Shown here one piece after another: positions 1 through 64,000 of a stretch of 64,000 nucleotides of DNA. Under the pieces are notes generated by a model. That model did no database searches. It was not told the DNA's origin and saw only the letters and a list, made by a program, of their open reading frames with translations. The stretch is from NCBI GenBank assembly GCA_022360445.1, contig JAKSCV010000022.1, forward strand, positions 1 through 64,000. Reading direction: 5' to 3'. Each line of letters opens with the position of its first letter. Position 1 is the stretch's first letter. Source of the stretch: Gammaproteobacteria bacterium. GTDB taxonomy: Bacteria; Pseudomonadota; Gammaproteobacteria; UBA5861. Made by a program: the position numbers and the translations under genes.

Positions 1-1089
1 AATTACTCACGTTACCTCTCAGGAAGAGAACCGGGAGAACCACCGCCGTGCTTATTTGATTATCTGCCGTATGATGCACTGCTGTTTATTGATGAAAGTC
101 ATGTCACTGTTCCCCAGCTGGGCGCCATGTATAAAGGCGACCGTTCGCGTAAGGAAAATCTGGTGCAATACGGTTTCCGGTTGCCTTCCGCGCTGGATAA
201 CCGCCCGTTGCGTTTTGAAGAGTTTGAAAAACTGTCACCGCAGACCATCTTTGTATCCGCCACTCCGGGTCCGTATGAGCAGACACATGCGGGAGCCGTT
301 GCAGAACAGGTTGTCAGGCCCACTGGACTGGTAGACCCCGAAATTATCATCCGTCCTGTTGCAACCCAGGTAGATGATGTACTGTCGGAAATAAAGAAAC
401 GAACAGATGTTCAAGAGCGCGTGCTCATTACCACCCTCACAAAGCGGATGTCCGAAGACTTGACCGAGTACCTCTCCGAGCATGGTGTCAAGGTTCGCTA
501 TCTACACTCTGATATCGACACAGTCGAGCGTGTCGAAATTATCCGGGACTTACGCATGGGCGAATTTGATGTCCTGGTCGGCATTAACTTATTAAGAGAA
601 GGTCTTGATATTCCAGAAGTTTCTCTTGTAGCTATTTTAGATGCGGACAAAGAAGGTTTCTTGCGCTCTGAACGTTCCCTGATCCAAACAATTGGACGGG
701 CGGCTCGTAACGTCAATGGACAAGCCATTCTGTATGCGGACACAGTAACCGGCTCCATGGAAAAAGCCATCAGCGAAACAGAGCGCAGGCGCACCAAGCA
801 ACTGGCCTATAATCAGCAGCATAATATTACGCCCAAATCTATTAAAAAATCCGTGGAAGATATACTGGAAGGGGCGTTCAGTAGCCAGAAAAAAACGTCA
901 CGTCGAAATAAGGCTGGCATCAATGAAAACAATGTCCTATATGAAATGTTAACGCCCGACGCTGCACTCAAAGAAATGACGCGGCTGGAAAAAGAAATGT
1001 TCGATGCTGCCCAAAACCTTGAATTTGAAAAAGCGGCGATGATCCGAGATCAAATCAATGACATCAAAGAAAAGTTTGCGACACTTTAA
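1..1089 (+). CDS. uvrB: Excinuclease ABC subunit B, C-terminal part (5' truncated by window edge)
   Basis: The frame is open from base 1 and its first residues ([20 protein letters not shown]) are internal UvrB sequence, so the start lies left of the window; about 362 residues remain of a family protein of roughly 670. UvrB is the helicase-like damage-verifying subunit of nucleotide excision repair; it receives DNA from UvrA and recruits UvrC. Visible are the DESH box (IDESH), helicase motif V ([19 protein letters not shown]), motif VI (QTIGRAARN) and a C-terminal UVR domain ([20 protein letters not shown]) that pairs with UvrC. The ATG at 127 is an internal methionine, not the start. acnB follows after about 210 bases and is probably transcribed separately. 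Confidence 0.97.
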
Positions 1090-1303
1090 GGCTTTAAACC
1101 TGCCCTTTGGCATCATGGCCTTGGTATCTAATAGCGCAGAAAAATGCTAAAATTTACATGTTTTGATAAACGTCTGATTTGTTCAAAATTCAATTTCTAG
1201 AAGGCAGCTTAATAGGCTGAAATAGGCATGTAGTCATCTTGCATCAATGTCTTTATTCACTTTAAGCATATCCCATAACTATTTGATTTAGAGGTAACAA
1301 AGA

Positions 1304-3883
1304 GTGCTCGAATCGTATAAAAAACATGTCGAAGAACGCGCGGCAGAAGGCGTTGTGCCCAAGCCCCTTGACCCCCAGCAAGTTGCAGATCTGGTTGAAC
1401 TGTTAAAGTCACCACCGGCTGGCCAAGAAGAATTTTTATTAGATTTGATCACTCAACGGGTACCGCCGGGTGTCGATCAAGCGGCTTACGTTAAAGCGGC
1501 TTTTTTAAATGACATTGTCAGTGGCAAAACCAGTAGCCCTCTGATTGATAAACTTCACGCGATCAAATTACTGGGCACCATGCAAGGGGGTTACAATATT
1601 GAACCCTTGGTTCGGGCATTGGATGACGATGGGCTCGCACCAGCCAGTGTTGAGGCACTCTCGAAAACCCTGTTGGTGTTTGATGCATTCCATGATGTAA
1701 AGGAAAAAATGGATGCTGGTAATCACTATGCAAAACAGATCGTAGAGTCCTGGGCGAATGCTGAGTGGTTTACTTCACGTCCTGACATTCCTGAAAAGAA
1801 AACGGTTTGTGTATTTAAAGTGACTGGAGAAACCAACACCGACGATCTGTCACCTGCACAAGATGCGTGGTCGCGGCCGGATATTCCGCTGCACGCCCAA
1901 GCTATGCTGAAAAACCCCCGCCCTGGTATTACGAACGCGCTTGAGCAGATCGAACAGTTGAAGCAAAAGGGGCACACACTGGCCTATGTTGGAGATGTGG
2001 TCGGCACAGGTTCTTCACGTAAATCAGCCACAAACTCTGTTTTATGGCACATGGGTGAAGATATTCCTTTTGCTCCCAATAAACGTTCGGGTGGTGTCTG
2101 CTTGGGCAGCAAAATTGCGCCCATTTTCTTTAACACCATGGAAGATGCCGGTGCTATGCCTATTGAGTGCGATGTCACCCAAATGAAGATGGGTGATGTC
2201 ATTGACATTTATCCTTACGATGGGGTGATCAAAAACCATGAAACAGGCGAGGAGTTGACAAAATTTTCTTTTAAAACAGACGTTTTGTTAGATGAGATCA
2301 AAGCAGGCGGCCGGATTCCATTAATTATTGGTCGTGGCCTGACGGATCGTGCGCGTGAGGCGCTCGGACTTGAGCCTTCAACCGTATTCAAACGTCCGGC
2401 AGAAGCAGCAGGTTCCTCAAAAGGCTACACGCTAGCACAGAAAATGGTGGGCAAAGCATGTGGAGTGGAGGGCGTTCGCCCCGGTACTTATTGCGAGCCT
2501 AAAATGACAACTGTTGGCTCGCAAGATACCACGGGACCTATGACGCGGGATGAGCTCAAAGACCTGGCTTGCCTCGGATTCTCGGCTGATTTGGTTATGC
2601 AGAGCTTTTGCCACACCGCGGCTTACCCCAAGCCGGTCGATGTTGAAACGCACCACACCTTGCCTGACTTCATTTCCTCTCGGGGAGGTGTGTCACTCCG
2701 GCCAGGCGACGGAATCATTCACTCCTGGTTAAATCGCATGTTGCTACCCGACACCGTTGGGACAGGTGGCGATTCACACACACGTTTCCCACTGGGTATC
2801 AGTTTCCCGGCCGGTTCTGGTTTAGTGGCTTTTGCCGCTGCAACAGGTGTTATGCCATTGGATATGCCGGAATCTGTTCTCGTTCGTTTTAAAGGGGAGA
2901 TGCAGCCGGGTGTTACACTGCGCGACTTGGTCAATGCCATTCCTTACGCAGCGATTCAAAAAGGCCTGCTCACGGTTGAAAAAGAAGGCAAGAAAAATAT
3001 TTTTTCTGGCCGTGTTCTTGAAATTGAAGGGCTGCCTGATCTAAAAGTGGAGCAAGCGTTTGAGTTGTCAGATGCAACGGCTGAACGTTCAGCTGCGGGC
3101 TGTACGGTAAAGTTGAACAAAGAGCCGATTATTGAGTACCTGAATTCCAACATCACCCTGTTGAAATACATGATTTCTAATGGTTATGCCGATGCGCGGA
3201 CCATTGGCCGCCGCATTGAAGCGATGGAAGCCTGGTTGAACAATCCGGTCTTGATGGCGGCGGATACTGATGCCGAATACGCTGAAATCATTGAAATTGA
3301 TCTGGCCGAAATCAAAGAGCCCATCTTGGCATGCCCGAATGATCCTGATGATGTGAAGCTGCTTTCTGAAGTCAGCGGTGACACCATTGACGAAGTGTTC
3401 ATTGGTTCTTGTATGACCAATATCGGCCACTACCGCGCCGCAGGTAAAGTACTCGACAACAAACATGACCTGCCTACACGATTGTGGATCTGTCCGCCAA
3501 CGCGTATGGATCAACACCAACTGACCGAAGAAGGTTACTACGCTATTTTTGGCAAAGCCGGTGCCCGGATGGAAATGCCAGGCTGTTCGCTTTGCATGGG
3601 TAACCAGGCGCGCGTGCGGGACAATGCTACGGTTGTGTCAACCTCAACTCGGAACTTTCCCAATCGCTTGGGACAAGGGGCAGATGTTTACCTCTCTTCG
3701 GCAGAGTTAGCGGCGGTAGCCTCGATCCTCGGGCGCCTGCCAAGTGTTGAAGAATACATGGAGCATGTTGCTGCGATTAATACCATGGCGGACGATGTGT
3801 ATCGTTACCTCAACTTCCATGAAATTGAAGAATTTCAGAAAATTGCAGAGAGCACGGTTATCCCGATTGTTCAAGTCGGATAA
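1304..3883 (+). CDS. acnB: Aconitate hydratase B
   Basis: Bifunctional aconitase B: converts citrate to isocitrate through cis-aconitate in the TCA cycle, and in many Proteobacteria also acts on 2-methylcitrate-derived aconitate. The 859 residues match the family length of about 865. The order is an N-terminal HEAT-like domain (about 1-160), a swivel domain (about 165-380, with [20 protein letters not shown]) and the catalytic domains. The three [4Fe-4S] cysteines are seen at about residue 703 (GSCMTN) and residues 761 and 764 (GCSLCMGNQ). The start is a GTG preceded by GAGG at 1291, nine bases away; E. coli AcnB has a similar N-terminus. A 13-bp terminator hairpin follows the stop. In E. coli the apoprotein binds mRNA; nothing here tests that. 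Confidence 0.97.
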
Positions 3884-3900
3884 TGCGCACAACCATTAAT

Positions 3901-3944
3901 ACCACAGTCTGTTAGCTTAAATCTCAACAGACTGTGGTTTGGTT
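3901..3944 (+). terminator. Rho-independent terminator of acnB
   Basis: A perfect 13-bp stem (3901-3913 with 3926-3938, arm ACCACAGTCTGTT), a 12-base loop and a T-rich tail (TTTGGTT) lie 17 bases after the acnB stop. The T-run is interrupted, so termination may be less than complete. The facing gene at 4003 ends on the other side. Confidence 0.8.
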
Positions 3945-4002
3945 ACGACTACGCAGTCGCACGTTTCAAGAAATAACGGCTGCTATCAGCGCAGTTAAGT
4001 GC

Positions 4003-4551
4003 CTACATCTTCCACTTAATCGAGCAACCCATACTTGGATTTTGGTCTTTTGGACCTTTTCCTGTCTCAGCCACTAAGCACATGGCGTTTAGTAATTCCG
4101 GGTTTCGATTGTGTGCCTTACCCATCCTGGCATCATCTAAACGGCCACGGTATTGCAGCTGGCCTTGATCATTGAGTCCGAAAAAATCAGGTGTACAGAC
4201 AGCGCCATAAGCCTGTGCTACAGACTGATCCTCATCGACAAGGTAGGGGAAATTGAATCTGTGTCGGGCTGCAAATTTCAGCATGTTTTGGGGTGAATCT
4301 GCAGACACGCTTCTGTAGTCGTTGGACATGATTGCCAATACCTGAATGCCTTGGTCCATTAACTGGTCGGCATCTGCAGCGAATCGATCAGCAATAGCTT
4401 GGACATATGGGCAGTGATTACAAATGAAGGCAAGCAGTAACCCTTTTTTGCCGAGCTGATCACTCATCATGAAGGTTTTACCGTGTGGATCTTGGAGGCT
4501 GAAGTTAGGTGCTGTCCAGCCGAATTCACATAATGGTGTATCTAATAACAT
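4003..4551 (-). CDS. Thioredoxin-fold protein, AhpC/TSA (redoxin) family
   Basis: Protein of 182 residues with a peroxiredoxin/TlpA-like thioredoxin fold: the opening TAPNFSLQDPHGKTF is the usual redoxin entry, followed by FICNHCPYVQAIADRF where the active-site C-N-H-C-P motif lies, and a later VCTPDFFGL cis-proline-like segment. The CxxCP-like motif suggests a thiol-disulfide or peroxide reductase, but the substrate is unknown. The start chosen is the ATG at 4551, because GAGG lies ten bases upstream; the longer reading to 4587 adds twelve residues (MGKKISRERGNR) that include this ribosome binding site. It is a single gene, convergent with acnB. Related proteins are usually annotated only as thioredoxin family protein. 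Confidence 0.85.
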   Translation of the reverse strand: MLLDTPLCEFGWTAPNFSLQDPHGKTFMMSDQLGKKGLLLAFICNHCPYVQAIADRFAADADQLMDQGIQVLAIMSNDYRSVSADSPQNMLKFAARHRFNFPYLVDEDQSVAQAYGAVCTPDFFGLNDQGQLQYRGRLDDARMGKAHNRNPELLNAMCLVAETGKGPKDQNPSMGCSIKWKM

Positions 4552-4913
4552 ACGATTACCTCGTTCTCTGCTTATTTTCTTACCCATATGACGATTCCGC
4601 TGACAACAATGCGTCGGAACTGATATTCCTTTTTTGGCGATGCTGTGTCAGATATATGTGAGAAGACACTTTCCTGGTTAGATTCATTACTCATCGTGGC
4701 GTCATTCTTTGGTTGTCGAGTGTTCTGTCCCCATGTCTGGTAGTCTTAATGCCTGAGTGAGGCAAGTACCACGGAGTAGCCCAGCGCAATAAATATACCA
4801 ACCGTTATTTTGATAGCTCGCTTAATGTAGTGGACTAACAGTCAGGTCTAACATCTATTCTCGTACGCGGGCAACTCTAGCCTTGAATTAAAGAGTGTCT
4901 GTAACCATTGTTT
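4552..4913. other. Intergenic stretch, no gene seen
   Basis: About 360 bases between two minus-strand genes. It must hold the promoter of the redoxin gene, but I could not pick convincing -35/-10 boxes. No RNA gene, hairpin with T-tail or credible ORF with a ribosome binding site was seen. Confidence 0.5.
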
Positions 4914-5288
4914 TCAGGTTGCATCTGTTTCAGTAATAAGGTGAATAATATTGGATGGGTTGGCGACCCAAAAAGCCTTTAAATCTTTTGGTAACGGTTC
5001 AATTTCATCACAGCGGATACAGCCTTGTTGTGCAAAGAGGGCTGCTGCCTCATCGATATTATCTGTAATCATCTCGAGCCAGATTTCTGCCTGACTGAGG
5101 CCTTCAACCCGGTCCAACCAAAGGACTTTTCCGCCAAACTCAAATCGGGGTGCTTCTTCATTGCCTGGGGGTGACGGTGTGAGTTCTTGCAAGCTGAGTA
5201 TGTTGCGATAAAACGCTATTGTCTGATCGTATTCGTGAGCAGGGATTTTCATGGCAATATTTCTGCCCGGTTTAAATATGGATTTCAT
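4914..5288 (-). CDS. VOC-superfamily (glyoxalase/bleomycin-resistance-like) protein
   Basis: Protein of 124 residues with the vicinal-oxygen-chelate pattern: N-terminal NIAMKIPAHEYDQTIAFYRNIL is the first beta-alpha-beta half, and DNIDEAAALFAQQGCIRCDEIEPLPKDLKAFWVANPSNIIHLI is the second half with the usual terminal strand. Members include glyoxalase I, dioxygenases and antibiotic-binding proteins; small single-unit proteins such as this act as dimers. The histidine and glutamate positions are not complete enough to claim glyoxalase activity, so no reaction is assigned. The ATG at 5288 is taken as the start because GGGAG lies just upstream; the longer frame to 5381 has no such site. Confidence 0.8.
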   Translation of the reverse strand: MKSIFKPGRNIAMKIPAHEYDQTIAFYRNILSLQELTPSPPGNEEAPRFEFGGKVLWLDRVEGLSQAEIWLEMITDNIDEAAALFAQQGCIRCDEIEPLPKDLKAFWVANPSNIIHLITETDAT

Positions 5289-5595
5289 CACGATCTCCCT
5301 AAGGTTTAGGCGTTGCAGAAAAATTGATAAAAGCAGTATCTCAAAAGAAGACTGCAGATTCACCGATCTTACACCGTACAAATAATTGTTTTTCAGTACC
5401 AGGTGATCATTCGCAGAGTGTATTTTTCATGAAAATAGACCGTCTTGGGAAGCGATCCGCCAGTTGGCGCAGACATGCTGTTTCAGAGACTGTGTCCAGT
5501 TGGGAAGGAATCTCTGATTAAGTCCATAATTTTTATCTAAGCCAAATTATTGTCAGCTAGGTATCGAATTGCAGCGCCATCTAGATGCCGAAAAC
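5289..5595. other. Intergenic stretch between VOC gene and ccmI
   Basis: About 307 bases. A plus-strand 65-codon frame (5324-5521) lies here but has no ribosome binding site and no recognisable motif, so it is not called. No clear terminator hairpin for the ccm operon was found next to its end at 5596. Confidence 0.45.
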
Positions 5596-6816
5596 TTAAG
5601 GCACACGCTGGTTGATGCTAATTGAGACGGTCTCTTCAAGACCGAGCTGGAGCTCAGCCACTTCACCGAAGAGGTCTCCGCTAGCAGCGCTTGGTGTACC
5701 AGTGGTGGAGATGCGCGCAGTGACTTTAAAGGCATCAACCGATGAAAGCTTCAGAGCGGGCGACATGGCTTTTGAATCATCAAGTACCAGAGTGAATGGC
5801 AGCTCCCCTACAGTTTTCTTGACGGCTGCAAGTGGCATTTTGGGACCATGTTGTGCGGTTGCAAATACAAAGACCGTATCCTTGGGATTAACCGTGTCAC
5901 TTAAGTCTTCTGCTAAGGATATGCGCACGGTGATAGAGGCGTTTTCTGTTGCGGGAATAGTGTTGGCAGAGGTAGTTTCTCCCAAACGGTTGTTTGCACT
6001 TGCGATCATTTGACTTAATTCGGAAGCCGCTCTTGGATCTTCTGCCAAATGTACTTTTGCTTTTTGCCAATAGTCCACAGCGTTTTTGAGGTTGCCGGCA
6101 CGTTCTTCTGCGACCCCCATAAGCCACAAAGCTTGAGGTTGTTCGGGCGCGATAGCGAGTGCTTTTTTGAGTAAATTGACAGGCTCTTCTGAAAATTGTC
6201 CGCCTTGCGACATGACGATGGCATCGGCCATGCGGACAAGAACCGTGGGTTCATCACCGACCAATTCATGCAATTTTCTCAGCGCATCAACAGACTTTTT
6301 GTATTGACCCGACACCATATAAGTCCGTGCAAGCACAAACCACCCAGTGGCATCCTTCGGATCTTCAGCCAAGCGGCTTTTTATTTGTGCGATGAGTTCA
6401 TCAATCGTAGGTTGTTCGCTGTTTTGTAAAGCAGCCTGGGTTGATTGCAGTTGAATTGCGCCAGGCGAGCCCAGGGAAAAATACAGTGCGCCAGCGGAGA
6501 GAGGAATAATGAAGAAGATCAATAAGCCAGCCCACCGTCCCTTAGTCGCAGCGGCTTTTTGGGAAGCTTGTGCTTTAAGGTCAACCGCGAGCGACTGTTC
6601 AATTTCTGCCAAGGCGGTTTGATAGCTCGTTTGGCTAATTTCGCCACGATCCAAAGTTATTTTTAATTCAGCATGTTTTTGCCGGGCAATGTCGATATTG
6701 AGTTGTTCCCGATCATCACTGGGTACAGCGCTGTGTTTTTGTCGAATAAAGGGCCATGCGAGTAAGGCGGCGGACAACAAAGCGATAGCGCCTGCAATTA
6801 CATAAAAGGTTGCCAT
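5596..6816 (-). CDS. ccmI: Cytochrome c maturation protein CcmI (CycH), TPR chaperone
   Basis: Apocytochrome c chaperone of the System I heme-ligation complex, which hands the unfolded apocytochrome to CcmF/CcmH on the periplasmic side. The 406 residues begin with a membrane anchor (MATFYVIAGAIALLSAALLAWPFI), continue with a short cytoplasmic coiled stretch carrying LNIDIARQKHAELK, a second membrane span (about 101-120) and periplasmic TPR repeats (about 140-270, for example DATGWFVLARTYMVSGQYKK and PQALWLMGVAEERAGNLKNA). The C-terminal domain (ASITVRISLAEDLSDTVNPK onward) resembles the CcmI C-domain that binds apocytochrome tails. It is the last gene of the operon, 14 bases after ccmH. Confidence 0.93.
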   Translation of the reverse strand: MATFYVIAGAIALLSAALLAWPFIRQKHSAVPSDDREQLNIDIARQKHAELKITLDRGEISQTSYQTALAEIEQSLAVDLKAQASQKAAATKGRWAGLLIFFIIPLSAGALYFSLGSPGAIQLQSTQAALQNSEQPTIDELIAQIKSRLAEDPKDATGWFVLARTYMVSGQYKKSVDALRKLHELVGDEPTVLVRMADAIVMSQGGQFSEEPVNLLKKALAIAPEQPQALWLMGVAEERAGNLKNAVDYWQKAKVHLAEDPRAASELSQMIASANNRLGETTSANTIPATENASITVRISLAEDLSDTVNPKDTVFVFATAQHGPKMPLAAVKKTVGELPFTLVLDDSKAMSPALKLSSVDAFKVTARISTTGTPSAASGDLFGEVAELQLGLEETVSISINQRVP

Positions 6817-6830
6817 ATTTTTATATGTGC

Positions 6831-7304
6831 TCAGTGAGGTGTTTTATCATTGATGAGGTTTTTTGCCCGAGACAGGTCGTGCGGGCTGATGGTGCTCTTT
6901 TGCCGGCCGCGACGGCGGAATATGTTAGCGACGACAATGATACCAATAGTGACCATCAGAAAAGGGCCCGCCCATAATACCAGCGTGCTGGTTTTTAAAG
7001 GGGGGCTATAGAGGATGAAATCACCGTATCGGGTGACCATATAGTCGACAATCTGTTCATCAGAATTGCCCGATTTAAGCATTTTCTCTACTTGATTACG
7101 CAGATCCTTTGCAAGATCCGCATCGGAGTCAGAAAGATTTTGGTTTTGGCAGACCAGGCAGCGTAACTCAGCAATCATTTTTTTATAGCGTGCTTCTGTT
7201 TCCGAGTTCTCGAATTGTTTGGATTCGATCGAAGCCCCTGCCGTTCCGGTGACGAGAAAAACCGCCAGCATCAGTATCAAAGCCTGGTAACAAGATTGAC
7301 TCAT
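6831..7304 (-). CDS. ccmH: Cytochrome c maturation protein CcmH (CycL-type)
   Basis: Membrane-anchored thiol oxidoreductase that keeps apocytochrome CxxCH thiols reduced for heme attachment. A signal sequence (about 1-24) is followed by the conserved LRCLVCQNQ motif with cysteines at residues 49 and 52, a three-helix bundle (DLAKDLRNQVEKMLKSGNSD) and the family's IVDYMVTRYGDFILYSPPLK, then a membrane helix and a short basic tail. Length 157 fits the short CcmH form with a separate CcmI. Its ATG overlaps the ccmF stop by ATGA. In the usual order ccmG sits between ccmF and ccmH; here there is no room for it. Confidence 0.94.
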   Translation of the reverse strand: MSQSCYQALILMLAVFLVTGTAGASIESKQFENSETEARYKKMIAELRCLVCQNQNLSDSDADLAKDLRNQVEKMLKSGNSDEQIVDYMVTRYGDFILYSPPLKTSTLVLWAGPFLMVTIGIIVVANIFRRRGRQKSTISPHDLSRAKNLINDKTPH

Positions 7305-9280
7305 GACGCTACTCCTTGTTTGACACTGAGCCCGGTTTCAGGCGCGGTGGACGACTGACGAGTCGGGCGATAGCGCCGATCCATTGCCGCTAAAAGTCCA
7401 CCGATAGCCATCAAAACACCACCTATCCATAGCCAGCGAACCAAGGGTTTATAGTAAATGCGTACACTCCAGGCTCCCTGATTCAGTGGTTCGCCCAAAG
7501 CGACGTAAAGATCGCGCGTAAAACCGGGGCTGATGGCGGCTTCTGTCATCACGTTGCCTTGGGCATTGTACGTCCGCTTTTCCGGGTAAAGATAAAGAGT
7601 TTCGTTACCAGATTGGGCTACGACGGTGCCTCGCATTGCTGTGTAATTTTCTCCCCGGACAGGTGAGGCGCCTTCAAATGTGAACTGATAAGAGCCCATT
7701 TCATAAGTGTCTCCGGGCGACATTCGCAAATCTTTTTCAACACTATAAAAAGAGGTTATGCTGATTCCAATGGTGACGACGGCAACCCCGATGTGAGCTA
7801 ATGACATGCCCCAAAAAGCGCTGTTGATGCCGCGTAATGCGCGGAGTTTGTCAGGCCGGGTTTTAATGCGATCATGTAGACCGCGCAGGGTTGAAAGGGT
7901 CATCCAAAGCCCTATCGCAAGGCCCAAAAGGCTTAATGGTTCATACTTTTTCCAAATCAAGGCAATTAACACTGTGTTCAAAACGGTGACCAGTGCTGTC
8001 GTCAAAAGCTGTTTGAGCAAGCGGGAGAATCTATCTTGTCGCCAGCGAACCAGTGGACCTAAGCCCATGATTACGAATAGAGGAATAGCCAGCGGGATAA
8101 AGACACTGTTGAAATAGGGAGGGCCCACAGAAATTTTGCCGGCGCCCAATGCGTCAATGGCTAAGGGATAAAGTGTACCTAGCAGGACAGTGCCGCAGAG
8201 CGCAATCAGCAGTACATTATTGGCCAGCAGAGCGGATTCCCTTGAGAACAGTTTGAACTCACCTGTGCTGACGAGCTTGGGCGCTTTAATGCTGTATAGC
8301 AGTAGGGAGCCGCCCACAACCAAGCAAAGAAACAGCAAAATAAATAAGCCGCGCGTAGGGTCTGAGGCGAAGGCATGAACCGATGTCAGCACGCCTGAGC
8401 GCACCAGAAAAGTCCCAAGGAGGCTGAGTGAGAAAGCAAAAATGGCTAAGAGAATGGTCCAGGACTTGAATACACTGCGCTTTTCGGTAACCGACAGGGT
8501 GTGAATCAGAGCTGTCCCGACTAACCAGGGCATAAAGGATGCGTTTTCCACGGGATCCCAAAACCACCAGCCGCCCCAACCGAGTTCATAGTAGGCCCAC
8601 CAGCTACCTAGCGTGATACCGAGTGTCAGGAAAAGCCAAGCGGTGTTGGTCCAGGGCCGCATCCAACGGGCCCAGGCCGAATCCAGCCGTCCGCTGAGTA
8701 AGGCCGCAATGGCAAAGGCAAAGGCAACGGAGAAGCCCACATAGCCCATGTATAGCATAGGCGGATGTACGATTAAGCCAAAGTCCTGGAGTAGGGGATT
8801 CAAAGAGCGTCCATCCGCAGGGATAGGGAAAATGCGGTCAAAAGGATTGGATGTCAGTAAGATGAATAATAAAAAGCCAATATTGACCAGGCCCAATATA
8901 GAAAGCACGCGGGCAATCATATCAAGCGGGATGTTCCGGCTAAAGATAGCGGCGGCGGCCGTCCACATTGACAAAATGAGCGCCCACATTAAAAGCGAGC
9001 CTTCGTGCGCGCCCCAAACACCTGTAATGCGGTAAATCAGGGGCAATTCGGAGTTGGAAGTATTGGCAACGTAAAGAACAGAAAAATCATGAGTGATGAA
9101 CGCATAGGTGAGGCAGAGAAATGAAATGCTGATCAGTAGAAACTGAGCCAGTGCGGCAGGCTTGGCTAAAGACATCCAGGTTACAAGCTGAAAGCGAACA
9201 CCTATCAGTGGCAGAATGGATAAGATAATTGCAACACATAAAGCCGTGATCAGCGCAAAGTGCCCAAGTTCTGGAATCAT
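7301..9280 (-). CDS. ccmF: Heme lyase subunit CcmF
   Basis: Large polytopic membrane protein (659 residues, normal for the family) that ligates heme from CcmE to apocytochrome c. The tryptophan-rich WWD heme-handling motif is seen as [19 protein letters not shown], and the [20 protein letters not shown] segment carries a conserved heme-binding histidine. At least twelve hydrophobic segments are visible, with a large periplasmic loop near the C-terminus ([19 protein letters not shown] to [15 protein letters not shown]). It begins by ATGA overlap with the ccmE stop and ends by ATGA overlap with ccmH, so translation is coupled on both sides. Confidence 0.97.
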
Positions 9281-9744
9281 TTTTCCTCTACCGTTTTTAA
9301 GCCATGGGGCATTGCGCCGGACTTTTCCAGTGCCTCGGCAACTTCCGGTGGCATATAGTTTTCATCATGTTTGGCAAGCACTTCCGTTGCCGTAAATACC
9401 TTACTAGTGGCTTCACCCAGCTTTCCCATCGCGACAATGCCCTGACCTTCGCGGAATAAATCAGGCAGAATGCCTGTGTATGTAACGTTGACGTCATGAC
9501 TATAATCCGTCACCACAAAGTTCACGCTCAAGCCATCAGAGGACCGGGTGAGTGAACCTTCTTTGACCATACCACCGATTCTGAAAGGGTGGTTAAGCGG
9601 AGCTTCACCGGCAATAACTTGAGTTGGTGAGAAAAAAAACAGCAAGTTCTTTTGGAAAGCATTCAAAATCAGCGCAACGGCAATGCCAATTGAAACCAGC
9701 ATCAGTGAAATAAGTGCCAAGCGGCGTTTTCGTTGTGGGGTCAT
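9277..9744 (-). CDS. ccmE: Heme chaperone CcmE
   Basis: Periplasmic, membrane-anchored heme chaperone that binds heme covalently through a histidine and passes it to CcmF. The 155 residues hold an N-terminal anchor ([20 protein letters not shown]), an OB-fold core ([20 protein letters not shown] and later strands) and the heme-binding H-x3-Y motif [13 protein letters not shown] with His126 and Tyr130. The start overlaps the ccmD stop by ATGA, and its stop overlaps the ccmF start the same way. Confidence 0.96.
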
Positions 9745-9896
9745 TGTGAATTCTTCAATCGGCGTTTGAGTGTTCGTTTAAGTTGTTTATTCTGTTGCCA
9801 AGCAATGATTAGGTTCATGGCCAGCACAATCAAGGTCAACCCATAAGATGGCCAAACAAACTGGGCATAGCCCCCCATGCTTAAAAACTCGCTCAT
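9741..9896 (-). CDS. ccmD: Heme exporter accessory protein CcmD
   Basis: Small membrane protein of 51 residues ([20 protein letters not shown], then a single hydrophobic helix and a basic tail [10 protein letters not shown]). CcmD stabilises the CcmABC complex and helps release holo-CcmE. The start is the ATG at 9896, which overlaps the ccmC stop by ATGA; the upstream extension to 9929 would run inside ccmC and is unlikely. The GGYAxFVWPSYG pattern is characteristic of CcmD. Confidence 0.92.
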
Positions 9897-10636
9897 GACT
9901 CTCCATGCTCCAGTAGTTCTTGTACCCACTTTGACTTTTGTTCGCGCATGATCAACAGGGTCCTAACTTTGAGTAACAGTGTGAATACGTAGAAGAAGGT
10001 AAAGCCCAAAGCCATCAAAAGGAGAGGGATGAGCATATCAAGATGGATGGAAGGTTTATCCATCTTCGTTACCGTAGCGGGCTGATGCAGTGTATACCAC
10101 CACTCGACCGAATAGTGAATGATGGGAATGTTAATGACGCCCACAAGTACCAATAAGGCACTGGCGCGCGTGGCTGTTTTTTTGTTTTCAATGGCTGAGT
10201 TCAGTGCAATGTAACCCAGATATAGAAATAACAGGATGAGTTCGGATGTCAGCCGGGCATCCCAAACCCACCAGGTACCCCACATCGGTTTGCCCCACAA
10301 AGAGCCTGTCGCCAGTGCGAGGAAGGTAAACGAAGCACCGATGGCGGCCGAGGCTTCTGTAATAATTCCGGCGAGTTTGTATCGCCAAACCAGTGTCATA
10401 AACGCCGCGCATGCCATAACCATGTAAACGAACATAGACATCCATGCCGAAGGGACGTGCACGAAAATAATTCGGTAGCTTTCGCCCTGCTGGTAGTCAG
10501 GGGGTGCTTTAAACAGGCCAAGATACAAACCAGAGAGAATAAGAATAAAACAGAGGGCTCCAATCCATGGATTAATTGTGCTTGCAAAACGATAAAAGTT
10601 CTTGGGGGCCGTTAATTTATGAAACCAGGCAAACAT
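9893..10636 (-). CDS. ccmC: Heme exporter/handling protein CcmC
   Basis: Six-helix membrane protein that loads heme onto CcmE. The second WWD-type motif is visible as GKPMWGTWWVWDARLTSELI, flanked by histidines in FVHVPSAWMSMFVYM and INIPIIHYSVEWWYTLHQPA. From the ATG at 10636 the protein has 247 residues, close to E. coli CcmC (245). The frame stays open to a TTG at 10726, but a TATAAT promoter box (10685-10690) lies between, so the longer form would not be on that transcript. It is the first gene of the operon here; ccmA and ccmB, normally upstream, are absent and the divergent phn operon follows. Confidence 0.95.
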   Translation of the reverse strand: MFAWFHKLTAPKNFYRFASTINPWIGALCFILILSGLYLGLFKAPPDYQQGESYRIIFVHVPSAWMSMFVYMVMACAAFMTLVWRYKLAGIITEASAAIGASFTFLALATGSLWGKPMWGTWWVWDARLTSELILLFLYLGYIALNSAIENKKTATRASALLVLVGVINIPIIHYSVEWWYTLHQPATVTKMDKPSIHLDMLIPLLLMALGFTFFYVFTLLLKVRTLLIMREQKSKWVQELLEHGES

Positions 10637-10684
10637 TTGGCGTATCGCTATCCCTGAAGCAGGGTCTTGAATGTAAATAAAGGC

Positions 10685-10713
10685 ATTATATGCCCAGAAG
10701 TTTTGTCTGACAC
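10685..10713 (-). promoter_or_regulatory. Sigma70-type promoter for the ccm operon
   Basis: On the minus strand: -35 GTGTCA (10713-10708, 4/6 to TTGACA), a 17-base spacer and a perfect -10 TATAAT (10690-10685). The predicted transcript start near 10678 leaves a leader of about 40 bases before the ccmC ATG. Confidence 0.6.
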
Positions 10714-10824
10714 TGAGCCAAGTCAAAAGCTGCTACAGGTTATTACAAATTCACAAAATTTAGCAGGGGAATTACGTAATAGTAAGAAATCTAAAGGGTC
10801 ATTAATGGCGGCATAGGAGTTAGT

Positions 10825-10864
10825 TTGTAACAAAAGCGTCATGCCGCTGTTACGTGTTTGCCAT
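10825..10864 (+). promoter_or_regulatory. Pho box (PhoB operator), four heptads
   Basis: Four PhoB-like heptads repeat with a period of 11 bases: TTGTAAC (10825), GCGTCAT (10836), CTGTTAC (10847) and TTGCCAT (10858), each separated by four bases. The central pair (10836-10853) matches the E. coli Pho-box halves CTGTCAT and CTGTMAY at 11 of 14 positions. A -10-like TAGCAT lies at 10875-10880, ten bases after the last heptad, as expected where PhoB replaces a -35. This would place the phn operon under phosphate-starvation control. Confidence 0.75.
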
Positions 10865-10907
10865 ATCCAACCTCTAGCATTCCACCTGATTGTGAAGAGG
10901 ACGGACT

Positions 10908-11774
10908 ATGGATACGGTCATCAGTATTAGTAACTTAAATAAGCATTTCAAAGGCAAGCCTGCCTTAAATGATATTTCCCTGAGTATCTCGCGTGGTGAA
11001 ACCGTCGCGCTGATCGGGGCGTCTGGGTCCGGTAAATCAACGCTTCTCAGACATATTGCCGGTTTACTGACAACGGATAAATCTGGCCAGAAAGCAAGTG
11101 GATGCGACTTGCCTGCCTGCTGTGTCTCCGTTTTGGGACAAACCATCCAGGAAGATGGCCAGCTGGCTAAAAAAGTTCGCCAGCATCGCGCAAGGGTGGG
11201 TTTTATCTTCCAGCAATTTAATCTGGTTAACCGTATGTCCGTTTTAAATAACGTCGTGCTGGGGGCGTTGGCTCGGGTTCCGGGTTGGCGAGGTGCGCTG
11301 AACTGGTTTCCTAAAAGCGAACAACTTGTGGCCATGCGTGCACTTCAACGTGTTGGAATGGATAGCTTTGCCAGTCAACGGGCTTCAACGCTCTCCGGAG
11401 GCCAACAGCAGCGCGTAGCAATTGCCCGGGCACTGGTTCAAGGTGCCGAGGTGTTATTAGCGGACGAGCCGGTTGCCTCATTGGATCCGGAATCCTCACG
11501 ACGAGTACTGGATACGTTGACCAAAGTGAGTAAACAAGACCAAAAAACTGTTGTCATCTCACTACACCAAGTTGAGTACGCCCGGCAGTATTGCACCCGG
11601 GTGATCGCATTAAAAAAAGGACGTGTTGTTTTTGATGGCCCCACAGCCGATTTAACACTGGAACTATTGAATGAACTCTACGGATCGGAGTCCCTCAACG
11701 TTCATGGCCTCACTCCCGATGCCTCTGAACCTAACACCATTAAAAGCTCAAATGAGATGGCAAAGGCCGTCTGA
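10908..11774 (+). CDS. phnC: Phosphonate ABC transporter ATP-binding protein
   Basis: ATPase of the PhnCDE phosphonate importer. Of 288 residues, the Walker A is GASGSGKST (about 38-46), the signature [15 protein letters not shown], Walker [14 protein letters not shown] and the switch histidine ISLHQVEYA. The PhnC-specific region [20 protein letters not shown] and [20 protein letters not shown] separates it from general ABC ATPases. A short extra stretch ([18 protein letters not shown]) in the middle makes it slightly longer than E. coli PhnC (262). A GAGGA ribosome site precedes the ATG. First gene of a ten-gene operon behind the Pho box. Confidence 0.96.
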
Positions 11775-11816
11775 GCGAATGATGACAACCCCACCACTTA
11801 TCTGAGGAGATCTTTT

Positions 11817-12812
11817 ATGTTACGTAGAACATTTATAGGTTCATTGCTGCTCGCGGCGGCCAGTGTTGTGATAGCACCGGCGGCTAAGGCCGAAATGAAC
11901 GAATTAAAGTTTGGCATTATTTCAACCGAATCGGCACAAAATTTGAAAAAAATCTGGGTGCCGTTTTTAGAGGATATGGCCAAGAAAACAGGTATGTCTG
12001 TTAAGCCTTTTTTCGCGCCTGACTATGCTGGGGTTATCGAAGCCATGCGTTTTGATAAGGTTGACCTTGCCTGGTATGGCAATAAATCAGCCATGGTTGC
12101 GGTTGATCGATCGGGGGCCGAAATTTTTGCGCAAACGGTGGATGTTTCAGGTAACCCGGGTTACTGGAGCTTACTGGTCACACATAAAGACAGCCCGCTT
12201 AACTCGGTGGAAGATGTTTTGAAAAATGCTAGGGATTTGACTTTCGGCAACGGTGACCCGAACTCAACCTCTGGCTTCTTGGTACCGGGATACTATGTTT
12301 TTGCCGCCAATAATATCGACCCCAAACGGGCCTTCAAACGCGTGTTGAATGCTAATCACGAAGCGAACTTGATGGCTGTTTCGGCCAAACAGGTTGACTT
12401 TGCAACCAACAACACGGAAAGCTTGGGCCGTTTACAAACAACAGCACCCGATCATGCTGAAAACATTAAAATTATCTGGAAGTCGCCACTGATTCCTTCT
12501 GACCCGATTGCATGGCGCAAAAACCTGCCTGAAGAAACCAAAGCCAAAATCAAACAGTTTTTTATGAGCTATGGCAAATCAGGTGACAATGTTGAAAAAG
12601 AAAAACAAATCTTGGCTGACTTGCAGTGGGCACCGTTCAGGGATTCAAACAACGACCAGTTACTGCCCATTCGCCAGCTATCGCTGTTCAAAGATCGCCG
12701 TAAAGTCGCTACCGATGAAAAGTTGAGCGAATCAGAAAAAGCAGAAAAGCTTAAAGTCATTGATGCTCAACTGGCTGAGCTCGATAAGCGCATGGCCGCA
12801 CTTTCCAAATAA
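11817..12812 (+). CDS. phnD: Phosphonate ABC transporter periplasmic binding protein
   Basis: Periplasmic binding protein for phosphonates (and often phosphite or phosphate esters). A Sec signal peptide with cleavage after AAKA at about residue 25 is followed by the PhnD-family start NELKFGIISTESAQNLKKIW; the ligand region includes VDLAWYGNKSAMVAVDRSGA and FGNGDPNSTSGFLVPGYY (phosphonate-binding STSG motif). 331 residues, normal length. AGGAGAT lies before the ATG. A 9-bp hairpin follows the gene, as is common after an abundant binding protein. Confidence 0.96.
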   Translation: MLRRTFIGSLLLAAASVVIAPAAKAEMNELKFGIISTESAQNLKKIWVPFLEDMAKKTGMSVKPFFAPDYAGVIEAMRFDKVDLAWYGNKSAMVAVDRSGAEIFAQTVDVSGNPGYWSLLVTHKDSPLNSVEDVLKNARDLTFGNGDPNSTSGFLVPGYYVFAANNIDPKRAFKRVLNANHEANLMAVSAKQVDFATNNTESLGRLQTTAPDHAENIKIIWKSPLIPSDPIAWRKNLPEETKAKIKQFFMSYGKSGDNVEKEKQILADLQWAPFRDSNNDQLLPIRQLSLFKDRRKVATDEKLSESEKAEKLKVIDAQLAELDKRMAALSK

Positions 12813-12849
12813 GTGTTGCTAAAGTACTCATAGTTTCATTCTTGACTGT

Positions 12850-12874
12850 TCGGCGAGAGGTTTCTTCTCGCCGA
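12850..12874 (+). promoter_or_regulatory. Intercistronic hairpin between phnD and phnE
   Basis: Perfect 9-bp stem (12850-12858 TCGGCGAGA with 12866-12874) and a 7-base loop, with no T-run after it. More likely a 3'-end stabiliser or partial attenuator that lets phnD be made in excess over phnE than a full terminator, since all downstream genes lack their own visible promoter. Confidence 0.6.
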
Positions 12875-12908
12875 GCCCCGCCATAAGCTCCTCATCAGGT
12901 ACACGCTC

Positions 12909-13715
12909 ATGCAAAACACTGCTGAAAGTCACCCTGCCGTCGCGTTACCCAAACGCGACACAAAACGAAGTTTGATGCATGCCTTTGGTTGGGGACTTTT
13001 CCTCGCGCTACTCGGGCTGTCTTGGGAGGGGGCGGAAATGAACCCCGGCGTATTGGTTTCAGATTCATCCAATATGCTCAAGTTTGCCAGCGATTTCTTT
13101 CCACTGGACTTCCATGAGTGGGATTTTTATCTCACAGAAATGGTGATTACATTACAGATTGCCGTCTGGGGTACGGTGCTCTCAATTGTCGCCGCGATTC
13201 CTTTTGGCATTCTGTCATCCGAGAACATCGTTCCCTGGTGGGTTTATCAACCAGTCAGACGTTTAATGGATGCCGCCCGCGCGATCAACGAAATGGTTTT
13301 TGCCATGTTATTTGTCGTCGTCGTTGGTTTGGGACCGTTTGCCGGTGTGCTGGCCCTATTTGTTCATACAACTGGTATTTTGGCGAAGCTTTTTTCCGAA
13401 GCTGTGGAGGCAATTGAGCCCGGTCCCGTAGAAGGCATTCGTTCAACGGGTGCCAGCGCTATCCACGAGGTGATCTTCGGGGTTATTCCCCAAGTGCTGC
13501 CGCATTGGATATCGTTTTCACTCTACCGTTTTGAATCGAATGTGCGCTCGGCAACCGTCATTGGGTTGGTGGGCGCCGGTGGAATTGGTGTTGTGCTCTG
13601 GGAAAGCATTCGTGGGTTCAACTTTCCACAGGCGGGGGCCATTATGGTCATCATCATCATTTCCGTGACATTAATTGACCTGTTGTCACAATGGCTTAGA
13701 AAACGGGTTATATGA
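12909..13715 (+). CDS. phnE: Phosphonate ABC transporter permease
   Basis: Inner-membrane permease (268 residues) of the PhnCDE importer, six or so hydrophobic segments. The binding-protein-dependent permease EAA loop is visible near [21 protein letters not shown] with [10 protein letters not shown] following, the segment that docks on PhnC. The N-terminal 20 residues are hydrophilic. It ends by ATGA overlap with phnG, so transport and C-P lyase genes are translationally linked. Only one phnE is present. Confidence 0.95.
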
Positions 13716-14200
13716 TGGCAAGCCAGAATTCAGAGACAGAAACACCGGTGACAAATTCAAAGATCCAAAAACGCCAACATTGGTTATCCGTTTTGGCCAA
13801 ATCACCGCTGGAGCCGATCGAAAAAGTATGGGCCGAATACAGTGGTTTTGTTCATTACGAACTCATACGCCCGCCTGAAATTGGATTAGCCATGGTGCGA
13901 GCACGTACCGGTGGGACGGGTTCTTCCTTTAATCTCGGTGAAATCACCGTGACTCGAGCAGCAGCCAATGTTCAGGACACAACAGGCTTTGGTTTCATTC
14001 GAGGGCGCAACAAGCGCCAGGCAGAATTGATGGCCGTGTTTGATGCCTTACTTCAGCGTGAAGGTACAGCAGAGGAGCTGATGAGAAAACTGATTCACCC
14101 ACTTGACCGTGCGCTTAAAACAGCGGCGGATGAGCGGTCTGCAAAAGCGGCGGCGACAAAAGTGGAATTTTTCACCATGGTGCGCGGGGAGGCTGACTGA
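13712..14200 (+). CDS. phnG: C-P lyase core subunit PhnG
   Basis: Subunit of the PhnGHIJ core complex, which with PhnI catalyses transfer of the phosphonate to the ribose of ATP. 162 residues; the family pattern is seen in [20 protein letters not shown] and [20 protein letters not shown]. The start ATG overlaps the phnE stop; its TGA overlaps the phnH ATG (TGATG). The N-terminal 15 residues are polar and may be extra relative to other PhnG. Confidence 0.95.
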
Positions 14201-14811
14201 TGAGCCAGGAATCCCGTACTTTTACCCAGGGTTTTAGTCTGCCAGCGATGGACATGCAGTATGTTTTCAGGGAGATTTTGAAGGCACTCTCATCGCCAGG
14301 AACAGAGGTTGCGTTGCGCAAACCGGGTGATGTGCCGTTACTGAATGCAGCCAGCATGGCCGCACTACTAACATTAACAGACAGCACAACCCCTCTGTGG
14401 CTTGATGAACTCACACAGAACAACGATGACTTGCACAACTACCTTGCGTTTCATTGCGGGGTGCCTGTGGTGAACGAGCAGAGACGCGCCGAATTTGCGG
14501 TCATCACGGCGCAAGAAAAGCGTCCCGCATTGGATACCTTTTCTCTGGGTACTGATGAATACCCGGATCAAAGCACCACGGTGATTGTCCAGGTCGACGC
14601 GTTCACAGGTGAGCGGTTCCGGTGTACCGGCCCGGGTGTTAAAACAGAAAGAAATTTCATGGTGTCAGGTCTTGATGCGGACTTCTGGGAAGAAAGAAAA
14701 GCCTTGATGCCCTTGTTCCCAAGGGGGGTCGACATCCTTTTGACCTGTGGTCACTGCCTGATTGCGTTGCCACGCACAAGCTGTGTCGAGGAGATTTCGC
14801 GATGTATGTAG
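14200..14811 (+). CDS. phnH: C-P lyase core subunit PhnH
   Basis: Structural subunit of the PhnGHIJ complex, with a PLP-transferase-like fold but no cofactor lysine. 203 residues; typical segments are FREILKALSSPGTEV, TLTDSTTPLWLD and GVDILLTCGHCLIALPRTS at the end, where E. coli PhnH has GVDLILTHGER-type sequence. Starts one base inside the phnG stop and overlaps phnI by ten bases. Confidence 0.94.
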   Translation: MSQESRTFTQGFSLPAMDMQYVFREILKALSSPGTEVALRKPGDVPLLNAASMAALLTLTDSTTPLWLDELTQNNDDLHNYLAFHCGVPVVNEQRRAEFAVITAQEKRPALDTFSLGTDEYPDQSTTVIVQVDAFTGERFRCTGPGVKTERNFMVSGLDADFWEERKALMPLFPRGVDILLTCGHCLIALPRTSCVEEISRCM

Positions 14812-15899
14812 CCGTCAAAGGGGGTGAAAAGGCAATTGAAAATGCGCATAAGTTACTGGCAGAAGAGCGCCGGGGTGATGTGTCCATTGCCGAACTGGAC
14901 GTTAAACAGATTCAACATCAGCTGAAACTGGCCGTTTCTCGTGTGATGACCGAAGGCTCCTGTTACGACGAAGAACTGGCCGCGTTGGCCATCAAACAAG
15001 CTAGTGGTGACCTGGTTGAAGCCATTTTTCTGCTGCGTGCGTATCGAACAACCTTAACGCGCTTTTTTACAACCGAGCCCATTAAGACCGAAACCATGCA
15101 GCTCTGTCGGCGCATTTCCGCCACGTATAAAGATTTGCCTGGTGGGCAGGTTCTTGGGCCGACTTATGACTACACCCTCAGACTGCTCGACTTCAAACTG
15201 GCCGCAGAAGGTGGTGAGACAGCAGAGGTAGATGTGGCAAATAATCATAACCTGGAATCCATGCCTCGCGTTGTAGATGTGCTGAACCATGAGGGCTTAA
15301 TCGAACCGGCAGAGCCGTCTGCCGTGCCCGAAGAAGCGACTGACTTAACGCGTGAACCACTCAAACTACCGGCAAACAGACCCACCCGACTACAAAATCT
15401 GGCACGTGCAGACGAGGGGTTTTTGCTGGCACTGGGGTACTCAACACAACGAGGCTATGCAAATTCACATCCATTCGCGGGTGAAATACGGATCGGTTGG
15501 GTGAGTGTCAGCGTTGTACCGCAAGAGCTGGGTTTTGAGATTGAAATCGGTGAGATAGAAGTCACCGAGTGTGAAATGATCAATCAATTTCAAGGCAGCA
15601 AGGTGGTCCCACCGCAATTTACCCGAGGCTATGGCCTGACCTTCGGACACAGCGAGCGCAAAGCCATGGCCATGGCCCTTGTGGATCGAGCTCTCCGCTG
15701 CGATGAGTTGGGAGAAGAACGCATCGCCCCTGCGCAAGATGAAGAGTTTGTACTGGCACACAGCGATAATGTAGAAGCCTCCGGTTTTGTACAGCACCTT
15801 AAATTACCGCATTACGTTGATTTTCAGTCTGAGCTGGAAATGATCCGTAAGCTTCGGGACAAGAGGAATCTAAGCGGTGAGGAAAACAGTGATGGCTGA
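14802..15899 (+). CDS. phnI: C-P lyase core subunit PhnI (nucleosidase)
   Basis: Catalytic subunit that, with PhnG, H and L, replaces adenine of ATP by methylphosphonate to form ribose 1-phosphonate 5-triphosphate. 365 residues, normal length. Conserved stretches include MYVAVKGGEKAIENAHKLLA at the N-terminus, GSCYDEELAALAIKQASGD, and the C-terminal GYGLTFGHSERKAMAMALVD with its histidine. A GAGGAG ribosome site lies inside the end of phnH. The C-terminal coding region overlaps the phnJ start by eight bases. Confidence 0.96.
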   Translation: MYVAVKGGEKAIENAHKLLAEERRGDVSIAELDVKQIQHQLKLAVSRVMTEGSCYDEELAALAIKQASGDLVEAIFLLRAYRTTLTRFFTTEPIKTETMQLCRRISATYKDLPGGQVLGPTYDYTLRLLDFKLAAEGGETAEVDVANNHNLESMPRVVDVLNHEGLIEPAEPSAVPEEATDLTREPLKLPANRPTRLQNLARADEGFLLALGYSTQRGYANSHPFAGEIRIGWVSVSVVPQELGFEIEIGEIEVTECEMINQFQGSKVVPPQFTRGYGLTFGHSERKAMAMALVDRALRCDELGEERIAPAQDEEFVLAHSDNVEASGFVQHLKLPHYVDFQSELEMIRKLRDKRNLSGEENSDG

Positions 15900-16797
15900 A
15901 CAGAACCCCCAGAGTGAACTGGAAACGGAATACAATTTTGCTTACCTGGATGAGCAAACCAAGCGGATGATCCGGCGAGCTATTCTCAAAGCTGTGGCCA
16001 TCCCGGGGTACCAGGTGCCATTTGGCAGCCGAGAAATGCCCATGCCCTACGGCTGGGGAACCGGAGGCATACAGGTGACAGCCAGCATTATCGGGCCCAA
16101 AGACGTGCTGAAAGTGATTGATCAAGGCTCGGACGACACCACCAATGCCGTCAGCATCCGCCAATTTTTCCAGCGCACAACCGGGGGTGAAACCACGGAA
16201 AGCACAGCCGCTGCCACACTGATCCAAACGCGCCATCGTATCCCGGAAAAGCCTTTAACTGAGCAACAAATTCTGGTTTACCAAGTGCCCATCCCTGAAC
16301 CTCTTAGGTTTTTAGAACCCCGTGAGACAGAAACCCGCAAAATGCACGCATTGGCTGAATACGGAATCATGCATGTCAAATTGTATGAAGACATCGCCCA
16401 CTACGGCCAAATTGTTCACAGCTACGACTATCCAGTGGTCGTGAATGATCGATATGTCATGCGGCCATCGCCCATTCCCAAATTTGATAACCCTAAAATG
16501 CACCAAATGCCTGCGCTACAGCTTTTTGGCGCGGGGCGGGAAAAACGCATCTACGCGATTCCACCGTATACGGATGTAAAAAGCCTAGACTTTGATGACC
16601 ACCCTTTTGAGGTGCAGCGATGGGAAGAAGCCTGTGCGCTTTGTGGTGCGACAGACAGCTTTCTGGATGAAATTGTTATGGACGATGAGGGACAGCGTAT
16701 GTTCACGTGTTCAGATACCGATTATTGCCGTGAGCGGCAACAGTCAGCGGGCAACTGTCGCTTAGCGGGCGATGAACAAACACAGGCAGGAGGCTGA
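15892..16797 (+). CDS. phnJ: C-P lyase catalytic subunit PhnJ (radical SAM enzyme)
   Basis: Radical-SAM enzyme that breaks the carbon-phosphorus bond of ribose 1-phosphonate 5-phosphate, giving the hydrocarbon and a cyclic 1,2-phosphate. The four key cysteines are at residues 248, 251, 273 and 279 (CALCG, FTCSDTDYC), a constant shift of seven from E. coli Cys241, 244, 266 and 272. PGYQVPFGSREMPMPYGWGT is the conserved N-terminal block. The ATG at 15892 is preferred over GTG at 15877 because GAGG sits ten bases upstream. 301 residues, about 20 longer than E. coli at the C-terminus. Confidence 0.97.
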   Translation: MAEQNPQSELETEYNFAYLDEQTKRMIRRAILKAVAIPGYQVPFGSREMPMPYGWGTGGIQVTASIIGPKDVLKVIDQGSDDTTNAVSIRQFFQRTTGGETTESTAAATLIQTRHRIPEKPLTEQQILVYQVPIPEPLRFLEPRETETRKMHALAEYGIMHVKLYEDIAHYGQIVHSYDYPVVVNDRYVMRPSPIPKFDNPKMHQMPALQLFGAGREKRIYAIPPYTDVKSLDFDDHPFEVQRWEEACALCGATDSFLDEIVMDDEGQRMFTCSDTDYCRERQQSAGNCRLAGDEQTQAGG

Positions 16798-16805
16798 GCC
16801 GCTCA

Positions 16806-17597
16806 ATGAACTCACAATCACACCATGAACAACCGTTATTAAGTACAAAAAATGTCACGGTTTATTATGGAAACCACATCGGTTGTCGCAATGTCTCGTT
16901 TGATTTATGGCCGGGGGAAGTCATTGGTATCGTCGGAGAATCCGGATCTGGCAAAACAACCTTGTTAAACAGTATTTCGGCGCGGTTAGAACCTGATGAA
17001 GGCGTCATCGACTATCAACTTCACACCGGTGACCGGGTCAATCTTTATGAGCTTTCCGAAGCGCGTCGACGATTCTTGATCCGGACCGAGTGGGGGATTG
17101 TGCACCAAAACCCGCGCGATGGACTGCGCATGGGCGTGAGTGCAGGCGCCAATATCAGCGAACGTTTGATGGCTTTAGGGGGCCGCCACTACGGCACATT
17201 ACGTGACAGTTCTGAACAGTGGATGACCTCAGTTGAACTGGATACGACTCGTATCGACGACATGCCCCGAGAATTTTCCGGCGGTATGCTGCAGCGTTTG
17301 CAAATTGCCCGTAACCTGGTCACCCAACCTCGCTTGGTTTTTATGGACGAGCCAACAGGCGGGTTGGATGTTTCTGTTCAGGCGCGCTTGCTCGACTTGA
17401 TCCGGCAACTGGTTTCAAAGCTGGATTTAGCCGCAGTTATTGTGACGCACGATCTAGCGGTCGCTCGGCTTTTATCACAGCGTTTGCTGGTCATGCATCG
17501 GGGTGAGGTGGTTGAAAGTGGCCTCACGGATCAGGTTCTGGATGACCCTCAGCATCCGTACACGCAGTTGCTAGTGTCCTCTGTTTTACAGGTGTAA
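16806..17597 (+). CDS. phnK: C-P lyase ATP-binding subunit PhnK
   Basis: ABC-type ATPase that docks on the PhnGHIJ core rather than on a membrane permease; together with PhnL it is needed for C-P bond cleavage in vivo. 263 residues with Walker A GESGSGKTT, signature FSGGMLQRLQIARNL, Walker B LVFMDEPTGGLDV and VTHDLAVARL. The PhnK hallmark YYGNHIGCRNVSFDLWPGEV is present. It begins nine bases after the phnJ stop. Confidence 0.95.
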   Translation: MNSQSHHEQPLLSTKNVTVYYGNHIGCRNVSFDLWPGEVIGIVGESGSGKTTLLNSISARLEPDEGVIDYQLHTGDRVNLYELSEARRRFLIRTEWGIVHQNPRDGLRMGVSAGANISERLMALGGRHYGTLRDSSEQWMTSVELDTTRIDDMPREFSGGMLQRLQIARNLVTQPRLVFMDEPTGGLDVSVQARLLDLIRQLVSKLDLAAVIVTHDLAVARLLSQRLLVMHRGEVVESGLTDQVLDDPQHPYTQLLVSSVLQV

Positions 17598-17599
17598 AT

Positions 17600-18310
17600 A
17601 TGGTGATGGATTCCGTATACCTGAGTGTTGAAAAACTGGATAAAACGTTTCTGTTGCACAACCAGAACAAAACTCGCATCAATGCTTTTAAAGACATTGA
17701 CCTCAAAGCCTATCGCGGAGAGTGTCTGGTGATTCGCGGCGAATCCGGCTCCGGCAAAAGCACGCTTTTGAAAACCCTTTATGGAAACTACTTGGCTAAG
17801 GATGGCCACATTTTTATTCAACATCGTGGTGCTCGTGTAGACCTGGTTCGATCAGAACCCCGAAAAATTATGCAAATTCGTAAGGAGACGATAGGTTATG
17901 TCAGTCAATTCTTGCGGGTTGTGCCGCGGGTCCCCTGCATAAACATCGTTGCGGAACCCCTGCTTGAGCGCGGAGTTGATCAGGCGATCGCCCTGGAAAA
18001 AGCGCAGACCTTGCTGGAGCGACTGCATATTCCATCCCATCTTTGGAACCTTTCACCCGTTACTTTTTCCGGCGGTGAGCAGCAGCGGGTTAATCTGGCA
18101 CATGGTTTTATTGCCGATTACCCCATCTTGTTGCTGGACGAGCCGACCGCATCGCTGGATGCCATGAATCGCGATGTTGTGACTGAACTGATTCATGAAA
18201 AGAAAGCACAAGGCGTTGCACTGATCGGCATTTTTCATGATGCTCATGTGCGTGAATCCGTCGCAGACAGGTATGTTGACATGCATTCGATAGGAACGCT
18301 AACTCCATGA
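17600..18310 (+). CDS. phnL: C-P lyase ATP-binding subunit PhnL
   Basis: Second soluble ABC-type ATPase of the C-P lyase system, 236 residues. Walker [10 protein letters not shown], signature FSGGEQQRVNLAHGF, Walker B ILLLDEPTASLDA and IFHDAHVRE. The PhnL-specific NLAHGF signature variant and KTFLLHNQNKTRI opening separate it from PhnK. Two bases after the phnK stop; its TGA overlaps the phnM ATG (ATGA). Confidence 0.95.
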   Translation: MVMDSVYLSVEKLDKTFLLHNQNKTRINAFKDIDLKAYRGECLVIRGESGSGKSTLLKTLYGNYLAKDGHIFIQHRGARVDLVRSEPRKIMQIRKETIGYVSQFLRVVPRVPCINIVAEPLLERGVDQAIALEKAQTLLERLHIPSHLWNLSPVTFSGGEQQRVNLAHGFIADYPILLLDEPTASLDAMNRDVVTELIHEKKAQGVALIGIFHDAHVRESVADRYVDMHSIGTLTP

Positions 18311-19449
18311 AAAATTTGATATTAACTAATGCGAAAATCGTGACAGAGGATGAAGTCATTAAGGGCACGCTGCATATTCAGGGCGGTCAGATTCGTGCGG
18401 TTGACACGGGTAATAGCACACTGGCTGCCGCGCAGGATTTACAGGGCGACTACCTGTTGCCCGGGCTGATCGAGCTGCATACCGATAACTTGGAAAAACA
18501 CTATAGCCCAAGGCCGGGTGTAATCTGGCCTTCTTTACCGGCGGTGATTTCTCACGACGCGCAAATTTCAGCCGCGGGGATTACGACAGTTTTTGATGCA
18601 CTCACGCTGGGAGATGACAATCAAAAAGCGCGCCGGTCCGAAAATATTAGCGCCATGACCGGAGCTGTGATCGATGCGCAAAACAAAAACCTGCTGCGGG
18701 CAGAGCACCTACTGCATATGCGCTGTGAGGTGAGCTGTGAAGAGGTGATTCACTTGTGGGAAGCTTTTGCAGATGAGCACCTGGTCAGGCTTGTTTCTGT
18801 TATGGATCATGCGCCAGGACAACGCCAGTTTGTCAGCTTAGATAAGTATCGCCTGTATTATCAAAAAAAATACAATCTGAATGACGCGCAAATGCAGATT
18901 TTCATTGAAGAGCAAACCGAAGCGGCAAAAAAACACAGCGATCGCAATCGCAAGCATATTGTCGAGAGCTGTAAAGCACGAAATTTACCCATAGCCAGTC
19001 ATGATGATGCCACCGAAGAACATGTTGAGGAATCGGCGGGTTATGGGATGGTTGTTGCCGAATTCCCAACGACAGAAGTCGCAGCAAAAGCTTCGAAAGC
19101 ACATGGTATGGGGGTTATGGCCGGTGCACCCAATATGGTCAGAGGGCAATCACATTCGGGTAACATTTCTGCACGTGAATTAGCGTCACTTGGGCTTGTG
19201 GATATTCTGTCATCAGACTATGTGCCCGTTAGCTTGCTGCACAGTGCCTTCCTGTTACACGAGTTGAACCCGAACATCAGTCTGCCAGGGGCGATTGCCA
19301 CCGTTTCGTCGACGCCCGCTGAAATCGTCGGTTTGCATGATCGTGGGAAACTGACTGAAGGGCGGCGAGGGGATGTGATCCACGTACACCCGTCGAATGA
19401 TTTGCCAGTTGTCCGGGGAGTTTGGCGTGAAGGCATTAAGGTGCAGTGA
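18307..19449 (+). CDS. phnM: Ribose 1-phosphonate 5-triphosphate diphosphatase PhnM
   Basis: Amidohydrolase-fold metal enzyme that removes pyrophosphate from ribose 1-phosphonate 5-triphosphate before PhnJ acts. 380 residues; metal-binding LIELHTDNLEKHYSPRPGV (H-x-D/N variant of HxH), later SHDDATEEHVEES and the C-terminal SSDYVPVSLLHSAFLL with the conserved aspartate. Begins by ATGA overlap with phnL and ends overlapping a GTG start of the next gene (GTGA). Confidence 0.96.
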   Translation: MKNLILTNAKIVTEDEVIKGTLHIQGGQIRAVDTGNSTLAAAQDLQGDYLLPGLIELHTDNLEKHYSPRPGVIWPSLPAVISHDAQISAAGITTVFDALTLGDDNQKARRSENISAMTGAVIDAQNKNLLRAEHLLHMRCEVSCEEVIHLWEAFADEHLVRLVSVMDHAPGQRQFVSLDKYRLYYQKKYNLNDAQMQIFIEEQTEAAKKHSDRNRKHIVESCKARNLPIASHDDATEEHVEESAGYGMVVAEFPTTEVAAKASKAHGMGVMAGAPNMVRGQSHSGNISARELASLGLVDILSSDYVPVSLLHSAFLLHELNPNISLPGAIATVSSTPAEIVGLHDRGKLTEGRRGDVIHVHPSNDLPVVRGVWREGIKVQ

Positions 19450-20204
19450 CGGTGACGTTACCCGCCGATGTGGAAGAGATCAGTCGAGCTCGGTTTGCTT
19501 TGTATTTCTGCCCAAATCCGGGAACAGCTTTGTGGCATTTTGGCAGCACATGGCTGGGGAGAAATATTCAGGAACACACAGATCAAGCTGAGCCGCGGTT
19601 TGAGGCACTTAATGAGATTTTGAACACAGGCGAATGTGAAGGGTTTGCGCTGGATGCGATAGTAAAACTTCCAAGGTACTATGGGTTTCACGCCACACTC
19701 AAGCCGCCTTTTTACCTAAAAAAAAGCAAAACGCTGGATGAACTGATGGCCGCTGTGCAGAATTTTGCCAGTGAAAGTCGTACATGCGTACTGCCGCCCC
19801 TGATCGCCCGCAGTCTGGGGCACTTTGTGGCTCTCGTGCCCGAGACAACAAGCCCCAGGGTTGATGCCTTCGCACGGAATTGCGTGGTGTATTTTGATGA
19901 TTTTCGTGCCTTACCCAGCGAAGCAGAAGTGGAGCGGCGATTAAAAACACAATGGACTCCAAGGCAGCAGGCGCTGCTGGCCCAGTGGGGCTACCCGTTT
20001 GTGATGGAAGAATTTCGATTCCATATGACATTAACAGGCAAACTCCCAGCTGACGTGCAGGCCCACCTGATACATCAACTATCAGAGCCTGTTACGGAGC
20101 TTAATCAAGTCCCTCACGTTATTGACACCCTTTGTTTGTGTTATCAGCCCCAGGAAGGGGCTGATTTCAAAGTATTCGCACGGTTTCAGTTGAACGGCTC
20201 TTAG
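19446..20204 (+). CDS. Phosphonate-operon DUF1045 protein, 2H phosphoesterase fold
   Basis: 252-residue protein of the DUF1045 family, known from phosphonate operons. Two H-x-T motifs, HAT at about residues 82-84 (GFHATLKPPF) and HMT at about 193-195 (FRFHMTLTGKL), are the hallmark of 2H phosphoesterases, which open cyclic phosphates or act on 2',3'/1,2-cyclic esters. It closes an operon that has no phnP (phosphoribosyl cyclic phosphodiesterase) and no phnN, so opening the 1,2-cyclic phosphate made by PhnJ is a fitting but unproven role. The start is GTG at 19446 (GTGA overlap with phnM) or GTG at 19452. Confidence 0.88.
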   Translation: MTVTLPADVEEISRARFALYFCPNPGTALWHFGSTWLGRNIQEHTDQAEPRFEALNEILNTGECEGFALDAIVKLPRYYGFHATLKPPFYLKKSKTLDELMAAVQNFASESRTCVLPPLIARSLGHFVALVPETTSPRVDAFARNCVVYFDDFRALPSEAEVERRLKTQWTPRQQALLAQWGYPFVMEEFRFHMTLTGKLPADVQAHLIHQLSEPVTELNQVPHVIDTLCLCYQPQEGADFKVFARFQLNGS

Positions 20205-20223
20205 GACCAATTTTGGCGCGGGA

Positions 20224-21891
20224 CTAGTCTTCTTCCCGGAGTGCTCGACGCAGAATTTTTCCGACATTAGTTTTGGGGAGTTCATCCCGGAACTCAAACT
20301 TTTTAGGAATTTTATAGGCTGTGAGCGACTGATGCAGGAATGATTTTATTTCGTCTTCCGTAAGGGATTTCCCGGCTTCAAAGACGATAAAAGCTTTAAC
20401 GACTTCACCTGAATTGTCATCATCAACACCGATACAGGCCGCCTCAAGAATGTCTGGGTGTTGGGTTAAGGCGTCTTCCACTTCGTTGGGGTAAACGTTA
20501 AATCCGGAGACGATGACGATGTCTTTTTTCCGGTCAACGAGGTACATAAAGCCAACGTCGTCTATGTAGCCCATATCACCGGTTTTTAACCAGCCATCCT
20601 GAGTGAGTGTGGCTTCGGTTTCGTCTGGCCTTTGCCAATAGCCCCGCATCACTTGCGGCCCTTTGACCCATAGTTCACCGATGTCGCCAGCAGGTACTTC
20701 GGCTTCTGTCTCATCCCGAAAACTCACATCTGTATTTGGCGCAGGAATACCGATGCTGCCCGTATAATCAGTAATATCAATCGGATTCACGGAAACCAAA
20801 GGAGATGACTCCGTCAACCCATAGCCTTCAATAATGAAACAACCCGTTGCCTGCTTCCATTGCCGGGCCACATCTTTTTGCACCGCCATGCCGCCACCAA
20901 TGCTGAGCTTTACCCCGGAAAAGTCGAGTTTATTAAAACCGGGCTCATGAAGTAAGGCATTGAAAAGGGTATTTACCCCGGTAATAAAACTGAATCGCCA
21001 CTGCCCCAGCTCTTTAACAAAAGCGGGAAAATCCCGGGGATTCGTAATGAGCACATTCGTGGCACCCCGAGAGAAAAAAGACAAGCAGTTCGCCGTTAAA
21101 CAAAAAATGTGGTAGAGCGGAAGCGCTGTGATTGCGACTTCATCTTGCTCCTGTTTTAACGGTTCTAAATAAGCTAACACCTGTTCCGTATTCGCCACCA
21201 TGTTTTGGTGGGTCAAAATTGCGCCCTTGGCGACACCCGTTGTACCTCCGGTGTATTGCAAAAAGGCGACATCATCGGGCTGCACATCAACCGGTTGAAA
21301 GTCATTCGCCGGGCTGTTTTTTAAGGCCTGGCGAAAACTCACGGCTTCGGGTAAACGGTACTTGGGTACCATCTTCTTGACATACCGTACAACCCCATTC
21401 ACCAAAATGGACCGGAAAGAACCCAACATGTCACCAATTTCCGTCACTATAATGTGTCGAATGTTGGTTTGGTCCACCACTTCTTCCAAAACAGAGGCAA
21501 AATTCGCCACCACAACGATTGCGACCGCACCTGAATCATTGAGCTGGTGCTTTAGCTCGGGCGCGGTGTATAAAGGATTCACGTTCACAACCGTCAATCC
21601 TGAACGCAAGGCGGCAAAAAGAGCCACGGGATACTGCAAAAGATTGGGCGACATGATGGCAATACGGTCACCCTTTTTGAGTTTTAACTCATTTTGGAAA
21701 TAGCTGGCCAATTGACGCGTCAAAACCTCCAGCTCGGAATAACTGATGTTTTTTCCCATACAGGAAAAAGCAGGTTTTGATGAAAATGCTTCACAAACGG
21801 ACTCAAACATAGAAGCCAGTGAAGCATGCTTGCTTGGGTCAATTGTGGAAGGCATGCCTTCCGGGTAGCGAGTTAACCAGGGCTTATTCAT
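20224..21891 (-). CDS. fadD: Long-chain fatty acid-CoA ligase
   Basis: Adenylate-forming enzyme that activates fatty acids to acyl-CoA on the inner face of the membrane for beta-oxidation. 555 residues; the N-terminus (NKPWLTRYPEGMPSTIDPSK) and NLLQYPVALFAALRSGLTVV follow E. coli FadD closely. The AMP-binding motif is YTGGTTGVAKGA, followed by GYGLTESSPLVSVNP, WLKTGDMGYIDDVGF and the A10 region TNVGKILRRALRE with the catalytic lysine. A TATAAT on the minus strand (21969-21964) could be its -10, without a good -35. It faces the end of the phn operon, 19 bases apart. Confidence 0.95.
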   Translation of the reverse strand: MNKPWLTRYPEGMPSTIDPSKHASLASMFESVCEAFSSKPAFSCMGKNISYSELEVLTRQLASYFQNELKLKKGDRIAIMSPNLLQYPVALFAALRSGLTVVNVNPLYTAPELKHQLNDSGAVAIVVVANFASVLEEVVDQTNIRHIIVTEIGDMLGSFRSILVNGVVRYVKKMVPKYRLPEAVSFRQALKNSPANDFQPVDVQPDDVAFLQYTGGTTGVAKGAILTHQNMVANTEQVLAYLEPLKQEQDEVAITALPLYHIFCLTANCLSFFSRGATNVLITNPRDFPAFVKELGQWRFSFITGVNTLFNALLHEPGFNKLDFSGVKLSIGGGMAVQKDVARQWKQATGCFIIEGYGLTESSPLVSVNPIDITDYTGSIGIPAPNTDVSFRDETEAEVPAGDIGELWVKGPQVMRGYWQRPDETEATLTQDGWLKTGDMGYIDDVGFMYLVDRKKDIVIVSGFNVYPNEVEDALTQHPDILEAACIGVDDDNSGEVVKAFIVFEAGKSLTEDEIKSFLHQSLTAYKIPKKFEFRDELPKTNVGKILRRALREED

Positions 21892-22002
21892 ATGAGATTA
21901 CCTGCGCTGATGTATGTGCGGTAGTTTTTGACAGATTTATGACATAAAAGCAAGTCCCACTCGATTATAGTGAGCCGGTAAGCTTAAGTGAGTGGGAGAG
22001 TG

Positions 22003-22826
22003 TTACAACAGCCTGTTTAGTGCCAAATCGAGCGAGTCATATTTAAAGGAAAAACCGGCGCTCAGTACTTTTTGGGGCATTACTTTTTTTCCCGAAAGCA
22101 GTAACTCTTTCCCCATTTGTCCCATTAATAACTTGACTGCAAAGGCGGGGAGAGTAAACCACGTTGGGCGGTGCAGTGTCCGCCCCAGTGTTTGTGTGAA
22201 GACAGTATTCGTCACAGGGTTAGGGGAAACGCCATTCACAGGGCCACTCATCGTGTCGTGATGGAGACAATACAATATGATATTAATTAAATCGTCCCGG
22301 TGTATCCACGGCATCCACTGGTGGCCATGGCCAATTTTCCCTCCAAGGCCTAATTTAAAAGGAAGCAACATCTTCTTCAGGGCTCCACCTTCCTTGCCCA
22401 GCACAATGCCTGTGCGTAACAAGCAAGTTCGGATACCCATGGCTTGCGCTTGTAGCGCAGCAGCTTCCCACTGCTGACACGATTGGCTGGAAAAACTCTC
22501 GTTCCCCGGCGCCTCTTCGGTAATCTCATCATTGCCCGTGCCGACGCCATAAAACCCGATGGCAGATCCACTGATCATCGTGCTCGGCTTTTGATATGTG
22601 GTCTGTAAATAGGTGATCAGATTCTGTGTGGTTTTGAGCCGGCTGGTGCAGATCCTATTTTTTTGTGCCGTTGTCCAGCGCTTATCTGCAATCGGTTCCC
22701 CAGCCAGATTAATCACAGCATCACAGGCGTTCGGCTGAGCACTGTGATGTCATGGCCTTCCGCTAACAAATGGGAACAAAGGGCGGACCCAATAAAACCT
22801 GTGCCCCCCGTCATTAATACGTTCAT
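22003..22826 (-). pseudogene. Broken YfcH-like (TIGR01777) NAD-dependent epimerase
   Basis: The 5' part from ATG 22826 (AAGG ribosome site) encodes the Rossmann start MNVLMTGGTGFIGSALCSHL and runs to ITVLSR, then shifts and stops within seven codons. The 3' part resumes in another frame at NACDAVINLAGEPIADKRW and continues intact to 22003 (LLMGQMGKELLLSG, C-terminal YfcH features). Compared with E. coli YfcH about 25 codons between VLSR and DAV are missing. This indicates an out-of-frame deletion near 22720-22735. The 3' frame alone (from a GTG at 22716) would lack the NAD-binding loop. Normal members are short-chain-dehydrogenase-like epimerases of uncertain substrate. Confidence 0.8.
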
Positions 22827-22850
22827 TGGCTTAACCTTGTCTCTCTAGCA

Positions 22851-22877
22851 AAATCAAAGAGGTCAGACTCGACTGAT
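22851..22877 (+). repeat. RAYT-associated repeat, left copy
   Basis: 27 bases starting AAATCAAAGA with core GGTCAGACTCG and ending CTGAT. It pairs with the reversed copy at 23649-23675 and is almost identical to the copy at 26541-26567 (25 of 27). Confidence 0.8.
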
Positions 22878-22884
22878 CTATTAA

Positions 22885-23601
22885 TTAGTTGAATCTAGCC
22901 TGTTTATACGCTTTCGATCTCCTATCACCACCACGACTAGCAGGACTAACAGGTCGATTTAACTGGTTCGCAATTTTCTGCTTAAAATGATTGCTACCCA
23001 ATACCCACGCTTTGTTTGTTGCTGTGCGAATATCGCTGAGTGTTTTCTCACTAATGTGCGCTTGAAACAATGATCGATATGCCGCTTGTCTTTCTTCACC
23101 CGTTTTGCCTAAACCAGTGTATTCCGAATGCGGCGCTACAAGTGCGTTAACCTGGCCTAACGCATTGTAACGGTCACTCGACCAGGGATATTCTGATGGG
23201 TGCTCAACCATGCCTTCTGCTCTGACAGGGTTCAGTTCGATATAGCGATAACAGGTTAGCAAATAGTTTTCTGTGTCAATGAGGGTCGCTTTGTAACGCC
23301 CTTCCCAAAGGGTGCCTGTACGGTTATAGGAACGATTGAAGTATTGGACATAATACCGCCCCAGCATTTGCATAGCTTTGCTAATGCCTTGCTCTGTTTG
23401 TGGCGTGAGCAGAAAATGCACATGATTTGTCATTAAGACATAGGCATGAACATCACATTGGTGCTTGTCGCAGGCCTGCTTTAGCTTTTCCAGATAAAAC
23501 CGATAGTCTTCATCGGCGTAGAAAATCGGATCACGATTATTACCCCGAACGATGATATGTTGTGGTTGACCGGGAATAACAAAGCGGGCTTGACGCGGCA
23601 T
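22885..23601 (-). CDS. REP-associated tyrosine transposase (Y1_Tnp / RAYT)
   Basis: Single-strand transposase related to IS200/IS605 TnpA. From ATG 23601 the protein has 238 residues (MPRQARFVIPGQPQHIIVRG), the usual RAYT opening. The HUH metal motif is seen as NHVHFLL with histidines 60 and 62, and a candidate catalytic tyrosine lies in LGRYYVQYFNR (about 83-87). GTLWEGRYKATLI and YIELNPVRAEGMVEHPSEYPWSS are family hallmarks. The C-terminal GGDRRSKAYKQ segment is the basic tail of this subgroup. RAYTs act on REP-like palindromes flanking them and are usually domesticated, moving non-autonomous repeats. No strong ribosome site before the ATG; the frame opens further to 23649. Confidence 0.92.
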   Translation of the reverse strand: MPRQARFVIPGQPQHIIVRGNNRDPIFYADEDYRFYLEKLKQACDKHQCDVHAYVLMTNHVHFLLTPQTEQGISKAMQMLGRYYVQYFNRSYNRTGTLWEGRYKATLIDTENYLLTCYRYIELNPVRAEGMVEHPSEYPWSSDRYNALGQVNALVAPHSEYTGLGKTGEERQAAYRSLFQAHISEKTLSDIRTATNKAWVLGSNHFKQKIANQLNRPVSPASRGGDRRSKAYKQARFN

Positions 23602-23648
23602 GGATCGATATTCGATAAAAACCAAAAATAACTTAACCAAGCACGTCA

Positions 23649-23675
23649 ATCAACCGAGTCTGACCCTATTGATTT
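23649..23675 (-). repeat. RAYT-associated repeat, right copy (inverted)
   Basis: Minus-strand copy of the 27-base element (core GGGTCAGACTCGG). It is followed outward by ATTGATTTTGCTATTG-type AT-rich sequence that recurs in the small element near 26610. Confidence 0.8.
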
Positions 23676-23700
23676 TGCTATTGATTTTCAGGTCATGGTT

Positions 23701-23937
23701 TTAATTTTGGGGAGAGGTCACTACGATCCTAGATACCAGTTTTTGCGTAATCGGCACGATCACCATGCTGATCGGAAACGCGACCAGCATGGATATTCCC
23801 CAGGCTTTGGGCCATTGCGTTATCACATCAATGAAGGTCGCTAATTCTATCGACAGCATGGCCAGGGACATCACGCCCGACATCAACAGCGACATGAAAA
23901 AAGAAAAAGTGTGAAACTGGAACTTGTGCGGAATCAT
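23701..23937 (-). CDS. DUF2798 small membrane protein
   Basis: 78-residue protein with two hydrophobic helices (FFMSLLMSGVMSLAMLSIEL and WGISMLVAFPISMVIVPITQ) and a short basic cytoplasmic end, the pattern of DUF2798 proteins. Function unknown. AGGAGA lies before the ATG. It is the third gene of a pirin - FMN reductase - DUF2798 unit and ends just inside the RAYT insertion's outer repeat region. Confidence 0.82.
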   Translation of the reverse strand: MIPHKFQFHTFSFFMSLLMSGVMSLAMLSIELATFIDVITQWPKAWGISMLVAFPISMVIVPITQKLVSRIVVTSPQN

Positions 23938-23964
23938 TCTGGTAATCTCCTGTTTGGCTGTTAT

Positions 23965-24495
23965 TCAGGCTTGTAACAGCGGTGACAAAGTTTCTTCCAA
24001 CTTCGCAACCAACTCCGGGTTTGTGAGTACACCCTCATCCCGATCAAAGTTCTTGTAGAACTCAGGGATAGACAAAGAGGCCATCACCTTGCCTGCAAAA
24101 AAGTGTGCGGATTCAACAGCAAGGGATAACACGCTTTGCGCGCCGCCCGCCCCCGGTGAGGTCGACAGCATGATGATCGGTTTGCTCTGATAGACTTCCT
24201 GGTTCTTTCGTGAAGCCCAGTCAAACAGGTTTTTGTAGGCTACGGTATAGTTGCCGTTGTGTTCCGCGTAGGAGATCACCAGCGCATCTGCTGCCGCGAT
24301 TTTATCGAGAAAGCGGGAGGCGGCTTCGGGTATACCATGGGCCTCCTCGAGATCGCTGCTATAGAGGGGCATTTCATAGTCATTAATATCGATAATTTCC
24401 ACATCGCTATCGGGCAGCAGTGTAGAGGCATAGCGAATTAAATCCTTGTTGATCGACTTGCGGCTATTGCTTGCTGCGAATGCTAAAACTTTCAT
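23965..24495 (-). CDS. NAD(P)H-dependent FMN reductase (flavodoxin-like fold)
   Basis: 176-residue flavoprotein. The flavodoxin-like start MKVLAFAASNSRKSINKDLI carries the phosphate-binding loop for FMN (ASNSRKSINKD), and EHNGNYTVAYKNLFDWAS contains the second FMN contact; KPIIMLSTSPGAGGAQSVL is the third. Relatives reduce FMN, quinones or azo compounds with NAD(P)H. The ATG at 24495 has AGGAG just upstream; the frame to 24567 is not needed. Forty bases after the pirin gene and 27 before DUF2798, so co-transcription is likely. Confidence 0.9.
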   Translation of the reverse strand: MKVLAFAASNSRKSINKDLIRYASTLLPDSDVEIIDINDYEMPLYSSDLEEAHGIPEAASRFLDKIAAADALVISYAEHNGNYTVAYKNLFDWASRKNQEVYQSKPIIMLSTSPGAGGAQSVLSLAVESAHFFAGKVMASLSIPEFYKNFDRDEGVLTNPELVAKLEETLSPLLQA

Positions 24496-24535
24496 GTTTT
24501 TCTCCTGTAATGATCGTATTTCAGATTCGGGGTGG

Positions 24536-25438
24536 TTATTCGAGGTGGCCGAGTTTGCCGGCCGCATAGTCCGCTTCGACCTGCGCTATCTCAGTCTCGT
24601 TGCTCATCACAAAGGGGCCCTTCTGAACGAAGGCTTCCTTAAGGGGCACGGCGGCAAATAGCGCAAAGTGTGCGCCTGACGCTGCAACATTCGTAATCTC
24701 AATCGTATTGGTAGCGGAATCGGAACTTGCTTCGATAGCGATGGATTCGCCTGCTTGCAGTGTTACTTTCTCACCCGCAACACTGAGTTCGACCGCGCCT
24801 TCTACGGCATATACCCAGCCGTTCTCACCAGCCTGCAAGTCGTGGGCAAAGGTAGATCCGGCAGCAATCTTGCCGTCGAGAATGGTCATGGGCAGCGCGG
24901 GTGATATCTGGCCCTTAATGCCGTTGCTGGCGCCGAGTACGATGCGAACGCGATGACCATCGGCTTCCAGAGTGGGCATGTCCTGTGCTTTCACACGCAG
25001 TGATTCAGGGGTATTTTGTTTCATCCGCGCGGGCAGGTTCACAAAAACCTGCAAGCCGTGAATGTTTGAGCCCGCCCTGGGCGCCTCATCGTGAACAGCG
25101 CCGGAGCCGGCCTTTAACCAGTACAGATCGCCGGGCATCAAATCGAAATCGTTGCCAAGTGAATCCCGGTTGTGAAATTTACCCTCGCTATCCTCAAAGA
25201 GTACGGACACCGCGGAGAGGCCGGCGTGGGGGTGTGCACCAAAGGTCGATTCGCTCATGCGATAGTGATCGACCATTACCAGCGGATCCATCGCGCCTGC
25301 GAAATCCCGCTCGCGAAAAGCGTTTGCGGTAAAACCTGAGCCTATCTCAAGTGCGTTGCCACCTTTTGGGGCAGTGATGGATGCGGATGTAGCGCTATCA
25401 AATGTCAGATTTTTTGCAAAAGAAGTTGCTGCGTTCAT
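24536..25438 (-). CDS. Pirin-family protein (bicupin)
   Basis: 300-residue double-cupin protein. The metal-binding motif of the first cupin is seen in FGAHPHAGLSAVSVLFEDSEGKFHNRDSLG and GSGAVHDEAPRAGS (histidines and glutamate that hold iron); a second cupin with YAVEGAVELSVAGEKVTL follows. Some bacterial pirins have quercetin 2,3-dioxygenase activity, others act as redox sensors or bind metabolic enzymes; the reaction here is not known. AGGAGAT lies before the ATG. First gene of a three-gene unit, divergent from a LysR regulator across 137 bases. Confidence 0.92.
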   Translation of the reverse strand: MNAATSFAKNLTFDSATSASITAPKGGNALEIGSGFTANAFRERDFAGAMDPLVMVDHYRMSESTFGAHPHAGLSAVSVLFEDSEGKFHNRDSLGNDFDLMPGDLYWLKAGSGAVHDEAPRAGSNIHGLQVFVNLPARMKQNTPESLRVKAQDMPTLEADGHRVRIVLGASNGIKGQISPALPMTILDGKIAAGSTFAHDLQAGENGWVYAVEGAVELSVAGEKVTLQAGESIAIEASSDSATNTIEITNVAASGAHFALFAAVPLKEAFVQKGPFVMSNETEIAQVEADYAAGKLGHLE

Positions 25439-25512
25439 TGTGCGATCTCCTCGTTAAGTTGTTTCGTAATCACGGTTTAGATATTAACAATGGAACGATA
25501 AGGTCTTGTAGA

Positions 25513-25547
25513 TTCAAAAAATGAAAACTTCGTTCTATAATTGGAAC
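25513..25547 (+). promoter_or_regulatory. LysR-gene promoter with palindromic operator
   Basis: -35-like TTCAAA (25513-25518), 17 bases, then perfect TATAAT (25536-25541). The -10 box sits inside an imperfect palindrome GTTCTATAATTGGAAC (25532-25547), a fitting place for the regulator to repress itself. Region between divergent pirin and LysR genes. Confidence 0.55.
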
Positions 25548-25575
25548 AATAGACGAGTTAAATGCGGCGAACCAA

Positions 25576-26496
25576 ATGGCTATGATCGACCTGAATGACT
25601 ACTTCTATTTTGTCCACGTGGTGGAAAAACGGGGCTTTTCTCCCGCCGCAAGAGCTCTCAATATGCCCAAGTCACGCTTGAGTCGGCATGTCTCGCAACT
25701 GGAGGAAAGGCTCGATACCCGCTTGATACAAAGAACTTCCCGCCAGTTTAAAGTGACCGAAACAGGCGAGGTGTTTTACCAGCATGCCCGGGCACTGATT
25801 GAGGAAATGGAAGCCGCCGAAGCGGCAATTCAAAGCCGCAAGGAGTCACTAAGCGGGCGCGTCACCATGAGTTGCTCGGTAGGTGTTGCCCAGTTTGCCA
25901 TTAAGGATCTGGTGTTTGAATTTCTGCAGAAGCACCCGAAGGTAAATGTGGTCCAGCAGGTGACGAGCCAATCGGTCGATCTGGTCTCTACCGGAATAGA
26001 CATGGCCGTAAGAGGCCATACCGAAGCGCTGCCTGATTCGACTCTTATTCAGCGTCACCTGGCTAATGTGTCCTGGCACCTGTTTGCGAGTCCCGAGTAC
26101 TTGGCTCGAACCGGCACGCCGCAGTCGCCCTATGATTTGTTTAAAAGACAAAGCTTGAAGGTGGGTTGGCAACCGGCCACCGGGTACTGGAACCTGGAGA
26201 ACAAGGATGGGCAGAAAACCACGGTGCCGTTTACCCCGCAACTTTGCAGCGATGACATGACAACGTTGAAACAAGCGGCGGCGAAAGGGCTGGGTATAGT
26301 GAGCATGCCAGCTTATACTTGCAGAGATGAACTCAATGATGGATCGCTGGTGCGGGTCCTGCCTGAGTGGGTAGCCGGGAAAGCGCAATTGAGCCTGGTA
26401 ACGCCATCTCGCCGTGGACAATCACCCTCCGTTCGCGCACTGCTGGATTACCTGTTAAACAACTTGAATGCACGGATCGGTGATCCGCCGGGTTAG
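25576..26496 (+). CDS. LysR-family transcriptional regulator
   Basis: 306 residues. The N-terminal winged helix-turn-helix is clear (FYFVHVVEKRGFSPAARALN then KSRLSRHVSQLEERLDTRLI and QRTSRQFKVTETGEVFYQHA), followed by a substrate-binding domain (about 90-300). It belongs to the AaeR/QhpR-like branch that often sits beside redox genes. It is divergent from the pirin-FMN reductase-DUF2798 unit and probably controls it in response to a small aromatic or oxidant ligand. The ATG at 25576 or the one two codons later could start it; neither has a strong ribosome site. Confidence 0.93.
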   Translation: MAMIDLNDYFYFVHVVEKRGFSPAARALNMPKSRLSRHVSQLEERLDTRLIQRTSRQFKVTETGEVFYQHARALIEEMEAAEAAIQSRKESLSGRVTMSCSVGVAQFAIKDLVFEFLQKHPKVNVVQQVTSQSVDLVSTGIDMAVRGHTEALPDSTLIQRHLANVSWHLFASPEYLARTGTPQSPYDLFKRQSLKVGWQPATGYWNLENKDGQKTTVPFTPQLCSDDMTTLKQAAAKGLGIVSMPAYTCRDELNDGSLVRVLPEWVAGKAQLSLVTPSRRGQSPSVRALLDYLLNNLNARIGDPPG

Positions 26497-26528
26497 CATG
26501 GGGGTGGATTCAGGAAGGCGCATCGGTT

Positions 26529-26622
26529 AAATCAAAGGGGAAATCAAAGGGGTCAGACTCGATTGATCACTGCTGTGGGTCAGAGTCATTGATTTGTGAG
26601 TCCATTGATTTTGCAATCAGTT
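26529..26622 (+). repeat. Small RAYT-derived repeat element (non-autonomous)
   Basis: Contains the 27-base RAYT repeat at 26541-26567, preceded by a tandem duplicate of AAATCAAAGGGG (26529-26552), then a second shorter partner GGGTCAGAGTCATTGATTT (26577-26595), and ends with CCATTGATTTTGCAATC. That last stretch matches the sequence just outside the right repeat of the RAYT unit (ATTGATTTTGC at 23669-23679). It looks like the two ends of the RAYT unit joined without the gene. Confidence 0.65.
26541..26567 (+). repeat. RAYT-associated repeat, third copy
   Basis: 25 of 27 bases match the left repeat at 22851 (core GGGTCAGACTCGATTGAT). It sits 44 bases after the LysR gene stop. Confidence 0.8.
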
Positions 26623-26802
26623 TTGTCGGTACTTAATTAACAGGTTTGGATGCTGCATATTTAGTTAGTAAACGAGCAATAAGGGGGTTAGCACTGGTTT
26701 TTTATATGATGACTCTTGTTCCTTTTTAATAATGTGCATGATCTTTAGTTTTTCAGAAAGAGCGATAGCGTTTTCAATACAGCCTGGCTGTTTGAGTATG
26801 TG
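26623..26802. other. Rest of the intergenic region before rmuC end
   Basis: About 180 AT-rich bases after the small repeat element. A short inverted repeat ACAGCCTGGCTGT near 26780-26792 followed by TTT on plus is too tight for a terminator. No gene seen; the ORF lines across 26745-26975 are shadows of rmuC. Confidence 0.4.
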
Positions 26803-28101
26803 TTATTTTCCTTCTGTTTGTTCCTTGTCATCGCTTTGAAGTGGGCGGGGTTGGGTGGTGAGGGGGTCGATGTCGTCGATCTGCTTTTTGGGGTGAATGC
26901 CCAGTTCTGTGAATTTGCGTGCCCCGGGCAGGAGTTGCCGTTCCAGTGAACCAACGGCTTTGTTGTAGTGATCAATGCTGCTGTTCAAACTTTTGCCGAC
27001 TTTGCTGAGGTGTGTGGTAAACGTGGCGATGCGATTGAACAGTTCTTCACCCAGTTGGCGGATGGTTTCAGCATTTTCGGCAACATGTTGTTGTCGCCAG
27101 CCAAAAGCAATCGTTTTCAGCAGTGCGATGATGTTGTTGGGCGTGGCTAAGACTACTTTTTGGCGGAGTGCGTCTTCTTGCAATTCGGGGCTCAGCTCCA
27201 GGGCTGCGGTCAGAAATTGTTCGCCAGGAATAAACAGTACAACAAATTCGGGGGATTGACTGAACTGCGCCCAGTAGGCTTTGTTGGCCAGTTCTTTGAT
27301 GCGCTTTCGCAAGTTGCGCGCATGGGCTTCCAGGTGCTGTTTACGTTCAATTTCATCCACACTTTCGATGGCGCTCAGGTAAGCGTCCAGCGGGGTTTTG
27401 GCATCGACAATAATTTCCCGGGATTCGGGCATGCGGATGAGCATATCAGGCCGCATAAGGCCTTCAGCCGTTGTTTGGCTGGCTTGTTCGATAAAGTCGC
27501 AATGTTCCACCATGCCTGCGAGTTCGACCAGTCTTTTCAAGGTCATCTCGCCCCATTGTCCTCGGACTTCGGGCCGCCGGAGTGCTTTCACTAAATTACG
27601 GGTTTCTGTTTGCAGGTTGACTTGGGCTTCGGCCATGCCTCGCAGTTGCTGGGTGATGGAGCCAAAAGATTCTTTGCGTTCCTTTTCTATTTGCTGGATT
27701 TGTTTTTCGGCTTTGTCCAGTGCTTTCTGGATGGGTGTTACGAGGTTGGCAACGGCTTGTTCGCGCTTTTCGAGGTCGGACTCGGCTTTCACCTGCAAGC
27801 TTTTGAAGCTTTGAGCTGCCAGTTTTAAAAAGGCGTCGCTGTTGTGTTGCAGGGCGGTTTTGGAGAGGGAGGCAAAGCGGTCATCCAACTGTTGTTGGTT
27901 GTGTTCGTAGAGGGACAGTTTTTCGCTGTGCAGCCTTTTTTCACTTTCCAGTTGGGCATTCAGCAGGGCAATATTGTGGTGTTGTTGCGTGATTTTTCGC
28001 TGCGCAATCAGGTAGCTGATCAGGGCACCAATCAGGCCTGCGAGTACTGCTGTTAACGTAATCAGTACAGTGGACAGTGAGTTGTGGGCTAGGAAATCCA
28101 A
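26803..28101 (-). CDS. rmuC: DNA recombination protein RmuC
   Basis: 432 residues: an N-terminal membrane helix (VLITLTAVLAGLIGALISYL), a long coiled-coil (about 35-165) and the RmuC nuclease-like core with RRPEVRGQWGEMTLKRLVEL, MRMP-type IRMPESREIIVDAKTPLDAY and EFVVLFIPGEQFLTAAL. RmuC limits recombination at inverted repeats and is predicted to be a PD-(D/E)xK-type nuclease (E and DxK in IIVDAK). The start is a TTG at 28101 that overlaps the end of mupP by 13 bases; no other start precedes the membrane helix. Last gene of mtaD-ubiG-mupP-rmuC. Confidence 0.93.
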   Translation of the reverse strand: MDFLAHNSLSTVLITLTAVLAGLIGALISYLIAQRKITQQHHNIALLNAQLESEKRLHSEKLSLYEHNQQQLDDRFASLSKTALQHNSDAFLKLAAQSFKSLQVKAESDLEKREQAVANLVTPIQKALDKAEKQIQQIEKERKESFGSITQQLRGMAEAQVNLQTETRNLVKALRRPEVRGQWGEMTLKRLVELAGMVEHCDFIEQASQTTAEGLMRPDMLIRMPESREIIVDAKTPLDAYLSAIESVDEIERKQHLEAHARNLRKRIKELANKAYWAQFSQSPEFVVLFIPGEQFLTAALELSPELQEDALRQKVVLATPNNIIALLKTIAFGWRQQHVAENAETIRQLGEELFNRIATFTTHLSKVGKSLNSSIDHYNKAVGSLERQLLPGARKFTELGIHPKKQIDDIDPLTTQPRPLQSDDKEQTEGK

Positions 28102-28745
28102 TTTAAAATCTCATTGGGTTGGGTGAGCTGGCCATCCGCTCCCCAGGTGTTGGGGTCTTCATCATCAGGAATGTAGCCCCAGAGGGCGGCCAGTGTTTTC
28201 ATGTTGGCTGCTTTACCGGCAATGATGTCCCGTTCGTGGTCACCAATGTAGATGCAGTTTTGGGGGCTTGCTCCCATCAGATCGCATGCGTGGAGCAGGG
28301 GTAGCGGGTGCGGTTTGGCGTAGGCGACGGTGTCGCCGCTGACGACGCAACCTGAGCGTTCATGAAGCCCCATTTTTTGAAGCAATGGGTCTGTCAGCCA
28401 GCCCGGTTTATTGGTGATGATGCCCCACCTTAACTGGCGCGATTCAATGTTGTTGAGCAGTTCGCCCATTCCTTCAAACAGTGCAGAGGCTTCCGCCAGC
28501 TTTTCACTGTAGTGGTGTAAAAAGCGTTGCCTGAAAAGCTCGTGCTGATCGTGTTCGGTGGTGATCGCAAAGCCCAGGTTGATCAGCGCGGAACCCCCTT
28601 TTGAGACATGGGGGCGTATCGCTTCCAGGGGCATGGCTGCCCGGCCGCTTTCGATCAGTGTGGTATTGAGGGCATTGCCCATATCCGGCGCGGTATCTAC
28701 GAGTGTGCCGTCCAGGTCAAAAAGTACGGTTTCAATGGTGGCCAT
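28089..28745 (-). CDS. mupP: HAD phosphatase, MupP type (N-acetylmuramate 6-phosphate phosphatase)
   Basis: 218-residue HAD-superfamily phosphatase: motif I FDLDGTLVDTAPD, motif II ITNKPGW, lysine in AYAKPHPLP and motif IV YIGDHERDI. Sequence alone also fits phosphoglycolate phosphatase (Gph), but the neighbours mtaD and ubiG match the Pseudomonas order where this gene is MupP, which dephosphorylates N-acetylmuramic acid 6-phosphate in cell-wall recycling. Overlaps ubiG by one base (TGATG). Function assignment rests on synteny. Confidence 0.85.
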   Translation of the reverse strand: MATIETVLFDLDGTLVDTAPDMGNALNTTLIESGRAAMPLEAIRPHVSKGGSALINLGFAITTEHDQHELFRQRFLHHYSEKLAEASALFEGMGELLNNIESRQLRWGIITNKPGWLTDPLLQKMGLHERSGCVVSGDTVAYAKPHPLPLLHACDLMGASPQNCIYIGDHERDIIAGKAANMKTLAALWGYIPDDEDPNTWGADGQLTQPNEILNWIS

Positions 28746-29461
28746 CAGTCGGCCTCTTTTGTCAGGTGCATCAAATAATTAACAGAAACATCGCGGCCTA
28801 ACGTGTATTTTTGAGTGAGCGGGTTGTACGTCATTCCAATGATGTCCTGTGCGATTAAACCTGCTTGCCTGGCCCAGCGATTGAGTTCGGAAGGGCGAAG
28901 GAATTTTTTGTGTTGATGGGTGCCTTTGGGCAGTAACCGTAAAATGTATTCAGCGCCCACAATCGCAAACAGGTAAGACTTTGGGTTGCGGTTGATGGTG
29001 GAAAGAAATACGTGGCCACCGGGTTTGACGAGATCCGCACAGGCTTGAATGACAGAAGCCGGTTCTGGCACGTGTTCGAGCATTTCAAGGCAGGTCACTA
29101 CATCAAAACTGGCGGGTTGCTTTTCTGCAAGCTCCTCAGCGGCGATCATTTCATAGTGAATGTTTGTCTCTGTTTCCAGTGCGTGTAAGCGTGCGACCTG
29201 CAAGGATGCTGCGGCCATGTCAATTCCGCTGACATCAGCGCCCCGGTGTGCCATAGATTCACTGAGTATGCCACCGCCACAGCCTACGTCGAGTACCCTT
29301 TTCCCCTCCAGGGTGGCCTTTTTGTCAACGTAGTTTAAACGCAGAGGGTTGATGTCATGCAGGGGTTTGAACTCACTGCGAGGGTCCCACCAGCGGGCTG
29401 CCAGTTCTGAAAATTTGGAGATTTCTTCCGGGTCAACATTGGCGTGTGTGTGTGTCATCAA
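28745..29461 (-). CDS. ubiG: Ubiquinone biosynthesis O-methyltransferase UbiG
   Basis: SAM-dependent methyltransferase carrying out both O-methylations of ubiquinone synthesis. 238 residues; [20 protein letters not shown] is the UbiG N-terminal signature, motif [14 protein letters not shown], then MLEHVPEP and the C-terminal [20 protein letters not shown] with the membrane-binding insertion before it. Coupled to mupP by a one-base overlap; 25 bases after mtaD. Confidence 0.97.
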
Positions 29462-29486
29462 AACGTCCTGCTGTGGTTAACGGCGT

Positions 29487-30800
29487 TCAAGATTTTATGC
29501 GGCTTTGCCACATTGTAACCGCTTCACACAGGTCTGTTTCTGACAGTGTTGTCAGCTGCCGATCCTTTAACAGCATTTGCCCTGCGACCCACACGTTGGT
29601 CACTCGGTCCCGACCAACGGAGTACACAATTTGCGCAACAGGATCGTACAGGGGAAGTGTTTCGATACTGTGTAAATCGATTGAGATCAGGTCGGCCGCT
29701 TTACCGGTTTCCAGGGAGCCGGTGATGGCATCAATACCCATGGCCTTGGCGTTATTGATCGTTGCCATACGCAGTGTTGTTTCAGCCGGAAGGGAAGCTG
29801 GGTCACCCACTAAGCCTTTGCTGAGCAATGCTGCGGTTCGCATTTCCCCGAACATGTCCAGGTCATTATTGGAGGCTGCGCCATCGGTGCCAAGGCCGAC
29901 ATTGATGTTTTGCTGTAAGAGTTTATGGACCGGGCAAAATCCGCTCGCCAGTTTGAGGTTGGATTCTGGACAGTGAATGATAGAAACGTCATTTTCAGCC
30001 AGCAGCTCGATTTCCCCATCGGTCAGTTGCGTCATATGGATGGCAATGAGCGAGGGGGTTAATAATCCAAGTTTATTGAGGTGCTGCAAAGGCCGCACGC
30101 TGTGCAAGTCCAGGAAGTCATCGACTTCAGCCGCTGTTTCCTGTAGATGAATATTGATTGGGAGTTGCAATGTTTCCGAGAGTTCTTTTACGCGTAAAAG
30201 AGGTGTTTCAGAAACGGTGTAGGGCGCATGTGGCGCGAGCGTCACATGGATGAGTGGGGATTCTTTGAAGGCTTCGTGCAAAGCCATACCTTTTTCAAAA
30301 TACATGTCGATGTTTTCGGCCCAGCTTGAGGGGAAGTCGATAATCGTCATGCCAACACCAGCACGAAAGCCGATGTCATTGGCGACCTTGGCCGTCACTT
30401 CCGGGAAAAAGTACATGTCGTTACAGGTTGTCACGCCGCCGCGAATCATTTCTGCAAAAGCGAGGCGGGAGCCCACTTCGACAAATTCGGCGCTCACCCA
30501 TTTGGCCTCTGCAGGCCAGATATGATCTTGTAGCCATGTCATAAGCGGTAAGTCATCCGCAAAACCACGGAAAAGGTTCATGGGTACATGGGTGTGGCCG
30601 TTGATGAGTCCGGGCATCACAGCATGGCCTTTTAAGTCATGTTCCTTGCGCCCCCGGTAGTGTTGTGACATTTGTTCGGCTGGTAGAATAGCTTGAATGG
30701 TACCCGCATCAATCGCCACACTGTGCGCTTGGTGGACCGTGTTATTGAGATCAGCTGTAATAATCCAGTCAGCGTGAATAACGGTATCTACGTGCTTCAT
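29487..30800 (-). CDS. mtaD: 5'-methylthioadenosine / S-adenosylhomocysteine deaminase-type amidohydrolase
   Basis: 437-residue TRZ/ATZ-family amidohydrolase. Metal ligands are seen in INGHTHVPMNLFRGFADDLP (HxH), VTLAPHAPYTVSETPL, IHCPESNLKLASG and GLGTDGAASNNDLDM. The Pseudomonas protein at the same place (upstream of ubiG) deaminates methylthioadenosine to methylthioinosine; that role is inferred here from synteny. It would return the sulfur and adenine of SAM metabolism. Divergent from an acyl-CoA dehydrogenase across about 155 bases. Confidence 0.88.
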   Translation of the reverse strand: MKHVDTVIHADWIITADLNNTVHQAHSVAIDAGTIQAILPAEQMSQHYRGRKEHDLKGHAVMPGLINGHTHVPMNLFRGFADDLPLMTWLQDHIWPAEAKWVSAEFVEVGSRLAFAEMIRGGVTTCNDMYFFPEVTAKVANDIGFRAGVGMTIIDFPSSWAENIDMYFEKGMALHEAFKESPLIHVTLAPHAPYTVSETPLLRVKELSETLQLPINIHLQETAAEVDDFLDLHSVRPLQHLNKLGLLTPSLIAIHMTQLTDGEIELLAENDVSIIHCPESNLKLASGFCPVHKLLQQNINVGLGTDGAASNNDLDMFGEMRTAALLSKGLVGDPASLPAETTLRMATINNAKAMGIDAITGSLETGKAADLISIDLHSIETLPLYDPVAQIVYSVGRDRVTNVWVAGQMLLKDRQLTTLSETDLCEAVTMWQSRIKS

Positions 30801-30956
30801 GAAGGCCTCGGTTTTTGATTTGCGATTAAGCGACGGTGCTTATGCTACCACTATCGCGAACCCGCTATCATTAAGTGCTGCGGTTCCTTATACTTGAATG
30901 GTTGGGCCAATAGCCCATTGGAAATACGCATCAAAAATGTCTGATTAGGAGGATGT

Positions 30957-32123
30957 ATGGATTTTTCACTCACAGAAGAACAAATCGCAATTCAAGAAGG
31001 CGTTCGCAAGACGCTCGAGCCGTTTACCGATGACTATTGGTTGGAACATGACCGCACGGGCGAATTTCCTCATGAGTTTTATCAGGCAATGGCCGAGGGT
31101 GGTTGGCTGGGCATTACGATGCCTACGGAGTACGGTGGCTCGGGACTGGGGGTTACCGAAGCGGCGTTGATGATGCACGAAGTGGCAAAAAATGGTGGGA
31201 TGAGCTCGGCCTCAGCCATTCATATCAATCTTTTTGGTCCGCACCCCATTGTTGTTTACGGAACAGACGAGCAGAAAAAGCGCTGGATACCCGATTTGGT
31301 CGAAGGTAAAGCCAAAGCTTGCTTTGGTGTCACAGAGCCGGATGCAGGTCTCAACACCACCGGTATCAAAACCCGAGCAGAAAAAACAGTAAGCGGTGAT
31401 TTTGTTGTGAACGGCCAGAAAATCTGGACTTCCACAGGACAGGTGGCGGACAAAGTCATGCTGCTCACGCGGACAACACCCAAAGAAGAAGGTAAAAAAG
31501 CAACCGACGGTATGACGTTGTTCTACACCGATTTCAAAAGCGACCATATTGAAGTGCGTGAAATTGAAAAAATGGGGCGCAAGTGTGTCGATTCCAATCA
31601 AGTTTTTTATGACAATCTGCCTGTTTCCAAAGAAGATATGATTGGAGAGGAAGGTAAAGGTTTTTATTACCTGTTGGACAGCCTCAACCCGGAACGAGTA
31701 TTGATCGCCATGGAGGCGACAGGTATCGCCAAAGATGCCTTACGCAGAGCCAGCACCTATGCGCGTGAGCGTGTTGTGTTTGATCGCCCAATTGGTATGA
31801 ACCAAGGCATCCAACACCCCTTGGCCGAATGCTGGTGTGAGATCGAGGCGGCTTATTTAATGGCGATGCAAGCCGCCACTTTGTACGATAACGGCGAGCC
31901 ATGTGGACCTTTCGCAAACGCGGCCAAATATCTGGCAGCTTCTGTCGGATTCAAGACCGCAACACAAGCCGTTATGACGCACGGTGGCATGGGGTATGCC
32001 AAAGAGTTCCATGTTGAACGCTTATTCAGAGAGTCGATTGTTGGACGTATTGCTCCTGTGAGCGAACAACTGATTTTGAGCAACATTGCGGAACGCGTGT
32101 TAGATTTACCGAAAAGCTACTGA
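30957..32123 (+). CDS. Acyl-CoA dehydrogenase
   Basis: 388-residue FAD-dependent acyl-CoA dehydrogenase. N-terminal helical domain (MDFSLTEEQIAIQEGVRKTL), FAD region ACFGVTEPDAGLNTTGIKTR and VNGQKIWTSTGQVADKVMLL, C-terminal domain with GIQHPLAECWCEIEAAYLMA and MTHGGMGYAKEFHVERLFRE. The active-site glutamate is not at the usual MCAD-type terminal position by eye; members of this branch include long/branched-chain and cinnamoyl-type enzymes, so the substrate is open. AGGAGG lies just before the ATG. A strong bidirectional terminator follows. Confidence 0.93.
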   Translation: MDFSLTEEQIAIQEGVRKTLEPFTDDYWLEHDRTGEFPHEFYQAMAEGGWLGITMPTEYGGSGLGVTEAALMMHEVAKNGGMSSASAIHINLFGPHPIVVYGTDEQKKRWIPDLVEGKAKACFGVTEPDAGLNTTGIKTRAEKTVSGDFVVNGQKIWTSTGQVADKVMLLTRTTPKEEGKKATDGMTLFYTDFKSDHIEVREIEKMGRKCVDSNQVFYDNLPVSKEDMIGEEGKGFYYLLDSLNPERVLIAMEATGIAKDALRRASTYARERVVFDRPIGMNQGIQHPLAECWCEIEAAYLMAMQAATLYDNGEPCGPFANAAKYLAASVGFKTATQAVMTHGGMGYAKEFHVERLFRESIVGRIAPVSEQLILSNIAERVLDLPKSY

Positions 32124-32141
32124 TCAAATATTTCAGGTAAG

Positions 32142-32171
32142 AAAAAAGGTCGAGTTTATTCGGCCTTTTTT
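32142..32171. terminator. Bidirectional terminator between convergent genes
   Basis: A 12-bp stem (AAAAAAGGTCGA with TCGGCCTTTTTT, one G-T pair) and a 6-base loop. A- and T-runs on both sides make it work for the acyl-CoA dehydrogenase and for the EamA gene whose stop it overlaps. Confidence 0.9.
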
Positions 32172-33144
32172 ATGCGTCTGTTTCAGCCGCTTGAGAACGA
32201 CTTTTTTGCTCTCTGCGCGCGATATAAAGCGTACTGCCTATAATGATCGCAGCACCGAGTAATCCCATAATATCGGGATACTCATGGAAAAACAGGGCGC
32301 CAATGATGCCTGCAAAAAGTAAACGTGAATAATCAAAGGGGGCGATTGCGGAGGCAACCCCTACCCGATAACCAAGCACGAAGCTCAATTGTCCTAACGA
32401 CCCAAGCAAGCCACCAATAATCATTAATGTGGATTCCCATAAAGTGGGTGTTTTCCACACCGAGAGGGTGAAGGGCAATAGAATCAGTGTGGCGATCAGA
32501 CCAAAATAGAAGAGCATGACATAAGGGCTCTCATTCAATGGCAGTTTTTTAATCAAGATCAATGTGCTGGCGGCGAGAAATGCGCCGAGTAAAGCAACCA
32601 GGGCGACATCACTCAGGCCACTTTCACCTGGCCGCATGACGATAATGACACCGACGAACCCAACACCCGTGGCCACCCAACGCCACATTTGAACGCTTTC
32701 GGACAGAAAAAAAATGGCGAGTACCGTCACAAAAAGAGGGCTTGTAAAGGCAATCGTGGTGGCTTCAGCCAAGGGCATATGTGTGGCGGCGTAAAAGCCG
32801 CAAAACATGGCACTCAGGCCGCTAATACTGCGAAGACCATGCATTTTCAATTGCCGTGTTCTAACAGCACGAAAACCCTGACGGCTGCAGGTGAAGATGA
32901 TCAAAACACATAAAAAACCGACAACACTGCGATAAAACGTGATCTGCAGGGTGTCGAACTTACCTTCAAATGATTTGGCCACCGCGTACATTGAAGTCAC
33001 ACCCAATGCCCCGAGTAGGACCCAAAGTGCCCCGCGAATATTGGGTGGAATATTCAACCAGGCGTGCTGTAGTGATTGGAGGCGGTATAAAAAATTTTGT
33101 TCGGCTGCTGGGCTTTGTTCTACGGGATTCGATGGATTTTTCAC
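32170..33144 (-). CDS. EamA/DMT-family transporter
   Basis: 324 residues, about ten hydrophobic helices in two EamA repeats (first near TMYAVAKSF to RPGESGLSD, second near VALLGAFLAASTLILIKKL to GSTLYIARR). The motif YRSVVGFLCVLIIFTCSRQG and the proline-rich helix turn MRPGE mark the DMT superfamily. Substrate unknown; relatives export amino acids, metabolites or riboflavin-like compounds. The annotated start is a GTG at 33144 without a visible ribosome site, so the N-terminus is uncertain. Confidence 0.85.
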   Translation of the reverse strand: MKNPSNPVEQSPAAEQNFLYRLQSLQHAWLNIPPNIRGALWVLLGALGVTSMYAVAKSFEGKFDTLQITFYRSVVGFLCVLIIFTCSRQGFRAVRTRQLKMHGLRSISGLSAMFCGFYAATHMPLAEATTIAFTSPLFVTVLAIFFLSESVQMWRWVATGVGFVGVIIVMRPGESGLSDVALVALLGAFLAASTLILIKKLPLNESPYVMLFYFGLIATLILLPFTLSVWKTPTLWESTLMIIGGLLGSLGQLSFVLGYRVGVASAIAPFDYSRLLFAGIIGALFFHEYPDIMGLLGAAIIIGSTLYIARREQKSRSQAAETDA

Positions 33145-33306
33145 GTTTATTTCGATATTTCGAAGGAGAAATACTTAATGGTAGAATTTTTAACGTTAAC
33201 AATACAAGATCTTTTTGCATTGCTTGCGGTGCGCATGTAACTATTGTCAGTTTTTTATGCAAAACGCAGGTTTGCAGTCAATTATTGAGACTCTATGGGA
33301 GAGAAA

Positions 33307-34179
33307 ATGTCATACAAATCAATCTATAACCGAGACCTTTTTAGAAATAAGGTGATCATTGTGACAGGTGGAGGCAGTGGAATAGGGCGCTGCACGGCGC
33401 ATGAACTGGGTGCGCTTGGGGCTCACGTTTTATTAGTCGGCCGGACTCAGTCTAAATTGGATACCGTCAAGCAAGAGATTGAGACGGAAGGAGGAAAAGC
33501 TGAAACCTACGCATTTGATATTCGTGACGAAGCCGCTGTTCAAAGCCAGATCTCAGCCATGCTCGAAGCCAATTCGCGCATTCATGGACTTGTAAATAAT
33601 GCCGGGGGGCAATTTCCAGCACCAGCCGAAAAAATCAGTGCAAACGGGTTTGAAGCCGTGGTTCGCAGCAATCTGCTCGGTGGTTTTTTGATGGCACGAG
33701 AATTATTCACACAGCACATGGAAGCCCATGGAGGCGCTATCGTGAATATTACTGCTGACATGTGGAAAGGAATGCCCAATATGATCCACTCGGGTGCAGC
33801 ACGGGCCGGTATGGATAATGTCACCAAAACACTGGCCGTTGAATGGGGCAGAGCGGGTGTACGCGTCAATTCGATCGCACCTGGCTATATTGCATCCAAT
33901 GGGCTCGATACGTATACCGATCCGGCATTTAAGGCACTGATTCCCCGTTTGAAAGATGCTGTTCCACTGAAACGAATGGGTACAGAGTCGGAGTGCAGCG
34001 CGGCGATTTGTTATCTGCTCTCGGATGCGGCAGCTTATGTCACCGGTGAAGTGGTTCGCGTCGACGGAGGTTGTTCGCTCACGAGCCCGATCTATGCCAT
34101 GCAACCGGCTAAGAATAATGAGGCTTTCGACGGCTTCCATTTGGCAGTGGAGCCAGCGGCATTAAACAGGAAAGATTAA
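33307..34179 (+). CDS. SDR-family oxidoreductase, enoyl/dienoyl-CoA reductase-like
   Basis: 290-residue short-chain dehydrogenase. NAD(P) loop TGGGSGIG, NNAGG motif and PG motif (APGYIASNG) are clear, but the usual Y-x3-K is replaced by HSGAARAGMDNVTK, as in peroxisomal trans-2-enoyl-CoA and 2,4-dienoyl-CoA reductases. The ATG at 33307 is chosen because GGGAGAG lies just upstream; an earlier ATG at 33295 is possible. Preceded on the minus strand by a divergent transporter; followed by an 8-bp terminator hairpin. Beta-oxidation of unsaturated fatty acids is a reasonable role but not shown. Confidence 0.88.
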   Translation: MSYKSIYNRDLFRNKVIIVTGGGSGIGRCTAHELGALGAHVLLVGRTQSKLDTVKQEIETEGGKAETYAFDIRDEAAVQSQISAMLEANSRIHGLVNNAGGQFPAPAEKISANGFEAVVRSNLLGGFLMARELFTQHMEAHGGAIVNITADMWKGMPNMIHSGAARAGMDNVTKTLAVEWGRAGVRVNSIAPGYIASNGLDTYTDPAFKALIPRLKDAVPLKRMGTESECSAAICYLLSDAAAYVTGEVVRVDGGCSLTSPIYAMQPAKNNEAFDGFHLAVEPAALNRKD

Positions 34180-34200
34180 AAGCCGCTCGCGGGGCCTTAG

Positions 34201-34240
34201 CCCACAGATTTAGTCAGTTGATTCTGTGGGTAATTTTCTT
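34201..34240 (+). terminator. Terminator after the SDR gene
   Basis: 8-bp stem (CCCACAGA with TCTGTGGG, 34201-34208 with 34223-34230), 14-base loop, then TAATTTTCTT. Weak loop but well placed 22 bases after the stop. Confidence 0.6.
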
Positions 34241-34376
34241 GCTTTATCAAACTGTCATTATTAATTAATTGATTGTTAAGAAAAATATTTTAGATTAAAG
34301 TAATTCCACGCTTATGCCTAAGCGCAAACCAGCTAAATCAGTAATTAACCTAGCGGAGAATGCAAGGAGTTGTTTT

Positions 34377-34826
34377 ATGAAAAAGCCAGTTTGGATTTTG
34401 AGCACATTGCTTGTTTTAATGCCTGCCTTATCAAATGCTTCTGATAGTATGGCTGACAAAGCCGTCGATTACCGACAAGGCGTTTTTAGTATTTTGGGCT
34501 GGAATATTGGCCCGATGGTTCAGATGATGAAAAAGGAAAAGCCTTACGACAAAGATATTTTTGCGCGTAATGCTCAGAGAATGGCAGCCGTTGCACCGAT
34601 GGCTTTGGAGGGTTTTATCCCTGACTCGGCTACCAAAGACAGCGATGCAAAGCCGAAAATCTGGTCCAATATGGATGACTTTAAAAGCAAGATGAAGGAC
34701 TTGGAAACAGCCTCCGCAGAGCTGGCTGCTGTTGCTAAAACGGGTGATATGGCCCAAATTGGTCCGAAGTTTCAAAACTTGGGCCAAGCGTGTAAAGCTT
34801 GCCACGATGAGTACCGTGAAGAGTAA
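34377..34826 (+). CDS. Cytochrome c' (class II cytochrome c)
   Basis: 149 residues: Sec signal peptide (MKKPVWILSTLLVLMPALSNAS), a four-helix bundle, and the C-terminal heme attachment CKACHDEYREE (CxxCH close to the end), the mark of cytochrome c'. Such proteins bind NO and protect against nitrosative stress or pass electrons. AGGAG precedes the ATG at 34377; the upstream extension to 34314 lacks one. Heme attachment would need the ccm system of this genome. Convergent with a cytochrome b561 gene 15 bases away. Confidence 0.93.
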   Translation: MKKPVWILSTLLVLMPALSNASDSMADKAVDYRQGVFSILGWNIGPMVQMMKKEKPYDKDIFARNAQRMAAVAPMALEGFIPDSATKDSDAKPKIWSNMDDFKSKMKDLETASAELAAVAKTGDMAQIGPKFQNLGQACKACHDEYREE

Positions 34827-34841
34827 ATTTCTCCGAGTCTT

Positions 34842-35534
34842 TTAATAAATTTCCACAATATAAAATACAATCAAGGCGCTGATCGTAAAGCAAATTAAAG
34901 CCAACCAAACCGGTTTATCTTGCGTTTGCGGGACCCAATCTTCAGCGCCTTTTTTCTCCTTCCTGCCGTGAATCATCGGCGCAATCAAGTTCTCCTTTTT
35001 AAAAAGCCAGTAAGCCAGATTGGCGCATATATGCATAATGATGGCAATAATCAGCAAAATAATATTGGTGTGGTGGATACCCGTAAAAAAGTCAGAGAGG
35101 TCGCTAGAGACTTTTCGTACCAAAGGCCCGTCGGTGAAGATGTCATCGCTGCTGAATAAGCCACTTATGGCCTGTATGACAAGCAAGAGCAACATCAAAA
35201 AAACCATTAGGGCACCCATGGGATTATGTCCGAGGTAGTGCCGGTCTTTGTGCTTTAAAAAAAGTGATTGAGCATACTTTAATACTGTTTTGGGTGAATA
35301 GATAAAGTTCTGGAAACGTGCGTAATACGGTCCAATGATCCCCCAAAGCACTCTAAAGATAAGTAATGTCAAAATGGCGTAGCCAATTCGCATATGCCAT
35401 TCCATGTAAGCAATGGGCAAATTCGCGGTGACCACAGCACCAATAACCAGGGAAACCAGCGCCCAGTGAAACAGACGCACAGGAAGGTCCCATACTTTCA
35501 GAGTGTCAGCTTGATTCGTCGTGTTCTTTTGCAT
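34842..35534 (-). CDS. Cytochrome b561-type membrane protein
   Basis: 230 residues, about four to five transmembrane helices in the cytochrome b/b561 pattern: VWDLPVRLFHWALVSLVIGA carries the first histidine, AYMEWHMRIGYAILTLLIFRVLWG the second, then HNPMGALMVFLMLLLLVIQAISGLF and FTGIHHTNIILLIIAIIMHICANLAYW. It would transfer electrons from the quinone pool to a periplasmic c-type cytochrome such as the convergent cytochrome c'. GGGGAG precedes the ATG at 35534; the frame opens to 35558. Confidence 0.9.
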   Translation of the reverse strand: MQKNTTNQADTLKVWDLPVRLFHWALVSLVIGAVVTANLPIAYMEWHMRIGYAILTLLIFRVLWGIIGPYYARFQNFIYSPKTVLKYAQSLFLKHKDRHYLGHNPMGALMVFLMLLLLVIQAISGLFSSDDIFTDGPLVRKVSSDLSDFFTGIHHTNIILLIIAIIMHICANLAYWLFKKENLIAPMIHGRKEKKGAEDWVPQTQDKPVWLALICFTISALIVFYIVEIY

Positions 35535-35568
35535 AGGTGACTCCCCACTCGTCATCAATCATTTTCTA

Positions 35569-36843
35569 TTAAAAGATTTGATCAAGTGCTTGATCGACAT
35601 CGGCGATAATATCGTCGATATGTTCAATACCGACAGAGATTCTAACCAGATCTTCTGAAACACCCGCACTTGCCAGTTCATCCGGGTTAAGTTGGCGGTG
35701 AGTTGTTGTTGCTGGGTGGCAAGCCAGGGATTTGGCATCGCCAATATTCACTAAACGCAGGATCATTTGCAAAGCGTTAATAAATGCTGCGCCAGCTTGT
35801 CGGCCGCCTTGTATGCCAAAGCTGAGTATGCCGGAGGCTTTTCCCTGGGTGACTTTCAAGCAGGCAGGGTGTAGTGGGCTTTCAGGCAATCCCGCGTATT
35901 TAACCCAACTGACTTTAGGGTGTGGCTTCAAGTGCTTAGCCAAAGCCAGAGCATTGTCGCAGTGCCTTTCCATCCGCAAGCCCAGGGTTTCAAGCCCTTG
36001 TAAAATCAAAAAAGCACTGTGTGGTGATAGTGCCGCGCCGGTATTGCGCAGAGGCACCACACGACACCGGCCGATAAAAGCAGCTTCGCCCAATGCTTCT
36101 GTATAAACGACACCGTGATAGGAGGGATCCGGCTCGTTCAAAATGGGGAAACGTTCTTTGTGCTTGGCCCAGTCGAACTTCCCTGAGTCAATAATGACGC
36201 CACCGATTGTTGTCCCGTGCCCGCCAATATATTTTGTCAGTGAGTGGATAACGATATCAGCGCCGAGCTTGAAAGGCTGGCAAAGATAGGGTGTGGCAAC
36301 AGTATTATCAACAATGAGTGGCACACCATGTTTATGTGCAATCATGGCCATTTTTTCGAGATCAACAACATTGCCGGCGGGGTTGCCGATAGACTCACAA
36401 AAAAGTGCCCGTGTTTTACCATCAATGTACTTTTCAATGGCGTCGTAGTCATCGTAGGACGCCATTCGCACGTCGACACCTTGGCGAGGAAAGGTATGCG
36501 CAAACAGATTATAAGTGCCGCCATATAACTGGCTGGTGCTGACAATATTGTCACCGGCTGAGGTAATGCACTCGATGGCGTATGTAATAGCCGCCATTCC
36601 AGAGGCAACAGCCAACGCACCAATACCGCCTTCCATGGCTGCTAACCGTTGCTCTAAAACCGCTGTGGTAGGGTTCATGATGCGGGTGTAGATATTCCCC
36701 TCAACTTTTAAATCGAAAAGGTCTGCACCGTGCTGTGTGTTATCAAATGTATAGGAAGTGGTTTGGTAAATAGGGACCGCGGCTGCTTTGGTTGTGCTTT
36801 CCGCTTGATAGCCGTGATGCAAAGCCAATGTTTCCAGATTCAT
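35569..36843 (-). CDS. metY: O-acetylhomoserine sulfhydrylase (MetY)
   Basis: PLP-dependent enzyme that makes homocysteine directly from O-acetylhomoserine and sulfide. 424 residues from the second ATG (GGAGG five bases before it; a first ATG at 36846 is two bases from the ribosome site). PLP lysine region IVIHSLTKYIGGHGTTIGG, NPTTAVLEQRLAAMEGG and CESIGNPAGNVVDLEKM are typical. The length fits MetY rather than MetB/MetC. Its upstream region carries a perfect 12-bp palindrome. With metH, metF and mtaD it completes a methionine set. Confidence 0.94.
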   Translation of the reverse strand: MNLETLALHHGYQAESTTKAAAVPIYQTTSYTFDNTQHGADLFDLKVEGNIYTRIMNPTTAVLEQRLAAMEGGIGALAVASGMAAITYAIECITSAGDNIVSTSQLYGGTYNLFAHTFPRQGVDVRMASYDDYDAIEKYIDGKTRALFCESIGNPAGNVVDLEKMAMIAHKHGVPLIVDNTVATPYLCQPFKLGADIVIHSLTKYIGGHGTTIGGVIIDSGKFDWAKHKERFPILNEPDPSYHGVVYTEALGEAAFIGRCRVVPLRNTGAALSPHSAFLILQGLETLGLRMERHCDNALALAKHLKPHPKVSWVKYAGLPESPLHPACLKVTQGKASGILSFGIQGGRQAGAAFINALQMILRLVNIGDAKSLACHPATTTHRQLNPDELASAGVSEDLVRISVGIEHIDDIIADVDQALDQIF

Positions 36844-36871
36844 CATTTCCTCCCGTTATGATTAATGGATA

Positions 36872-36903
36872 ATCTGTACAGATGAAGTCTTGCAGATTGT
36901 ACA
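36872..36903 (-). promoter_or_regulatory. Candidate operator upstream of metY
   Basis: Perfect 12-base palindrome ATCTGTACAGAT (36872-36883), and a second TGTACA core (36898-36903, within AGATTGTACAT) 23 bases away, about two helical turns. The first lies 29 bases before the ATG. No regulator is assigned; no MetJ-type AGACGTCT box is present. Confidence 0.45.
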
Positions 36904-37181
36904 TAGCCTGATTGACAGCCGTTTTTTATAGATTATTCGGACTGTAATCAGTTGAAAATAGGCCTCCACTGGGTGTGATCTGTTGTAACACGGCTGGCGG
37001 CAAATCAAAAATACTAATACCATTTTCCAGTACGTTATTGTAATGCTTACTCTCTCTCAGGCTGGCCTACACTGGCATGTTGGCGTGCGTTAAGAACGCC
37101 GTAAGCGTTTTGTAATAGTTGGAGCATGCTTTTAGATAAAGTTCAAGCAAGCCCGTAGCCTTGTCAGGTGCCCCGTTACTT
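36904..37181. other. Rest of the metY upstream region
   Basis: About 280 bases up to the end of the next minus-strand gene. It holds a small hairpin GCGTT-AAG-AACGC near 37087-37099 without a T-run. No SAM-riboswitch core was recognised and no gene is supported. Confidence 0.4.
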
Positions 37182-37724
37182 TTAATTTTTAGACAGTTTG
37201 GCGCGGACAATAGGCTCCAGCCGCGTCATCCCCCAGCGCTTGCCGGTGATGATAGCCTGCTCAAGGGACTGGTCCTTGTTAATGGCCTCATCCATTGCAA
37301 TCAGAGCGCCCAAGCGATTGCTGCTGGCGCAATGGATCAAGACCGGCTCGTCACCCATCTTAGCTAATAAGTCGGCCAATGCTGTGGCGTTTGCTGCCGT
37401 GATGCTATCAACACCTGCAATCGGGAGTGTGTGATACTGCATACCCAGTGATTGAACCCATTGACGCTCATTCCATTTTAGTTCTTCCGGCATCCGCAAA
37501 TTGACAATATGTTTAACTCCGGCCTCAGATAAAGTTTTGAGCTGTGCCTGGCTGGGCTGCCCACCCGAAAAGTGTGTGGCACTTTGTTGGCGAAGGTTAA
37601 AAATTTGGGAGGCTATGACGGTATGCGTATCAAATGCGGGTTTATCTTCTGCGATGCCATGGCTCGTAAAAGACAGTATCAACAATGTGAACAGGGTGAT
37701 TGGTAAGCGTTGTCGAGTTATCAT
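37182..37724 (-). CDS. Secreted CX5R phosphatase-like protein (TIGR01244/DUF442 family)
   Basis: 180 residues with a Sec signal (MITRQRLPITLFTLLILSFTS) and a dual-specificity-phosphatase-like fold: SGGQPSQAQLKTLSEAGVKH, VNLRMPEE and the P-loop LIHCASSNRLGAL (HC-x5-R). Family members fused to other enzymes are called beta-lactamase-hydrolase-like or sulfur transferase; the true reaction is unknown. With a signal peptide it acts in the periplasm. The ATG at 37724 has GAGGA upstream; the frame to 37745 starts with TTG. Confidence 0.85.
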   Translation of the reverse strand: MITRQRLPITLFTLLILSFTSHGIAEDKPAFDTHTVIASQIFNLRQQSATHFSGGQPSQAQLKTLSEAGVKHIVNLRMPEELKWNERQWVQSLGMQYHTLPIAGVDSITAANATALADLLAKMGDEPVLIHCASSNRLGALIAMDEAINKDQSLEQAIITGKRWGMTRLEPIVRAKLSKN

Positions 37725-37857
37725 GAGTAAAGTCCTCGAAATCAATCGGACAAGCCTTTAGGCAACTGAACCAGAACGGCGTGATGTTATGCGCGCCCAC
37801 ACAGGTTAGAACGAACAGACCTGTATTTGATCCATCATTTTCGCAGCGAGCCATATC

Positions 37858-38802
37858 GTGAATCAAGGGATGAAAATCCAGTGGTACCCGGGCCACATGT
37901 TCAAAGCCGGAAAAGAAATTAAAAACATCATGTCCAACGTGGATATGGTGATAGAAATTGTCGACGCGCGGATTCCTTACAGCAGCCAGAACCCGCTATT
38001 AAAACAGCTGCGGGCTGAGAAACCTGGTATAACGGTGTTGAACAAAAGTGATCTCGCAGACCCAGAAATCACTGCCCTATGGCAACACGACCTGGAAAGC
38101 GAGCACGCGGTAAACACACTGGCCATCAGCTGCCTGAACCCTGACGAAGTTAAGCAAATCCCGGCACTTTGTCTCGAAGTGGCTCCGCGAAAATCCACTC
38201 ACCTTAGGCCGATTCATGCGCTGATCATGGGCATTCCCAACGTAGGGAAGTCGACCATCATCAACATTCTGGCGGGGAAAACGATTGCAAAAACCGGTAA
38301 TGAACCGGCGGTTACCCGGCAGCAACAAGTGATTAAAATCAACTCCTTGTTCACATTGCTGGATACGCCGGGCATGCTGTGGCCCAATATCGAAAACAGA
38401 AACAGTGGCTACCGGCTGGCCTGCACCGGTGCCGTAAAAGAAACTGCAATGGAATCAACCGACGTTGCCTTGTACGCCATCGATTACATGCTAAAGCACT
38501 ATCCTGATCATTTACGTACACGTTACCTGCTGGAACATTTACCGGACGAAGCTGTGACCTGTCTTGAGGCGATTGGCACCCAACGCGGCTGCTTGCGCAA
38601 GGGTGGACATGTTGATCGGGATAAAGCTGCTCGACTTTTTCTGACAGAGCTGCGTGCGGGCACTTTAGGTCCAATCACGTTTGAAAAGCCCGATATGATC
38701 GCAGCTGAAGAGCAGGAGGTGGAAAACCAGCGTGCACTGAAAACGGCCAGAAAAGCGGAACGAAAAAAAGCGGTCCGTGCGCGGCGTAGAAAAAATAAAT
38801 AA
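37858..38802 (+). CDS. ylqF: Circularly permuted GTPase of the YlqF/RbgA family
   Basis: 314 residues. G motifs appear in permuted order: NKSD (G4) comes before GIPNVGKST (G1) and DTPG (G3), as in ribosome-assembly GTPases YlqF/RbgA. WYPGHMFKAGKEIKNIMSNV is the family N-terminus, and the basic tail ARKAERKKAVRARRRKN would contact rRNA. It probably helps large-subunit maturation. Start GTG 37858 or ATG 37870 (AAGGG very close); not resolved. Twenty bases before the aldo-keto reductase, possibly one transcript. Confidence 0.9.
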   Translation: MNQGMKIQWYPGHMFKAGKEIKNIMSNVDMVIEIVDARIPYSSQNPLLKQLRAEKPGITVLNKSDLADPEITALWQHDLESEHAVNTLAISCLNPDEVKQIPALCLEVAPRKSTHLRPIHALIMGIPNVGKSTIINILAGKTIAKTGNEPAVTRQQQVIKINSLFTLLDTPGMLWPNIENRNSGYRLACTGAVKETAMESTDVALYAIDYMLKHYPDHLRTRYLLEHLPDEAVTCLEAIGTQRGCLRKGGHVDRDKAARLFLTELRAGTLGPITFEKPDMIAAEEQEVENQRALKTARKAERKKAVRARRRKNK

Positions 38803-38822
38803 CTCACGAAGGAGGAAGGAAT

Positions 38823-39818
38823 ATGGAAAAAAGACAGATTGGCGGTCTTTCTGTCTCGGCGATTGGCTTGGGCTGCATGAGTATGTCCCAAGCGTATGGT
38901 AAGCCAGATCGCTCCGAGTCTGAGCGCGTTTTGAATCGTGCGCTTGATTGTGGCTACACATTTTTGGATACCGCCAGTGTCTATGGCCAGGGCCACAACG
39001 AAACCTTAATTGGTGAAGTGCTCAAAGACCGACGCAATGAGTTTGTTCTTGCCAGTAAATGCGGTCTAAGCGCAAAGCCAGACGGTGGTCGTGCAGTTGA
39101 CGGTCGGCCAGAGACCATCAAATCGGTGTGTGAACAGAGCTTGAAACGCCTACAAACCGATGTGATTGACTTGTATTACCTGCACCGAAAAGATCCCGAT
39201 GTGCCTATTGAAGATAGCATGGGTGCCTTGGCTGACCTCGTTGCCCAAGGGAAAATACGCCATATAGGTTTGTCTGAAATTTCTGCCACGACATTGGAAA
39301 AAGCCCACCGTGTTCATCCTGTGGCGGCAGTTCAGTCCGAGTATTCTTTGTGGACACGAGATCCGGAGCATAACGGTGTATTGAAAGCTTGCCGCGAATT
39401 GCAGGTGGGATTTGTGCCCTTCAGTCCACTGGGACGTGCGTTTCTCTGTGGAACAATTCAGGACATGGCACAGCTGGAAGGCGACGACATGCGACAGGGC
39501 ATGCCCCGTTTTCAAGGTGAGCATTTCAATGCTAATTTGAAGTTGATCGAGCCTTTCAAACAGATTGCGAAAGAGCAGGGGTGCTCGATGGCGCAATTGG
39601 CATTAGCCTGGGTTTTGGCGCAGGAGGATGGTACCTTGGTGCCCATCCCTGGCACCAAACATGTGAAATACCTTGAGGAAAATGCCGCAGCGGCAGAGGT
39701 CGTTTTGCCACCCGATGTGATCGAAGCCTGTAATGAGCTGATCAATGAGAAGACGGTATCAGGCCATCGCTATAACGACAAGCAGATGGCTTCGATTGAT
39801 ACGGAACCTGACAATTAA
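38823..39818 (+). CDS. Aldo/keto reductase
   Basis: 331-residue NADPH-dependent aldo-keto reductase of the YajO/IolS-type branch. Catalytic residues Asp (FLDTASVYG), Tyr (ASVYGQ), Lys (LASKCGL) and His (YYLHRKDP) are in place; the C-terminal [20 protein letters not shown] binds NADPH. Substrate is unknown. GGAGG precedes the ATG. Its stop TAA shares three bases with the metH stop on the other strand. Confidence 0.92.
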
Positions 39819-42800
39819 AGCAGGTTAGGCGCTAACCAGGTGCGAGCTTTCTCTAAACTGAGATTTCGGCGCTGTGCATAGTCTTCGAGCTGGTCTTCCC
39901 CGATAGTGCCCACGGCGAAGTAACGCGAGTCAGGGTGAGAAAAATACCACCCACTGACGGAGGATGCCGGCCACATGGCTAGGCTTTCAGTCAGCTGAAT
40001 GCCGGTGTTTTTCTCCACATCGAGTAATTCCCAAATGATAGGTTTTTGCGTGTGGTCTGGGTTTGCCGGGTACCCAGGGGCTGGTCGAATGCCCTGATAC
40101 TTTTCCCGGATGAGCGCATTGTTATCTAACTGCTCATCAGTGGCGTAGGCCCACAGTTGCGTTCGGACGCGCTGGTGCAAATATTCAGCAAATGCCTCGG
40201 CCAGCCTATCTGCAATGGCCTTGGCCATTATGCTGTTGTAATCATCGTGATTTTTCTCATACGTGTCGACAAGTGTATCCAGGCCCCTACCGGCGGTGAC
40301 TGCAAAAGCGCCGATAAAGTCGGTCTTTTGGCTTTCTTTGGGGGCGATAAAGTCAGCCAGACAGAGTCTGGGTTTTCCCTCTTGCCCAGCCGATTGCTGA
40401 CGCAGGTTGATAAGGGTGGCTTTGATGTCAGATTGATCTTCGCAGTCGTAGATTTCAATGTCGTCATCGTTGACGGTGTTGGCAGGAAAAATACCAACCA
40501 CACCTTTAAGTTTAACGTGGCCTGTTTTGATGAAGGTATCAATCATGGCATTGGCATCTGCGAACAAGCGCTGAGCTTCTACACCGTATTTTTCGTGCTC
40601 AAGCACCTGCGGATAGCGCCCACTGATTTGCCAAGTGTGGAAAAAGGGCGTCCAGTCGATATAGTCACGCAGTTCTGCGATAGACACGTTATCAATTAAC
40701 TGCACGCCCAATTGTGAAGGGGCGGGCGGGGTGTAATCACGCCAGTTGATCGCAAGTTTACGTGCTCGGGCGGCTTCGAGTGTTAATTGCGGTTTGGCTT
40801 TGTTCCGGCTTTCGAACTGTACCCGCAGCTTTTCAAAGTCACTCTCGTGGCGCTTGAGAAAATCAGCTTGTAATGTCGTACTCAGCAGTTGATTGGCGAC
40901 CCCCACTGCGCGGGAGGCATCAACGACGTAAACCACCGGGTGCTGGTAGTGTGGGTCAATTTTGACGGCTGTATGGATTTTTGATGTCGTGGCCCCCCCA
41001 ATCATAAGCGGGATGGTAAAGCCTTGACGTTCCAGTTCTTTGGAAACATGCACCATTTCTTCCAGCGAGGGTGTAATGAGCCCAGAAAGCCCAATGATAT
41101 CGACATTTTCTGTACGTGCAGTTTCAAGAATTTTCTCTGTCGGCACCATGACGCCTAGGTCAATGACTTCATAGCCATTACATTGAAGTACAACCCCGAC
41201 GATATTTTTGCCAATGTCATGCACGTCTCCTTTCACCGTTGCCATGAGTATTTTGCCGTTGGAACGGTTTCCGGTATCCGTTTTTTCTGCTTCAATAAAG
41301 GGTGTCAGCCAACTCACAGCTTTTTTCATGACGCGGGCAGACTTAACCACCTGGGGGAGAAACATCTTGCCACTGCCGAAGAGGTCGCCAACAATGTTCA
41401 TGCCATTCATCAACGGGCCTTCAATGACATCCAATGGCCGTTCGACGTTCAGCCGGGCTTCTTCGGTATCGGCTTCAATAAATTCGGTAATGCCTTTTAC
41501 CAATGCGTGTTCCAGCCGCTTTTCAACCGGCCAGGCACGCCATTCCTGATTGTCTGTTTTTTCAACGGCCCCTGTTTCCCGATAGTCGTCTGCAATCTCC
41601 AGCAGTCGCTCTGTTGCATCGTCCCGGCGATTTAAAATCACATCTTCGGTTCGTTCACGTAAGATTTTCGGCACTTCATCGTAAACAGCCAGCTGACCGG
41701 CATTGACGATTCCCATGTCCAGCCCCGCCTGGATGGCGTGGTATAAGAAGACGGCATGAATCGCTTCGCGTACCGTGTTGTTTCCGCGAAACGAAAAGCT
41801 GACATTGGAAACACCACCGGATGTCAAGGCATACGGCAAGTGGGCTTTAATGTGTTTGATGCCTTCGATGAAGTCCAGGCCGTAGCGATTATGTTCTTCG
41901 ATGCCGGTTGCAACGGCAAAAATGTTGGGGTCAAAAATAATGTCTTCTGGCGGAAATTGGACGTCATTGACCAGGAGATGATAAGCCTCTGTACAAATGT
42001 CAATCCTGCGCTGTAGATTGTCGGCCTGGCCCGCTTCATCAAAGGCCATGACGACCACAGCGGCACCGTACCGTTTGCATAATGTGGCTTGTTGCAGAAA
42101 AGACTCTCGTCCCTCTTTAAGGGAAATGGAGTTGACAATCGGCTTGCCCTGAACGCATTTCAAACCCGCTTCGATGATGCTCCACTTTGAGGAGTCGATC
42201 ATGAACGGGACTTTGCTGATATCCGGTTCGGAAGAACAGAGGTGAATGAATTTCACCATGGCCGCTTCGCCATCAAGCATGGCCTCGTCCATGTTGATGT
42301 CAACAATCAGGGCACCTTCCTCGACCTGAGCGCGACAGACTTCAAGTGCTTCTTCGAATTCTTCATTGAGGATTAAACGCTTGAATTTTGCAGAGCCGGT
42401 GACATTGGCGCGTTCTCCGACATTGATGAACAGTGAGTCGGATCCGATATTGAGCGGTTCCAGTCCTGAAAGGTGGCAGGCTTTTTCGATATCAGGTAAC
42501 GTTCTGGGGAGTTTATCGACCACGACCTGTACCATGGCTTCGATATGAGTGGGTGTGGTACCGCAGCAACCGCCCACAATGTTCAGCAAACCGCTTTGTG
42601 CCCATTCGGCGATGTGATCTGCCATATCGGCTGGGCTTAAATCATATTCGCCGAGTTCGTTAGGCAGACCAGCATTGGGATGTGCGGATATGGCAACGTC
42701 TGAAATGCGAGATAATTCTGCGATGTACTGCCGCAGCATGTCGGGCCCCAGTGCACAGTTGAGGCCAAATGAAATGGGTTTAGCGTGTCTGAGTGAATTG

Positions 42801-43495
42801 TAGAAAGCTTCTGTCGTTTGCCCAGTCAGTGTGCGGCCTGAGGCGTCAGTGATCGTACCCGAAATCATCACGGGTAAACGGATCTGTTGATCTTCGAAGT
42901 ATTTATCGACGGCAAAAACAGCCGCTTTGGCATTGAGTGTGTCAAAAATGGTTTCGATCAGGAGAATGTCACTCCCCCCCTGTACGAGCCCGTGTGTTGC
43001 TTCGTAGTACGCTTCCACCAGTTCGTCAAACCCGATATTGCGAAAGCCCGGGTCGTTCACATCGGGTGAAATGGAAGCCGTCCGGTTAGTCGGGCCCAGT
43101 ACACCGGCCACAAAACGCAGGTGATCTGTTGTGCTGTATTTATCAGCTGCCTGGCGAGCAAGGCGGGCTGAGGCTTCGTTCAGCTCGTAGGATAATTCTT
43201 CCATTTTGTAGTCGGCCATGGCAACACGTGTGCTGTTGAACGTGTTGGTTTCGATGATGTCCGCGCCAGCTTCTAAATATTGTTCGTGTATATTCTGAAT
43301 GATGGCTGGTTGAGTGATCGAAAGTAAATCGTTGTTTCCTTTAAGATCGGAAGGCCATTCTTTGAAGCGTTCACCCCGAAAGTCAGATTCTCCCAAAGCG
43401 TGTTTTTGAATCATTGTTCCCATGGCACCATCGAGAATAAGAATACGGTTTTTTAGTGCTTGACTAAGCAGTTGCTCGGTATTTTTTCGGGTCAC
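39815..43495 (-). CDS. metH: Cobalamin-dependent methionine synthase MetH
   Basis: 1226 residues in four modules: homocysteine-binding (N-terminal, zinc motif GGCCGTTP), methyltetrahydrofolate-binding ([15 protein letters not shown]), cobalamin-binding with DVHDIG ([16 protein letters not shown]) and a C-terminal SAM reactivation domain ([20 protein letters not shown]). Start is GTG with AAGGA about 12 bases upstream. It remethylates homocysteine with methyl-B12. Divergent from an ArsR-methyltransferase gene plus metF, with an AT-rich palindrome between them. No cobalamin riboswitch fits in the 87-base gap. Confidence 0.97.
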
Positions 43496-43537
43496 TCGTT
43501 ATCCTTGCTTCAAAATTAGGTTGACTCAAATATACAA

Positions 43538-43560
43538 TACATGTACATATAAATATATGT
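43538..43560. promoter_or_regulatory. AT-rich palindromic operator between metH and the ArsR-methyltransferase gene
   Basis: ACATATAAATATATGT (43545-43560) has perfect 7-base arms (ACATATA/TATATGT) around an AA centre; a second palindrome TACATGTA overlaps at 43538-43545. It lies midway between divergent starts, where an ArsR-type dimer would bind and control both. Confidence 0.6.
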
Positions 43561-43582
43561 TTATATCTATGGTTGTTTACTT

Positions 43583-44518
43583 GTGAATCAATTCTTAACA
43601 GCCCTACGTGCAGCTGGCGAAAGTACACGCTTACGCTTACTAGTGCTCTGTGCCAAAGGAGAACTGGCTGTCGCCGAACTGGCACAAGTATTAGGCCACA
43701 GCCAGCCCCGGATCTCCCGACATCTCAAGTTGCTTGTTGATGCTGGTCTCTTGAGCCGGTCGCGCGAAGGTGCTCAGGTGTTTTATCGCCTTGCGGAAAG
43801 CGGGCAAAGCTCAGAGCTAGGGCATATTTTGATTCGTCTGGCACCTCAGCAAGACCCTGTGCTGGTGCGTGATCAAGACCGGTTACAGCAAATTAAAGCA
43901 CAAAGAACGGAAGTTGCTGAACGTTATTTTAATGCCAACGCACTACAGTGGGAAAAGATACGGGAGCAATATGTCTCTGACGAGGAATTCGAGCGTACTT
44001 TTTTAAGCTTTTTCGCCAAACGAGGGTATAAAAAACTGTTGGATATCGGTACTGGAACAGGGAGGATGCTCAAACTACTGGCCAGTTCGGTAGACAAAGC
44101 ACTTGGTATCGATAAAAGCACAGAAATGCTCGCGGTGGCCCGCGCTGCTCTGGAGCTGGCTGAGTTTGGTAACATCCACCTCCGCCACGCGGATATGTAC
44201 GATATCCCGGTGGAAAACAGTTATTTTGATTTAGTCACAATAAATCTGGTGCTGCACTACAGTGATAATCCTCAGGCTGTGATTGAGGAAGCTGCACGAG
44301 TCATGGCCGACGGCGGTATTCTTTATTTGATCGACTTTGCGCCGCATAGTGATGAACGTCTCCGCGAGGAACACAATCATAGGCGTCTGGGTTTTTCAGA
44401 TACAGAAATCAAGAAATTTTTTAGGCATTCTGGATTAACACTGGAACGACGGCATGCTTTTGAAGGCAACGCTTTAACCCTTGTTATCTGGCAAGCTATC
44501 AAGTCATTTGGAGTTTAG
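43583..44518 (+). CDS. ArsR-family regulator fused to a SAM-dependent methyltransferase (SahR-like)
   Basis: 311 residues: N-terminal winged helix of the ArsR type (AVAELAQVLGHSQPRISRHL recognition helix, then DAGLLSRSREGAQVFYRLAE wing) and a class I methyltransferase domain from about 110 (LLDIGTGTGRMLKLLASSVD, HADMYDIPV, ARVMADGGILYLIDFAPHS). No cysteine metal site of metal sensors is seen in the recognition helix. ArsR-type SahR proteins, some with such a methyltransferase domain, sense S-adenosylhomocysteine and control methionine-cycle genes; location between metH and metF fits. GTG start, no clear ribosome site; stop abuts the metF ATG. Confidence 0.9.
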   Translation: MNQFLTALRAAGESTRLRLLVLCAKGELAVAELAQVLGHSQPRISRHLKLLVDAGLLSRSREGAQVFYRLAESGQSSELGHILIRLAPQQDPVLVRDQDRLQQIKAQRTEVAERYFNANALQWEKIREQYVSDEEFERTFLSFFAKRGYKKLLDIGTGTGRMLKLLASSVDKALGIDKSTEMLAVARAALELAEFGNIHLRHADMYDIPVENSYFDLVTINLVLHYSDNPQAVIEEAARVMADGGILYLIDFAPHSDERLREEHNHRRLGFSDTEIKKFFRHSGLTLERRHAFEGNALTLVIWQAIKSFGV

Positions 44519-45379
44519 ATGAATCCGTTAGAAACGGCCTTGGGGTCCAAGGAAATACAGTTCTCATTTGAGTTTTTTCCACCAGCCAACGCGAAAATTG
44601 AACGGATGATGTGGCGTTCAATGGGGCAGTTTATGCTACTCGACCCCGAATTTGTTTCTGTCACTTACGGTGCTGGCGGTTCGACACAAGAAAAGAGTGT
44701 TCAGATTGTTGAACAAATGCAGACAGAAACTCATGTCCCAACTGCTGCACATCTGACTTGCGTGGGAGCATCCAAAGCGGAAGTGAATGCCGTTGCTCAA
44801 AAGTTTTGGGACTTGGGCATTAACCGTATCGTAGCCCTTCGTGGTGATCCACAGGGGGAGACGCAAGCGTTTACCGCGCATCCGGATGGTTATACCTGTG
44901 CTGCCGAACTGGTGGAAGGACTCCGGCAGCTGGCGGACTTTGATATCAGTGTTGCGGCTTATCCCGAAATGCACCCTGAAGCTCAATCTCTGCAAGATGA
45001 TATCGATTATTTAAAGAGAAAATTAGATGCCGGTGCGAATCGAGCAATTACTCAATATTTTTTTGATACAAAGGGTTACGAAGTCTTTTTAAATAAATGC
45101 ATTCAGTCTGGGATCGAGAAAGACATCGTCCCTGGCATTATGCCGATTCATAACTTTAAAAAAATAGTCAACTTTAGTCAGCGTTGTGGAGCAGGTATTC
45201 CGTGGGAGTATGAACAGGATTTTGCACGTTTTGAAGATGACCCTGTAGGGTACCGTCAATTATCCATTGATCTGGCTGTTGAACAATGTCGTCAGTTACA
45301 GGGTATCGGTGTTACGCACTTTCATTTTTACACACTTAATCGTTCTGATTTATGTTATGAGATTGCGAAAGCACTTTGA
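44519..45379 (+). CDS. metF: Methylenetetrahydrofolate reductase
   Basis: 286-residue FAD enzyme that reduces 5,10-methylene-THF to 5-methyl-THF, the methyl donor for MetH. SFEFFPPANAKIE, VTYGAGGSTQEKSV, RGDPQGE (substrate region), SVAAYPEMHPEA, KRKLDAGANRAITQYFFDTK and GIMPIHNFKKIVNFSQRCGA are the family blocks. Directly follows the ArsR-methyltransferase gene (TAGATG), so the two are one transcript. A terminator hairpin overlaps its end. Confidence 0.97.
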   Translation: MNPLETALGSKEIQFSFEFFPPANAKIERMMWRSMGQFMLLDPEFVSVTYGAGGSTQEKSVQIVEQMQTETHVPTAAHLTCVGASKAEVNAVAQKFWDLGINRIVALRGDPQGETQAFTAHPDGYTCAAELVEGLRQLADFDISVAAYPEMHPEAQSLQDDIDYLKRKLDAGANRAITQYFFDTKGYEVFLNKCIQSGIEKDIVPGIMPIHNFKKIVNFSQRCGAGIPWEYEQDFARFEDDPVGYRQLSIDLAVEQCRQLQGIGVTHFHFYTLNRSDLCYEIAKAL

Positions 45380-45396
45380 TTTTATTGCTTTCGTTT
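45366..45396 (+). terminator. Terminator overlapping metF end
   Basis: 8-bp stem CGAAAGCA (45366-45373) with TGCTTTCG (45386-45393) and a 12-base AT-rich loop, then TTT. It covers the last metF codons and the stop of the convergent gene at 45395. Confidence 0.65.
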
Positions 45397-47689
45397 ACTG
45401 TGTGGCTACTTTCAGGTGGTTGTTAAAAAAAGCGATCAGCTTATCGTGCAGCATGTTTGTATTTTGGAAGAGAATGCCGTGTGTTTCTGAGGGAATCAGC
45501 TCCAGAACTTTATCGTTGACTTGTAATTGATCGTAAATGATCTGAGCACTTTCTGGAGCGACAACAGGGTCTCTGTCACCCTGAAAAACAGATACAGGTT
45601 TTTCTATCAGCTTCAAGCGCGGCTGTAAATCGGCGATGAGCTTGCGTAATTCATTCAAGCCATGCAGAGGGATACTGCGGTAATTGATGTTGGCATGTTC
45701 AGGGACGTTATCTAGATAGGGCTTAACACCTTCCCGAAAGGATAGAAGCTGGGCGATTTGGTTGACCCCATGAACCAGGGGGACCAGCATCATAGCTTTG
45801 TCCTGAAATCGGATAGGTACAGAGACAGCGGCCGTACCGCAAAGACAGCCGGGGTTTTCCGAAGCGACATGTAAGGCTAACGCGCCCCCGGTGGAAAAGC
45901 CGGTCAAAAACACGTGATCTGCATAACCTTGGGCTATTGTAATGGTTCGACGTACGTCGTCCAGCCATTCCTCGTAGTGGCGCTCTCGAAGATCGGCGGG
46001 GGAGGTTCCATGCCCAGCCAGCCGAGGACCGATAGCGATATAACCTTGTTGTGTCAGGTATTGGCCAAAGCCTCTTACTTCAGCCGGTGACGCTAGAAAC
46101 CCGTGAACTGTCACTATGGCAGCGCCGGTTTCTTTTTGCGGGAAAAGTAAAAAAGGTGCGGGATCTGCTGTTGCGCTCTCCTTGGCATTGATGTCTAAAT
46201 ATTTGTCTTGTGAAAACTTTGCTTTGTCATTGTGATAGGCCAGAACCTGATCGTCGAAGAAGCAGGTAGCCAGTTGTTTTTTGTCAATATGACGCCCTTC
46301 GGAGAGGGCTGCTTGAATGCATATTTGAAGGTAGCGTAACGGCGCAACTTCATTTGAATAGACGGCCACAGGGTTTTCGCGTCTTATTTCGTCAAATGCG
46401 TGTTCATCCAGTAATTTGGGTTGGAAGTGGTAACGCGTTTCACTCAGGCGGATCAATTGTGCTAAACCGGCAAGCTCCAGAAATTGCTCCAACTCTTTAC
46501 TGTTTCCCTTAGCCAGATCTTTGTAAAAGATAGGGTTTGCTAGCGTTCGGTGTAAGTGTGCTCCGGGTTGCTTTTGAATTCTCTTGATGGCGAGATAACA
46601 CGCATGATGGAAAACATCATGGTCAATATCAAAGACACCTTCTCTCAGAAGTTGCATGATGAGCGCGGATGCAATATGACTTAAATTGACAGTTGTTGCC
46701 TCATACATGCCAACCATGTAGTCATCTCTCACTTTGGCCGCGTGTTGATAGATACTTCGCGAAAATAATTTTTTATAAATTGAGTCTGGATGCTCTGTGA
46801 AGTAAAAGAAATCCTCCAGCTCATCCATCTTGGGTGAAATATGGCGGCTTAAAACGTGCTCCCACCAGCGCCAGTAGTCTGCGGGGTGGATTGGGTTTCC
46901 CAAGCGTACGTCCATATCGGTATCTTTTAGCAAGATATTGCCTTCAATCAAAAGCTCTTCAGAAGCCCTCAGACTCAAGCCCTTAGAGAGCAGCTCGGAT
47001 CCGCGCAGTAGTATGTTGTCATTGATGCGCAGTGGGTAAAAGGTGATATTGGCAGGGACGATTTCAGTGGGCCGCTGGCAGGCTTCCAGGAGTTGATCCA
47101 CATGGGCAAAGTCCAGTTGATCGCACCAGTGTTGGAGTTGCTCCCGTTTGCCTTTTTTATCCGCGTGATTGACAGCAGACTTGAAAGCATCCAGCCCCAT
47201 TGCCAAAACAGCCGAGCCTGTATGTTGCTTGCGACGGACGTCGGCCGAGCGAGAATAGACTTTGTAGTGGCCGTGCTCATCAATGACACTCCGGTCTTTG
47301 ACCATGCCACCTTCGGGGAAAATGACGACTTTGTGTCCATGCAGAATGGCTTTTGCCAGCAATGAAAAAAGTTGCGGATGGTTATGAGGAATAACACCCA
47401 CACTGTTAAGGTAATTGGTAAAGGCACTGTCTTCATTCGCGAAAAAATCGGCATGTGCCACCGAGTAGCAGTAACTGCCCGTTGCTTCATGGATTAAATA
47501 TTGAGGGATAAAGGTCTCGAAACGAGAGAAATGGTTGAATAGAAAAATGTCACCACTTTCTACCTGTCCGGCATCGTGATGAAGTTTGATATTAACGCTC
47601 AACAGTTTTTTCAGAATGCGAAAAAGGCGCACCGACCAATCATAAGTAGAGATTTTAAAATCTGAAGCCGATTCAGGTTTTTCTTCCAT
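45395..47689 (-). CDS. PlsC-type acyltransferase fused to alpha/beta hydrolase
   Basis: 764 residues. N-terminal half: acyltransferase with FNHFSRFETF (H53-x4-E58 where most members have H-x4-D), NYLNSVGVIP and FPEGGMV (124-130, motif III). Middle (about 300-490) is a glycerol-phosphate-acyltransferase-like extension. C-terminal third: alpha/beta hydrolase with VTVHGFLASPAEVRG oxyanion region, GFSTGG nucleophile Ser599, DRDP Asp707 and THG His737. Such a two-enzyme chain could both move and release acyl groups, for example in phospholipid or wax/triacylglycerol turnover; the substrate is unknown. No TM span is obvious beyond amphipathic helices. Confidence 0.88.
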   Translation of the reverse strand: MEEKPESASDFKISTYDWSVRLFRILKKLLSVNIKLHHDAGQVESGDIFLFNHFSRFETFIPQYLIHEATGSYCYSVAHADFFANEDSAFTNYLNSVGVIPHNHPQLFSLLAKAILHGHKVVIFPEGGMVKDRSVIDEHGHYKVYSRSADVRRKQHTGSAVLAMGLDAFKSAVNHADKKGKREQLQHWCDQLDFAHVDQLLEACQRPTEIVPANITFYPLRINDNILLRGSELLSKGLSLRASEELLIEGNILLKDTDMDVRLGNPIHPADYWRWWEHVLSRHISPKMDELEDFFYFTEHPDSIYKKLFSRSIYQHAAKVRDDYMVGMYEATTVNLSHIASALIMQLLREGVFDIDHDVFHHACYLAIKRIQKQPGAHLHRTLANPIFYKDLAKGNSKELEQFLELAGLAQLIRLSETRYHFQPKLLDEHAFDEIRRENPVAVYSNEVAPLRYLQICIQAALSEGRHIDKKQLATCFFDDQVLAYHNDKAKFSQDKYLDINAKESATADPAPFLLFPQKETGAAIVTVHGFLASPAEVRGFGQYLTQQGYIAIGPRLAGHGTSPADLRERHYEEWLDDVRRTITIAQGYADHVFLTGFSTGGALALHVASENPGCLCGTAAVSVPIRFQDKAMMLVPLVHGVNQIAQLLSFREGVKPYLDNVPEHANINYRSIPLHGLNELRKLIADLQPRLKLIEKPVSVFQGDRDPVVAPESAQIIYDQLQVNDKVLELIPSETHGILFQNTNMLHDKLIAFFNNHLKVATQ

Positions 47690-47752
47690 GCACTGATTTC
47701 CCTGTGAACTGTATGCGATAACAGTGTGATTGACAGATGAATCTATTCAAGC

Positions 47753-47785
47753 AAAAAGGGGGCCTAAGTCAATAACTCAAGCCCC
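47753..47785 (-). terminator. Terminator of the 3-hydroxyacyl-CoA dehydrogenase gene
   Basis: On the minus strand a 12-bp stem (GGGGCTTGAGTT, with some G-T pairs) with a 3-base loop, then CTTTTT. Lies 17 bases after the stop. Confidence 0.8.
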
Positions 47786-47802
47786 TAGGGGAGGTGACTT
47801 AG

Positions 47803-49119
47803 CTATTCGACAGGTACGGGATGAAATTGACCGTCCAATCCTAAATATTTACTCCCCTCGTTTTGATAAAAACTCGAGGCCCCGCTATCTAACAAAATGG
47901 AGAGCATTTTGGGTATGGGGCGGCCTTCGGCTTTTAGTTGGTCTGCAAAGGCCAGTGCACCGAGTTCGTCAATGAGTTCGAAAGGACCCTTAGCCCAGTT
48001 ATAACCCCAGCGCATGGCGCGGTCTACGTTCACGATATCATCGGCAATCTCAGGAATCAGACTTGCGGTGTAAGCGAGTGTTTCGCTCATCAGTTTCCAC
48101 ACGAAACGGCCTTCCGGGGTGCTCGCGCTCATCAGTGTTTTATAAGCACTTTCTGCTTCACTGAGGCTCACTGTTTCAACGGAGCGCCACGCTTTAGTTG
48201 GCAGGTCATAGATTAATTTTTCTTTGCTGCCGCCTTCCTTGATATTCATTTTATAGAAACCGGCACCGGCCTTACGCCCAATCTGGCCTCTTTGAACCAT
48301 GGCTTGTACTTCAGCAGGTACATCGACATAAGGTTGACAGGCATCATCTGCCGGCAAAGTTTCTTTCAGATTGACACCAACCAGGCCAATCACGTCAATA
48401 CCCACTAGATCCATCAGACCGAATAGGCCAGTAGGCGGTAAGCCGATGGGTTTTGAAAGCAGCGCATCAATTTTTTCCATGCTCACACCGTCTTCTAGGG
48501 CTTGTTCTGCGAGTTTCAGACCGATCAGGAGCCAGAGACAGCCAATGCGGTTGCCAATGAAATTGGGGGTGTCCTTGGCATAGACCACGCCTTTTTTCAG
48601 CGTTTTGCCTAGGTGTGTGGCCAGTGCAGAAATAACATCTGGGTCTGTTTTTTCGCCAGGAACAAGTTCAACTAGCTTCATAATATGGACTGGGTTAAAG
48701 AAGTGTGTGACCGCGATATCCTGACTCAGTGCATCAGAAAAACCTTCTGTCATGTCTTTGATCATGATGCCAGAGGTGTTACTGCTATAAATTGAGCCGG
48801 GCTTGCGTACGGTCTCCAGCTTGCTGATTAAATCTCGCTTGGCAGCTAAATCTTCGATAATGACCTCACAAATCCAATCCACAGACCCCAAAGCCTCCAG
48901 ATGGTCATCAATGGCGCCCGTTGTAATGCGCGCAGCAATCGCTTTGTCCGGAATAACCGGGTTGCGCCCTGAGGTGAGGCGCTCAAGCGCTTTGTGAGCA
49001 AAATCCGCGTTAAGGTCCAGCAGCAAAACGGGTTTGCCTGCTATCGCATTGACAGCAGCGATGCCACTGCCCATTGTGCCAGCGCCAATAACGGCGACAG
49101 ATTCAATTGTTCTTTCCAT
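47803..49119 (-). CDS. 3-hydroxyacyl-CoA dehydrogenase (FadN/FadB-like, without enoyl-CoA hydratase domain)
   Basis: 438 residues: NAD-binding Rossmann domain (VAVIGAGTMGSGIAAVNAIA), catalytic histidine/glutamate region (THFFNPVHIMKLVELVPGEK) and duplicated 3HCDH C-terminal domain (FVLID-like FGLMDLVGIDVIGLVG and MRWGYNWAKGPFELIDELGA). It oxidises 3-hydroxyacyl-CoA in beta-oxidation. In FadN/FadB-type multifunctional proteins the sequence QFHPVPVE is followed by an enoyl-CoA hydratase half; here it stops there. GGAG precedes the ATG at 49119. Strong terminator downstream. The hydratase must be encoded elsewhere. Confidence 0.92.
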   Translation of the reverse strand: MERTIESVAVIGAGTMGSGIAAVNAIAGKPVLLLDLNADFAHKALERLTSGRNPVIPDKAIAARITTGAIDDHLEALGSVDWICEVIIEDLAAKRDLISKLETVRKPGSIYSSNTSGIMIKDMTEGFSDALSQDIAVTHFFNPVHIMKLVELVPGEKTDPDVISALATHLGKTLKKGVVYAKDTPNFIGNRIGCLWLLIGLKLAEQALEDGVSMEKIDALLSKPIGLPPTGLFGLMDLVGIDVIGLVGVNLKETLPADDACQPYVDVPAEVQAMVQRGQIGRKAGAGFYKMNIKEGGSKEKLIYDLPTKAWRSVETVSLSEAESAYKTLMSASTPEGRFVWKLMSETLAYTASLIPEIADDIVNVDRAMRWGYNWAKGPFELIDELGALAFADQLKAEGRPIPKMLSILLDSGASSFYQNEGSKYLGLDGQFHPVPVE

Positions 49120-49305
49120 TAAGTACTCCAAAATCGTGATAAAGGGTGTTGTTTTAGCGCATGATTACTAAGGCAGTAAGGTCCAACAGTCTAATTTTAA
49201 CGGTCTGAAGAAGATAATTCAGCTCTGCGGGCAAAACCGTCCTCAGGGTCACAGATCATGATAGGATTTGTCTCAAAAATAACTCATGATTTAAGAGGTT
49301 AAAAC

Positions 49306-49932
49306 ATGCTGATTCGTAAAACTTTTCCTGTGGGTCCACTGCAATGTAATTGCTCAATCATTGGCGATGATGTGACAAAGCAGGCCCTAGTTGTCGACCC
49401 AGGCGGGGAAGCACAGATGATTTATGCCGAGTTGCAAACGCTGGGTTTAAAGCTTAAGGCTATTATCCATACCCACGCTCATCTGGATCATATTCTTGCC
49501 GCAGGCGAACTCAAACGTTTAACAGGCGCACCGATCATCTTGCATAAAGACGATAAATTTCTTTGGGATAGTCTGGAAATGCAATGCAATATGTTTGGTA
49601 TTCCTTATGTTGCTCAGCCTGATCCGGATGAATGGGTACACGATGATCAAGACTTGAAATGTTGTGATGGCGTCGCGATCCATACGCCTGGGCATACGCC
49701 GGGCTCTATTTGTTTTTGGTTTGAATCGCATGATTTGCTAATTGCCGGGGACACATTATTTTTGGGCTCCATTGGGCGAACTGATATTTGGGGCGGGGAT
49801 TTTGATGCCATACAAAAATCCATCCGAGAGCGCCTCTATACACTTACGGATGATGCCGTCGTTGTTACCGGGCACGGGCCGGATACAACCATCGGGGCAG
49901 AAAAGACAGGGAATGCTTTTATACGAGCCTAA
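49306..49932 (+). CDS. Metallo-beta-lactamase-fold hydrolase (glyoxalase II-like)
   Basis: 208 residues with the metal motif HTHAHLDHI (HxHxDH), later HTPGHTPGSICFW and GDTLFLGSIGRTD, and HGPDT at the end. It belongs to the short YcbL/GloB-like branch that hydrolyses thioesters such as S-lactoylglutathione. Without the C-terminal glutathione-binding domain of true glyoxalase II the substrate is not fixed. Faces fabI across a shared bidirectional terminator. Confidence 0.9.
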   Translation: MLIRKTFPVGPLQCNCSIIGDDVTKQALVVDPGGEAQMIYAELQTLGLKLKAIIHTHAHLDHILAAGELKRLTGAPIILHKDDKFLWDSLEMQCNMFGIPYVAQPDPDEWVHDDQDLKCCDGVAIHTPGHTPGSICFWFESHDLLIAGDTLFLGSIGRTDIWGGDFDAIQKSIRERLYTLTDDAVVVTGHGPDTTIGAEKTGNAFIRA

Positions 49933-49970
49933 AAGACCAAACAGGCTTCGAGATCAGAATATTTAAGAAA

Positions 49971-49993
49971 AAAAGGCCCATGCGGGGCCTTTT
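49971..49993. terminator. Bidirectional terminator between hydrolase and fabI
   Basis: 9-bp stem AAAAGGCCC with GGGCCTTTT around a 5-base loop, with A-run before and T-run after, serving both convergent genes. Confidence 0.9.
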
Positions 49994-50027
49994 GATATCG
50001 GTGGATATGGCGGCTGTGCAGCCTGCT

Positions 50028-50813
50028 CTAATAGGGGCTTGGCATCCCGATGATACTGGCGCCACTGTCAACATAAACCGTTTGCCCGGTAATACCGGAG
50101 GCAAGATCAGAGCACAGAAACGCAGCGGCGTTACCCACTTGTTCCGTTGTCACATTTCGCCGTAAGGGTGAGGTTTCTTCGACATAGCCTAATAACTTTT
50201 TGAAGTCGCTGATACCTGCGGCAGCCAATGTTTTAATAGGTCCGGCTGAAATAGCGTTGACACGAATACCTTGAGGGCCAAGTGAGTTCGCAAGATAACG
50301 CGTATTGGCTTCCAGACTTGCTTTGGCCAGACCCATGACATTGTAATTAGGTAATACCTGTACCGCGCCCAAATAGGTCATAGCCAAGAGAGCACCGTCT
50401 TCTCTTAGCATAGATTTGGCCGCTTTTGCGAGCGCGGAGAAACTGTACGAGCTCACATCATGTGCAATTTTAAAGCCTTCGCGATTAACAACGTCCAAAT
50501 AGTCGCCTTGCAGTTGATCCTGGGGCGCAAAAGCAACCGAGTGAATCAGAATGTCGAACCCTTCTGTCCAAGACTTTCCCAATTCGGAGAATAAGGTTTC
50601 AATCTCCTCGTCACTCTCTACGTTGCAAGGCAGAACAATGTCAGAGTTACATTCAGCCGCCATTTTGACAACGCGGTCTTTAAGACGGTCACCCATGTAA
50701 GTAAAGGCCAACTCAGCGCCTTCTCGGTGCATTGCTTGTGCAATACCCCATGCAATGGAACGGTTACTGGCGACACCTACAATAAGCGCACGTTTGCCGG
50801 AAAGAAATCCCAT
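50028..50813 (-). CDS. fabI: Enoyl-[acyl-carrier-protein] reductase FabI
   Basis: NADH-dependent reductase finishing each cycle of type II fatty acid synthesis. 261 residues; [39 protein letters not shown] and the Y-x6-K site [14 protein letters not shown], then [15 protein letters not shown]. This is the triclosan-sensitive SDR type. AGGAGT precedes the ATG. The upstream region is AT-rich; no FabR-type box was recognised. Confidence 0.97.
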
Positions 50814-50984
50814 GAATAAACTCCTGAAGTGGTTTATTTAATTAATATTTATTAATTGGATATGCCGCAATTTTGGTGACACAGCGGTCAAAATAACCTT
50901 GTGCGGCCAATATTTTAACTATCCATTATGCAGATTGGCCATTGAAAAAAGCAACCAAAATGCGACTTTTAGCCGGTTGTTCGT

Positions 50985-51013
50985 TTGCAAGTTAGTGACG
51001 CGTGCGCCATATT
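50985..51013 (+). promoter_or_regulatory. Candidate promoter of the peptide transporter operon
   Basis: -35-like TTGCAA (50985-50990), 17-base spacer and -10-like CATATT (51008-51013), each 4/6. About 90 bases before the first gene. Confidence 0.35.
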
Positions 51014-51102
51014 ACGCGAAGAGGCTTGTGTTAAAAAGTCAGTCTATGTAACGGGCTTGGCGTGACAACTCAGATAACGATGTGAAGTTGATTGGGATCT
51101 AT

Positions 51103-52983
51103 ATGGAAAAACGTTTTACTTTCAAGGACTTTCTGTTTTTTGCATCTTTTGCTATCTTGGCTATCCTCATTCTTCTGGGCATGTACATGGTTGATCGTCA
51201 ATGGCTTGCCATGTCAGAAATGAAAAATATTCTGCAGGGGCAATCAAAAGACATTCGTCAGTTGAACAGCCAGTTGGCTACATTTAAACGCCAAATTGAC
51301 CAGGCCCAGCAAGCTGATTTTTTGCATAATCTGAAAAACAGTGAGGTTGTAGAAACGGCAGCCGATGCTTTTTCCCGTGCTAAAGTCGCGGTGAAACAAC
51401 CGGACTATGCAACCGGCGATTGGTTTGTCCGTGCATTTGGTGTGTCGGTAAAAACAATTACACCATTTATTTCCCAGGATGCCTATGCCAGCAGAGTCCA
51501 AGAATATGTCTTGGAAACATTATTGCAGCGGAATCCGGACACACTGGAATGGCAAGGTTTGATTGCGCAATCTTGGGACGTGAGTGAAGACGGTAGTGTT
51601 TACCGGTTTAAACTCCGAGACGATGTCTTTTTTTCGGATGGAGAGCCGCTGACTGCAGAGGATGTCGTCTTTACCTTTGACTTTATAATGGACGATAAAA
51701 TCGCAGCACCCAGGTTGCGTGCATACTACAATAAAATCGCCAAGGTAGAGGCAGAAGGTCAGTACCAAGTCGTCTTTTACTTTAAAGAGCCTTATTTTAA
51801 CAGTCTAGCTTTAGCAGGCTCGCTCGAAATCTTACCCAAACACTTCTATGCAGCCTATCTGGAAAAACCTGAAACCTATAACCAGTCTCGGGGGCTGTTA
51901 TTAGGTTCGGGGCCTTACCGTCTTAAAAACCCCAAAACCTGGTCGTCAGATCTGGGATTCATTGAGTTGGTGAGGAACACACGTTATTGGGGTGATGCCG
52001 AACCGAGCTTTGATGGTTTGTTATGGAAAATAATCGAAAATGACAGCGCCCGATTAACCACATTCCGGAATGGTGAAATTGATGTGTATGGTGCTCAACC
52101 GTCTGAGTTTTTACCCTTAAATCAAGAGCCTGACATCAAAGAAACAGCCAATACTTTTGAATATATGAGCCCGACGGCAGGTTATAGCTACATCGGCTGG
52201 AATCAGGAACGTAAAGGGAAACCCACATTATTTGCCGATACGAAAATACGCCAAGCCATGACTTACCTGACGGACCGGGAAAAAATTATAAAGGAAATTA
52301 TGCAAGGTTATGCTGAGGTCGCGGTAAGCCCGTTTAGCCCACGGAGCAAACAGCATACACCGGCATTAGAGCCTCGTCCTTTTAACTTAAACAAGGCAAA
52401 AGCGTTGTTGAAAGAGGCCGGGTTTGAACTGAGAGATCAAAGCGGTATCCTGAAAAACAGCGCAGGTGACCTTTTTGAATTTGAACTCGTTTATTTTCAG
52501 GACAGTGACAACACGAAAAAAATTGTCTTATTTTTGAAAGATGCATACGCCCGGGCTGGTATCCGGCTTATTCCTAAGCCGACCGAGTGGTCGGTCATGA
52601 TGGAGTTGATGGACCAACGGGATTTCGATGCCATTACATTGGGTTGGACCAGTGGCATCGAAATTGATGTTTTTCAGATGTTGCACAGTTCCCAAACAGT
52701 TGATAGGGGTGATAATTTTGTTAACTTTAAAAATACTGAGTTTGACGACTTAATAGAGCGTGCCCGCCACACGGTAATTGAATCCGAGCGGATGCCGCTC
52801 TGGCAGGCAGCAGAGAAAGTGCTTTACCGCGAACAACCTTATACTTTTCTCATGCGAGGCCAGTCGCTAGGATTTATTGATAAGCGGATAAAAAATGTTC
52901 AGCAAACTAATATTGGGTTGAATATAGGTTTTACACCTCTGGAAATTTACGTACCTTTGGTTGAGCAAAAGCGCACTAACTAA
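51103..52983 (+). CDS. Membrane-anchored peptide-type solute-binding protein (SBP_bac_5)
   Basis: 626 residues. Instead of a cleavable signal it begins MEKRFTFKDFLFFASFAILA with one membrane helix (about 10-29) and then a coiled coil (about 35-70, EMKNILQGQSKDIRQLNSQL). The oligopeptide-binding domain starts near 120 (VLETLLQRNPDTLEWQGLIA, LRDDVFFSDGEPLTAEDVVF) and contains GSGPYRL and IGWNQERKG. It should hand peptides or oligosaccharide-like ligands to the three genes after it. The ATG at 51103 has GGGAT upstream; a GTG at 51082 would add seven residues. Most Gram-negative relatives are free in the periplasm. Confidence 0.9.
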   Translation: MEKRFTFKDFLFFASFAILAILILLGMYMVDRQWLAMSEMKNILQGQSKDIRQLNSQLATFKRQIDQAQQADFLHNLKNSEVVETAADAFSRAKVAVKQPDYATGDWFVRAFGVSVKTITPFISQDAYASRVQEYVLETLLQRNPDTLEWQGLIAQSWDVSEDGSVYRFKLRDDVFFSDGEPLTAEDVVFTFDFIMDDKIAAPRLRAYYNKIAKVEAEGQYQVVFYFKEPYFNSLALAGSLEILPKHFYAAYLEKPETYNQSRGLLLGSGPYRLKNPKTWSSDLGFIELVRNTRYWGDAEPSFDGLLWKIIENDSARLTTFRNGEIDVYGAQPSEFLPLNQEPDIKETANTFEYMSPTAGYSYIGWNQERKGKPTLFADTKIRQAMTYLTDREKIIKEIMQGYAEVAVSPFSPRSKQHTPALEPRPFNLNKAKALLKEAGFELRDQSGILKNSAGDLFEFELVYFQDSDNTKKIVLFLKDAYARAGIRLIPKPTEWSVMMELMDQRDFDAITLGWTSGIEIDVFQMLHSSQTVDRGDNFVNFKNTEFDDLIERARHTVIESERMPLWQAAEKVLYREQPYTFLMRGQSLGFIDKRIKNVQQTNIGLNIGFTPLEIYVPLVEQKRTN

Positions 52984-52986
52984 CAG

Positions 52987-54363
52987 ATGTATACCTATTT
53001 ATTGCGCCGATGCTTGTTTATGATCCCAACCTTGCTGGGGATCACGCTGGTGGTTTTTTCTGTAATGGCATTCTCCCCAGGTGGTCTCTCTGCCCAGAGC
53101 CTGGTTGATGATCAAAACCTGGAGCCGCAGGCTAAAAAAGCGTTGCAGGATTATTATAACCGTCGCTATGGCCTGGATTTACCCGCGCCACTTCAGTATT
53201 TACGTTGGTTGAATAATGTGTCACCCATTGGTTTCGTTATTGACGAAAATGGCCACACACAACAGTTTTCGCTTTGGAAGGGCTCTGATCTTGGCACTAG
53301 CTTTCGCTATGGTCGGCCGGTATCTGAACTCTTAAAAGAGCGCGTACCGATCACTCTATTGCTCAATATCATCACAATTCCGCTCATTTACATTGTCGCG
53401 ATTGCCATTGGTGTGCGCGCGGCTACTGAGCGAGGTAGCACGTTTGATATGAGCGCCAGCGCCATTATGCTGGCTTTGTGGTCAATCCCGACGATGCTCG
53501 CAGGTATTTTACTGATTGGTTTTTTTGCCAGTAACCAATATTGGCCTTGGTTCCCCGCTGGGGGGTTGAGTCAAAGAGAAGCATTGATGATGCCTTTTTT
53601 ACCTCACTGGGAACACGTGAGTGATGTTGTCGTGCTTGGGCTCTCTGTATTGGCCAGTACAGCTGTGTTTGTTTTCATTAGCCGACGAGCGAGTCCGTTA
53701 ATCAGAACATCAATCATGGCGTTCACAGGTGGTTTTTTAGGGGTTGTGATGGCCGCCCAAGTGAGTGATGGACTTTTACTGAAAATTATTATGGGCAATA
53801 CGCTCGCTTTTATCTTTTCGGTTGTAGGGTATACCCGTTATATCGCCTTGAGGGTACTTTTTATGGGCCTGATTGGCTTATCGTTTGGAATTACAGTAGC
53901 GATTTTTTTCCAAACGGGGGAGTTCGTACCAGGCTTCCTACTGGATCGCATCTGGCATTTGGTTTTACCAATATTATGTCTTTCGTATAGTGGGTTTGCT
54001 TTTTTAGCCAAGTTAACCCGCTCATCAGTATTGGAAAATCTGCAAGCCGATTATGCCCGAACGGCACGCGCCAAAGGTGTTTCGGAACACGAAATACTCT
54101 GGCGTCATGTCTTTCGAAACAGCCTGCTGCCCTTGATCACCGTATCCGCCACATTGTTGCCTGGGCTACTGGGTGGGTCAGTGATTGTTGAGAGCCTGTT
54201 TTCTATCGAAGGGATGGGAAAGTTAGCGGTTGAAGCGGTCAAAGGCAGAGATAAGGAATTAGTGCTTTCGATCACATTGATCAGTGGTTTATTAACATTG
54301 GCTGGCTATTTAATTGCTGATATTTGTTACGCCATTGCAGACCCGCGAATAAGTTATGATTAA
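52987..54363 (+). CDS. Peptide ABC transporter permease, YejB/DppB type, expanded
   Basis: 458 residues, versus about 310-365 in DppB/YejB. The N-terminal YLLRRCLFMIPTLLGITLVV, periplasmic YGLDLPAPLQYLRW and C-terminal ATPase-docking loop YARTARAKGVSEHEILWRHV with FRNSLLPLI are standard; it ends ADPRISYD as YejB does. Between about 213 and 318 lies an insertion with three or four hydrophobic spans not found in YejB (VVVLGLSVLASTAVFVFISR and following). Three bases after the binding protein; overlaps the next permease by eight bases. Confidence 0.92.
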   Translation: MYTYLLRRCLFMIPTLLGITLVVFSVMAFSPGGLSAQSLVDDQNLEPQAKKALQDYYNRRYGLDLPAPLQYLRWLNNVSPIGFVIDENGHTQQFSLWKGSDLGTSFRYGRPVSELLKERVPITLLLNIITIPLIYIVAIAIGVRAATERGSTFDMSASAIMLALWSIPTMLAGILLIGFFASNQYWPWFPAGGLSQREALMMPFLPHWEHVSDVVVLGLSVLASTAVFVFISRRASPLIRTSIMAFTGGFLGVVMAAQVSDGLLLKIIMGNTLAFIFSVVGYTRYIALRVLFMGLIGLSFGITVAIFFQTGEFVPGFLLDRIWHLVLPILCLSYSGFAFLAKLTRSSVLENLQADYARTARAKGVSEHEILWRHVFRNSLLPLITVSATLLPGLLGGSVIVESLFSIEGMGKLAVEAVKGRDKELVLSITLISGLLTLAGYLIADICYAIADPRISYD

Positions 54364-55537
54364 GTCTTCGTCTATGCAAAGCAGGTCCCGCTCTTATAGC
54401 ACTACAGTCCTGAAAGATACGTTTCGCCGCTGGGGCGCGCGGGTTGGTTTGATATGGCTCATTTTTTTAGTGTGTATCGCCGTATTTGCACCATTTATTG
54501 CCAACAGCCATCCCATTCTGGTCAGTCATCAAGGCCAACTCTACAGTCCTTTGATGTCACATTTAAGCTTTGCAGATATCGGCATTCTTGCAGCTTTTTT
54601 TGTATCAATTTTGATTTTCAAAGTAAGATTAAAAATACATTATAAATTTTTGATAGTCATTAGTTTTTCTTTTTTTTCAGCACTAATTTTTTCTGTGTTT
54701 TCAACACCGCCAGCGCTGGTGGTTTACGAGCAATACCGTGAGCGGGAAGTGAAAGCTGAATACGATTGGGTGATCGATGCCCCAATTCCTTATTCACCCA
54801 AAGATTACCTACGAGATGAAGGAGATACGAGTTTTCAAAGCCCACTGACTGGTGAAGCGCGTACCCACTTTTTTGGTACCGAGGAAAATGGTGCCGACGT
54901 GCTCAGCCGGATGGTGCATGCCTCGCGGATTGCTTTGGCAATCGGCTTTATTGCCACGGGTATTGCCATGTTATTGGGGATTATTTTAGGTGGCCTGATG
55001 GGATTTTTTTCCGGCATTATTGACCTCATTGGTATGCGTCTGGTCGAAATTTTTGAGGCCATTCCCACCTTATTTTTACTTTTGACATTTATTGCTTTTT
55101 TTGGGCGAAGTCTTTATATCATGATGATCATCATTGGGCTCACCAGCTGGCCGGGGTATGCGCGTTACATCCGCGCCGAATTTTTGCGTCTGCGCCAACA
55201 GGACTTTGTGCAAGCGGCTATCGCGAGTGGATTACCTTTGTGGTCAGTTTTGTTCCGTCACATGCTGCCTAACGGCATCGCGCCGGTGCTCGTTGCGGCC
55301 AGCTTTGGCGTAGCTTCCGCCATTCTTGCAGAAGCAACACTCAGCTTTTTGGGTTTGGGCTTGGTGGATGATCCTTCCTGGGGGCAGATGCTGAATCAGG
55401 CTGTTCGCTCGTCAACCTTTAATTGGTGGATGGCGGTATTCCCTGGTGGTGCTATTTTCCTAACCGTTTTTGCTTACAACCTGGTCGGTGAAGCGATGCG
55501 GGATGCGATTGACCCTTATTTGGAAAAAAATGGATGA
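54356..55537 (+). CDS. Peptide ABC transporter permease, YejE/DppC type, expanded
   Basis: 393 residues, versus about 300-341 in DppC/YejE. APFIANSHPILVSHQGQLYS matches the YejE N-terminus. A YejE-absent segment at about 75-125 (FFVSILIFKVRLKIHYKFLI, VISFSFFSALIFSVF) adds two hydrophobic spans. The later part is standard: FFGTEENGADVLSRM, YIRAEFLRLRQQDFVQAAIA with the ATPase-docking loop, and LGLVDDPSWGQMLNQA. Its TGA overlaps the ATPase ATG (ATGA). Confidence 0.92.
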   Translation: MIKSSSMQSRSRSYSTTVLKDTFRRWGARVGLIWLIFLVCIAVFAPFIANSHPILVSHQGQLYSPLMSHLSFADIGILAAFFVSILIFKVRLKIHYKFLIVISFSFFSALIFSVFSTPPALVVYEQYREREVKAEYDWVIDAPIPYSPKDYLRDEGDTSFQSPLTGEARTHFFGTEENGADVLSRMVHASRIALAIGFIATGIAMLLGIILGGLMGFFSGIIDLIGMRLVEIFEAIPTLFLLLTFIAFFGRSLYIMMIIIGLTSWPGYARYIRAEFLRLRQQDFVQAAIASGLPLWSVLFRHMLPNGIAPVLVAASFGVASAILAEATLSFLGLGLVDDPSWGQMLNQAVRSSTFNWWMAVFPGGAIFLTVFAYNLVGEAMRDAIDPYLEKNG

Positions 55538-57186
55538 CGTTACTGGCAGTCGAAAATTTACACGTTCATTTAAAGTGCCAAGATGAGGTCGTCAAAGCGG
55601 TTAATGGGATAAATTTTCAGATCAGCTCCGGTGAAATATTTTGTCTTGTGGGGGAGTCCGGCAGTGGGAAATCTGTTTGTGCTTTGTCATTACTCGGTTT
55701 ATTGCCCAATCAGCTTATTGCTTATCGCAAGGGCAGGGCACATCTGTGTGCTACAGAAAGCTCGGCCACAGAAGATTTGCTTGCATTAACGCCTCATCAA
55801 CTTAATGGAATTCGTGGTAAACGCGTTGCCATGATTTTCCAAGAGCCGATGACGTCCTTAAACCCTGTTTTTACGATTGGTGACCAACTGACCGAAGCCC
55901 TGCAACTGGCCGATCCCGACCTTGATGATGTATCCGCGCGCCAGAGAGCCATTGAGGCTCTTGAAAGTGTACAGATACCAGAGTCCAATAAACGTATCGA
56001 TCATTATCCCCACCAGTTGTCAGGCGGCCAAAGGCAACGGGTGATGATTGCCATGGCGCTCGCTTCAGAGCCGGATTTACTCATTGCTGATGAGCCAACC
56101 ACGGCGCTTGATGTTACTGTGCAGGCAGGAATCATCCAACTTATGCAAAAGCTGCAAAAGCGAACAGGGATGAGTATTTTATTCATCACGCATGATTTAG
56201 CGCTGGTGTCGCAAATTGCGGATCAAATCGCAGTGATGCGTGCCGGAAAAATTGTTGAACAGGGGACTTGTAATGCGGTGTTAATGTGTCCAACACACGA
56301 ATATACCCGAGCCTTATTACATGCATTGCCTGAGAATTTACCGCGCCTGACCGTAAAAGAAGTACCAGGTGAAAGTAGAATCAAGAGTGCTCCTCCATTG
56401 GTTCAACTGGATAAATTACAAGTGTTTTTTCCAGTCAAGAAAGGGCTGTTTAAAAAAACTGTGGACTACATTCGGGCAGTGGACGATATTGATCTTTCGA
56501 TTAATAAGGGAGATATTTTTGCATTGGTTGGTGAGTCCGGTAGCGGGAAAAGTACGCTAGGCCGGGCTATTCTCCGATTGATTGAACCGACGGGTGGCAG
56601 TATTTACTATCAGCACCAAGCGTTAAATAAGCTGAACCGCCGTGAGATGAAGCCTTTTCGGCAACGGATGCAGATTATTTTTCAGGATCCTGCTTCTTCG
56701 CTAAATCCGCGCTTAACTGTTGCCACAGCTTTACTTGAGCCAATGAAAATCCATGGCATCGGCAACTCTCATGACACACGCATCGACAGGGCAAAAAAGT
56801 TGCTGGACGATGTTCACATGTCAGCTGATTGTTTATGGCGTTACCCTCATGAATTCTCTGGAGGTCAGCGCCAGCGCATTGGTATTGCACGGGCACTGGC
56901 CATTAATCCCGAATTTATTGTATGCGATGAAGTGACCAGTGCGCTGGATGTTTCGGTGCAAGCGGATATTTTACAAATGCTGATCGAATTACGTGAGCAA
57001 CATGAGCTGACGCTGCTGTTTATTTCTCACGATATTAGTGTTGTGCAGTATCTGAGTAATAAAGTTGCCGTCATGCAGAATGGAAACATTGTAGAGCAGG
57101 GGAGCACGAATGAGATTTGTAGCCAGCCTCAGTCTGGTTATACACAGTGTTTACTCAACGCCGTACCCCGGCTGACACTCGGGTAA
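55534..57186 (+). CDS. Peptide ABC transporter, double ATP-binding protein (YejF type)
   Basis: 550 residues with two complete ABC domains. First: [49 protein letters not shown]. Second (from about 300): [50 protein letters not shown]. In the second Walker B the usual DEP is DEV. The domains carry the oligopeptide-type C-terminal [15 protein letters not shown] and [14 protein letters not shown]. It powers both permeases. Its last 32 bases overlap the end of the astacin gene on the other strand. Confidence 0.94.
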
Positions 57187-58786
57187 CGATGAATCCGAAA
57201 AGTAGGGCGAGGAAGTCGAGTCCCAACGCGCCGCCGCTGGTACTGGTGTCCGAGGTTGTCATCGAGCCATTGGATTGCCCTGCGTTGGTCGTTTGTTCTA
57301 CAACCTGGATATCAATTGTTTGTGGATCTGAAGCCAACTCATGATCAAAAACTTGAATAGTTAGGGTGTGCAGGGATGGGCCAGAGTCCAATAAACTGGC
57401 ATCTGTGAGTCTCAGTTCTCCTGTTTCACTATTCAGCGTAAAGGCACCTAGTGTGTTGCCCAAAGTAATGTCATATTGTGTAATAGCATCTTGATTCGGG
57501 TCACTGGCGTTAATTTGTCCCAGTGTTTTGTTGCTTTCTAGCTCACTTAATCCAATGATAAAAACTTGGTCTGAAGCGACGTAAGGAGGAAAATTTTCTG
57601 AATTCACCACAATGTTGGCGACAACCCGTTCCTCATTATCATCCGCATAAAAGTCGGCAATAAACGAGAGAGGGTTGCCCATTGCAGGTGCTTGAAAGGT
57701 GGCTTCAATCACCTGCCCAGTTCCCGCTGTGATATTTGTCTTTGCAACACAATTCAATTCAGATTCAAACAGCTCACAATTGATATCACCTGTGTCTGAT
57801 GAGTTATTGAGAAAGGTTACATTGGAAGGGATTTGCAGTACCATCCCACTGGCTGAAAAGTCACTTATGCCCTGGTTAGCAAATGAAAAGGTCAGTGAGA
57901 ATTCACTGTGCGGTTCGACAGCCAGTGTTTCGGTCACCACGGCGGTATTAAGGCTATACCCATACAATGTGTTAATGGAGGCAATATCATTGCCGCTCAA
58001 AGCGCTTCGCTGTCCCATGTAACCTGAAAATGAGTTCAAGCGCGAAAGCGTTGGATTACCATTTTTAGAAAATGAATAGGCACCATAGTGCATGATAGAG
58101 CCATAGTCGTATTTTCCCCAGGCTGTTGTTGCTGGTTGACTGTTAAAATTATGCTCTCTGCCACTTTTTATATTTCCCCAGTTGACTGCGACAAAACTAT
58201 CGCGATCCAAACGAACATGTTCGTGATACAAGCCAACGGCATGGCCAATTTCATGAATTAAATTACCCGTTGAACAAGCTGACCCAGCCCACAAGTTTTG
58301 TTTGCCACCTTGGCGCCCAATGTAAGAAGAACAACCATCGCTTGAAATAAAGGATATGTAGTCTGGATAGTCCGCTGCATTTTGACTGCTTCTGTAGATA
58401 AATGTTAACGGAGTTTTTTGCTCCCAATGAGAAACCGCGGCAAGAATCCTGTCAATCGTTTGTTGACTCGTAATACTGGCACTAATCTCGTAAGGCACAA
58501 CACCATCAGGCCATAGTGAATAATGGTTAGCTACACTGGTGCCGTTTGGCATGAAAAAGTTCTGAGTGCTGGAGTGACTTTTTCCGATGACAATGTCGCC
58601 TTCGAGTACGGCTAAACCGTCGATATTTTCTAAGGTCACAAGTGCAGATTGATCTGGCGCAACCGACACAATGGCCTGGTGTGTATTACCCTGAGCAGCA
58701 TTCGGTGCATGAAGCTCATTGGCTTGTGCTGCGTGTGCCAGGAGTATGAGTAAGCAGGAAAATACTGTTCGCAGAAAATCAGTCAT
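57155..58786 (-). CDS. Secreted astacin-family (M12A) zinc metalloprotease with GlyGly-CTERM
   Basis: 543 residues from the ATG at 58786 (the frame opens to a TTG at 58801). Sec signal (LRTVFSCLLILLAHAAQA), propeptide-like region, astacin catalytic domain with HEIGHAVGLYHEH (zinc ligands His178, 182, 188) and Met-turn SIMHYGAYSF, a DUF11-like stretch, then a cadherin-like repeat (NASDPNQDAITQYDITLGNT to SDPQTIDIQVVEQ). The C-terminus is Ser/Thr-rich, then GGALG, a hydrophobic helix and a basic end (GVRR): a GlyGly-CTERM signal, normally cut by rhombosortase for surface release. Cysteine spacing supports an extracellular enzyme. Confidence 0.9.
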   Translation of the reverse strand: MTDFLRTVFSCLLILLAHAAQANELHAPNAAQGNTHQAIVSVAPDQSALVTLENIDGLAVLEGDIVIGKSHSSTQNFFMPNGTSVANHYSLWPDGVVPYEISASITSQQTIDRILAAVSHWEQKTPLTFIYRSSQNAADYPDYISFISSDGCSSYIGRQGGKQNLWAGSACSTGNLIHEIGHAVGLYHEHVRLDRDSFVAVNWGNIKSGREHNFNSQPATTAWGKYDYGSIMHYGAYSFSKNGNPTLSRLNSFSGYMGQRSALSGNDIASINTLYGYSLNTAVVTETLAVEPHSEFSLTFSFANQGISDFSASGMVLQIPSNVTFLNNSSDTGDINCELFESELNCVAKTNITAGTGQVIEATFQAPAMGNPLSFIADFYADDNEERVVANIVVNSENFPPYVASDQVFIIGLSELESNKTLGQINASDPNQDAITQYDITLGNTLGAFTLNSETGELRLTDASLLDSGPSLHTLTIQVFDHELASDPQTIDIQVVEQTTNAGQSNGSMTTSDTSTSGGALGLDFLALLFGFIVTRVSAGVRR

Positions 58787-59307
58787 CTTTAAAGCCGTCA
58801 AATTAAGCGTAAATACACTGGCTAAAGATCCCTTTATTTTTTTGCGGAGTCACTGCCGCAGCCAACTGATCTTTAGAACGGCTTTAATTGATATTTTTTT
58901 AGTTACCGAGGGGTGTTCATAGCTAAATTAAAGAGGGTGGTCAGTTCGTTCTTATTGTTTGAGCAAATTTCTCAATTTAACATAATATATATTATGCGAA
59001 ATTATATGTGCTTGTTGGCTATGTCACAAGTTGCTGATAAGCCACCAATAATGTACTCCTTAATGGATGAGCAGTGTCATCATAACAACAACAGCTGACG
59101 TTGATTGACCGATGAACCTACCTTAGAGATAAATTTTAAGGATTCTATTTTATTTTCAATATAAACAAATAGTTAACCGTTTGTTCCTATGGAGAAACCG
59201 GTTATCATATTTGCCTCGTGAGCGGACTAACGAAAGCAATGAATCCTTTTAATGAATCAGCCGAGCATAGCGGAAAGCACAGATCCGAGGGCGATGATGT
59301 AAATTAA
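58787..59307. other. Intergenic region upstream of the astacin gene and tRNA
   Basis: About 520 bases, AT-rich. It must hold the protease promoter on the minus strand, but I see no confident -35/-10. A 61-codon plus-strand frame (58913-59098) has no ribosome site or motif. A loose inverted repeat (AACCG near 59174, CGGTT near 59199) is present without a T-run. Confidence 0.4.
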
Positions 59308-59335
59308 TTGACCCTTGCTACAAACTTTTGATAAA
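59308..59335 (+). promoter_or_regulatory. Promoter of tRNA-Val
   Basis: -35 TTGACC (59308-59313), 16-base spacer, -10-like GATAAA (59330-59335). The predicted start near 59342 is about nine bases before the tRNA. Confidence 0.65.
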
Positions 59336-59350
59336 GTTCGTCACTTGCTT

Positions 59351-59427
59351 AGGCGCGTAGCTCAGCTGGTTAGAGCACCACCTTGACATGGTGGGGGTCG
59401 TTGGTTCGAATCCGATCGCGCCTACCA
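59351..59427 (+). tRNA. tRNA-Val (anticodon GAC)
   Basis: 77 bases, folds as a full cloverleaf: acceptor AGGCGCG/CGCGCCT, D-arm GCTC-GAGC, anticodon stem CCACC/GGTGG with loop TTGACAT (anticodon GAC), T-loop TTCGAAT. CCA is encoded. It is a single tRNA gene with its own promoter. Confidence 0.95.
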
Positions 59428-59472
59428 CTAAGAATTCTCTTTACTCCCCTTTTCCTAGGCTTATATCCGTCT

Positions 59473-60597
59473 TCAACTTTTCGCCCTGAGTATGTTTTTC
59501 GGGTCGTTGTAGCGGTAGTCCAAGTTGCTGGCCACGGGCTGGTTGGTCACATGGCCCTGGCAGATGTTCAAACCCGCCATTAAATGCTCGTCTTCCAGTA
59601 ATGCTTTTTTCCAGCCATTATCGGCCAATGTCAAAATATGCGGCAGTGTTGCATTATTGAGCGCAAAGGTAGATGTTCTGGGTACGCCTCCGGGCATATT
59701 CGTCACGCAATAATGGACAACATCATCCACAATGTAGGTTGGCTCTGCATGCGTAGTTGGGCGTGACGTTTCAAAACAACCACCTTGGTCGATTGCAACG
59801 TCAATAATGACTGAACCGGGTTTCATGGCTTTCACCATCTCTTTTGAGACCAGCTTAGGTGCGGCAGCGCCGGGAATCAGCACACTGCCGATGACAAGAT
59901 CAGCCTCCAACACGTGTCGCTCTAAGGCCTGTTGCGTTGAAAACACGGTATTGGTGCTGCGGCCAAATTGTTGCCAGTGCTTTTCGATAACAGACATACT
60001 TCGATCAATGATCCACACATCCGCCCCCATGCCAACAGCGATATGTGTGGCGTGTGTGCCGACGACCCCTCCTCCAATAATCACCACCTTTGCGGGATCC
60101 ACACCGGGAACACCGCCGAGTAACATGCCCAGCCCACCGTGAGGGTGTTCCAGGCAATAAGCACCCGCTTGGACAGCCATTCGTCCAGCCACTTTTGACA
60201 TCGGTGCTAACAAGGGCAACCCCCCTTCGGGAGATGTAACGGTTTCGTAGGCAATGCAAACGGCTTTACTGGCAATGAGGTCACGCGTTTGTTCCGGATC
60301 AGGTGCAAGATGGAGGTAAGAAAACAGTATGTGATCTTCTCGTAAGAGCGCACATTCACTGTTCTGAGGTTCTTTGACTTTTATCACCAGCGTTCCTTCC
60401 GCGTAAGTGGTTTCTGCGTCAGGTGTAATGGTTGCTCCAGCTGCAATGTACTCTGTATCCGCTGATCCAATCCCCTCACCTGCCCCACTTTGAACATAAA
60501 CCTCATGCCCATGGTGTGTGCATTCCCGAACACTTTCAGGCGTCAAACCCACACGGTATTCATGATTTTTGATTTCTTTTGGCACGCTGATTTTCAT
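59473..60597 (-). CDS. ald: Alanine dehydrogenase
   Basis: NAD-dependent reversible deamination of L-alanine to pyruvate. 374 residues, the usual length. MKISVPKEIKNHEYRVGLTP is the classic Ald start; VKVKEPQ, SYLHLAPDPEQT, the NAD loop IIGGGVVGTHATHIAVGMGA and the C-terminal FALNNATLPHILTLADNGWK are present. AAGGGG precedes the ATG at 60597. It follows fetB by 45 bases and could be read through from fetAB. Confidence 0.96.
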   Translation of the reverse strand: MKISVPKEIKNHEYRVGLTPESVRECTHHGHEVYVQSGAGEGIGSADTEYIAAGATITPDAETTYAEGTLVIKVKEPQNSECALLREDHILFSYLHLAPDPEQTRDLIASKAVCIAYETVTSPEGGLPLLAPMSKVAGRMAVQAGAYCLEHPHGGLGMLLGGVPGVDPAKVVIIGGGVVGTHATHIAVGMGADVWIIDRSMSVIEKHWQQFGRSTNTVFSTQQALERHVLEADLVIGSVLIPGAAAPKLVSKEMVKAMKPGSVIIDVAIDQGGCFETSRPTTHAEPTYIVDDVVHYCVTNMPGGVPRTSTFALNNATLPHILTLADNGWKKALLEDEHLMAGLNICQGHVTNQPVASNLDYRYNDPKNILRAKS

Positions 60598-60642
60598 TGT
60601 TAACCCCTTCTTGCCCATGAGTTACTTGTCGACAGTTGTTAA

Positions 60643-61434
60643 TCAGAGGCTTCTTAAACGATCCAGCCGAAGCCTTTGCCGGTTATCAAACAGCCGCCTT
60701 GCTCCAAACCACACAGCAATTAATGAGCCAAACCCAACACCTGTCGCAATTAACAGCATGATCAAAATTTGATATTTCACGGCATCCAGCGGGTCGGCAC
60801 CGGCCATAATTTGCCCAGTCATCATCCCTGGCAATGCAACAATACCTGAAACAGCCATGGCATTGATCGTGGGCGTTAAGGCGCTGCGTAAACTGTCTCT
60901 TTCAATGGGCAATATGGCTTCTCTGCTGGTTTTCCCGAGCATTAATTGCCCTTCAATGGCGGCTTGCTGTTGCCAGGCGTCTTCGGTCAGTCGGTCCAAG
61001 GCCAAGGAAATTCCGTTCATGGTATTACCCAGCAGCATACCTAACAAGGGAATGGCATATTGAGGGCTGTACCAGGGGGCTGGCTCTATTAACACCACCA
61101 AAGCAAAAACAGCCAGTGTTAAAGAAGAAACAAACATGGATGTCACACCCAGAGAAAAGCTCCACCCATCGACAAATCGCCGATGCTGTCGGGAGACTAT
61201 TTCATAGCCTGCCACCATAATCATGACGATGGCAATAGCGCTTACAATGAGTATATTTTGATAAGTAAACAGCGCTTTCAGCATGAACCCTACAAGCGCT
61301 AACTGGATAAACATTCGACCGGTACTCACCAATAACTGCCTTGACTGCCCAAGCCGCAAACGCATATTTAGAAGTGCTAAAGCGAGGACTAAGGTTGAGG
61401 CCGCCGCAAGGTCAACCCACAGCAGGCTAATCAT
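60643..61434 (-). CDS. fetB: Iron export permease FetB (UPF0014)
   Basis: 263 residues, about seven hydrophobic spans, with family segments RLGQSRQLLVSTGRMFIQLA, AIPLLGMLLGNTMNGISLAL and GIVALPGMMTGQIMAGADPL. FetB with FetA exports iron and raises resistance to oxidative stress in E. coli. Its ATG overlaps the fetA stop (ATGA). Confidence 0.88.
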   Translation of the reverse strand: MISLLWVDLAAASTLVLALALLNMRLRLGQSRQLLVSTGRMFIQLALVGFMLKALFTYQNILIVSAIAIVMIMVAGYEIVSRQHRRFVDGWSFSLGVTSMFVSSLTLAVFALVVLIEPAPWYSPQYAIPLLGMLLGNTMNGISLALDRLTEDAWQQQAAIEGQLMLGKTSREAILPIERDSLRSALTPTINAMAVSGIVALPGMMTGQIMAGADPLDAVKYQILIMLLIATGVGFGSLIAVWFGARRLFDNRQRLRLDRLRSL

Positions 61435-62036
61435 TTGAATGCCTTTGGCGTTAGGCGCCCTTGATTCATAAGTAATGCCCTCCCACCCAAGCGGTTAAGT
61501 TGGTCCATATCATGGCTTACCCAAATGCAGGCTGTGTCGTATTGTTGACAATAGTGTGTCATAAAGGCCTCGATGGCCAAGGTATTGTCAGGGTCAAGAT
61601 TGGATGTGGGTTCATCCAGCAGCAGAATTTTAGGCTTGAGTACCAATGCACGCATGAGCGCCAAACGTTGCTTTTCTCCACTGGACAAACGGCTGACGGG
61701 CCATTCCAGACACTGCTCCTTCAGGTGAAACGGATCCCACCAGCTGGATTCAGGCGATTGGCTGAAATGAAGAGAAACCTCATCCGCCCACCAGGCGCTT
61801 TCTGCAGGGATTAATACAACCTCTTGACGCCAAATATGCGCTTTGATTGCGGACGACTTAACCCCTTCGAGCATGAGTGTGCCGCTGTGTGGGTCCAGGT
61901 CAGCCAGAACCCTTAATAAGCGGGACTTTCCGCTCCCTGAGGGCCCGGCAAGTGTGAGACGTTCCCGGTATTCGAGCGTCAAATCAACCGGGCCAAAATT
62001 TTCTGCTCGTAGTTCAAAGGCCTCAAGTAAGGGCAT
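61431..62036 (-). CDS. fetA: Iron export ATP-binding protein FetA
   Basis: 201-residue ABC ATPase: Walker A GPSGSGKSR, signature LSSGEKQRLALMRAL (SSGEK variant as in FetA), Walker B ILLLDEPTSNLDP and WVSHDMDQLN. The lysine-arginine change GKSR rather than GKST at the end of Walker A is as in E. coli FetA. Partner of FetB. No strong ribosome site was seen before the ATG. Confidence 0.88.
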   Translation of the reverse strand: MPLLEAFELRAENFGPVDLTLEYRERLTLAGPSGSGKSRLLRVLADLDPHSGTLMLEGVKSSAIKAHIWRQEVVLIPAESAWWADEVSLHFSQSPESSWWDPFHLKEQCLEWPVSRLSSGEKQRLALMRALVLKPKILLLDEPTSNLDPDNTLAIEAFMTHYCQQYDTACIWVSHDMDQLNRLGGRALLMNQGRLTPKAFK

Positions 62037-62273
62037 GTGCTTGACTCATAGTAGATAGTGGACAACAGTGTGACCGACTTCATCCTATGAGAAAACATTT
62101 GTCATGCTGCTGGATGGATACCTTGCATTTTAGATCTGTGTGCTTATCGTCAAGGCAATCACAGTCTCGAGGGTTTTGGGTCTGGTAAAAGGGATAATTA
62201 AACTGGTGTCCAACGATAAAATCAAACAGGCCCCCACAATTTTAATTATCACTCGTCAGTATTTTCACCGCTC

Positions 62274-63044
62274 TCACCGGTTCGCTTTTCTTCCAATAAA
62301 TATAAAATACAAGCAGCCGACTGCCGTTAAACACCAAACAATGGTTGCCCCTGCCGGTAGGTTAAGGAAAGCTGAAACGATTAAGCCGACGATATAACCC
62401 GTAATACCGATTAAGTAGGATTTGATTAATGGGTTTTTCTGATGCAACGTGCAGAAGCTGGGAATAATTAAGCTTGCGAAGACCAAATAGACACCGACAA
62501 CTTGAGTAGACAATGTAATGGTGACTGCGAAAAATGGATAAAAAAGCCATTCTCCGACTTTTTCTTGATTTAAAAACCACACGACTAAAATGACGACATA
62601 CACAAAAAAGAGTTGCAACAGGTCGCTTGCTTGTAACCATAGAATTTGACCTGCAAGAATTTCTTTTAGACGTTCGCCCCCATGGGGGTCTGCCGATAAA
62701 ATTAAGATGATTCCCGTAGCCATCAGAACAAATAGAATACCGATAAAGGCTTCTTGTACTCGTACTTGCCGTTTCCGAATGCTGTAAAGTACGATTGATC
62801 CTGCAAGCGCTGCCACGACGGCAATTATGGTAGTGGAAAAATGGTGATGGTCGCCATGCCCGTTGACCCAGAGTGTGTTGGCCAACATAACACCAAATGC
62901 CGCAGTCTGAGCGATGGCCAAGTCCAAAAAAATAATGCCACGGAGTAAGACTTCACGCCCAAGCGGTACATGTGTTGATAACACTAATAATCCAGCAAGC
63001 AATGCTGGCCAAAGTATTTCAGCGTGAATTAGAAGGTGCTCCAT
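62274..63044 (-). CDS. Metal ABC transporter permease (ZnuB/MntB type)
   Basis: 256 residues, about eight hydrophobic helices in the ABC-3 family pattern: THVPLGREVLLRGIIFLDLA, FGVMLANTLWVN(GHGDHHHF), QEAFIGILFVLMATGIILIL and FPFFAVTITLSTQVVGVYLV. A histidine cluster GHGDHHHF lies in a loop near 62. It moves zinc or manganese. It follows the binding protein by 11 bases; the matching ATPase is not between them or after it in the window and may lie to the right of the edge. Confidence 0.9.
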   Translation of the reverse strand: MEHLLIHAEILWPALLAGLLVLSTHVPLGREVLLRGIIFLDLAIAQTAAFGVMLANTLWVNGHGDHHHFSTTIIAVVAALAGSIVLYSIRKRQVRVQEAFIGILFVLMATGIILILSADPHGGERLKEILAGQILWLQASDLLQLFFVYVVILVVWFLNQEKVGEWLFYPFFAVTITLSTQVVGVYLVFASLIIPSFCTLHQKNPLIKSYLIGITGYIVGLIVSAFLNLPAGATIVWCLTAVGCLYFIFIGRKANR

Positions 63045-63055
63045 GGGTTTGGCTG

Positions 63056-63970
63056 CTATCTAATTTGTTTTAGCTTTGAGAGGGCATCCTCATAAAGTGT
63101 AAAGAGACTATCCGCCGATTTACTCCCGCCCACTGTAAAAGGCAACTCTAAAATAGGCACACCACTTTTCTTGCCGAGCCACTGAGCGCCTTTATCATCT
63201 TGATAATTAGCGATTAAAATAACATCGGGTTTCTTATCTTTCGTGCGGCTAAGTAAGCGCGCTAAATGAGCACTCGTTGGAGGAATACCAGGTTTTGGTT
63301 CCAGGTCACCAGCCACTTCAACTTCCAACCACTTCAACAGATAACTCCAGTTTTTGTGATACACAATCACCCTCTTTCCTCGCAGTGGAGCCGCCATGCT
63401 TTCCCATTTTTTTATAGAGGAACTCCATCGTGATATGAACTCAGCGTTTCTTTGCTGATAGTATTCACTGTTATCAGCATCTATTTTTTTTAAGCGCTCG
63501 CTGAATGCTGCTGCTATTTTCAAAACCCGATATGGGTCCCAGTGCACATGGGGATTCCCAGCAGCATGTACATCTCCCTGGCTTCGATCCAATGTTGCTG
63601 GTTTTTCAATGAGTTCCACTTGGTCGCTCGCTAAAAAATACCCGATCTGATTCTTTTGTATGTGGTAATTTGATGATTTTGTTAACAATAACGGTAGCCA
63701 ACCAATTTCAAGCTCTGCCCCTGTGCAGAAGATCAATTCTGAATTTCGAGCTTTCACGATGAGAGACGGGCGAGCTTCGATATGGTGAGGGTCCTGAAAA
63801 GCGGTAGTAGCCGATTTAACATCAACTTTATCTCCGCCCAACAGTTCCGCTAACGATTGCCATTCGGGCTCACAAGCCAGTATGTCGAGTTTTGCAAATG
63901 CGACGCTCGGTATTAACCAGCTCAACAGGAATAAAATAGTCTGACATTGCCTAAAACTCATGGGCACCAT
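63056..63970 (-). CDS. Metal ABC transporter substrate-binding protein (ZnuA/MntA type)
   Basis: 304 residues with a Sec signal (TILFLLSWLIPSVAFA) and a cluster-9 metal-binding fold. Histidine ligands are in DPHHIEARPS and GNPHVHWDPYR; a third is in VIYHKNWSYLLKWL, and a fourth acidic residue is expected near the end. It would bind zinc or manganese in the periplasm. AGGAG is three bases from the ATG at 63970; an ATG at 63961 is an alternative start. A Zur-like palindrome lies just upstream at the window edge. Confidence 0.9.
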   Translation of the reverse strand: MVPMSFRQCQTILFLLSWLIPSVAFAKLDILACEPEWQSLAELLGGDKVDVKSATTAFQDPHHIEARPSLIVKARNSELIFCTGAELEIGWLPLLLTKSSNYHIQKNQIGYFLASDQVELIEKPATLDRSQGDVHAAGNPHVHWDPYRVLKIAAAFSERLKKIDADNSEYYQQRNAEFISRWSSSIKKWESMAAPLRGKRVIVYHKNWSYLLKWLEVEVAGDLEPKPGIPPTSAHLARLLSRTKDKKPDVILIANYQDDKGAQWLGKKSGVPILELPFTVGGSKSADSLFTLYEDALSKLKQIR

Positions 63971-63986
63971 GCGCTCCTATAGCCAT

Positions 63987-63999
63987 GACATATTGTAAC
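63987..63999 (-). promoter_or_regulatory. Possible Zur box at right edge
   Basis: On the minus strand GTTACAATATGTC resembles the Zur core GTTATA-N-TATAAC at 9 of 12 positions. It is 17 bases from the metal-binding gene and is cut by the window end, so the full site cannot be judged. Confidence 0.3.
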
Positions 64000-64000
64000 G

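What the first reader, a model, noticed from the sequence alone, without database searches (positions are those of the whole stretch)
19446..20204. 2H phosphoesterase closes a phn operon that lacks phnN and phnP
PhnJ yields a ribose 1,2-cyclic phosphate that PhnP opens in E. coli. Here there is no metallo-beta-lactamase-type PhnP in the operon, but a DUF1045 protein with two H-x-T motifs is translationally coupled to phnM. 2H enzymes open cyclic phosphates, so it may be a non-homologous replacement.
Basis: partly seen in the sequence, partly recalled or inferred. Interest (0 to 1): 0.6.

Follow-up and report, generated by a model that had tools for sequence, protein, structure and literature searches.

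The report
2H enzyme replacing PhnP in phn operon
The last gene of this phosphonate-degrading operon encodes a DUF1045 (2H-type) enzyme that very probably opens the cyclic sugar-phosphate left by C-P lyase in place of the unrelated enzyme PhnP; the idea and its main supporting pattern are already published, and only the biochemical proof seems to be missing.

Summary
An 11-gene operon, phnCDEGHIJKLM-DUF1045 (10908-20204), ends in a 2H phosphoesterase with two conserved H-x-T motifs; no PhnP or PhnN lies in the operon or elsewhere in the 98%-complete genome. The start is probably 19452, not 19446.

Interpretation: supported, but not new. Papers from 2009 and 2013, and reviews since, propose exactly this replacement and report the phnP/2H ("rcsF") exclusion.

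My survey agrees. Among 80 C-P-lyase genomes of the phylum plus the window, 60 have DUF1045, 19 have PhnP, none has both, two have neither. On a PhnJ tree this reflects only two to three switches, so a Fisher p near 1e-16 overstates it. [quoted passage not shown]

Possibly new: (i) a gammaproteobacterial MAG operon carries DUF1045 beside a PhnP homologue that has lost its metal ligands; (ii) PhnN absence is the rarer feature here (3 of 81 genomes, all DUF1045+), so the fate of ribose 1,5-bisphosphate in this lineage is open.

No activity assay on DUF1045 was found.

The parts
19452..20204 (+). DUF1045 / TIGR03223 2H phosphoesterase gene; 250 aa from GTG 19452 (252 aa if GTG 19446 is used)
   Evidence: start placed by comparison with same-genus G398
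19689..19697 (+). catalytic motif 1, H82-A-T84 (numbered from GTG 19446)
   Evidence: H82 and T84 invariant in 52 sequences
20022..20030 (+). catalytic motif 2, H193-M-T195
   Evidence: H193 invariant, T195 nearly invariant in 52 sequences
18307..19449 (+). phnM, RPnTP diphosphohydrolase; stop 2 bp upstream of the probable DUF1045 start
   Evidence: NF011984 534 bits, TIGR02318 485 bits
17600..18310 (+). phnL
   Evidence: TIGR02324 328 bits
16806..17597 (+). phnK
   Evidence: TIGR02323 381 bits
15877..16797 (+). phnJ, radical-SAM C-P lyase (the start may be further in)
   Evidence: PF06007 509 bits
14802..15899 (+). phnI
   Evidence: PF05861 548 bits
14200..14811 (+). phnH
   Evidence: TIGR03292 169 bits
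13712..14200 (+). phnG
   Evidence: TIGR03293 171 bits
12909..13715 (+). phnE, phosphonate ABC permease
   Evidence: TIGR01097 296 bits
11817..12812 (+). phnD, phosphonate-binding protein
   Evidence: TIGR03431 335 bits
10908..11774 (+). phnC, phosphonate ABC ATPase (by position and similarity)
   Evidence: ABC_tran 116.5 bits; the window phnC matches the phnC next to phnD and phnE in other phn loci

Best explanation
The gene encodes the phosphoribosyl cyclic phosphodiesterase of this C-P lyase pathway. [quoted passage not shown] The 2H enzyme binds it between its two lobes, and the two H-x-T pairs hydrolyse the cyclic diester, without metal, to ribose 1,5-bisphosphate. This is the job that the metal-dependent PhnP does in E. 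coli. Shown here: family, motifs, predicted fold, operon position, absence of PhnP and PhnN, exclusion with PhnP, usual neighbourhood with phnM and phnN. Inferred: substrate, product, mechanism. In most bacteria PhnN would then make PRPP; in this lineage PhnN is missing too, so the bisphosphate must be used by an unidentified enzyme.
For: Exclusion: DUF1045 in 59 and PhnP over cut-off in 19 of 80 PhnJ+ genomes, both in 0, neither in 2. Linkage: 44 of 59 genomes have DUF1045 within 12 kb of phnJ; where DUF1045 sits apart it can travel with phnM and phnN; of 80 named DUF1045 loci, 75 have other phn genes within the fetched flanks (up to 10 kb), 70 have phnM, 0 have phnP. Product logic: PhnN, the kinase for ribose 1,5-bisphosphate, is present in 57 of 59 DUF1045 genomes and 19 of 19 PhnP genomes, and lies under 150 bp from DUF1045 in 23, so the upstream enzyme probably makes the same product. 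Fold: AlphaFold model pLDDT 91.8; best Foldseek hit is the Arabidopsis cyclic phosphodiesterase (1jh6 E 7.8e-7; 1fsi is titled as the phosphodiesterase of Appr>p); VIA Z 15.6 YjcG, 14.0 LigT, 13.8 plant CPDase. [quoted passage not shown] Degenerate PhnP: in L044 a PhnP homologue after DUF1045-phnN has HYHxDH changed to GWGTGR and its other metal positions mostly lost. Genetics from the literature: a phnP-less, 2H-containing marine fosmid lets E. coli delta-phnHIJKLMNOP grow on methylphosphonate (PMC3840354), while E. coli phnP mutants accumulate the cyclic phosphate and cannot turn phosphonate into a usable phosphorus compound (PMC3463581). DUF1045 protein is listed with PhnI, J, L and M in a marine Phaeobacter phosphorus-stress proteome table (PMC10132767).
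Against: No assay on any DUF1045 protein was found. The exclusion reflects only 2 to 3 changes on the PhnJ tree, so the evolutionary sample is small. Two genomes of family code f9, and most sampled Actinomycetota with PhnJ, have neither gene, so other solutions exist. Four alphaproteobacteria-like genomes with DUF1045 also have a weakly PhnP-like protein on another contig than the phn operon (77-86 bits; metal motif intact in the three aligned). PhnN is absent here, so the canonical next step is unexplained. Whether both histidines line one cleft was not measured on the model.
Confidence: 0.83

Rival explanations
1. The 2H enzyme opens PRcP at the other ester bond, giving ribose 2,5-bisphosphate or, by further hydrolysis, ribose 5-phosphate and Pi, which would make PhnN unnecessary in this lineage.
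For: PhnN is missing from the window genome, from G016 and G032 and from the operon of the same-genus G398, and the genomes without PhnN are all DUF1045+.
Against: PhnN accompanies DUF1045 in 57 of 59 genomes, often as the adjacent gene, which fits a ribose 1,5-bisphosphate product. The conserved residue set is the same in PhnN-less members.
Confidence: 0.08
2. The protein does not act on the main pathway intermediate but on a related cyclic phosphate (damaged or dephosphorylated intermediate, RNA or nucleotide 2',3'-cyclic phosphates), a housekeeping 2H activity that happens to sit in phn operons.
For: 2H enzymes act on many cyclic phosphates; YjcG and LigT score as high as the plant CPDase in the structural comparison.
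Against: Linkage to phn genes (75 of 80 loci) and perfect exclusion with PhnP are not expected of a housekeeping RNA enzyme.
Confidence: 0.06
3. Another enzyme elsewhere in the genome opens PRcP (a distant metallo-beta-lactamase or PHP-family enzyme) and DUF1045 is an accessory or regulatory protein.
For: A generic metallo-beta-lactamase-fold protein exists in the genome; weak PhnP-like proteins with intact motifs occur in some alphaproteobacteria; many actinobacterial C-P-lyase genomes have neither gene.
Against: The window's metallo-beta-lactamase hit scores 21 bits against a 272-bit cut-off and has better scores to RNase Z and GloB models. Both catalytic motifs of DUF1045 are conserved across the family, unlike an accessory protein. 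One DUF1045 operon has let PhnP decay.
Confidence: 0.03

Closest known systems
TIGR03223 / PF06299 DUF1045, called 'rcsF' in phn literature
   Same: Same family, same operon position next to phnM, same absence of phnP
   Different: This genome also lacks phnN, which most DUF1045 genomes keep
[quoted passage not shown]
   Same: 2H superfamily fold, best Foldseek match; acts on a ribose 1,2-cyclic phosphate
   Different: About 15% identity, smaller, tRNA-splicing by-product as substrate rather than a C-P lyase product
E. coli PhnP (metallo-beta-lactamase fold, TIGR03307)
   Same: Proposed same reaction and same pathway step
   Different: Unrelated fold and sequence; metal-dependent; excluded from DUF1045 genomes
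E. coli LigT and B. subtilis YjcG
   Same: 2H fold, VIA Z 14.0 and 15.6
   Different: Not known to be linked to phosphonate genes; about 170 aa, without the DUF1045 insertions

Membership tests
DUF1045 / TIGR03223 | Match to the family models | tested here: met
   PF06299 181.8 bits, cut-off 24.3; TIGR03223 236 bits over positions 1-227 of 228, slightly under its 249 cut-off
DUF1045 / TIGR03223 | Location among C-P lyase genes | tested here: met
   Follows phnM in phnCDEGHIJKLM
2H phosphoesterase superfamily | Two H-x-T/S motifs | tested here: met
   H82-A-T84 and H193-M-T195; H82, T84, H193 invariant and T195 over 90% in 52 sequences
2H phosphoesterase superfamily | Two-lobed 2H fold | tested here: met
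   AlphaFold pLDDT 91.8; Foldseek E 7.8e-7 to plant CPDase, VIA Z 13-16 over residues about 9-251 to YjcG, LigT, CPDase
2H phosphoesterase superfamily | Both histidines facing one active-site cleft | not tested
   Model coordinates were not examined at residue level
PhnP (TIGR03307) | Metallo-beta-lactamase fold and match over cut-off | tested here: not met
   The window protein has no hit to TIGR03307 and a 2H fold
Phosphoribosyl cyclic phosphodiesterase (function) | Hydrolyses 5-phosphoribosyl 1,2-cyclic phosphate | not testable with these tools
   Needs an enzyme assay
Phosphoribosyl cyclic phosphodiesterase (function) | Complementary distribution with PhnP among C-P lyase genomes | tested here: met
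   59 DUF1045, 19 PhnP, 0 both, 2 neither of 80, but only 2-3 changes on the PhnJ tree
PhnN (TIGR02322) | Presence in the genome | tested here: not met
   The only hit is guanylate kinase

The most novel reading that the evidence does not exclude
In this lineage and at least two others the C-P lyase pathway ends differently: with neither PhnP nor PhnN, the 2H enzyme's product is not turned into PRPP but enters metabolism by another route (other regiochemistry, a mutase or a phosphatase), so DUF1045 marks a second way of finishing the pathway.
Probability: 0.2. Interest if true: 0.5.

Novelty: already known. Interest (0 to 1): 0.27.

Why it matters
C-P lyase is a main route by which bacteria obtain phosphorus from phosphonates, with marine methane as a by-product. 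Many proteobacteria with this pathway (59 of 80 sampled) carry DUF1045 instead of PhnP, so naming its reaction would finish the pathway for most of them and remove a 'domain of unknown function'. The replacement itself has been proposed since 2009; what is missing is one assay, plus an answer to where ribose 1,5-bisphosphate goes when PhnN is also absent.

Tried and rejected
1) PhnP elsewhere in the genome: the one 21-bit hit is a generic MBL-fold protein. 2) PhnN elsewhere: the hit is guanylate kinase. 3) A replacement for PhnN downstream of DUF1045 in PhnN-less operons: no obvious kinase by eye in the ORFs downstream in L004, L005 or L125; not scanned with profiles. 4) A solved DUF1045 structure: none found by single sequence or profile. 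5) Pho box upstream of phnC: none; five matches with up to 3 mismatches in the window equal chance, and promoter and terminator scans are at chance level. 6) The Fisher p-value of the exclusion (1.8e-16) was computed, then set aside as a measure of evidence because the labels need only 2-3 changes on the PhnJ tree. 7) Actinomycetota as an independent test gave little: of 15 PhnJ+ genomes in the sample only the Curtobacterium centre has DUF1045, none has PhnP over cut-off, and PhnJ of two Curtobacterium loci nests among alphaproteobacteria, so that cluster looks transferred. 8) The 2009 and 2014 source papers are not held; they are cited through PMC10574752 and PMC8235418.

Full report
The observation. 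The window carries phnC, D, E, G, H, I, J, K, L, M in one direction (10908-19449), followed by a DUF1045 gene. The next gene, fadD-like, is convergent (20224-21891). The DUF1045 protein has H82-A-T84 and H193-M-T195. In 52 sequences H82, T84 and H193 are invariant and T195 is nearly so; R16, Y20, Y79, P88, R154, R165, G182, Y183, P184 and F241 are also invariant. The arginines could hold the 5-phosphate; that is inference. The same-genus genome G398 has the same operon and ends it the same way. Its ATG aligns with GTG 19452 of the window, two bases after the phnM stop, and it has no start codon at the 19446 equivalent, so 19452 is the likelier start. Protein identity to G398 is 81% and dN/dS is 0.25, so the gene is under constraint, though less than phnM (0.09) or fadD (0.06).

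No PhnP, no PhnN. In the window's genome (3.46 Mb, 97.88% complete) the PhnP model finds only a 21-bit generic metallo-beta-lactamase-fold protein, and the PhnN model finds only guanylate kinase.

Co-occurrence. I drew 398 genomes from the phylum; 83 have PhnJ, the window's own included. Eighty of them, the window apart, were searched with the three models. DUF1045 is in 59, PhnP over cut-off in 19, both in none, neither in two. PhnN is in 78, missing in G016 and G032, both DUF1045+. PhnP and DUF1045 occur in different members of one family code (f5: G366 and G246). PhnP always lies within 12 kb of phnJ; DUF1045 does in 44 of 59, and elsewhere can travel with phnM and phnN. Of 80 further named DUF1045 loci, 75 have other phn genes in the fetched flanks, 70 have phnM, 59 have phnN and none has phnP by my phmmer threshold. 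A PhnJ tree of 92 rows shows the two states need only two to three changes, so the pattern is clean but rests on few evolutionary events.

A decayed PhnP. The best-scoring DUF1045 relative in the named collection (L044, a Gammaproteobacteria MAG) has phnM-DUF1045-phnN followed by a PhnP homologue (117 bits to TIGR03307, cut-off 272). Its score against my PhnP reference set (97.8) fell just under the threshold of 100 used. Aligned with four true PhnPs, its HYH-DH motif reads GWGTGR, and most other conserved histidine and aspartate positions are replaced, although the C-terminal TH-SH motif remains; Pfam no longer sees an MBL domain in it. It looks like a PhnP that lost catalysis beside DUF1045. 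This is one MAG, and I did not find it reported; treat it as a lead.

Structure. The AlphaFold model has mean pLDDT 91.8 and pTM 0.89. Foldseek's first hit is the Arabidopsis cyclic phosphodiesterase 1jh6 (E 7.8e-7), and 1fsi is titled 'cyclic nucleotide phosphodiesterase of Appr>p'. VIA gives Z 15.6 to YjcG, about 14 to LigT and 13.8 to the plant enzyme; these are nearly tied, so the fold says '2H', not which substrate. [quoted passage not shown] From general knowledge of that enzyme, it leaves the phosphate on C1, which for PRcP would give ribose 1,5-bisphosphate, PhnP's product.

Mechanism. PhnI, PhnM and PhnJ make PRcP; in E. coli PhnP opens it and PhnN phosphorylates ribose 1,5-bisphosphate to PRPP (PMC10574752; PMC3463581). 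I propose the 2H enzyme opens PRcP here. The frequent, often adjacent, PhnN in DUF1045 genomes argues that the product is the same. E. coli phnP mutants accumulate the cyclic phosphate and gain no usable phosphorus, whereas a phnP-less fosmid with the 2H gene lets an E. coli lacking phnH to phnP grow on methylphosphonate (PMC3840354). That is indirect genetic support, since the fosmid carries other genes.

Prior art. [quoted passage not shown] PMC10574752 (2023) reports, from the 2009 PhnP structure paper, that of 54 operons 27 had PhnP and that rcsF was present in 16 operons lacking phnP. PMC8235418 (2021) repeats the proposal, and PMC5649143 and PMC6981132 use the same assignment. I found no assay on DUF1045 in the held papers. 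The finding is therefore correct and already known as a hypothesis.

What is less usual. Lack of PhnN is the rarer feature: 3 of 81 genomes, plus the G398 operon. PMC10574752 notes that Trichodesmium grows on phosphonates without PhnN, PhnO and PhnP, so PhnN is dispensable somewhere else too. How ribose 1,5-bisphosphate is used in this lineage is open.

Noticed in passing
L044 5522-6256 +: PhnP homologue following DUF1045-phnN with most metal-ligand motifs lost (HYHxDH to GWGTGR): apparent pseudoenzyme or decaying gene in an operon that holds DUF1045.
   Followed up: partly
L006 and L007 (G374, G377): Two genomes of family code f9 have C-P lyase genes and phnN but neither PhnP nor DUF1045; in G374 the phnN match lacks its first 29 positions, as if the operon were decaying.
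   Followed up: partly
L126, L127, L128 (G280, G247, G357): DUF1045-bearing genomes that also encode a distant PhnP-like protein (81-86 bits) with intact metal motif, on a different contig from the phn operon; function unknown.
   Followed up: partly
L017 8870-11137 - (G297): PhnN-like domain at the C-terminal end of a long open frame (756 aa); similar long frames with PhnN hits occur in G382, G392, G167, G249 and G308, possibly PhnN fusion proteins.
   Followed up: no
L117, L121: Curtobacterium (Actinomycetota) carries a phn cluster with DUF1045 whose PhnJ nests among alphaproteobacteria, suggesting transfer of the whole cluster between phyla.
   Followed up: partly
PhnJ+ Actinomycetota genomes: Fourteen of the 15 sampled actinobacterial C-P-lyase genomes have neither DUF1045 nor PhnP over cut-off (two have a weak PhnP-like hit), so a third way of opening PRcP probably exists there.
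   Followed up: partly
window 22885-23649 -: IS200-like Y1 transposase (Pfam Y1_Tnp, 62.9 bits), about 2.7 kb from the end of the phn operon.
   Followed up: no
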